29,549 bases of DNA from an uncultured delta proteobacterium (GTDB lineage: Bacteria; RBG-13-61-14; DRUE01), in the NCBI GenBank assembly GCA_903930515.1, contig CAIYYW010000228.1, forward strand, positions 1-29,549, in the 5' to 3' direction. The position numbers and the translations under genes were made by a program. Below, piece by piece: positions 1-29,549 of this stretch; the stretch's first letter is position 1, and the number at the start of each line of letters is the position of its first letter. Under the pieces are notes generated by a model. It searched no databases, was not told the DNA's origin, and was given only the letters and a program-made list of their open reading frames with translations.

Positions 1-144
1 GAACTCCGGATTTTGAAAAAGGTCCGGGTGGAGGATGTGGTGCGCGCCGAATATCTCTTCAGCATCCTGATGGGAGAGGAGGTTGAGTCAAGGAGAGAAT
101 TTATCCAGACCAACGCCCTCAAGGCCATAAACTTGGATATTTGA
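1..144 (+). CDS. gyrB: DNA gyrase subunit B, C-terminal end (partial)
   Basis: The window opens inside a reading frame that starts at base 1 and ends with TGA at 142-144, giving 47 residues. The tail contains a LMGEEVE segment followed by RREFIQTNA and ends in NLDI. This is the characteristic C-terminus of GyrB, which in the family ends in an (R)RxFIxxNAxxVxNLDI pattern after the Toprim/tail domain. GyrB is the ATPase subunit of the type II topoisomerase that introduces negative supercoils. Only the last few percent of the protein is visible, so the ATPase and Toprim motifs cannot be checked. The paralogue ParE has a related tail, but the NLDI ending favours GyrB. The next gene, comEC, begins about 145 nt downstream on the same strand, and no clear terminator was seen between them. 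Confidence 0.85.
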   Translation, partial: ELRILKKVRVEDVVRAEYLFSILMGEEVESRREFIQTNALKAINLDI

Positions 145-289
145 TTTCCACCTGAGTTAATCCTAAATTGTTCCTGGTGATCCCGGAAACAGAGCACAAT
201 TGCCCGGTTCTCTTTTCCCGCCTGCCCGCCATAGCTCGCGCGCGCAAAAACGGGTTCCTCGTTTCAGGGTTCTCATTGAGGATTGACCC
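145..289. other. gyrB-comEC intergenic stretch
   Basis: No gene or convincing rho-independent terminator is visible here. Just before comEC a GAGGA Shine-Dalgarno (278-282) lies 7 nt ahead of the TTG start. The same GAGGA can pair with TCCTC at 256-260, so a small hairpin could mask the ribosome site; this is only a pairing possibility. No strong -35/-10 pair was recognised. Confidence 0.4.
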
Positions 290-2857
290 TTGAAAAAGTT
301 CTACCTCGGTTTCCTCAAAGCGCCCCTGTTCTGGTCCGCGGTCCTGTTCGGAACCGGGATCGCCTATTCCGCCGGCCATCCGCGCCGGATCATCTATTTA
401 ATTATATCGGTCGTTCTTTTTTCTATCGCGCTGCTTCTCCGGTCGGTTCAGGCCCGGAAAAATAATTTACGGCCGTCCCCCATTCTGTTCCTGATCCTCT
501 TGCTCGGACTGGCATCTGCCGGCGCTTATTATTTCCAAGCGCGGCTCCCGGAAACCAGTTTCCCGGTCCTGGAAAAGCTGGACCCGGATCAGCAGGTCTG
601 GATCAGGGCCGAAGCCAAAGGGATGAGCAGGGATTATGAAAAATACAGCCGGGTATTATCCGACTTGGTCTGGCTGGACGCGGGGAAAGGACGGAACCGA
701 GCCTCGGCCCGTTTCTACCTCAATTATTCGGACGAGAGGAAATTGTATCCCGGCGACCGGTTCCTGGCCTTGGTCCGGGTCCATCCCATCACCACTTTTA
801 AAAATCCCCTGCTCCCGGACTTGGCCGCCCGCTTTTATAAAAATGGAATTTTTTTCAACTTCAGCCAGGTCCGTGAAATGCCGATCCTGAAAATCTATTC
901 CGCTCGCCCGAATCCGCTGGCCTGGCTGGACCGATCCCGGACGAGTTTCAAGGACCAGATCATTCGGAGCGGCGCAAGCGGGAGCTACCTGCTCCTGGCG
1001 CTGGTGCTGGGAGACGAGAGTGAAATCCCGGAGCCGGTGGAAGAATCCTTCCGCGCCACCGGCACCGCGCATATTTTGGTGGTTTCCGGTTTCAACCTCA
1101 GTCTGGTGGCCTCCTTTTGCTCCATCGTCCTGATCGTCTTTTTCCGAGCGCAGCCCTGGCTGATCAAGCGGATGGACCCCTATCCCCTGGCCGGAATCCT
1201 GAGCATCATCCCCACCACCTTCTACGCCTTCATCACCGGCCTGGAAATACCCGTGCTCCGATCTTATATAATGGTCCTGGTCCTGCTGCTCGCGATCACG
1301 CTCCGGAAAACCCGCGACCTGCTCAACGCCCTCGGCCTGGCCGGGATGGTGATTATGCTGATCCAACCCGGAGCCATTTTCGATCCGAGCTTCCAACTGT
1401 CTTTTATCGCGGTCGCGGTGTTGATCCGGTATTTCCCGCCCTTATGGCAAATCGCGGGGGGGAAGTGGTTTGCCGAGGAAGCGGGTTTGCTGAAATTGGA
1501 AACGCATTTCTTCCGGGCCTACTTGAAATTGATCCCGCTCCGGCTCCTGGAATATATTTACGGACTTTTCCTCGGAACCACCCTGATCCAAATCTTTGTC
1601 GCGCCGATCTCCGCATATTATTTCTCCCGACTCAGCCTGGTCGGCCCGATCGCCAATATCCCGATCGTTCCCCTCTGCGGGTTCTGGGTCTTGCCGATCG
1701 CCTTGGTCGGTTTATGCGCCGGCTTGTTTTCGCCCGGCCTGGGGGATTGGTTGATCAACCTGGCCGGGATCGGCTCCAAGTTGATGGAGCAAATGGTGGC
1801 ATTTTTCGCCGGACTGCCTCACGCTTATGTATTGGTCCGGCCCCCCACTCCGCTGGAACTCGCCGGATGGTTCCTGATCTTGAAGGCCGGGGCCGGCTTG
1901 CCAAAAAAAATAGCGGCCTGGAAAATCTCCCCTCCCAAAACCGCCCCAGAGCGACTCTGGAAATTCACCCGGGTCGGACTTTTATTCCTGCTCGGAATCG
2001 GCCTGGTGATCGCAGGCGGACTGCCCATCCGCAACTCCCGGCCCCGACCGGACGAGGCCCGGGTGACCCTTTTGGATGTGGGCCTGGGACAGAGCATCGT
2101 GATTGACCTTCCCGGCCGGGAAAGAATACTCCTGGACGGAGCCGGCCAACTGGGCCGGATCAATCTGGGCGAGGCCGTGGTTTCCAGGTTCCTGCTCAAC
2201 CAGGGCATCCGCAGGCTGGACGCGGTGATCCTCACTCATCCCCAGACCGACCACGGGGCCGGCCTGAAATTTATTCTGGCGCAATACCCGGTGTCTGAGT
2301 TCTGGCTCACGGGCAAGGAAAATCAACTTTCGCAAGAGCTTCTGGAAATCGCGGCCCGCGGCAAGATCAAAATTCGGATGATCGGCTCCCAAACCCCTCC
2401 GGTCCGGGTCGGAGACGCCACCCTGGAATTCCTGAATCCGTCGCCGGAGCGGGTTCCTACTCTACCCCTCAACGACAGCTCCATCGCGATCCAGATGACA
2501 TATCAGGGCATCCATTTTCTTTTCCCCGCGGAAATCGGAACCGCCATTGAAAAACAACTGGTCGCAAAAAATTCGGCTGAATTGAAAAGCGACCTCCTGG
2601 TCGCCGGTCATCACGGGTCCAATACCAGTTCCAGCCCGGAATTCCTTAAGGCCGTCTCTCCCCAATGGATTTTGATCTCCAGCGGCGGAGCTTCCGGCCA
2701 GAAATTCCCTTCCCCCGCCGCCCTCCAGCGATTGCAAAAAACCGGCGCCGCGATCTTCCGCACCGACCTGGTCGGCGCGATCCAGGTGTCGGTCCGGAAT
2801 CGGAAGGCATCCGTCAGCGCCGCGGCTCCCGCTAAAAACGCAAGTCGGTCGGAATAA
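290..2857 (+). CDS. comEC: ComEC/Rec2 family DNA internalization protein
   Basis: ComEC is the inner-membrane channel that takes single-stranded DNA into the cytoplasm during natural transformation. The 855-residue length is typical for the full three-part family. Hydrophobic helices at about 10-65 flank the start of an N-terminal soluble domain (DUF4131-like, about 65-200). The Competence domain follows (about 220-545) with the family hallmark GTAHILVVSGFNLSLVA and many membrane segments. A C-terminal metallo-beta-lactamase-like domain begins near residue 590 (LLDVGLGQS). It carries THPQTDHG near 650 (the THxxxDH metal motif) and GHHGSN near 773. The start is TTG at 290, chosen because GAGGA lies 7 nt upstream and the protein then begins with a Lys-rich, hydrophobic N-terminus. 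No other competence gene is nearby, so actual transformability is not shown. Confidence 0.93.
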   Translation: MKKFYLGFLKAPLFWSAVLFGTGIAYSAGHPRRIIYLIISVVLFSIALLLRSVQARKNNLRPSPILFLILLLGLASAGAYYFQARLPETSFPVLEKLDPDQQVWIRAEAKGMSRDYEKYSRVLSDLVWLDAGKGRNRASARFYLNYSDERKLYPGDRFLALVRVHPITTFKNPLLPDLAARFYKNGIFFNFSQVREMPILKIYSARPNPLAWLDRSRTSFKDQIIRSGASGSYLLLALVLGDESEIPEPVEESFRATGTAHILVVSGFNLSLVASFCSIVLIVFFRAQPWLIKRMDPYPLAGILSIIPTTFYAFITGLEIPVLRSYIMVLVLLLAITLRKTRDLLNALGLAGMVIMLIQPGAIFDPSFQLSFIAVAVLIRYFPPLWQIAGGKWFAEEAGLLKLETHFFRAYLKLIPLRLLEYIYGLFLGTTLIQIFVAPISAYYFSRLSLVGPIANIPIVPLCGFWVLPIALVGLCAGLFSPGLGDWLINLAGIGSKLMEQMVAFFAGLPHAYVLVRPPTPLELAGWFLILKAGAGLPKKIAAWKISPPKTAPERLWKFTRVGLLFLLGIGLVIAGGLPIRNSRPRPDEARVTLLDVGLGQSIVIDLPGRERILLDGAGQLGRINLGEAVVSRFLLNQGIRRLDAVILTHPQTDHGAGLKFILAQYPVSEFWLTGKENQLSQELLEIAARGKIKIRMIGSQTPPVRVGDATLEFLNPSPERVPTLPLNDSSIAIQMTYQGIHFLFPAEIGTAIEKQLVAKNSAELKSDLLVAGHHGSNTSSSPEFLKAVSPQWILISSGGASGQKFPSPAALQRLQKTGAAIFRTDLVGAIQVSVRNRKASVSAAAPAKNASRSE

Positions 2858-2861
2858 AAAA

Positions 2862-2888
2862 TTGACAAAAAGCTGGAAGGGTTATAAT
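2862..2888 (+). promoter_or_regulatory. Sigma-70-type promoter for the thioesterase gene
   Basis: A perfect TTGACA (-35, 2862-2867) and a perfect TATAAT (-10, 2883-2888) start 4 nt after the comEC stop. The spacer is 15 nt, shorter than the optimal 17, which may weaken the promoter. The predicted transcript would start near 2895, leaving a leader of about 26 nt that contains the AAGGAG ribosome site. Confidence 0.65.
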
Positions 2889-2920
2889 TTCGGAACAGGG
2901 CGGAAAAGGAGCGAAAAAAA

Positions 2921-3337
2921 ATGGAAGAAAAATTTACCGACCGGATCAAGGCCGCGGCGGCGAGCGAGCCGTTCGCCAAAATGCTGGAGATGAAGCCACT
3001 GGAAGTGAAAGAGGGATTCGCGAAGGTGGAGATTCAGGTCAAGGCCGAATACCAGAATCTTTTCGGAGCCACCCACGGCGGCCTGATCTTCAGTGTCCTG
3101 GATGAGGCCTTTGAGCTGGCCAGCAACTCGCACGGAACCTTTGCCACGGCCTTGAGCGTGACCATCAATTTCCTCAAAGCGGTCAAGCCCGGGGACAAGC
3201 TGATCGCGGAAGCCGGCGAGGTGGCCAAAACCAAACGCACCGGCAACTACCGGTTCCTGATCTCCAACCAGGACGGCGAGCTGGTCGCCCACGGCCAGGG
3301 AATGGTTTATCGCAAGGACGATCCGATTCAGATCTGA
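2921..3337 (+). CDS. paaI: PaaI-type hotdog-fold acyl-CoA thioesterase
   Basis: This 138-residue protein has the length and signature of PaaI/YbgC-like hotdog thioesterases, which hydrolyse acyl- or phenylacetyl-CoA thioesters in the cytoplasm. The family motif is clear at about residues 46-66: N-x-F-G-A-T-H-G-G-L-I-F-S-V-L-D-E-A-F. It holds the HGG loop and the acidic residue of the active site. It is followed by a TINFLKAVKPGD strand/turn and the conserved RTGNYRF segment near 107. The ATG at 2921 is preceded by AAGGAG at 2906-2911. The gene has its own promoter right after comEC and runs convergently into the TPR membrane protein gene, with an 80-nt gap that shows no strong terminator. No phenylacetate-degradation genes are nearby, so the substrate is open and the symbol names the family rather than the pathway. 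Confidence 0.85.
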   Translation: MEEKFTDRIKAAAASEPFAKMLEMKPLEVKEGFAKVEIQVKAEYQNLFGATHGGLIFSVLDEAFELASNSHGTFATALSVTINFLKAVKPGDKLIAEAGEVAKTKRTGNYRFLISNQDGELVAHGQGMVYRKDDPIQI

Positions 3338-3416
3338 AAATGGAGAACAAGGAACGGACGCTCGCGCATTCGGCGGTTCCCGGGAAACGGAGAACGGTAA
3401 ACGAGTGGCGCGCGCT

Positions 3417-5243
3417 TCACTGGGGGCAGCCGTTAAGGATCGGCTCAAACCCGGGATCAAAGGCCGGGGCGGACCTGATCAATTCCACCGCTCCCGGGCA
3501 TTCCCCTTTTTCCACGAGCGAGCGCGCCAGGATGAGCCTGGCTTCAATCCATTCCGGTTTTGCTTTGACCGCCTCTCGCAATTCCCTGAGGTAGTCGTCT
3601 TCGCGGCCCAATCTCCGGCAAGACAACGCCAGGTTATAATGAGCAGGCGCGTCCAACGGATTTTTCTCAATCGCGCGGAGGAACCATTTGCGCGCGGTTT
3701 CAAAATCCCCGCTCTTGCTGTAAAGCAATCCCAGGTTGAAGTAAGGGATGCCGTAATTGTCAGAGCCCAGTTCGCCGGCTTTGAGGAATTCCCGCTCAGC
3801 CGGCCCGAACTCTCCGGCCTGGGAAAAACAAATCCCCAGACTGTTATGGGCGTCAGCCAGATCGGGCGAAAGCGAAAGCGCTTTCCGGCAAACCCGGATC
3901 GCGGACGAACATTTTTCATTCTCGCTCAGGGCGGAGCAATAATTGTTCCAGGCCCGGGGCAAGTCCGGGGCCTTGGTTGCAGCGTCTTTCCACAAACGCT
4001 CCCGGCTCTGCCAGACGCGGTTCCTGGTGAAAGTGAACCCGCAGAAAAACGCCGCGACCAATAAAATCCACGCGGTGGCGAGCCTGATTTTTCCCGGACG
4101 CAATACCGGGATCGCGATTGCCGGAGTCAAAATGGCGAGCAGGGCCAGGTAGAGCCGGTGCTCGTTGGCGAGGTCAATGGGCAGGGGCAGGGCTTCCATC
4201 GCCAACTGCCCGAAATACCAGATCACGGCAAAGGAAAATATTTTCCACTTCCGGGCCTTGGCCAGGGCCAAAAAGATCACGGCCAGGATGATCAGCCAGG
4301 AGCTGAGCGCGAGCGAAAGATCCGCGGCTGACCCGGAGAAAGTAAATTGATGCTCCAGGCTTAAAAATTGCGGGAAGGGAAAAATTATCAGCAACGCATA
4401 CCAGGCCAAAACTTCCGGCTCCAATAAAATCCGTTGCCCGAGCGGCATCGCCTGGGCGGCCAGGTCCGCTCCCAGCTTGGCGGTCATCCCGGGACGGAAC
4501 AGCCAGAGGCCGGCCAGGAGATATACCGCGGCCAAGGCGATCAGCCATTTCCAGTTCCGGACGATCCATCCTTTGGCCGGGTCCTGGTAAAAATACAGAT
4601 CAAAGATAAAAATCAGCAAGGGCAGGGTCAGAGCGGTTTCCTTGCTCAGCATCGCCAAAAGGCAAAACAGGCCGGCCAGGGAAAAAAACCAGCCCCCTTT
4701 TTTCTCCCGATCTTTTCCCATCTGGTAAAAATAGATGCTCCAGACCGAGAAGGCGCCGGCCATTGAGGAATGTCGCTGGACAATATAAGTGACCGCCTGG
4801 ATATTGAGGGGATCCGCGATCCAGACCAGAGCGACCAGCCATCCGGCCAGGCGCGAGCGGAAAGGGTCGTTCCCGAGTTTGATAAAAAATTTCCCCAGCG
4901 CCATCCGGATTCCGAGCGCGGTGAAGACCAAGACCAGGAAATTCACCAGGTGATAGCCGAAGGGGTTAAGCTGGTTGAAATAAAAATTTAAAGCCAGGCT
5001 GAGGTTGGTGAGGGGGCGGTTGTGTTTCCAGTCCTGGAACGCCGCGCTGATCAGCGAGTCAAGACCGAGATCGGGGATCCGGAGGAAGGAATTTTTTACA
5101 ATGCTTTCCAGGTCGTCAAAATGGAAGGGAACCGAAAAACTCGGCCAATAGATCAGAAGGGCGATCCCAATCAGAACCGGCGCGGCGAACAAATCAAACC
5201 CTTCAGGGGCACGCGATTTTTTGTCCGGGCCTGGTTTGGGCAT
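3417..5243 (-). CDS. TMTC/PMT-like membrane protein with C-terminal TPR repeats
   Basis: This 608-residue protein has an N-terminal multi-membrane region (about 17-405) and a soluble TPR region (about 415-600). The opening membrane part carries the acidic FHFDDLESIVKN loop and then RPLTNLSLALNFYFN and GYHLVN. These are hallmarks of the GT-C/DUF1736 (TMTC) class, related to protein O-mannosyltransferases. The C-terminal part contains at least four TPR-like repeats with the usual A-x-x-x-LG and NP/SP turns (for example ADAHNSLG, GIPYFNLG and APAHYNLA). By family, it could transfer sugars from a lipid donor at the periplasmic face, with the TPRs binding the acceptor; neither activity is shown. 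The ATG at 5243 has no obvious Shine-Dalgarno. It lies 80 nt downstream of the carboxypeptidase gene, probably on the lgt transcript. Confidence 0.75.
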   Translation of the reverse strand: MPKPGPDKKSRAPEGFDLFAAPVLIGIALLIYWPSFSVPFHFDDLESIVKNSFLRIPDLGLDSLISAAFQDWKHNRPLTNLSLALNFYFNQLNPFGYHLVNFLVLVFTALGIRMALGKFFIKLGNDPFRSRLAGWLVALVWIADPLNIQAVTYIVQRHSSMAGAFSVWSIYFYQMGKDREKKGGWFFSLAGLFCLLAMLSKETALTLPLLIFIFDLYFYQDPAKGWIVRNWKWLIALAAVYLLAGLWLFRPGMTAKLGADLAAQAMPLGQRILLEPEVLAWYALLIIFPFPQFLSLEHQFTFSGSAADLSLALSSWLIILAVIFLALAKARKWKIFSFAVIWYFGQLAMEALPLPIDLANEHRLYLALLAILTPAIAIPVLRPGKIRLATAWILLVAAFFCGFTFTRNRVWQSRERLWKDAATKAPDLPRAWNNYCSALSENEKCSSAIRVCRKALSLSPDLADAHNSLGICFSQAGEFGPAEREFLKAGELGSDNYGIPYFNLGLLYSKSGDFETARKWFLRAIEKNPLDAPAHYNLALSCRRLGREDDYLRELREAVKAKPEWIEARLILARSLVEKGECPGAVELIRSAPAFDPGFEPILNGCPQ

Positions 5244-5298
5244 CAGTTACATTTTACGGCATTTTGGGGGGAAGGCCAGCCGGATCAAAGGGAAAATC

Positions 5299-5313
5299 CC
5301 GGCCGCGGGCCGG
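5299..5313 (-). terminator. Weak hairpin/possible attenuator after the carboxypeptidase gene
   Basis: A perfect 6-bp GC-only stem (CCGGCC/GGCCGG) with a 3-nt loop lies 10 nt past the carboxypeptidase stop on the minus strand. It is followed by GATTTTCCCTTT, an imperfect T-rich tract. It may reduce read-through into the TPR membrane protein gene rather than terminate fully. Confidence 0.4.
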
Positions 5314-5323
5314 AGCAAACCTT

Positions 5324-6382
5324 CTACTGTTTTTTCCATTCCGGTTTGACCTTGAGCGGTTCGCCGTTGGTCAGCTGATACGCGGCCGCAACCGCGGCGA
5401 TCAGTCCGGGCGCGTCGTTCTCAATCCAGGCCTGATATTTTTCCCCGGGGTTGGCCACCCAGAACTCCTGGAAGGTTTTCAATCCGCGGTCTAAAAGGTT
5501 GCTTTTGACCGTGCTCACTTCAACGGTAAAGGAGGGGATGCCCAGGCCGAGGTAATTGTAATCGTCCGGGTCTCCGAGCGTGGGATACCAGCTATATGAT
5601 TGCTGGATCTGGTAGCGATATTTTTTCTGGCCGGAATTGAAGGCCTGTCCGATCCGGACGAATAAATCCCGGTCCGGGGCGATGCCCTTGCTGTGCGCGT
5701 AGGGATAGAGGAATTTTCCGGCAACGCTGTGCAGGTTAAACACCACGAAATAATGGCCGTTCTTCACCAGCTCCGCCATTGCCCGGCTCTCCGGCTCGGA
5801 CAGCGGCTCCGGTCCCATATAATAACTGGAACGGGGCCTCCGGTTCCCGGCCAGCGGGTGCCGGCTTTTCGACCCGGGCACCACCGGGAAATTCCGATTC
5901 AGGTCCACCCCGTCCGCGTTCTTCCTCATCCCTTTTTTCCCGCCCTTGCCCTTGGTGTCATACACCCGGGCGTATCCGTCCGGGTTCTGGACCGGGATGA
6001 TGTCAATCTCAATCTTGCCCAGCAGATCCTTGAGCCCGGGATCGCTCTTGCTTTGGGACATCAGCTCCCGCGCAAATTCCATCCCAACCGCGGCCCCGAT
6101 GAATTCTTCCGCGTGAATCCCCCCGGCGATCAGGGCCTGGGGCTGACCTTCGGATTTTGACCAGCCGACCCGGAGCAAATAAATCGGCCTCCCTTCCACG
6201 CTCTTCCCGATCTGTTCCAGCTTGACCAGGTCCGGATTTTCTTTCGGAAACGAATTCACCTCCCGGCACATTTCTTCCAGCGAGGGATACGGGTCAAGCG
6301 ATCTCTTGGCTTGAGCATAAGCCCGGCCCGAGATCAGGATCAGAACCAGGGTCAGGATCAGGCCGGGTTTAATCCTTCTCAT
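5324..6382 (-). CDS. Secreted M14-family zinc carboxypeptidase
   Basis: This is a 352-residue protein with a Sec signal peptide (hydrophobic core about 7-20, cleavage probably after AYA) and a single peptidase M14 domain. Metal and catalytic residues of the carboxypeptidase A fold are visible: HAEE near 91 (HxxE zinc pair), DLNRNFP near 160 (substrate-binding Asn-Arg), FNLHS near 214 (third zinc His) and TVEVS near 288 (general-base Glu). A Tyr-rich SYSWYPTLGD segment precedes the Glu, as expected for the substrate-capping tyrosine region. It should trim C-terminal residues from peptides, or act on cell-wall peptides, outside the cytoplasm. Its ATG overlaps the lgt stop by 4 nt, so the two are translationally coupled. 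The pairing with Lgt suggests an envelope role, but the specificity cannot be read from sequence. Confidence 0.9.
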   Translation of the reverse strand: MRRIKPGLILTLVLILISGRAYAQAKRSLDPYPSLEEMCREVNSFPKENPDLVKLEQIGKSVEGRPIYLLRVGWSKSEGQPQALIAGGIHAEEFIGAAVGMEFARELMSQSKSDPGLKDLLGKIEIDIIPVQNPDGYARVYDTKGKGGKKGMRKNADGVDLNRNFPVVPGSKSRHPLAGNRRPRSSYYMGPEPLSEPESRAMAELVKNGHYFVVFNLHSVAGKFLYPYAHSKGIAPDRDLFVRIGQAFNSGQKKYRYQIQQSYSWYPTLGDPDDYNYLGLGIPSFTVEVSTVKSNLLDRGLKTFQEFWVANPGEKYQAWIENDAPGLIAAVAAAYQLTNGEPLKVKPEWKKQ

Positions 6383-7224
6383 TTCTTCTCCTTGCGCCTT
6401 TCCTTTTTTGATTTTTTATCAGAAGGCTTGGGTGAAACTTTTTCGGTCTCCACCGCCGGGATCGGCTTGCTCATCTGCCGGATCAACAGGGCCGCGGCCG
6501 GGATGAAGATCAGGATGCTGATGAACTGGCTGGTGGAAATCTTATTGGAGAGGATAAATCCTCGCTCTATATCTCCGCGCAGGAATTCCAGCAGGAACCG
6601 GGCGACCGCGTAAAGCATTATCACCAGGAGCATGGTGACGCCGTTTCTTTTGGAGCGCCGGAACAGGGCGTAGCTGATCCCGGCGATGGCGAAATCGGCG
6701 ATGGATTCGTAGATCGGGGACGGATGCACGGGAATTCCGGCCAGCTGGTGCGGGATGGGCAGAGACGGGTAGGTGATGGCCCAGGGCAGGCTGCTGGGCT
6801 TGCCGTAACAACATCCGGCCATCAGGCATCCCCAGCGACCGATCCCCAGGCCCACTATTGCCGGCACGGCGATGGTGTCCGCGACCCGGCCGTAATTCTT
6901 TTTATACTTGCGCGCGTAAAAATATCCGAAGACCAGCACCGCGATCATGCCCCCGTACCAGACCAGCCCCCCCCGGATGCATCCCACCACATCCTTGACC
7001 GTGTTGAGAATGTTCCTCCAGTCCACCAGCAGATACAGACCCTTGGCCCCGAGGATGCCGGTGACCATAATCCAGAAGAAGAAGTTGGAATAGAATTCCT
7101 CATCCTGTCCGCTGATCCTGGCGAGATGGAGCAGGTAGAAATAGGCGATAATAAAAGCCGCGGCCATAATCAGTCCGTAGGTGTAAAAAGTCAGACTGCC
7201 GATTTTAAAAAGTATTGGGTGCAT
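6379..7224 (-). CDS. lgt: Prolipoprotein diacylglyceryl transferase
   Basis: Lgt transfers diacylglycerol from phosphatidylglycerol to the lipobox cysteine of prolipoproteins, the first step of lipoprotein maturation, in the inner membrane. The 281-residue protein has about seven membrane segments, the N-terminal YTYGLIMA motif, the central GGLVWYGG loop, the Lgt signature GIGRWGCLMAGCCYG, the VHPSPIYES segment, and the late RFLLEFLRGD motif. Two details differ from E. coli. The loop His (H103 there) is Tyr here, and the GN(F/I)xNGE signature is replaced by GCxxAGCCYG. The C-terminus carries a basic Lys/Arg-rich tail of about 25 residues. The start is ATG at 7224 with GGGAG upstream. It leads a unit with the carboxypeptidase (4-nt overlap) and the TPR membrane protein. 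Confidence 0.93.
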   Translation of the reverse strand: MHPILFKIGSLTFYTYGLIMAAAFIIAYFYLLHLARISGQDEEFYSNFFFWIMVTGILGAKGLYLLVDWRNILNTVKDVVGCIRGGLVWYGGMIAVLVFGYFYARKYKKNYGRVADTIAVPAIVGLGIGRWGCLMAGCCYGKPSSLPWAITYPSLPIPHQLAGIPVHPSPIYESIADFAIAGISYALFRRSKRNGVTMLLVIMLYAVARFLLEFLRGDIERGFILSNKISTSQFISILIFIPAAALLIRQMSKPIPAVETEKVSPKPSDKKSKKERRKEKK

Positions 7225-7243
7225 TTAAAATTTGCTCCCGCAT

Positions 7244-7272
7244 ATTATAAAATACGCTTATCCTTTTTTCAA
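7244..7272 (-). promoter_or_regulatory. Sigma-70-type promoter for lgt
   Basis: On the minus strand a TTGAAA (-35, 7272-7267) and a perfect TATAAT (-10, 7249-7244) are separated by exactly 17 nt. The expected start point falls about 12-13 nt before the lgt ATG, so the leader would be very short and the GGGAG ribosome site would lie at or near the transcript 5' end. Confidence 0.7.
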
Positions 7273-7306
7273 ACCGCTCCGCCGGTTTCCTCAAAGGCAT
7301 CTCCCT

Positions 7307-7326
7307 CCGGATCAGCCGCGATCCGG
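7307..7326 (-). other. Perfect hairpin directly after the exported TPR gene
   Basis: A 7-bp perfect stem (CCGGATC/GATCCGG) with a 6-nt loop abuts the stop codon at 7327-7329. No T-tract follows on the minus strand, so it is not a canonical intrinsic terminator. It could stabilise the 3' end of the rny-ymdB-TPR transcript. Confidence 0.45.
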
Positions 7327-8172
7327 TTATTTCTGGACCTCGGTCACTTCCTCCTGCTTGACCCGGGAGTATCCGCAGGCGAGTTTGGGATTGTCATAAA
7401 CCTTTTTGGCGTCCCTCTTGTCAATTTTGTCTATCTCGGTTTCCACTTTGTCATTGATGGCCTTCTGGAGCCATTTTTTACCCTCATCTATATCCTTGGG
7501 CTGGTCTCTGCGGTTTCCGCGGCAGAGCAGGGTCACGCCTATTTCCTTGTCCAGGTCAATCCGGTCGGGCAGTATTTTCACCGATGCCCGGCAATGTTCC
7601 ACGGCCTTATCCATATCCCCCTTGGTTCCGAAGAGGATTCTCATAATCACGCTTTCCGGGACCTTGCGGTAGAACTGGCAGAGGGCGAAGTGGGCGTTGG
7701 CCTCGGTGGAATCGGTGGCGGTGCGGTAGGTTGGGCGCATCTCCAGGGTTTTCAGATAGTAGGCCTCAATGTCCTTGGCCAGCCCCAGGGACTTGGCGAT
7801 CCCCTTGACCAGGGCCTCGGAACTCATCCCGACCGCGACATAAAAATAATTCTCAGCCACCTTCGGATTCTTGGCCGCGCCTTTCCTGGCCCATTCCTCG
7901 CATTTGACATAGTCATCCAGCTTTTCTTTTTCCCGGGCTTCGGGCAGAAGTTCGCCGAGGTTGTAATAGTTCCGGGCGATCATCCAATAAACCTGCTGGT
8001 TGTTCGGGTCGGCCTTCAACACTTCCATCAGAATTTTGTTGGATTCCAGATAGCCCCCCTGATCCTGGATCTGGTCGGACTTGGCCACCAGATCGGAGAC
8101 CTCCTGGGGCGCAAGGGACAGGGCCAAAACCGCGAGCAAACCCATTGCCACCAGCCATCCCGCCTTTTTCAT
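7327..8172 (-). CDS. Exported TPR-repeat protein of unknown function
   Basis: The protein begins at ATG 8172 (281 residues). An open frame continues 43 codons further upstream into ymdB. The shorter start is preferred because AAAGGAGG (8190-8183) precedes it at a good distance, and it gives a clean signal peptide: MKKAG followed by a hydrophobic run ending near ALSLAPQ. No lipobox cysteine is seen. The mature part has helix-rich TPR-like units, for example GGYLESNKILMEVLKADPNN and later segments with ILPDRIDLDKEIGVTLL. It is probably a periplasmic scaffold. It follows ymdB by about 20 nt, so it likely belongs to the rny-ymdB transcript. No specific family was recognised beyond TPR. Confidence 0.75.
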   Translation of the reverse strand: MKKAGWLVAMGLLAVLALSLAPQEVSDLVAKSDQIQDQGGYLESNKILMEVLKADPNNQQVYWMIARNYYNLGELLPEAREKEKLDDYVKCEEWARKGAAKNPKVAENYFYVAVGMSSEALVKGIAKSLGLAKDIEAYYLKTLEMRPTYRTATDSTEANAHFALCQFYRKVPESVIMRILFGTKGDMDKAVEHCRASVKILPDRIDLDKEIGVTLLCRGNRRDQPKDIDEGKKWLQKAINDKVETEIDKIDKRDAKKVYDNPKLACGYSRVKQEEVTEVQK

Positions 8173-8191
8173 TTTCCTTTTGCCTCCTTTG

Positions 8192-8974
8192 CTAGATTTC
8201 CAATACTCTTTGAATCCGCTCGATGGATTTCGCTTTTCCGGTTTCGTCATCAATCTCCAAAGCCACCGCGTTGATCTGGACCGGCCCGGCCGCCACCTCA
8301 AACCGGTGCGGGATCCCGGTGACGAACCTATCCAGGGCCTGGCTGGACTTGATCCCGATCACCGACTCGCGCGGTCCGCACATTCCCACATCCGTGAGAT
8401 AGGCGGTTCCTCCCTGAAGGATTCGCTCGTCCGCGGTCTGAACATGGCTGTGAGTACCGATCACAGCCGAGACCCTTCCGTCCAGGTATAGACCGATCGC
8501 GACTTTTTCGCTGGTGGCCTCGGCGTGGAAATCCACCAGCTTCACCTTGATCTCGGACGGGAGCGACTCCAAAACCTGGTCCGCAATCAGGAACGGATTT
8601 TCCGCGGGGGCCATAAAAACTCGTCCGGAAAGGTTGATGATCGCGACCGGGCCGCGCTCGGTCTTGAGCAAAAGGGTTCCGTGTCCCGGGGCTTTTTCCG
8701 AAAAATTGGCCGGCCGGACCAGCCGGTCCAGGTCATTGATTTCCTGGACCAGTTCCTTCTTGTCCCAGATATGATTTCCGGAAGTCATAAAATCAATCCC
8801 GGATTCCAGGAGCTGCTGGTAAATCTCCTTGGTCAGGCCGAAGCCTCCCGCGGCGTTTTCCACATTGGCGCCCACCAGCTCGGACCGGTATTTCCCGATC
8901 AGTTCCGGCAGGATTCTGCCAATGCCTTTGCGGCCGGGCTTGCCTTCAATGTCTCCGAAAAATAAAATTTTCAA
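8192..8974 (-). CDS. ymdB: YmdB-family metallophosphoesterase (2',3'-cyclic nucleotide phosphodiesterase)
   Basis: This 260-residue protein matches the YmdB/TIGR00282 family of calcineurin-like phosphoesterases in length and in all metal motifs. They are GDIEGKPGR (residues 7-15), the NVENAAGG loop near 38, SGNHIWDK near 65, DFHAEATSEK near 148 and GTHSHVQTAD near 173. The B. subtilis homologue hydrolyses 2',3'-cAMP and affects RNA levels and biofilm/motility decisions; Deinococcus DR1281 is also related. Its start lies 16 nt after the rny stop, so the two should be co-expressed. The rny-ymdB order is widespread in bacteria that use RNase Y. Overall it is a typical intact member. Confidence 0.92.
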   Translation of the reverse strand: MKILFFGDIEGKPGRKGIGRILPELIGKYRSELVGANVENAAGGFGLTKEIYQQLLESGIDFMTSGNHIWDKKELVQEINDLDRLVRPANFSEKAPGHGTLLLKTERGPVAIINLSGRVFMAPAENPFLIADQVLESLPSEIKVKLVDFHAEATSEKVAIGLYLDGRVSAVIGTHSHVQTADERILQGGTAYLTDVGMCGPRESVIGIKSSQALDRFVTGIPHRFEVAAGPVQINAVALEIDDETGKAKSIERIQRVLEI

Positions 8975-8990
8975 TGGTCTTTCCTTTGCT

Positions 8991-10553
8991 TTACTTGGCG
9001 AAATCCACGGCCCGGGTTTCCCGGATCACCACCACCTTGATCTGGCCGGGATAGGCCAGGTCGGTTTCAATCTTCTTGGCGATCTCGCGCGCGAGCACGG
9101 TGCTTCCCTCGTCCGTGACCTTGTCGGCTTCCACCATAATCCGGAGTTCCCTTCCGGCCTGGATCGCGAAGCTGCGGTTGACCCCGCTAAAGCTCAGCGC
9201 TATTTTTTCCAGGTCGTCCAGACGCTTCACATAAGTCTCAATCATCTCCCGCCGGGCCCCGGGCCGCGCCCCGCTCAGGGCGTCCGCGGCCTGGATGATG
9301 TTGGCGAGCACGGTCGTGGGGCCGTCATCGTGATGGCTGGCGACCGCGATCACGATCTCGGGGCTTTCCCCGTATTTCTTGGCCAGCTCCCCGCCCACCT
9401 GCGCGTGCGGACCTTCCTGCTCGTGGTCCACCCCCTTGCCGATGTCGTGGAGCATCCCGGCCCGCTTCGCCCGCTTAACATTCTGGTCCAGCTCCCCCGC
9501 GATCACCCCGGCCAAAAAAGCCACTTCCATTGAATGCTGGTATTGGTTCTGGCCGTAGCTGGTCCGGTATTTTAATCGTCCCACCAGCCGCACCAGTTCC
9601 GGGTTGATCCCGTGCGCCCCCACATCAAACACCGCGCGCTGTCCCGCCTCCTTGATCGCGTCGTCAACTTCCTTCTCCGCCTTCTTCACCATCTCCTCAA
9701 TCCGGGCCGGGTGAATCCTCCCGTCCGAGATCAGATGCTCAAGCGAAATCCGCGCCACCTCCCGCCGGATCGGGTTGAAGCTGGAAATCACCACCGCCTC
9801 CGGGGTGTCGTCCACGATCAGGTCCACCCCGGTCGCGGCCTCCAAAGCCCGGATGTTCCTGCCCTCCCGGCCGATGATCCTCCCCTTCATCTCGTCGTTG
9901 GGAAGAGGGATCACCGTGACCGTGCATTCCGCAACATATTCCCCCGCGTACCGGCCGATCGCCTGGGAAAGAATCCGCTTGGAATTCTTTTCCGCCTCCG
10001 CCTTCGCCTCGTCCTCAATCTGCTTGATCCGGATCGCGGCCTCGTGCTTGGCCTCGTCCGCCATCGCGTCCATCAGCAGTTTCTTGGCGTCCGCCGAACT
10101 GATCCCGGCCACCTGCTCCAGCTTCCGGGTGATCCCCGCGGATTTTTCCTCAATCTCCTTTTCCAGACGGTTGATCTTTTCTTCCTGGCCCAGGATCTTC
10201 TTCTCCCGCCGGGTCAGATCCAATTCCTTCTGATCCATCAGATCAACCTTCTTGTCCAGGGTCCCTTCCCGCTGCCGCAGCCGCTCCTCGCGCTGGTTCA
10301 CCTCCTGCTTGACCACCTTGCTCTCTTTTTCAAACTCGCTCCGGGCCTGGTACAAATAATCCTTCGCCGAAACCTCCGCTTCCTTCAGCCGGGTCTCGGC
10401 CCCACGTTTCGTCTGATCCAGCAATTCCTGGATCCGGGCCTCCGCCTCTTTCCGACGCGAACGCAGGCCGAGTTGGACCGCCAGGAACCCTAATCCGGCG
10501 CCCACCAGGAGCCCGGCCAGGCTGATCAAAATCGTCATCAGAACATTATTCAT
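8991..10553 (-). CDS. rny: Ribonuclease Y
   Basis: RNase Y is the membrane-anchored endoribonuclease that starts mRNA decay in many bacteria lacking RNase E. The 520-residue protein has the canonical order. It runs from an N-terminal membrane helix (about 5-27) through a long charged coiled coil (about 30-195) to a KH domain with [15 protein letters not shown] near 225. An HD domain then contains [16 protein letters not shown] near 368 and ASHHDDGP, followed by the conserved C-terminal domain ending with [16 protein letters not shown]-like sequence. All motifs are intact. It starts 15 nt after the 5-formyl-THF cyclo-ligase stop, with a purine-rich GGGGG/AAGGAAA leader. It is followed by ymdB after 16 nt. 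Confidence 0.96.
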
Positions 10554-10568
10554 TTTCCTTTCCCCCTT

Positions 10569-11180
10569 TTATCTGCAATCCGGCTCGGGACTTAACTTGA
10601 TAAATCCCTGCTCGGTAACCAACCGCTTCACGCTTTGATCGCGCTCATCAGCGGGCAAAGCCTCCCGGACCTGGAACATATAAGCAAACCCGACCGTGAT
10701 CGCCAGGGGCTTCAGCCCGGGCAAAATCCGGTCATAATATCCGCCTCCGAGCCCGAGCCGGTATCCGCGGCGGTCAAAAGCCACGCCCGGAACCACCACC
10801 AGGTCCAGCTCCGGGAGCGCGAGTTCTTCCGACTCCGGCCCCGGCTCCAGGATCCCGAAGCGGTTCGGCCGCATCTTCCGGTAATCATCCACCTTGAGAA
10901 AAATCATTTTCCCCGATCCGATGACCCTGGGGAAGGCCGGAATTTTTCCCTCCTGCAAAGCCCGCTCAAAGACCAGTCGGGTGTCAACCTCGTTATTAAA
11001 AGCGGCGTACAGGGCGATCCGGAGGGAAGATAGGTAGCAGAGCGAGCCGAGGAGATGCATCTGCGCCCACTCGCTCCATTTGCGGGAAAGGGCGGGCGCA
11101 ACCTCCCCCCTGAGTTTTAGCAACTCAAAGCGCAAATCCTTTTTTCGGGCTTTAAAATCAGCTTCCATTCCCTGGTCCAT
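10569..11180 (-). CDS. fau: 5-formyltetrahydrofolate cyclo-ligase
   Basis: The enzyme (ygfA/MTHFS family) converts 5-formyl-THF to 5,10-methenyl-THF using ATP, returning a storage folate to the one-carbon pool. The 203-residue length fits. The signature GYRLGLGGGYYDR, preceded by DLVVVPGVAFDRRG, is complete. The N-terminal half has the Lys/Arg-rich KKDLR segment and a VDTRLVFERAL-type motif. The start is uncertain: ATG at 11180 (chosen) or ATG at 11168 (MEAD). Neither has a good Shine-Dalgarno, and the first ATG directly abuts the terminal stem of the structured RNA, so the second may be real. The gene order zapA, RNA, cyclo-ligase matches the well-known zapA-ssrS-ygfA arrangement. Confidence 0.92.
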   Translation of the reverse strand: MDQGMEADFKARKKDLRFELLKLRGEVAPALSRKWSEWAQMHLLGSLCYLSSLRIALYAAFNNEVDTRLVFERALQEGKIPAFPRVIGSGKMIFLKVDDYRKMRPNRFGILEPGPESEELALPELDLVVVPGVAFDRRGYRLGLGGGYYDRILPGLKPLAITVGFAYMFQVREALPADERDQSVKRLVTEQGFIKLSPEPDCR

Positions 11181-11409
11181 GGATTTGCGGAAGCCGAGGG
11201 GGAAAATTTAGGGATTAAACCGAGCGAATAAGTAAAGGACTGATTTCAACCCCGCCGGAGTCTGGAAACCAGCCGCCGCCCTGAAGCCTGCCTTCAGGGT
11301 CAACTCTCAAGCCTTCTTTACCTTTGCCGCTCATAAAGATATTGCGAACTCCTTCGTAATCTTTAAATATCTTTTCCCTTATTCCCTCAAATTTTCTTTC
11401 CGCAAATCC
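11181..11409 (-). ncRNA. ssrS: Structured RNA, candidate 6S RNA (ssrS)
   Basis: The zapA-cyclo-ligase gap can fold on the minus strand into a closed, branched RNA of about 229 nt. The outer stem is a perfect 12-bp pairing of 11409-11398 (GGATTTGCGGAA) with 11192-11181. Inside it, 11396-11389 (GAAAATTT) pairs perfectly with 11209-11202, and 11388-11378 pairs with 11232-11222 (10 of 11 bp). An alternative AGGGA/TCCCT pairing (11387-11383 with 11214-11210) competes with part of the latter. Three internal hairpins follow: 11374-11366/11343-11335 (9 bp, with an inner CGAA-GGAG-TTCG), 11299-11292/11286-11279 (8 bp) and 11272-11269/11265-11262 (4 bp). Location between zapA and ygfA is the established 6S RNA position in many bacteria. 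6S RNA binds the housekeeping RNA polymerase. The multi-hairpin interior is less simple than the textbook 6S bubble, so another RNA class remains possible. Confidence 0.6.
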
Positions 11410-11424
11410 TTTTTTAATATTCTC

Positions 11425-11712
11425 TCACAATTCTACCATTTTTTCAAGTATTGCCAACTTCCTGACCACCCGCTCCAGCCGATCCTGAATTTCGCGCTCC
11501 TCTTTTCCGGATTCCAACTGGAGCTGGTAAATCTCTTCCGCAAAATTGATCGCCAGCGCGAACATCCGGGAAGGGTCCAGCAGCCTCGGTTCCGGGCCGA
11601 ACAATTCCTTCATCCGCTGGTCCACCGATTTCGCCACCGCCTGGATTTCCTCCCCGCTCGTCCCCCGCAGGGTGTATTTCTTTCCGTAGATTTCCACCTC
11701 AGTCTCAATCAT
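11425..11712 (-). CDS. zapA: Cell division protein ZapA
   Basis: ZapA binds FtsZ and bundles its filaments at the division site. The 95-residue length is normal. The N-terminal globular part starts VEIYGKKYTLRG, which matches the family pattern for the first beta-hairpin. It continues into the conserved VDQRMKEL helix (around 31-38) and the ALAINFAEEIYQL helix. A C-terminal helix rich in Glu/Arg/Leu would form the dimeric coiled coil. The ATG at 11712 lies inside the 3' end of the upstream coiled-coil gene (8-nt overlap), so translation is probably coupled. The stop TGA at 11427-11425 is followed in the same frame by 69 further sense codons (see the structured RNA). Confidence 0.9.
   Translation of the reverse strand: MIETEVEIYGKKYTLRGTSGEEIQAVAKSVDQRMKELFGPEPRLLDPSRMFALAINFAEEIYQLQLESGKEEREIQDRLERVVRKLAILEKMVEL
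11430..11457 (-). promoter_or_regulatory. Promoter for the structured RNA, inside the zapA end
   Basis: On the minus strand TTGGCA (11457-11452) and TAGAAT (11435-11430) are separated by 16 nt. The predicted start is about 11423, a few nt past the zapA stop and about 14 nt ahead of the perfect outer stem of the structured RNA. The spacing fits independent transcription of the RNA and possibly of the cyclo-ligase gene behind it. Confidence 0.5.
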
Positions 11713-12028
11713 CCAGCTTGACCTCCTCCAATCCCTTGATCAAAACCTCAATCCGATTCGCGGTATCCCGGCGGAACCGTTTCTCCCTGGACAATTCATT
11801 CTCCAGGCCCCGGGCCTTGGACTGAAGCTCGCCTAGTTTGGTCTGCTCCCCTTTCAAGGATTCCTCTTTTTCCAAACGGCTTCTTTCCAGACCCCCCTCC
11901 AGCTCCTGGACCTTCTTCTGCAAAGACAAGGCCTGCTCCCCCGCCTGCTTAACCGCTCCCATCTTTTCCGCCACCGCCTCCAGCCGCTTCTCCAGTTCTT
12001 CAAGCTTTACTCTAAGGGTATCGTTCAT
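11705..12028 (-). CDS. Small coiled-coil protein, ZapB-like candidate
   Basis: This 107-residue, highly charged protein is predicted to be almost one continuous coiled coil: heptad-like Leu/Val/Ile spacing with Glu, Lys, Arg and Gln between, and few helix breakers. It opens MNDTLRVKLEELEKRLEAV and ends in IKGLEEVKLDD. It overlaps zapA by 8 nt and is its only upstream partner. By analogy with ZapB, the small coiled-coil partner of ZapA in gammaproteobacteria, a divisome role is a reasonable inference. Coiled coils are hard to assign by sequence, and no ZapB homology is claimed. The predicted promoter lies so close to the ATG that the mRNA may be leaderless, and no Shine-Dalgarno is seen. Confidence 0.75.
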   Translation of the reverse strand: MNDTLRVKLEELEKRLEAVAEKMGAVKQAGEQALSLQKKVQELEGGLERSRLEKEESLKGEQTKLGELQSKARGLENELSREKRFRRDTANRIEVLIKGLEEVKLDD

Positions 12029-12034
12029 AAAGGT

Positions 12035-12064
12035 ATTTTAGCTTGATTTGAAAACCAAGGTCAA
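12035..12064 (-). promoter_or_regulatory. Promoter for the coiled-coil/zapA genes, predicted leaderless
   Basis: On the minus strand TTGACC (12064-12059) and TAAAAT (12040-12035) are separated by 18 nt. Only 6 nt (ACCTTT) separate the -10 box from the ATG at 12028, so a start point about 7 nt downstream would fall on the A of the start codon. Confidence 0.6.
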
Positions 12065-12289
12065 GCCGGGGGGCGACAAACTTTATGGTGAGCGGTGAGG
12101 CGAGGCCGGAGGGCAAAATTCCATGGCGCCTGTCAAAACTATTTCCCGAAGAAAATTTCGCCGCCCGATCCTCGGCCGGGCTCCATATCCCTGCTTTCCC
12201 GCCTTGGCTTGGGTGAAGGCGATGGAACCCATTCCTCGTTTCTCCCTAATCGCTCAGCCCCGTGTTCCGTTCGCCGTTAACCGCAACCT

Positions 12290-14311
12290 TTACCTGGGCT
12301 TATGCCCTTTCTTTTTGGATTTTCGTTTCGGCTCCGGCAAGGGTTGAGCGGACCTTGCCAGGACGGACTTGAGTACCCCGATCAGGCGGAGGTCTATTCG
12401 GGAATATGCGAGATTGACCGCGTCCACTTCCACCAGGACCTGGTCTCCGAGATGGAGCTCCATTTGGGGAACCTTGATGAAAGCGGTGTGGATTTTTTCG
12501 TTGAGCGCGTACCCGGAAAGTTGATCGGCCGGGATCAATCCTTCGGCCATAGGTCTTTCCAGCTCCACGAACACCCCGAACTGGGTCAGGCCGGAAACCC
12601 TTCCCTTGAATTCTTCCCCCAGATGCTTGCTCATCAGTTTGGCCTGATAGACCTTGATGGTGTCTCGCTCCGCGGAGATGCTGGCGCGCTCCTGCTCCGA
12701 GCAATGGATGCAGGCCTGGTCCAGTCGCTCAGGCGCGCAATTTTGGTTCCGGTTCAGGACTCCCAGGGCCTGTTTCAAAATCCGGTGCGTGATCAGGTCC
12801 GGGTATCTCCGGATCGGCGATGTGAAATGGCAATAATGAGAAAGGGCGAGTCCGAAATGGCCTTTGTTCTCCGGGCTGTATTTCGCCTGCATCATTGAAC
12901 GGAGAGCCAAATAGGATACCAGGCCGGAGATGGGCCGATCCTTGACCGAGTCCAGGAGCTTCTGGAAATCGCGCGGTTGAACATTTTCAGGCGACTGACC
13001 TTTCCCGAGCAGCGGGAACCCGATCCCGGACAGGAACTGGTCCAGGTCCGAAATTTTTTCCAAGGACGGGGTCTCGTGGATCCGGTAAGGGAGGGGGAGG
13101 TTTTTGGAAGCGAGGAATTCCGCCACGGCCTGGTTTGCCGACAGCATAAATTCTTCAATCAGCCGGTTGGCGAATAAACGCGGGTAAGCGTAAATGTCAA
13201 TCGGCTCTCCGTTCTGGTCCAACTTGACCTTGGCCTCGGGCAGGTCCAGATCCAACGCGCCCCTCCGCCTCCGACCGCGGTAAAGGATTTGCGCCAGGTC
13301 CGCCATCTCCATAACCATACTCTCAATCGGCAGATAGCGCTGATGTATTTTCGGGTCGGACCGGTCAATGAAATCTTGCAGCTCCTGATAGGTGATCCGG
13401 AAGCGGGAGCGGATCAAAGCCGGATAAAACCGGGACTGGATCATCTGTCCCTGATGGTTGAAATCCATCTCCGCGGTCATTGTCAGGCGGTCCTCCTCCG
13501 GCCTTAAGCTCGCGATCCCGGAAGAGATCGGCTCGGGCAACATCGGCACGGCCCGGTCCGGGAGATAGACGCTGGTCCCCCTCTGATATGCTTCCGCGTC
13601 CAGCTCGGTCCCGCCCTCCACATAATGGCTGACATCCGCGATCGCGACCCAGAGCCTATATCCGAAATCCATTTTTTTCGCGGCCACCGCGTCATCAAAA
13701 TCTTTCGCGTCCACCGGGTCCACCGTTACCAGCGGGACCGCGGTCAGGTCTTGGTGATTTTTCCCGTCCCGCTTCCCCACCCGGTCCGGGATTTGCGCCA
13801 GTTCTTTTTTCACCGGGCCTGGAAATTCCTCGCAAAAACCGCGCTGGTTCAGGATCAGCTTGCTCTCCAGATTGGGGGTCAGCTCGCGGCCGAGGACTTG
13901 CATAATCTCGGCCTGGGGCCGGTCGGTCTCGCTCGGGTAAGCGGTGATTTTCGCGATCACGATGTCGCCCGGTTTTGCGCCCGCGGCTTTTCCGGGCGGA
14001 ACATAAAACCAGAACAAAATCCGCTCGTCGCGCGGGACAATATCAACGCCGTTGAAAAACCCGGACAGGCTGGTGATTTTCCGCTCCAGGATTTTGGTCA
14101 CCGCCCCTTCCCGGTTCTTGCGCAAGGTCTTGCCGGGCCGGAGCCTGACCACCACCCGGTCGCCGGGCATGGCCGTGCCGAGCTTCACTCCCGGGACAAA
14201 AACTTCCGAGCCGTCCTCAACCTGGACAAATCCGAACCGTTTGGGATGGATGGAGATTTCGCCCCGGACATACTCGGCCCGCTCTTTCTGGAATTTCCTG
14301 CGCGGATGCAT
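12290..14311 (-). CDS. rnr: Ribonuclease R (RNB-family 3'-5' exoribonuclease)
   Basis: RNase R degrades structured RNA processively from the 3' end. The 673-residue protein begins with an OB/cold-shock-like segment (GEISIHPKRFGFVQVEDG at about 17-34) and a second OB domain (to about 170). The RNB catalytic domain carries VDPVDAKDFDDAV near 200-210, whose Asp cluster binds the two metals. The RNB end is marked by HYCHFTSPIRRYPDL, and a C-terminal S1 domain starts FKGRVSGLTQFGVFVELE near 575. A short Lys-rich tail ends the protein. It is shorter than E. coli RNase R (813 residues) because it lacks most of the N-terminal helix-turn-helix region. The ATG lies 3 nt after the sulfatase stop, which puts a housekeeping RNase at the end of an exported-hydrolase operon, though it may also have its own promoter. 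RNase II is a less likely alternative. Confidence 0.93.
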   Translation of the reverse strand: MHPRRKFQKERAEYVRGEISIHPKRFGFVQVEDGSEVFVPGVKLGTAMPGDRVVVRLRPGKTLRKNREGAVTKILERKITSLSGFFNGVDIVPRDERILFWFYVPPGKAAGAKPGDIVIAKITAYPSETDRPQAEIMQVLGRELTPNLESKLILNQRGFCEEFPGPVKKELAQIPDRVGKRDGKNHQDLTAVPLVTVDPVDAKDFDDAVAAKKMDFGYRLWVAIADVSHYVEGGTELDAEAYQRGTSVYLPDRAVPMLPEPISSGIASLRPEEDRLTMTAEMDFNHQGQMIQSRFYPALIRSRFRITYQELQDFIDRSDPKIHQRYLPIESMVMEMADLAQILYRGRRRRGALDLDLPEAKVKLDQNGEPIDIYAYPRLFANRLIEEFMLSANQAVAEFLASKNLPLPYRIHETPSLEKISDLDQFLSGIGFPLLGKGQSPENVQPRDFQKLLDSVKDRPISGLVSYLALRSMMQAKYSPENKGHFGLALSHYCHFTSPIRRYPDLITHRILKQALGVLNRNQNCAPERLDQACIHCSEQERASISAERDTIKVYQAKLMSKHLGEEFKGRVSGLTQFGVFVELERPMAEGLIPADQLSGYALNEKIHTAFIKVPQMELHLGDQVLVEVDAVNLAYSRIDLRLIGVLKSVLARSAQPLPEPKRKSKKKGHKPR

Positions 14312-14314
14312 CGG

Positions 14315-15774
14315 TCAGCCCTTCTCCCGGTTGAATTGCGCCGGGGCCATTTCTTCTCTTTCCGCGACGCGGAGCTTTTCCGCCATCTCCTCCCGGACCG
14401 CCCGATACGCGGGGTCGAGGGCGATATTGCTCATCTGGAGCGGGTCATTGACCAGGTCGTAAAGCTCAAAGTCCTGGTCCGGGAGCGAGGGATCAAAATA
14501 CCGGGCATAGACCCAGTTGCGCTCGCGGATGGACCGAATTTGATGCGGGGCCTGGATCCAGCTTCTCCCGAGCGCTTCGTTCTTTTGCTCCGCGGCCACA
14601 TTTTCGGTAAAGGAAAACAACAGATGAAAATTTGCCGCGCCGTTTTTCGGGTCTTGAAGAATGGGCGCGAGATTCTTTCCGGGAAGATACGGGAATTGGG
14701 TTTTGTAATCCACCCCGAGCAGAGCGGCCAGGGTGGGGAAAAGATCCACATTCTGGCACAAGCCGTTGGCCTGAAGGCCTTGCGCGAATTTTCCCGGCCA
14801 GGAAATCACCAGCGGGACATTGGTATTTTCGTCATAGATGAACGGCCCTTTTCGGGAGAGCCGGTGGGAGCCGGCCATTTCACCGTGGTCGGAGGTGAAG
14901 ATGACGATGGTGTTTTTGCTCTGGCCGGTTTTTTCCAGGGTTTCCAGGACCCTGCCCAAGAGGGTGTCAATCTTGAGGGTCAGGTAGTAATAATAATTAA
15001 GGTAATTCAGCCATTGCTTCCGGTCATCGTTTTTCATGTCCCCGGGCACCATTTTCTCGCGGTATTCGGTCTGGCAGCGAGGCTTTCCCGCCAGGTTGTC
15101 ATCCCAGTTGTCGGGCAGGGTCTGGATCGGGTCCGGGATCAAAATGTCCGGGAACAGGTAGGGATTGTATCCGCAGATGTCGTGCGGGTTGAGCAAAGAC
15201 ACGAACGCGAACCAGGGGTTCTCCCGGCTGTTCGTGTCGGAAATCCAATCAATCGCGGCTTGCGCCCAGTTTCCGTCAACCAACAGTCCGGCCCCTCCCT
15301 GGTTTTCCGCGGTCTGGTAATCAAACCCATAGGCGTCCAGCTTATTTTTCTTGAGCGCCTTGGCCTTGGTCAGATGCCATTTGCCGAAATAGGGGTCTGG
15401 TACCCGGCCTGGCGGAAGAGATGCCCGAGGGTCGGGATCGCGCTGTTCAGGCTTTCCTGCTCCTCCCCGCCCACATTGGTCTTTACGCCGTGCTGATCAA
15501 TATGCAGGCCGGTCAGCAGGCAGGCGCGGCTGGGCGAGCAGGGAACCGCGCTGACAAAATGACGGGTGAACTCAATCCCGGCTGACTTGAGGGTTTCAAA
15601 GTTGGGGAGATGGGCTTCGGCTGGAAACCATTTGGGCTGTCTCATCTGGTCCACCAGGAACAATAATACATTGGGCTTGGAGGTAATTTCCTGGCCGAAC
15701 AGGCGGGGGCCGGCCAAGGCCAGACCCGCTCCCGCGGCCGCTGATCCTTTGATGAAATCTCTGCGGTTGATCAC
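14315..15774 (-). pseudogene. Tat-exported sulfatase, interrupted by a one-base frameshift
   Basis: The N-terminal part (from GTG 15774) has a twin-arginine signal, NRRDFIKG followed by an Ala/Gly-rich stretch. It continues with LLFLVDQMR (metal Asp near 42) and VPCSPSRACLLTG, whose Cys (near 79) is the formylglycine site of sulfatases. The frame then stops soon after GYQTP. The correct continuation, YFGKWHLTKAK, is present in the -1 frame and runs to the stop at 14315 through HDICGYN, FTSDHGEM and the C-terminal sulfatase region. The break lies in a run of four identical bases (15392-15395; G on the plus strand). One extra base restores an about 486-residue protein. The GTG start overlaps the upstream carboxylesterase stop (GTGA), and RNase R follows after 3 nt. 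Either a real inactivation, a sequencing or assembly error, or a population variant is possible. Choline-sulfatase/arylsulfatase type; substrate unknown. Confidence 0.88.
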
Positions 15775-17408
15775 TGTTTTTCTTTTTCCTTTTTGCCCAT
15801 ATTCTCGATAAAGCTGGGATGACTGGTTGAATACTCGCTCCAGAACGCGCAACGGTCCGCGACCTTGGCGCTCTCGGTCCGGACCTGGGTGTCGAACACC
15901 TGCGCCTGCTGAGTATTCAGGTTGAATTTGGGCCAAGCCGGAAGTCCCGGCCCGTTCGGGTCTCCGGTCTTGGCGAAATTGATCCAGTATCCCTGGATGA
16001 CCGGGACCAGGGGCTTTGCTATTTTTTTCTGCTTGGGCCCGTAGAGCAGGTTCATCGGCGCGCGGTCCAGGCTGTTGAAGACAAAAGGCAGCTCCATCGC
16101 GTGCGCCGCGCCGATGGTCTTTCCCAGGCGCATTTGGTCAAAGTCAAACCGATAGTAATAGATTTCCTTCTGATACTTCGCGGTCGCGGCCAGGCCCAGG
16201 TAGGTCGGGCACCCGAGCGCGGCGTCGGTGGCGATCTGGGCGTACCCGTTTCCCGGCTTGTTGTCGTATGCGTTCAGCGGATATAGTTCGGTCAGCTTCT
16301 TGATCTCCGCGTCTGTGACATCGAAATATTTCATCTTCTCCGAGTATTCTTCGGGCTGGGCTTTTTTCAAGTCTTTTTCCAGCAGCAAGAGAACTTTCAC
16401 CTCGTCATGGTTGCTCCCGGCGATCAGCGGCACCCAGTTATAGTTGCCGGAGCGGATCATCCCGAGCGGGGTGTCGGTGAGCAAATACCCGTCAAGGTGG
16501 TTGATCAGGTTGAAGCCGGCGGTGAGTCCGCCGGTGGTCGCGGCGAGGATTTTTTTCGCGGGCGCTTTCCTGAGACAGGCCAGGTCATCGTTCTTGCAGC
16601 CCACCTGTTCCGCGATCCCCTGCCCTTTCTTATACCCGGCATCCATCGGCTCGGCTTCTTCACATCCGCCGCTTTCCAGGATGGCTTTCTGGAAGGTTCC
16701 CTTGGCCAGGGGCGTTGCCAACATTGTGCAGATGCTCCAGCCGCCCGCGCTCTCTCCGAAGATGGTCACATTGCCGGGATCGCCTCCGAAATTGCCGATG
16801 TTCCTTTGAACCCATTTCAGCGCGGCAACCTGGTCCAAAGAGCCGTAGTTCCCCGTGCTCCGGTTCGGGTCTTCAGTCCTGAGCGCGGATAGGGCCAAAA
16901 AGCCGAAGGCGTTCAGCCGGTAGTTGATGGTTACCACCACCACATCCCCGGCATCGGCCATCCGGTCTCCGAAATACATCTTGCTGTTGCCGGTCCCGCC
17001 CGCGTATCCGCCTCCGTGGATCCAGACCATTACCGGGAATTTTCCCGGCTGGGCAGGCCGCCAGACATTCAAAAATAAGCAGTCCTCGCTCATCCTGCCC
17101 GAGGGGTCCGCGTTCACGAGTTCCATCTCGCCCTTTTGCATGCAGCGCGCCCCCCATCTGCTCCCGTCCCGCACCCCGTCCCATTGCTTGGCCGGCTGCG
17201 GCGCTTTCCATCTCAGCTCCCCGACCGGGGCAGCCGCATACGGGATTCCATGCCAGGCGCAGGTGTTGGTGTCTTTTTCCGACAGCCCCTTGACCAGGCC
17301 GGATTCGGTCTGGACCGGATTCGCGCAAAGCTCCTCCGGCATTGCCCGGCCGGAAAAGATCAATCCCGCGGCGACGCTCAAAGCGAAAAGTATTTTTCGG
17401 ATCTCCAT
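15771..17408 (-). CDS. Exported type-B carboxylesterase (copy 1)
   Basis: This 545-residue alpha/beta-hydrolase belongs to the carboxylesterase/cholinesterase family (COesterase). A Sec signal peptide (about 1-22, FSGRA cleavage region) is followed by the family opening GLVKGL...YAAAPVGELRWKAP and the EDCLFLNVWRP motif. The WIHGGGY oxyanion-hole motif comes next. The nucleophile elbow GESAGG lies near 217, an acidic EV near 335 (HDEVK) and a histidine in AAHAMELPF near 433, completing a Ser-Glu-His triad. It should cleave carboxylic esters outside the cytoplasm. AAGGAGGG lies just upstream of ATG 17408. The stop overlaps the sulfatase GTG start by 4 nt, and it follows a close paralogue with a 42-nt gap. 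The natural substrate is not known. Confidence 0.9.
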   Translation of the reverse strand: MEIRKILFALSVAAGLIFSGRAMPEELCANPVQTESGLVKGLSEKDTNTCAWHGIPYAAAPVGELRWKAPQPAKQWDGVRDGSRWGARCMQKGEMELVNADPSGRMSEDCLFLNVWRPAQPGKFPVMVWIHGGGYAGGTGNSKMYFGDRMADAGDVVVVTINYRLNAFGFLALSALRTEDPNRSTGNYGSLDQVAALKWVQRNIGNFGGDPGNVTIFGESAGGWSICTMLATPLAKGTFQKAILESGGCEEAEPMDAGYKKGQGIAEQVGCKNDDLACLRKAPAKKILAATTGGLTAGFNLINHLDGYLLTDTPLGMIRSGNYNWVPLIAGSNHDEVKVLLLLEKDLKKAQPEEYSEKMKYFDVTDAEIKKLTELYPLNAYDNKPGNGYAQIATDAALGCPTYLGLAATAKYQKEIYYYRFDFDQMRLGKTIGAAHAMELPFVFNSLDRAPMNLLYGPKQKKIAKPLVPVIQGYWINFAKTGDPNGPGLPAWPKFNLNTQQAQVFDTQVRTESAKVADRCAFWSEYSTSHPSFIENMGKKEKEKQ

Positions 17409-17450
17409 TTCAGCCCTCCTTGCGAATAGCTTATTCTATCCCAAATACTA

Positions 17451-19076
17451 CTACTTTTTTTCTTTCCTCGCCAAAGTTTCAAAAATGGGCCGGTGGGTTT
17501 TGTTATACCCGTCCCACACCTCGCACCGATTATCCATATCGCTTTTTTCAGTCCGGACCTGCAGGTTCAGGATCTGGACCGATTGATCATTGGGCTGGTA
17601 TTTCGGCCATTCGGGCAGGCCCTGCCCGTTCGGGTTTCCGGTCTTGGCGAAATTGGTCCAGTATCCCTGGATGGTTTTGGACAGCCCCTGCGCCGGGCCG
17701 AGATTTTTCTCGTCGTAAAAAAGCGTGAACGGGCTTTGGTCCAGCGAGTTGAAGACAAAGGGTATTTCCGAGGAATGGAATGCCTTGACAAAATTTCCGC
17801 CTTTCATCCCCCGGTAATCAAACCGGTAGTAATAGGTCGGAACGCCCAGGGCGGAGGCTGAATCCAGGCCGAGATATGTCGGGCAGGCGAGCGCGAGGTC
17901 GGTGAAGATGTATCCGAACGCGACCTTGGGCTTATTCTCATATTGGCTCAAAGGATACGCCGCGGAGACCTTTTGGGCTTGTTCGGGGGAAAGGTTGAAA
18001 TTTCGGCTGATCAGTTTCTCATACCGGCCGGGAAGCGCGTGGTTCAACCGCGGCCTGGCCAGCACCAGGAAGTTCACTTCCTCTTTAGTGCTCCCGGCCA
18101 TTAAGGGGATGCGGTTGAAATTCCCGGAACGGATCATTGAGAGCGCCGTGTCCTTGAGCAAATATCCGTCCCAATGATTTACAAAGGTGAAGCCCTCTTT
18201 CAAAATTTCCCCGGCCCCTCCGGCGATCAGCTTTTCCGCGGGAACGGCGCGGAGACATTTCAGGTCGTCAACCTTGCATCCGACCCGCTCCGCGATCTTC
18301 TCCGCCTTCGCGTATCCGGTCTCCAAACTCTCGCTCGCCTCGCATCCCCCGCTTTCCATAATGGCCTTTTGAAACATCCCCTGGTTGAGCGCAGTCGCGT
18401 ACATCGTGCACACGCTCCATCCGCCCGCGGATTCTCCGAAGATGGTGACATTGCCCGGGTCCCCGCCAAAATTATAGATGTTGTTGTGGACCCATTTGAT
18501 GGCCGATGCCTGATCCAGCGAGCCGTAATTGCCCGCGCTCTGGTTCGGGTCTTCAGAGCGGAGCGAGGGGCTGGCGAAAAAGCCGAAGGTATTGAGCCGG
18601 TAGTTGATGGTCACCACCATCACCTCCCCGAATTCCGCCAATCTCCCGCCCGGATACTTCCCGCTCCCCAGCGTATATCCTCCCCCGTGAATCCAGATCA
18701 TTACCGGCAGCTTGCCCGCCTTGCTCGGCCGCCAGATATTCAGATACAGGCAATCTTCAGAGGCCAGATCCGTTTTTTCCTTTGACTCGGTCTTCAGCGG
18801 ATTCGCGGATTGCAGGCATTGCGGACCCCAGTGATCCGCCTCGCGGACGCCGTCCCAATTTTTCGCCGGACCGGGCGCCTTCCATCTCAATTCCCCCACC
18901 GGCGCCGCCGCGTATGGAATTCCCATCCAGACGCAGGTCTGACTCAACTGGTCCTCTGTCCCGCGCACCGCTCCCGCCTCGGTCTTGATCGGATCGCTGC
19001 AGGGGCTTTGGGCCAATGCCAAATGGCTAATACCAACGCCGGAAACGATCAGAATTCCTAACCAAAATTTTTTCAT
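17451..19076 (-). CDS. Exported type-B carboxylesterase (copy 2, paralogue)
   Basis: This 541-residue protein has the same architecture as its downstream neighbour. It has a Sec signal peptide (MKKFWLG to about LALAQ), CVWMGIPYAAAPVGELRWKAP, EDCLYLNIWRPS, WIHGGGYT, GESAGGWS near 213, a Glu in TKEEVNF near 330 and a His in AFHSSEIPF near 432. The two copies share long identical blocks, including GIPYAAAPVGELRWKAP and FGGDPGNVTIFGESAGGWS, which points to a tandem duplication followed by divergence. AGGAGG lies 6 nt ahead of ATG 19076. Both copies keep the full catalytic triad, so neither looks inactivated; they may differ in substrate. It follows the DUF2804 gene after an 89-nt gap in the same orientation. 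Confidence 0.9.
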   Translation of the reverse strand: MKKFWLGILIVSGVGISHLALAQSPCSDPIKTEAGAVRGTEDQLSQTCVWMGIPYAAAPVGELRWKAPGPAKNWDGVREADHWGPQCLQSANPLKTESKEKTDLASEDCLYLNIWRPSKAGKLPVMIWIHGGGYTLGSGKYPGGRLAEFGEVMVVTINYRLNTFGFFASPSLRSEDPNQSAGNYGSLDQASAIKWVHNNIYNFGGDPGNVTIFGESAGGWSVCTMYATALNQGMFQKAIMESGGCEASESLETGYAKAEKIAERVGCKVDDLKCLRAVPAEKLIAGGAGEILKEGFTFVNHWDGYLLKDTALSMIRSGNFNRIPLMAGSTKEEVNFLVLARPRLNHALPGRYEKLISRNFNLSPEQAQKVSAAYPLSQYENKPKVAFGYIFTDLALACPTYLGLDSASALGVPTYYYRFDYRGMKGGNFVKAFHSSEIPFVFNSLDQSPFTLFYDEKNLGPAQGLSKTIQGYWTNFAKTGNPNGQGLPEWPKYQPNDQSVQILNLQVRTEKSDMDNRCEVWDGYNKTHRPIFETLARKEKK

Positions 19077-19165
19077 CTCACGCCTCCTGAAAACAACCTG
19101 AATTATTAAAGGCCAATTCTACCCGAACCGGAAAAGAATTGAAACCCGCGCCGGCCAATCGCGGC

Positions 19166-20350
19166 TCACCATTTCTGATTGAACCATTCATAGAGGCCGA
19201 AAAGATTTTTGAGCTGGACGCGCCGGCCGGAGTCCAGAACCAGACTGCCGGAATATAGGCCGAGCGCCGGGTTGCCGACGCTGTACATTGAGCCGATTTT
19301 CAGATTGCTGGTCCGGACATTTTCCGGAGTAAAAACCAGGTCCACCCGGCCATCGTCAGTCAAGACTTGCCAGGGTTTCATCAAGTCATCCCTCGGCGCC
19401 AAACAGCGGGTGATTCCGATTTTATGAGCTTTTCCGTCGTAGAAAATGGCGTTTTCATTGGTCTGGGCAGGGTGGTTGCCATAACCCAGGTTGAACCCGA
19501 TCGGTTTCCCGGCTTCATCCCTTCCCGAGGCCACGGCCCAATACCAGAACAGCTTGGAGGGCGGAAATCCCCGGCTGAAATCCAGCATCGCGAAGGAATC
19601 CGCGGGATTGAGTTTGAAGGTCTGATCGGCCAGCCTGAGCGTGCCTTGCGCGGTCATACAATTGATCTTGTGGTCATAATGACAGCGCCGGGGATTGGTG
19701 AGATGAGTGGCGCAGATGGACTCATAACTTTCCGGCAGGCAAAGCTCAAGCTCGGCCTTAAGTCCGACTTGGGCAAAGCCGGGAAAATCCACCAGGATTT
19801 TCCGGCGCTCGCCCTTTACTTCAAAACTTGCATTTGCTTTCGCGCTTTCATAACGGGTGATCCCTTGGGTGCTGTCCCGCATCATTTCCAACTCCGGCCG
19901 GGGCAGACGAAGATGAATATCTTCATAGCCCCGCCTGGTTTTACGGTCATAGACATAAGCGCTGAAAAAGGAGCCGTATCCGATCCAGGCGACCAGGAAG
20001 CTGAGGTAGTGCTGTGGAGTAGAGATATGATACATATCCCATTTTTTCATCCGATAGCGCTGAAAATAAGGAATCGGATAAAATCGGGCATCCTCAAAAT
20101 TAAGGTCCAGATAGGGACGGCGGGACCAGGAGCAGAGGGAGGTGCCATCCGGTCGGAGGATCGGGCCGGGAGCGGTGATCTCCACCAGTTCCGGGCAGAA
20201 ATAAATATACGAAGCATCCAGTTCCGGGATGCCTTTGCCGGCTGGATTTATTTTTTCCAGAACCCAGCCCGGACCTGCCCAGAATGAGACAACGGCGGTT
20301 CCCGCCAGCTTTAACCACTCTCTCCGATTGAATCCTTTTTCCATTTCCAC
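19166..20350 (-). CDS. Tat-signal protein of the DUF2804 family
   Basis: The 394-residue protein opens with GFNRREWLKLAG, a twin-arginine export signal with a hydrophobic stretch after it, so it is probably exported folded. The body matches the DUF2804 pattern: the WDMYHISTPQHYLSFLVA segment near 110, the LGYGNHPAQTNENAIFYDGKAHKI region near 290, and the closing YSGSLVLDSGRRVQLKNLFGLYEWFNQKW. The family has a beta-rich fold resembling lipocalin-like or AttH hydroxylated-isoprenoid proteins, and its biochemical role is not established. In this operon, with two esterases and a sulfatase, a part in handling a hydrophobic or esterified compound is only an inference. GAGGTGG precedes the ATG at 20350. 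Confidence 0.8.
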   Translation of the reverse strand: MEMEKGFNRREWLKLAGTAVVSFWAGPGWVLEKINPAGKGIPELDASYIYFCPELVEITAPGPILRPDGTSLCSWSRRPYLDLNFEDARFYPIPYFQRYRMKKWDMYHISTPQHYLSFLVAWIGYGSFFSAYVYDRKTRRGYEDIHLRLPRPELEMMRDSTQGITRYESAKANASFEVKGERRKILVDFPGFAQVGLKAELELCLPESYESICATHLTNPRRCHYDHKINCMTAQGTLRLADQTFKLNPADSFAMLDFSRGFPPSKLFWYWAVASGRDEAGKPIGFNLGYGNHPAQTNENAIFYDGKAHKIGITRCLAPRDDLMKPWQVLTDDGRVDLVFTPENVRTSNLKIGSMYSVGNPALGLYSGSLVLDSGRRVQLKNLFGLYEWFNQKW

Positions 20351-20405
20351 CTCGGTTTCAACTTAAACCAAAAATCTTTTTTTCTCAAAACCAGGTGGTG
20401 TGATA

Positions 20406-20474
20406 AGAGGGACAGTCCCCAGGGAGCGCGGGGATATTTCCGAAGCCATCAGGCTATTCCGAGACTGTCCCTCT
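20406..20474. repeat. Long palindrome with 12-bp perfect arms
   Basis: AGAGGGACAGTC at 20406-20417 is exactly complementary to GACTGTCCCTCT at 20463-20474, with a 45-nt middle that holds a smaller AGCC/GGCT hairpin. It resembles REP- or MITE-like palindromes seen beside insertion elements. No T-tract follows, so terminator function is doubtful. Confidence 0.65.
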
Positions 20475-20550
20475 ATTAAACTTCAAATGAAGACGTGACC
20501 CCGAAGCAAAAATGGATTTGGGCGACAGGTCCTGAGGCGTTGACCCCAAT

Positions 20551-20561
20551 TCTATTGACCG
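20551..20561. repeat. Left arm of the inverted repeat flanking the RDD gene
   Basis: The 11-mer TTCTATTGACC here is the exact reverse complement of GGTCAATAGAA at 21754-21764. A nearby TTGACCCCA also reappears in inverse form (TGGGGTCAA) at the right end. The pair brackets the RDD gene and its promoter. Confidence 0.6.
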
Positions 20562-20675
20562 CGGCTGGAAAGGCTGGCAAAATTCAGCCAATAAGACCAA
20601 TAGACTCAATCATCAGTCTGAAGAACCTGAAAAAGCGGTTCGGAAAGATAGAGCCGTTGGTCATAATACATAAAT

Positions 20676-20705
20676 TTGACAGGGCAAGGGGCATAATTGT
20701 AAAAT
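20676..20705 (+). promoter_or_regulatory. Sigma-70-type promoter for the RDD gene
   Basis: A perfect TTGACA (20676-20681) and TAAAAT (20700-20705) are separated by 18 nt. The predicted leader to the ATG at 20784 is about 70 nt, much longer than the other leaders in this window. Confidence 0.65.
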
Positions 20706-20783
20706 TGCGGAAGGATGCCAGGCAGTTGAGCTTATGGAATATCAATATATATATCTGGTAAAAAAGATTCAGGCGCAAAGTCA

Positions 20784-21749
20784 ATGAATGACCATAAAAT
20801 TACGGACAAGGAAGCCTTAAAAAAGAAATATTTGCCCCTGGTGGTTCAGCAACTTCAAAAAGGAGCGCTTCCTCAAAGCATCCGGCCCAAGCTGGAAAAG
20901 GTGGGATTCACGAGCGCGGAAGCGGATGATTTGATCGACCAGGCGATCGCGGCTGCCGATCCTTCGCTCGGACCCAAGGCCTCGGCGGTTCAGATGCCGT
21001 CTCCGCCGATTGAACCCGGGGCGGGTCAGTCCGAACCGGTCCAGGTGGAGGTCCGGTCCGATTCCGTGCCCAATACCGCCGTTGAGATCAACGCGATCAA
21101 GCAAAAATTATTGGCCTCGGGATTCAGCCCCTATGAGGCCAATAGAATGGCCCAGGCCGCCAGATCCGATTCCACCCGGGAGCGCTTGCAAAAAGCCGGA
21201 TTCGGCGATGCGGAAATAGATAAAATGATCAAAGCGCAATCCATGTCCGCGGGCACCGCCGGGATCGGCTATGTTCCCACCGTGGCGGCCAGTTCCGAAC
21301 CTAACATAATCATTTACCATTACGCGGGTTTCTGGACCAGGCTCTGCGCAATGATGATTGACGGATTGATTTTGAGCATACCCTTCTTCCTGATTACCAT
21401 GGTCTGTTCCCTGCCCGTGGCGCTCAGCAAAGACCCGGGACCGGACAAGGTTATGCTTTCCTTGTTCGGCAATCTGGTCGGGTTCATACTCCAGTGGCTG
21501 TATTTCGCGATGATGGAATGCGGTCCGAGGATGGGCACTTATGGGAAATCCGCAATGAATATCATGGTCCTGGACACCAGCGGGGATCAGATCAGCTTCG
21601 GCCGCGCCAGCGCAAGGTATTTCTCCAAATCCCTTTCCTTAATCACCTTCTTAGTCGGTTATATTATGGCCGGGTTCACCCCGGAAAAACGCGCCCTCCA
21701 CGACTATGTGGCCGGAACCATGGTGGTAAAAAGATATAGGTATTATTAA
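20784..21749 (+). CDS. RDD-family membrane protein with N-terminal helical repeats
   Basis: The 321-residue protein has a soluble N-terminal half and a membrane C-terminal half. The N-terminal half contains similar helical units: QQLQKGALPQSIRPKLEKVGFTSAEADDLIDQA, then KQKLLASGFSPYEANRMAQAA and RERLQKAGFGDAEIDKMIKA. Each has a GF-(S/T/G)-x-x-E/A turn, separated by a Pro-rich linker. From about 178 the sequence YAGFWTRLCAMMIDGLILSIPFF starts an RDD domain, with the family's Arg/Asp in the first helix and further membrane helices to SKSLSLITFLVGYIMAG and KRALHDYVAGTMVV. RDD proteins are often associated with ion transport or membrane organisation, with function mostly unknown. The gene is alone on the plus strand, between a minus-strand gene on each side, and bracketed by inverted repeats. 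Confidence 0.85.
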   Translation: MNDHKITDKEALKKKYLPLVVQQLQKGALPQSIRPKLEKVGFTSAEADDLIDQAIAAADPSLGPKASAVQMPSPPIEPGAGQSEPVQVEVRSDSVPNTAVEINAIKQKLLASGFSPYEANRMAQAARSDSTRERLQKAGFGDAEIDKMIKAQSMSAGTAGIGYVPTVAASSEPNIIIYHYAGFWTRLCAMMIDGLILSIPFFLITMVCSLPVALSKDPGPDKVMLSLFGNLVGFILQWLYFAMMECGPRMGTYGKSAMNIMVLDTSGDQISFGRASARYFSKSLSLITFLVGYIMAGFTPEKRALHDYVAGTMVVKRYRYY

Positions 21750-21753
21750 TGGG

Positions 21754-21764
21754 GTCAATAGAAG
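21754..21764. repeat. Right arm of the inverted repeat flanking the RDD gene
   Basis: GGTCAATAGAA, 4 nt after the RDD stop, is the exact reverse complement of 20551-20561. With TGGGG ahead of it the sequence also mirrors the TTGACCCCA at about 20542-20550. Confidence 0.6.
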
Positions 21765-21848
21765 GCGGCGAATCTGGCCGGGAAATTGCGTTTTCGGCTT
21801 TGGAGCTCGGAGACCGTAACCTTGAAAGCCCTGGCTACCCGCGACCCA

Positions 21849-23237
21849 TTATTTCCCGACACAAAATTTGCCAAAGATCAGGTCCAGCATTTCCTCGGTA
21901 AAGGATTGACCGGAAAGCTCTCCCAAAGCCTGGATCGCTTTCCGGAGTTCCGCGGCGACGAATTCTTCTCCCAGGTTTTGCTCAATGGCCTTGAGCGCGT
22001 TTTCCATTTCCAGCCGGCTTTGTTTCAAAAGTTCCAACTGGCGCAGGCTGGAGACCAGGGGATCCTCCCCGCTCAAATCGCCCTGCCAGATCAGCTCCTG
22101 GATTTCGGATCGCAGCTGATCCAGGCCGGTTCCCTTTTTGGCGGAGATTTCCAGGACGGGATCGTCTCGGATCAGTTTTTTTAGTTGATCCCGGCTCAGG
22201 TTTTTTTTCAGGTCTATTTTATTAACCAGGATCAGCCGTTTCAGATCTTTCGTCTCGTCCAGCAATTTACCATCATAGTCCGAGAGCGGCTCTCCGGCGT
22301 CCAGCATCAGCAAGACCAGGTCCGCTTCCAGGATCGCGGCCCGGCTGCGCCTGACCCCTTCCCGCTCAATCTCATCCGCGTTTTCCCGGATTCCGGCCGT
22401 GTCCGAAAGCCGGACCGGGATGCCGGAAATATTGATCATCTCTTCCACTACATCGCGGGTGGTTCCCGGATGGGGAGCAACGATCACGCGGTCGCGTTCC
22501 AGCAGCGCGTTCATCAATGTGCTTTTTCCCGCATTGGGCTTGCCCGCGATCACCAACTTGATCCCTTCGCTCAAAATCATCCCGGCTTGCGCCCGTCGGC
22601 AAATCCCGTCCAAGACCCGGCTCGCCTCCTGGATCCTTTCTTTCATTTGCTCCCGGCTCACAAACTCAACCTCCTCCTCGGCAAAATCCAATCCTGCTTC
22701 CAAATCCGCGAGCAGTCCCAGCAAGTCCTGCCGGAGGCTCTGGATCTTGTTCCCAAGTTCGCCGCTCAAGCCCCGAACCGAGGCTTTGGCGCCGGCGGAA
22801 GTCTGGGCAAAAATCAGGGAAGCCACGGCCTCGGCCTGGGCCAGGTCAATCCTTCCGGAAAGGAACGCCCTCTTGGTGAATTCTCCGGGCTCGGCCAACC
22901 GCGCCCCGGCCTTGAGAACGGCTTCCAGAATCCTTCTCAGCGCCACCGGGCCGCCGTGGCATTGGAACTCCGCCACCTCCTCGCGGGTATAACTTTTCGG
23001 CGCGCGCATCACCAGCAGGATCGCCTCATCCAGTTTTTCCCCGCCGTCCTTGACCCAGCCGTAAGCCGCTTCAAAGCCTTTCATCTTTGAAGGCTTTCGC
23101 CCGCCGGCAAAAAGAGCGTCCGCGATCCGGAGCGCGTCCGGGCCGCTCAGTCGCACGATCCCGATCCCGGCCAGGCCGGGCGCGGTGGCGATCGCGGCTA
23201 TGGTATCCGAATCTTTATCCCTTTTTTGCTCAACCAT
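21849..23237 (-). CDS. mnmE: tRNA uridine-34 modification GTPase MnmE (TrmE)
   Basis: MnmE, with MnmG, installs the carboxymethylaminomethyl or aminomethyl group on U34 of tRNAs using 5,10-methylene-THF and GTP. The 462-residue length is standard. The N-terminal folate-binding domain starts DTIAAIATAPGLAGIGIVRLSG and contains the AEFQCHGG and GRIDLAQAEAV motifs. The GTPase domain shows G1 GKPNAGKST near 224, G2/G3 PGTTRDV and DTAG, and G4 NKID. The protein ends FGKFCVGK, keeping the functional C-terminal Cys of the C(I/V)GK motif. The ATG at 23237 lies 40 nt inside folC, and no alternative in-frame start exists before residue about 52, so the overlap is real. No mnmG is seen here. Confidence 0.96.
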   Translation of the reverse strand: MVEQKRDKDSDTIAAIATAPGLAGIGIVRLSGPDALRIADALFAGGRKPSKMKGFEAAYGWVKDGGEKLDEAILLVMRAPKSYTREEVAEFQCHGGPVALRRILEAVLKAGARLAEPGEFTKRAFLSGRIDLAQAEAVASLIFAQTSAGAKASVRGLSGELGNKIQSLRQDLLGLLADLEAGLDFAEEEVEFVSREQMKERIQEASRVLDGICRRAQAGMILSEGIKLVIAGKPNAGKSTLMNALLERDRVIVAPHPGTTRDVVEEMINISGIPVRLSDTAGIRENADEIEREGVRRSRAAILEADLVLLMLDAGEPLSDYDGKLLDETKDLKRLILVNKIDLKKNLSRDQLKKLIRDDPVLEISAKKGTGLDQLRSEIQELIWQGDLSGEDPLVSSLRQLELLKQSRLEMENALKAIEQNLGEEFVAAELRKAIQALGELSGQSFTEEMLDLIFGKFCVGK

Positions 23238-24574
23238 TGCAAAGCTTCTCCCACCAGGTAAAACGATCCGGTGACGATAATCAGGTCATCTTTCGAGCCC
23301 GGGCGCAGGATTGTGGCCATTGCTTTTCCCAGGCTCGGCTCAAAAATAATCGGGCCGCGAAAATTTTTCAGCGCGTTTTCAAATTGTTCTTTTTCCGCGG
23401 CGCGCTGTATTTTGGCCCGAGAGATGATGATTTTATTCGCCTGACTTTTCAACTCCGCGAAAAATCCCTTGAGGTCCTTGTCCCGGCTCAGGCCCGCGAT
23501 CAGGCTGAATTTTTTTCCCGGATACAAAAGCGCCACCGTTTCCATCAAGGCCTTGGCGCTCTCCCGGTTATGCGCTCCGTCCAGGATGATTTTCCTGCCG
23601 TTGAATTCCACCTCCTGAAACCTTCCGGCCAGGCTCGCGTTCCATAGTCCCTGCCGGATCGCGCGGTCTGAAATTTTTCCGAATTTTTCCTCCAGCAGGT
23701 CCATTGCCAGGACCGCGGCGGCGGCATTGGTCATCTGCCTCGGCCCGATCATCCGGGTTTTCAGATTCTTGAGCCGGCGTTTTCCGGCCAGGTCAAAGAC
23801 CATCTCTCCGGGCCGGATGGAATTCAGCCGCCATTGGTAAAATTTTTCCAGGGGAAAAAGTTCTGCGCTCACTTCCCTGGCTCGCTCCCGGAAAACTTTT
23901 TCAGCGGCCTTGGGCTGAACCGAGATGATGGCTTTGCATCCGGGCTTGATGATCATAGCTTTTTCCCGGGAGATTTCCGGGATGGTGGTTCCCAGGATGT
24001 CGGTATGGTCAAAGCTGATCGGGGTGATGATGATCAGGGCCGGGTTGCAGATATTGGTCGCGTCATACCGTCCGCCCAGGCCGGTTTCCAGGACGGCGAA
24101 GTCAACTTTTTTCCTGGCGAAATGAAAAAAGGCCGCGGCCGTGATCAATTCAAAATAAGTTACTTCCCCCAGGCCGGATTTTTTTTTCACATCCCCGATC
24201 CCGGGCCGGAGCGATTCCAGCGCGGTGGCCAGCTCCAAGTCCGTGATCATCCGGTCGGCGATCCGGATCCGCTCGTGGACCTTGAGCAGATGGGGCGAGG
24301 TGTAAAGGCCGACCCGGAACCCGGCGGAAGAAAGGATGGATTGGATCAACTTGGAAGTGGACCCCTTGCCCTTGGTCCCGGCGATGTGGATGGCTTTAAG
24401 GTTTTTCTCCGGCGATCCGATTGGTCCGAGCAAGGCGCGCACCCGCTCCAGGTTCATCGCCCAGCCGTCATAGGGGTATCGGAGGCTGCGCTCGTAGTTG
24501 GTGAACCGGTTCAGGAATTGGAACGCGCTTTTGATCCGGTCTCTGGCGGATGGCTTCAGCATTGGCAAATTCAT
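23198..24574 (-). CDS. folC: Folylpolyglutamate synthase / dihydrofolate synthase
   Basis: FolC adds glutamate to dihydropteroate and/or tetrahydrofolates, making folates cell-retained and enzyme-ready. The 458-residue protein has the Mur-ligase-like fold motifs. They include IHIAGTKGKGSTSKLIQ (P-loop, near 63-79) and GLYTSPHL. LETGLGGRYDATN, SFDHTDILG, the conserved REKAMIIKPG segment and the C-terminal LDGAHN motif follow. It overlaps mnmE by 40 nt and is probably translated in tandem with it; both work with folates, which makes the pairing sensible. The ATG at 24574 has no clear Shine-Dalgarno, and an alternative start at residue 5 is possible. Whether it has both synthase activities cannot be told from sequence. 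Confidence 0.93.
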   Translation of the reverse strand: MNLPMLKPSARDRIKSAFQFLNRFTNYERSLRYPYDGWAMNLERVRALLGPIGSPEKNLKAIHIAGTKGKGSTSKLIQSILSSAGFRVGLYTSPHLLKVHERIRIADRMITDLELATALESLRPGIGDVKKKSGLGEVTYFELITAAAFFHFARKKVDFAVLETGLGGRYDATNICNPALIIITPISFDHTDILGTTIPEISREKAMIIKPGCKAIISVQPKAAEKVFRERAREVSAELFPLEKFYQWRLNSIRPGEMVFDLAGKRRLKNLKTRMIGPRQMTNAAAAVLAMDLLEEKFGKISDRAIRQGLWNASLAGRFQEVEFNGRKIILDGAHNRESAKALMETVALLYPGKKFSLIAGLSRDKDLKGFFAELKSQANKIIISRAKIQRAAEKEQFENALKNFRGPIIFEPSLGKAMATILRPGSKDDLIIVTGSFYLVGEALQWLSKKGIKIRIP

Positions 24575-24619
24575 TTTTATCTTATATCTTTATTTGCGGA
24601 CTAACAAGGGTTTAAAGTT

Positions 24620-24645
24620 GTGCCGGACAGGAGAGTCCGCGGCAC
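24620..24645. repeat. REP-like hairpin between folC and the MNT/HEPN module
   Basis: GTGCC/GGCAC (24620-24624 with 24641-24645) and GGAC/GTCC (24625-24628 with 24635-24638) form a 9-bp stem with a 2-nt bulge and a 6-nt loop. It sits in the divergent gap, and no T-tract follows on either strand, so a terminator is unlikely. Confidence 0.5.
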
Positions 24646-24686
24646 GAATAAATACTTTGCTTTGGTTCCGGATTTAAACGAAATGT

Positions 24687-24694
24687 GGTATGAT
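24687..24694 (+). promoter_or_regulatory. Extended -10 promoter for the MNT/HEPN genes
   Basis: TATGAT (24689-24694) is preceded by TGG, so TGGTATGAT resembles an extended -10 element. No good -35 at 16-18 nt was found, as is usual for this class. The leader would be about 14 nt and contain AAGGGAG (24701-24707), 7 nt ahead of the ATG. Confidence 0.5.
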
Positions 24695-24714
24695 GAATTT
24701 AAGGGAGAAGCGAA

Positions 24715-25050
24715 ATGCAAAAGCGAAGAAGCATAAGAGAAATTGAAGGTCTTTTCCCGAAAATCAAGTCCTATCTTCAGGAAGTTTTTGGGGAACGATT
24801 AGGGAGCGTGATTCTTTACGGCTCTTTTGCCAAGAACCGGGCGAACAAGAATTCGGATATTGATATCGCGGTTATTTTGAAGGAAAACGGAGAGATCAGC
24901 GCGGAGTTAAAAGCCGTCAACAATTTCATCAGCGATCTCGGCCTGGAATATAATGAACTGATAACGATCCTTCCTCTAAGTTTAACCGAAGTTGAAAATT
25001 CCCGCTGGCCGCTATACCAATCTCTCCGGGAAGAGGGATTAAGGCTATGA
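24715..25050 (+). CDS. MNT-type minimal nucleotidyltransferase (antitoxin-like)
   Basis: The 111-residue protein has the minimal nucleotidyltransferase signature G-S-x10-D-x-D: GSFAKNRANKNSDIDIAV with Gly36, Ser37, Asp48 and Asp50. The third acidic residue expected after the next strand appears as Glu81 in EYNELITI, where Asp is usual; this is worth noting but uncertain. Its stop overlaps the start of the next gene by 4 nt (ATGA), giving strong translational coupling. In characterised MNT-HEPN pairs the MNT protein neutralises the HEPN toxin by adding AMP to it, but many pairs are uncharacterised. The ATG at 24715 has AAGGGAG upstream. Confidence 0.88.
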   Translation: MQKRRSIREIEGLFPKIKSYLQEVFGERLGSVILYGSFAKNRANKNSDIDIAVILKENGEISAELKAVNNFISDLGLEYNELITILPLSLTEVENSRWPLYQSLREEGLRL

Positions 25051-25451
25051 AGGAAGCGGAAAGCCTGATGGATCGGGCGGAGAAATATATAAACTCCGCG
25101 AGTCTGCTGATTGAGAATGAAGATTTTGATTCCGCGGCATCCAGGGCATATTATGCGATGTTTTATTCCACCGAAGCCTTGCTGATGACCAAAGATTTAA
25201 AATTCTCTTCTCATAAAGGGGTTATTTCCGCTTTCGGGGAGCATTTTGTCAAAACGGGAATCTTTTCCAAGGAACTGAGGAGAAAACTCCAAAATGCTTT
25301 TGATGAAAGGCAAAGAGGGGATTATTCCTTCCACCCGGTGATCAGCCAGGAAGATGCCCGGAGGATTTTGCAGGATGCCAAAGATTTTATCGCGGAAATC
25401 AAGAAATATCTTATAAGCGCCGGCGTAATTTCCAGTCTTTTTAGCCCATAA
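25047..25451 (+). CDS. HEPN-domain protein (toxin-like partner of MNT)
   Basis: The 134-residue protein has the HEPN core: a first helix MKEAESLMDRAEKYINSASLL, the SRAYYAMFYSTEALL segment around residues 32-46, and a C-terminal helix bundle. The HEPN RNase motif R-x(4-6)-H is visible as R90-GDYSF-H96, with Tyr93 inside it, so the catalytic pair is retained. HEPN proteins of this class are often metal-independent RNases and form a type VII (MNT/HepT) toxin-antitoxin pair. It is the second gene of the two-gene unit, and nothing else defence-like is nearby. Function as an RNase is inferred from the motif. Confidence 0.87.
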   Translation: MKEAESLMDRAEKYINSASLLIENEDFDSAASRAYYAMFYSTEALLMTKDLKFSSHKGVISAFGEHFVKTGIFSKELRRKLQNAFDERQRGDYSFHPVISQEDARRILQDAKDFIAEIKKYLISAGVISSLFSP

Positions 25452-25530
25452 GCTTTTGTGCCCTCCGGTCGTCTCTTCCGAATCCAATCCGGGATGCGGT
25501 ATGATTTTAAAGGAAATCAGTCAAAATAGG

Positions 25531-25536
25531 TATAAT
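25531..25536 (+). promoter_or_regulatory. -10 element upstream of trmFO
   Basis: A perfect TATAAT lies 20 nt before the chosen trmFO ATG. A convincing -35 box was not found at 16-18 nt upstream. If used, the leader would be about 14 nt. Confidence 0.4.
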
Positions 25537-25556
25537 TTTTGGAGAAAAATTTGGGG

Positions 25557-26870
25557 ATGCAAGAGATTATCATCATTGGCGGAGGCCTGGCCGGGGCAGA
25601 GGCAAGCTGGCAGATCCTGAAGCGGGGCGGAAAAGTCCGGCTTTACGAGATGAAGCCGGAAAGGTTTTCCCCGGCGCACCGGTCGGAGAAGCTGGCGGAA
25701 TTGGTCTGCAGTAATTCGCTCAAGAGCAAATCTCCGGAGAACGCCTCGGGTTTGCTCAAGCAGGAGATGAAACTGTTCGGATCCCTTGTGATGGAGTCGG
25801 CGGAGAAATTCGCGGTGCCGGCCGGGGAGGCCCTGGCGGTTGACCGGGAGCCGTTTTCGGGCTACATCACGGACCAGCTTCTGGCCGAGCCGGGATTGGA
25901 GCTGATCCGGGAAGAGGTGACCGCAATTCCGGCCCAGGGGATAGTGATCATCGCGACCGGGCCGCTCAGCTCGGAGGGGATGGCGAAAGAGATTGAGCGG
26001 ATCACCGGCTCGGACCGGCTCTATTTCTATGACGCGATCGCGCCGGTAATTTACGCGGAGTCCATCAATATGACAGTGGCTTTCCGGCAGAGTCGGTATG
26101 ACAAGGGCGGGGCGGATTATTTGAATTGCCCGATGAGCCGGGAGGAATATGAGCGGTTTTATCAGGAATTGATCCAGGCCGATTTGGTCCCGCTCCGGGA
26201 ATTTGAGATGCCGAAATTTTTTGAAGGCTGCCTCCCGATTGAGGAGATGGCTCGGAGAGGGAAGGAAACCCTTTGCTACGGCCCGATGAAGCCCAAGGGA
26301 CTGAGCGATCCGCGCACCAGGGCGGAGCCGTTCGCAGCGGTCCAGCTTCGGCAGGAGGACTTGTCCGCGGAGTTATACGGGATGGTCGGTTTTCAAACCC
26401 GCTTGAAGTATCCGGAGCAGGAGCGGATTTTCCGTCTGATCCCGGGATTGGAACAGGCGGAGTTCGCCAGGCTGGGAAGCATGCACCGGAACACTTATCT
26501 TCATTCGCCGGGTCTGCTCAATCCGGACCTGTCGTTGAAGACCGATCCGCGGATTTTTTTCGCCGGACAGATCAGCGGGGTGGAGGGGTATCTGGAAAGC
26601 GCTTCCTGCGGCATTGCCGCAGGCATCTACGCCTGGTTCCGCTCGCAGGGCAGGGAGCCGCCGATGATTCCGAAGGAGAGCGTGATCGGGGCTTTGGTTA
26701 ATTATGTTTCGTTTCCCAGAGAAACGGGATTTGTTCCGATCAACGCGAATTGGGGGATTTTTCCGGAACTAATCCCGCGGGTAAAGAAGCAGGATAAAAA
26801 GAAGCTTCTGGCCGAACGAGCGCTGGTTGCGACGGGTGAATATTTGGCGAAGCTTTCGGCGGGGAGATAG
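25557..26870 (+). CDS. trmFO: Folate-dependent tRNA (m5U54) methyltransferase TrmFO
   Basis: TrmFO makes ribothymidine at U54 of the tRNA T-loop using 5,10-methylene-THF and FAD, unlike SAM-dependent TrmA. The 437-residue protein begins QEIIIIGGGLAGAEASWQ, the dinucleotide-binding loop for FAD. It continues with ELVCSNSLKSKSPENASGLLKQEM, which holds a conserved cysteine. YFYDAIAPVI, a folate/FAD region, precedes GMVGFQTRLKYPEQ, and the late GQISGVEGYLESASCGIAAG is the family's second flavin-binding motif. The ATG at 25557 is chosen because the homologous proteins start just before this GGG loop. A TTG at 25539 would add six residues and fall right at the -10 box. The MFS gene follows after 21 nt. 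Confidence 0.95.
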   Translation: MQEIIIIGGGLAGAEASWQILKRGGKVRLYEMKPERFSPAHRSEKLAELVCSNSLKSKSPENASGLLKQEMKLFGSLVMESAEKFAVPAGEALAVDREPFSGYITDQLLAEPGLELIREEVTAIPAQGIVIIATGPLSSEGMAKEIERITGSDRLYFYDAIAPVIYAESINMTVAFRQSRYDKGGADYLNCPMSREEYERFYQELIQADLVPLREFEMPKFFEGCLPIEEMARRGKETLCYGPMKPKGLSDPRTRAEPFAAVQLRQEDLSAELYGMVGFQTRLKYPEQERIFRLIPGLEQAEFARLGSMHRNTYLHSPGLLNPDLSLKTDPRIFFAGQISGVEGYLESASCGIAAGIYAWFRSQGREPPMIPKESVIGALVNYVSFPRETGFVPINANWGIFPELIPRVKKQDKKKLLAERALVATGEYLAKLSAGR

Positions 26871-26891
26871 GAGTAGTCTGAAGAAAACGGA

Positions 26892-28034
26892 ATGAAGTTC
26901 ACGGTCCAAAGCCTGAAGTTTTTTTATGTCTTCACCTTTTTTATGAACCTGTTCGTGGGGATGCTGGCGCTGGGGATTCCGCTCCTGGCGCTGAGCCTGG
27001 GCGCAAACAATGTGACGCTGGGGGCGATCGGGACTTTAGGGGCGCTGGCATATATTTTGTTCGTGCCGCTCTCGGGGATTCTTTCCGACCGGTTCCCGAA
27101 AAACCTCCAGGCCGGCCTGGCTGCGATCCTGTTCGGAATAATGGTCAGCCTATTCCCATCCGTGCCCCGGTTGATCCTGATCTATCCGGTGGCCATCGGA
27201 TATTACCTGGCCCTGGCCCTGCTCTGGCCGGCGCTGGAATCCGCAATGAGCCATTATGTTTCCGGCAAGGCGCTCTCAGCCAAGGCCGGCTGGTATAATG
27301 TGAGCTGGTGCTCGGGGGCGATGGTGGGGATATATCTGGCGGGATGGATTTACAAGATCCGGCCGGCGCTGGTGTTCTGGATCGCGGGCGGCCTGGGAAT
27401 TATTCTGGGAGCGGTTTTTGCAGGCTTCTTCCGGGTTCCGGCCAAAAGGGTTGAATCCGAAAACGGCAGCGAAGTCGGACCGATCTACTATCTATATTTA
27501 TATTGGCTCGGGAACGGCGCGGCCTATTTTTCCTTGAACCTGATCCGGAACATTTTTCCCAAGCTCGCGGTTGACCTGGGCATCTCCAGCTCCAACCTGG
27601 GATTGCTGCTCCTGCTCCTGAGCTTCTCGCAGTGCCTATTGTTCATCGTTTTGAATGTGACGGCACGCTGGCATTTCCGGCTTTGGCCTCTGGTCCTGGC
27701 GATGCTCCTGGTCGCGGCCGGTCTGATGGCGGCATTTTTTTCCAAAACTATGCCCGGGTTCGGACTGGGATTCTTGCTGATCGGCGCCGGGGCCGGGCTG
27801 ACCTATTCCGGGAGCCTGTATTACGCGATCAGCCTATCGTCCAGCCTGGCCGGGTCACGGAGCGGCTGGCATGAATTCTATCTCGGCCTGGGCGGATTGG
27901 CCGGGCCGCTGTTGGGCGGCATTTTCGCGCAATACCTGGGCGTGAAAAGTCCGTATCTGATCTTCGCGCTGTTGGTGCTGATGGCGCTCCTGATCCAAAT
28001 CGTTTATTTCAGGAAACAGAGCCGTCCGGCCTGA
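26892..28034 (+). CDS. Major facilitator superfamily transporter
   Basis: The 380-residue protein is very hydrophobic, with about 11-12 membrane helices and no signal peptide. It is best read as an MFS permease. After the first two helices, GILSDRFPKN resembles the loop 2-3 motif (G-x-x-x-D-R-x-G-R-R) in a relaxed form, followed by long Leu/Gly-rich helices and a short central loop (about residues 180-195). The substrate cannot be told; drug-efflux-like or sugar-type permeases are equally possible. It follows trmFO by 21 nt in the same orientation, and its last 31 nt overlap the 3' end of the opposite-strand YkgJ-like gene. Confidence 0.75.
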   Translation: MKFTVQSLKFFYVFTFFMNLFVGMLALGIPLLALSLGANNVTLGAIGTLGALAYILFVPLSGILSDRFPKNLQAGLAAILFGIMVSLFPSVPRLILIYPVAIGYYLALALLWPALESAMSHYVSGKALSAKAGWYNVSWCSGAMVGIYLAGWIYKIRPALVFWIAGGLGIILGAVFAGFFRVPAKRVESENGSEVGPIYYLYLYWLGNGAAYFSLNLIRNIFPKLAVDLGISSSNLGLLLLLLSFSQCLLFIVLNVTARWHFRLWPLVLAMLLVAAGLMAAFFSKTMPGFGLGFLLIGAGAGLTYSGSLYYAISLSSSLAGSRSGWHEFYLGLGGLAGPLLGGIFAQYLGVKSPYLIFALLVLMALLIQIVYFRKQSRPA

Positions 28035-28507
28035 GCCTGGTCCAGGTCCTTGAGCTTGGAGATAAACCTCTCCCAGTCCGGCTCGGCCAGGTATTCCGGC
28101 CGCATCTGGTCCGGAAAAACCCGGCTCAGCATCTGATAAAACGGCTCTTGGGCCTGCGCCCCGATCATCACCTTTCCCTGATAGCCCGGAATCTCTTTCA
28201 CATACGGACAATCATCCGGGAAAAGGCCCTTGCAGACAGTGTCCCGGGTGACCCGGTTGCACCATTTCGCGGTTTTTTCCCGCTCCGGGTAAACGGAACA
28301 AAGGGCGCGGTTGTCTCCTTGCCGGACCAGATATTTGCAGGACAGGTCCGGGATGATGGCCAGGCGGCCCTGGTAGGGAATGGAACTGTAGCAACACCGC
28401 CCGCATTTCCGGCAAAGGCTGTCGTCGGAAAATTTCCGCTCAATCTCCTCCGGAATCTGGAGAGATTTTCTGAACCTGAAAATATCCGCGAGCAGGTTGA
28501 AGCTCAT
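28004..28507 (-). CDS. YkgJ-type cysteine-cluster (zinc/iron-chelating) protein
   Basis: The 167-residue protein has the YkgJ (CxxCxxCC) family signature: LCRKCGRCCYS, with Cys32, Cys35, Cys38 and Cys39. Five further cysteines lie at about 57, 70, 83, 92 and 100 in the typical CSVYPEREKTAKWC arrangement. These likely bind zinc or an iron-sulfur cluster; no activity is established for the family. It is translationally coupled to the VOC gene (ATGA overlap of 4 nt at 28504-28507). Its 3' end overlaps the convergent MFS gene by 31 nt, with no room for a separate terminator. Confidence 0.85.
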   Translation of the reverse strand: MSFNLLADIFRFRKSLQIPEEIERKFSDDSLCRKCGRCCYSSIPYQGRLAIIPDLSCKYLVRQGDNRALCSVYPEREKTAKWCNRVTRDTVCKGLFPDDCPYVKEIPGYQGKVMIGAQAQEPFYQMLSRVFPDQMRPEYLAEPDWERFISKLKDLDQAQAGRLCFLK

Positions 28508-28881
28508 TTCTGAGGATGCTCCATCAGTTCCACCTGGTATCCATCGGGGTCAACCAGAAAACATATTTTCATTCCCTCCGGCGTGGTGAATACCTTTTGA
28601 GCCGGTTCAATCCCGGAAGTGAAAAGACCCTCCAGGAAAAGGTCCAGGTTTTCCACCTCCAGGCCCAGATGCAAAAATCCGTCCCCCATTTCAGGCGATG
28701 CGGCCTTGGTCCGGTTATGCACCAGCTCCAGTTGCAACCCCTCCGGGCCGGCCAGGAAATAGAGGGTGGTCTGGAATTTTTCCAGCCGCGCCTCTCTCTG
28801 CCTGGCAAAACCCAGGAGTTGATAAAATTCCAGGGAGCGACCCGGATTGGTGATCCTGATCGCGCAATGGGTCAGCTTCAT
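28504..28881 (-). CDS. VOC/glyoxalase-family metalloprotein
   Basis: The 125-residue protein is a vicinal-oxygen-chelate (glyoxalase I/bleomycin-resistance type) fold with two beta-alpha-beta-beta-beta repeats. The four expected metal ligands are in place: His5 (LTHCAI), Glu52 (LQLELV), His71 (FLHLGLEV) and Glu118 (DGYQVELME). The set fits glyoxalase I, which converts the hemithioacetal of methylglyoxal, but other VOC enzymes share it. The gene starts at ATG 28881 under a predicted promoter only a few nt away, and is followed with 4-nt overlap by the YkgJ-type gene. Confidence 0.85.
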   Translation of the reverse strand: MKLTHCAIRITNPGRSLEFYQLLGFARQREARLEKFQTTLYFLAGPEGLQLELVHNRTKAASPEMGDGFLHLGLEVENLDLFLEGLFTSGIEPAQKVFTTPEGMKICFLVDPDGYQVELMEHPQK

Positions 28882-28887
28882 CTTTTC

Positions 28888-28916
28888 ATCCTAGCAGATT
28901 CCGGCTCGGTTTTCAA
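28888..28916 (-). promoter_or_regulatory. Promoter for the VOC/YkgJ genes, possibly leaderless
   Basis: On the minus strand TTGAAA (28916-28911) and TAGGAT (28893-28888) are separated by 17 nt. The start point would fall near the A of ATG 28881. Alternatively the AGGA within the -10 could serve as a Shine-Dalgarno if transcription starts further upstream. Confidence 0.55.
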
Positions 28917-28969
28917 AATTTGTTTCCCCCCGCGATTCCTGCTAACTTAGCGTCACTCGGGAGGGAAAA

Positions 28970-29335
28970 ATGGGGGAAACAATCTGGGATTTTGAGGAAG
29001 AGGGGATCAGGTATCTGGTGATCCTGGTGACGGTCAAGAATAAGGAAGAGGCGCTGGAGATGGCGGAGGCGCTGGTATCGAATAAGCTCTGCGCGTGCGT
29101 GAATGTTATAGATTCGGTCACCTCGGTTTTCACCTGGAAGGGGGCGGTGGAGCGGGCGAACGAATGTTTGATGATCATCAAGACCGCGATCGATTTGTTC
29201 CCGGAAATCCTGAACCGGATCAAGGAGCTTCATTCCTACGATGTCCCGGAGATCATCGCTTTGCCGATCCTGGGCGGGAATCCCAGCTATTTGAAATGGA
29301 TTGAGGAGGTTACCGGCGGGTCTTTGATTGAATAA
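28970..29335 (+). CDS. cutA: Divalent-cation tolerance protein CutA
   Basis: CutA is a small trimeric, PII-like protein linked to copper/divalent metal tolerance. The 121-residue protein matches the family: VTVKNKEEALEMAEALVSNKLCACVNVI (with the Cys used in metal binding), FTWKGAVERANECLMIIKTA, ELHSYDVPEIIALPI and YLKWIEE. It carries about ten extra N-terminal residues (MGETIWDFEEEG) not needed for the fold. The ATG at 28970 has GGGAGGG 6 nt upstream. It is divergent from the VOC gene (88-nt gap) and followed after its stop by an open-frame remnant. Confidence 0.93.
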   Translation: MGETIWDFEEEGIRYLVILVTVKNKEEALEMAEALVSNKLCACVNVIDSVTSVFTWKGAVERANECLMIIKTAIDLFPEILNRIKELHSYDVPEIIALPILGGNPSYLKWIEEVTGGSLIE

Positions 29336-29487
29336 TTGCGCTCGCCGATTTTGAAGGGCGGACCTTTTTACGGGAGCGGTTGATTTTAGGCATTGCCGAC
29401 TCCACCCCGCCCAACGCGGATTTCGACCGCCTGATCAATATCGACGAGCTGGTTGAGGAACGGGGAAAATTTCCGCTCGGAAGTTGA
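29335..29487 (+). pseudogene. Unassigned open-frame remnant after cutA
   Basis: A frame open from 29335 to a TGA at 29485-29487 (about 50 codons) reads ALADFEGRTFLRERLILGIADSTPPNADFDRLINIDELVEERGKF-like sequence, which looks coding in its charged/hydrophobic pattern. No ATG/GTG start with a ribosome site precedes it. A TTG at about 29384 with GGGAG only 3 nt upstream would give just 34 residues. It may be the 3' remnant of a degraded gene, or a small gene with an unusual start. No family was recognised. The remaining 62 nt of the window hold nothing identifiable. Confidence 0.4.
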
Positions 29488-29549
29488 TCCAACAAGGCTC
29501 TGAATCGGAGCCGGGACCATCCCTTTGCCGTTCCGGGCGCGCCGCCGAA

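Follow-up and report, generated by a model that had tools for sequence, protein, structure and literature searches.

Introduction

The zapA-ssrS-ygfA array is the classic, documented neighbourhood of 6S RNA, and in E. coli 6S is a processed, trans-acting RNA that is co-transcribed with ygfA (PMC7641849). The molecule folds as a rod with a central bulge (PMC4227106). The Ms1 RNA of actinobacteria, which binds core RNA polymerase, is 6S-like with a different sequence and came to light through its gene neighbourhood, not its sequence (PMC9130861). In Streptococcus, and only there, the gene for 5-formyltetrahydrofolate cyclo-ligase is preceded by the fthC motif, a short leader in which three hairpins are combined with an upstream ORF and an intrinsic terminator (Narunsky et al. 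2024, PMC11109978).

Here, we describe a 229-nt element in a stretch of 29,549 nt of DNA from an uncultured delta proteobacterium (the window), which carries the array zapA - RNA - fthC - rny - ymdB at 8192-12028. Like 6S RNA (ssrS, RF00013), the element occupies the niche between zapA and the cyclo-ligase gene, is closed by a long stem and is preceded by a sigma70-type promoter at the end of zapA; unlike 6S, it has no covariance-model match, measures 229 nt and is predicted to be branched. It shares with the Streptococcus fthC motif its place before a cyclo-ligase gene, but lacks both the terminator and a conserved upstream ORF. Ms1 differs in belonging to another phylum. A search of the open-access literature found neither the element nor its counterparts in the same gap described.

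Results

A structured element in the zapA-fthC gap

The predicted minimum free energy of the element is −87.1 kcal/mol, as compared with −65.8 ± 4.7 kcal/mol for 200 dinucleotide shuffles, none of which is as stable (z = −4.55). The perfect 12-bp end-to-end stem reported in the original prediction (P1) is present as described, as are the internal hairpins, including a perfect 8-bp one (Table 1). Within P1, the predicted fold branches into a hairpin (H1) and a forked arm (H2). A conformational switch that had been proposed between AGGGA/TCCCT and GAGGGAATAAG/CTTATTCGCTC is not supported by the predicted ensemble, in which the former helix has a probability of ∼0.08 and the latter of 0, and CGCTC pairs with GAGCG at a probability of 1.0. 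The statement that the RNA exactly fills the gap holds approximately, as zapA and the element are 15 nt apart, and the element and fthC 12 nt apart when the latter starts at 11168. This ATG, rather than that at 11180, is probably the true start, since the N-terminus then aligns with the start in a relative of the same genus (G001; see below).

Table 1. Features of the zapA-fthC region, in coordinates of the window.
Feature	Coordinates	Strand	Evidence or remarks
Structured RNA element, 229 nt	11181..11409	-	Fold z −4.55; consensus fold with G001; homologue in G001 by sequence, z 11
P1 closing stem, 5′ strand GGATTTGCGGAA	11398..11409	-	Fold; first 10 pairs identical in G001
P1 closing stem, 3′ strand TTCCGCAAATCC	11181..11192	-	12 nt upstream of likely fthC start; overlaps possible ribosome-site hairpin
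Hairpin H1 (AAAGATT..GAAG..TTCG..AATATCTTT)	11334..11365	-	Fold; consensus hairpin there has 2 two-sided changes
Forked arm H2, closed by GAGCG/CGCTC and AGGUAAAG/CUUUACUU	11222..11332	-	Probability 1.0 for GAGCG/CGCTC; two-sided changes in consensus
Inner hairpin CCCTGAAG/CTTCAGGG, perfect 8 bp	11279..11299	-	Sequence, fold and consensus
Possible alternative hairpin over fthC ribosome site and start, re-using P1 3′ strand	11158..11197	-	−15.9 kcal/mol; z −2.3 or −1.2 by stretch taken
zapA	11425..11712	-	Pfam PF05164, E 2.7e-13
fthC, 5-formyltetrahydrofolate cyclo-ligase	10569..11168	-	Pfam PF01812, E 2.9e-36; start revised from 11180, aligned with G001
rny (RNase Y), downstream of fthC in the operon-like array	8991..10553	-	Pfam PF12072, E 1.5e-47
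Sigma70-type promoter, TTGGCA-16-TAGAAT	11430..11457	-	TG before the −10; inside 3′ end of zapA

Folding does not tell the strands apart, as a strong fold is likewise predicted for the reverse complement of the element (z = −4.31); we favour the minus strand from the promoter and the direction of the genes. The TTGGCA-16-TAGAAT promoter that had been predicted was recovered as one of two promoter-like sites where 0.4 are expected, and it scores 10/12 with an extended −10. It is not conserved at the corresponding place in G001. No intrinsic terminator was found between the element and fthC in either the window or G001. Searches of both strands of the window against Rfam at gathering and permissive thresholds gave no match. 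A repeat or mobile element was rejected as an explanation, as no second copy was found in the genome of the window.

Conservation in a relative of the same genus

The genome collection holds one relative of the same genus (G001, 87% complete) and one at the level of the order (G002); the next share only the domain. In G001, zapA and fthC flank a gap of 265 nt in the same order as in the window, and the two gaps align well above background (z = 11) at 55% identity, which is below the DNA identity of zapA (68%) and fthC (60-70%). A consensus fold computed on the plain sequence alignment has 43 pairs, of which eight are changed on both sides and none is broken. The first 10 pairs of P1 are identical. 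The compensatory changes whose absence would have counted against the original prediction are present in the one relative available. Compared with column shuffles, the consensus fold has a z score of −3.6 with standard scoring and −5.2 with ribosum scoring, and none of 200 shuffles is as good; six coding windows from zapA, fthC and rny of both genomes, analysed as controls, gave values from +2.1 to −1.6. The consensus fold of the reverse complement is at least as significant (z = −6.8/−6.1). A LocARNA-like structural alignment contains 27 two-sided changes but also many gaps, and the plain sequence alignment was therefore preferred for covariation. The fold of the element is real and conserved in the genus of the window. 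In both genomes, the conserved structured RNA lies directly upstream of fthC, at a distance of 12-13 nt, and runs in the same direction.

The element is not a recognisable 6S RNA

The flanking genes, recognised by the Pfam families ZapA and 5-FTHF_cyc-lig, reproduce the 6S neighbourhood. However, the 6S covariance model RF00013 found no match at E ≤ 10 in the window's gap with permissive filters. The same model recovers 6S in 21 of 41 genomes, including G002, in which the gene lies in the same gap, 12 nt after zapA, at 85.3 bits and served as a positive control. An alignment of the element with this 6S does not rise above shuffles (z = 0.76). 6S RNAs form centrally bulged rods of about 180-200 nt, whereas the 229-nt element is predicted to be branched. 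RF00013 likewise found no match at E ≤ 10 anywhere in the whole genomes of the window (G000) and of G001, both of which are metagenome-assembled genomes whose unassembled parts may hold a 6S gene. It seems from these searches that the genus lacks a recognisable 6S, and that the gap holds something else.

Other RNAs of the zapA-fthC gap

In the order-mate G002, the gap contains, in addition to the true 6S, another structured stretch of ∼370 nt between 6S and fthC (L019:1133-1506), the fold of which is somewhat above shuffles (z = −2.3). The window element does not align with this stretch above shuffles. Other phyla show the same fthC-rny order, there with 6S immediately preceding fthC (L002, L005).

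Three further groups carry conserved RNAs in this gap. In the Desulfuromonadales (L094-L183), an element of ∼290 nt is closed by a covarying stem (for example, TCTCTGTA/TACAGAGA and GATAGA/TCTATC), and in the genomes tested the 6S gene lies elsewhere; a hairpin of this element overlaps the fthC start. A comparable element in the Geobacterales (L210-L244) is marked by GGTCTCT..GGGAGA...CTGATAGGTAGCC, with invariant TCTCT..GGGAGA and CTGATA(G)GTAGCC-like blocks. A covariance model of its 5′ domain, run on 98 genomes of the class, found 19 copies, each the only one in its genome and each immediately before fthC. In the phylum of G007 (L003, L245-L273), a second conserved structured RNA of ∼330 nt, in which a GAGCGGAAC/GUUUCGUUUU hairpin was observed, is situated between 6S and fthC. 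The consensus folds of all three are significant (z = −6.6, −4.3 and −7.8, respectively), and the gap sequences tested from these groups gave no Rfam match except 6S.

These RNAs resemble the window element in their position upstream of fthC-rny, in a length of about 230-360 nt, in a significant conserved fold and in having no Rfam match while not being 6S. They differ from it in sequence, as profile searches in either direction detected no similarity, and those of the G007 phylum and G002 come after a 6S gene. Cross-matches among the profiles of the three groups are at most very weak. Because the profiles miss the window element and barely match one another, we do not claim the gap RNAs as one family; that they, the G002 tail and the window element descend from a single ancient, undescribed family that stands beside or replaces 6S and controls fthC-rny is a tentative idea that we regard as rather unlikely.

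Discussion

A possible cis-acting leader of fthC

We propose that the element, a structured RNA not yet catalogued, serves as the 5′ leader of fthC-rny-ymdB and most likely acts in cis, a reading to which we assign a probability of about 0.48. Transcription would begin at the promoter in the 3′ end of zapA and proceed through the element into fthC, and then into rny and ymdB. One strand, TTCCGCAAATCC, would be contested between P1 and a hairpin that covers the ribosome site of fthC, such that a stabiliser of the folded element, be it RNase Y, some other protein or a metabolite of the folate pathway, would make the ribosome site accessible, whereas loss of the stabiliser would close it.

In the window, G001 and the Desulfuromonadales, the 3′ strand of the closing stem is predicted to be able to pair locally around the fthC ribosome site. 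When the 5′ strand of P1 is blocked in the window model, the ribosome-site hairpin forms and the Shine-Dalgarno bases become paired, at a cost of about 5 kcal/mol. In the G001 model, the ribosome site is paired with or without P1. The overlap between P1 and the ribosome-site hairpin, assessed against shuffles of the downstream sequence, is not significant (p = 0.07 for the window, 0.09 for G001 and 0.5 for G002). In the Desulfuromonadales, bases of the closing strand re-pair locally near the fthC start in 91% of 55 elements, compared with 44% of shuffles. The overlap has the layout that a translational leader switch would have, with modest statistics, and the identity of 10 P1 pairs in both genomes would be expected if the strand has two partners. 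The 5′ strand of P1 also recurs inside fthC as an exact 13-15-nt repeat on the minus strand (AAAAAAGGATTTGCG, at 11131-11145 and 11401-11415). This repeat was considered as a second switch partner and rejected, since G001 lacks it and the folded model shows no pairing between it and the 3′ strand of P1.

A leader acting in cis is thus suggested by the stability of the fold, its covariation with G001, the lack of a match to 6S or any other Rfam family, the effect of blocking P1, the single-copy Geobacterales elements attached to fthC and the excess of local re-pairing in the Desulfuromonadales. Against it stand a family of its own that comprises two sequences in these data (window and G001), the p values of the overlap, a neighbourhood in which the 6S of E. 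coli is processed and acts in trans, a promoter not conserved in G001, and a reverse strand that folds equally well. The modest statistics and the G001 ribosome site that is predicted to be paired either way are the reasons why we hold this reading at a little under even odds.

Alternative explanations

The main and a serious rival, though one that we consider somewhat unlikely, is a free-standing RNA of ∼230 nt that acts in trans, has a promoter of its own, is released from the fthC transcript by cleavage, and occupies the 6S niche while belonging to another family; such an RNA would perhaps act on RNA polymerase in the manner of 6S or Ms1. It would account for the promoter with its extended −10, for the location and for a large compact fold with closed ends, and it has parallels in the second structured RNAs that adjoin a real 6S in G002 and the G007 phylum and in the Desulfuromonadales gap RNA that coexists with a 6S gene elsewhere in the genome. 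However, neither a terminator nor a conserved processing site is seen, the 12-13 nt between the closing stem and fthC in the window and in G001 leave little spacer for a separate gene, and the Geobacterales counterparts found by the model are always attached to fthC. The view that the element is instead 6S itself, highly divergent and elaborated by a forked apical arm and one additional hairpin, is improbable. It draws on the neighbourhood, on a closing stem and long arm that loosely resemble the 6S topology, and on the expectation that a genus without a recognisable 6S elsewhere may have one in this gap, but it must contend with the absence of any RF00013 match, with the failure to align with the readily recognised 6S of the order-mate, and with the length and branching of the element. 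The original assignment as a probable divergent 6S RNA is not supported, and its second option, a new RNA class in the same niche, is supported by the conserved fold and the compensatory changes in G001.

An RNA on the plus strand, antisense to the zapA-fthC operon and ending in the closing stem followed by a T-run, appears marginally less probable still. The strong fold and consensus of the reverse complement fit this arrangement, as does the TTTTTT that follows the closing stem on that strand (ATTTTT in G001); against it, no plus-strand promoter was found, no terminator hairpin lies directly before the T-run, and the direction of zapA is shared by both flanking genes and by the 6S copies known from this niche. 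We regard it as very improbable that the conserved unit is a gene for a small protein of 39 codons, with its ATG at 11334, or for a leader peptide. The frame is open, G001 has a matching ATGAG start, and AAGGAG occurs about 15 nt upstream in both genomes, but this spacing is too long for the Shine-Dalgarno-like site, and the peptides (MSGKGKEGLRVDPEGRLQ... and MRGKGERERRNGPASRF...) align only in M-x-G-K-G. With no codon-level conservation between the 39-aa frame of the window and the 41-aa frame of G001, the small ORF was rejected as an explanation; base pairs are kept where the frame is not kept as protein, the pattern expected of an RNA.

Implications

The observation of a structured RNA in the gap is confirmed; its reading as 6S is not supported, and that as a new RNA is supported, as far as two sequences allow. 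Location in the zapA-fthC gap is therefore not enough to identify a conserved structured RNA as 6S. In the Geobacterales, the Desulfuromonadales and further lineages, this gap is occupied by other conserved RNAs that Rfam 15 does not contain, and the occurrence of several uncatalogued conserved RNAs besides 6S in one gap is the more interesting result. Regulation of fthC-rny by these RNAs, if it occurs, would place folate recycling and an enzyme central to RNA decay under RNA control, and the groups that carry them include cultivable, genetically tractable members in which this can be tested directly.
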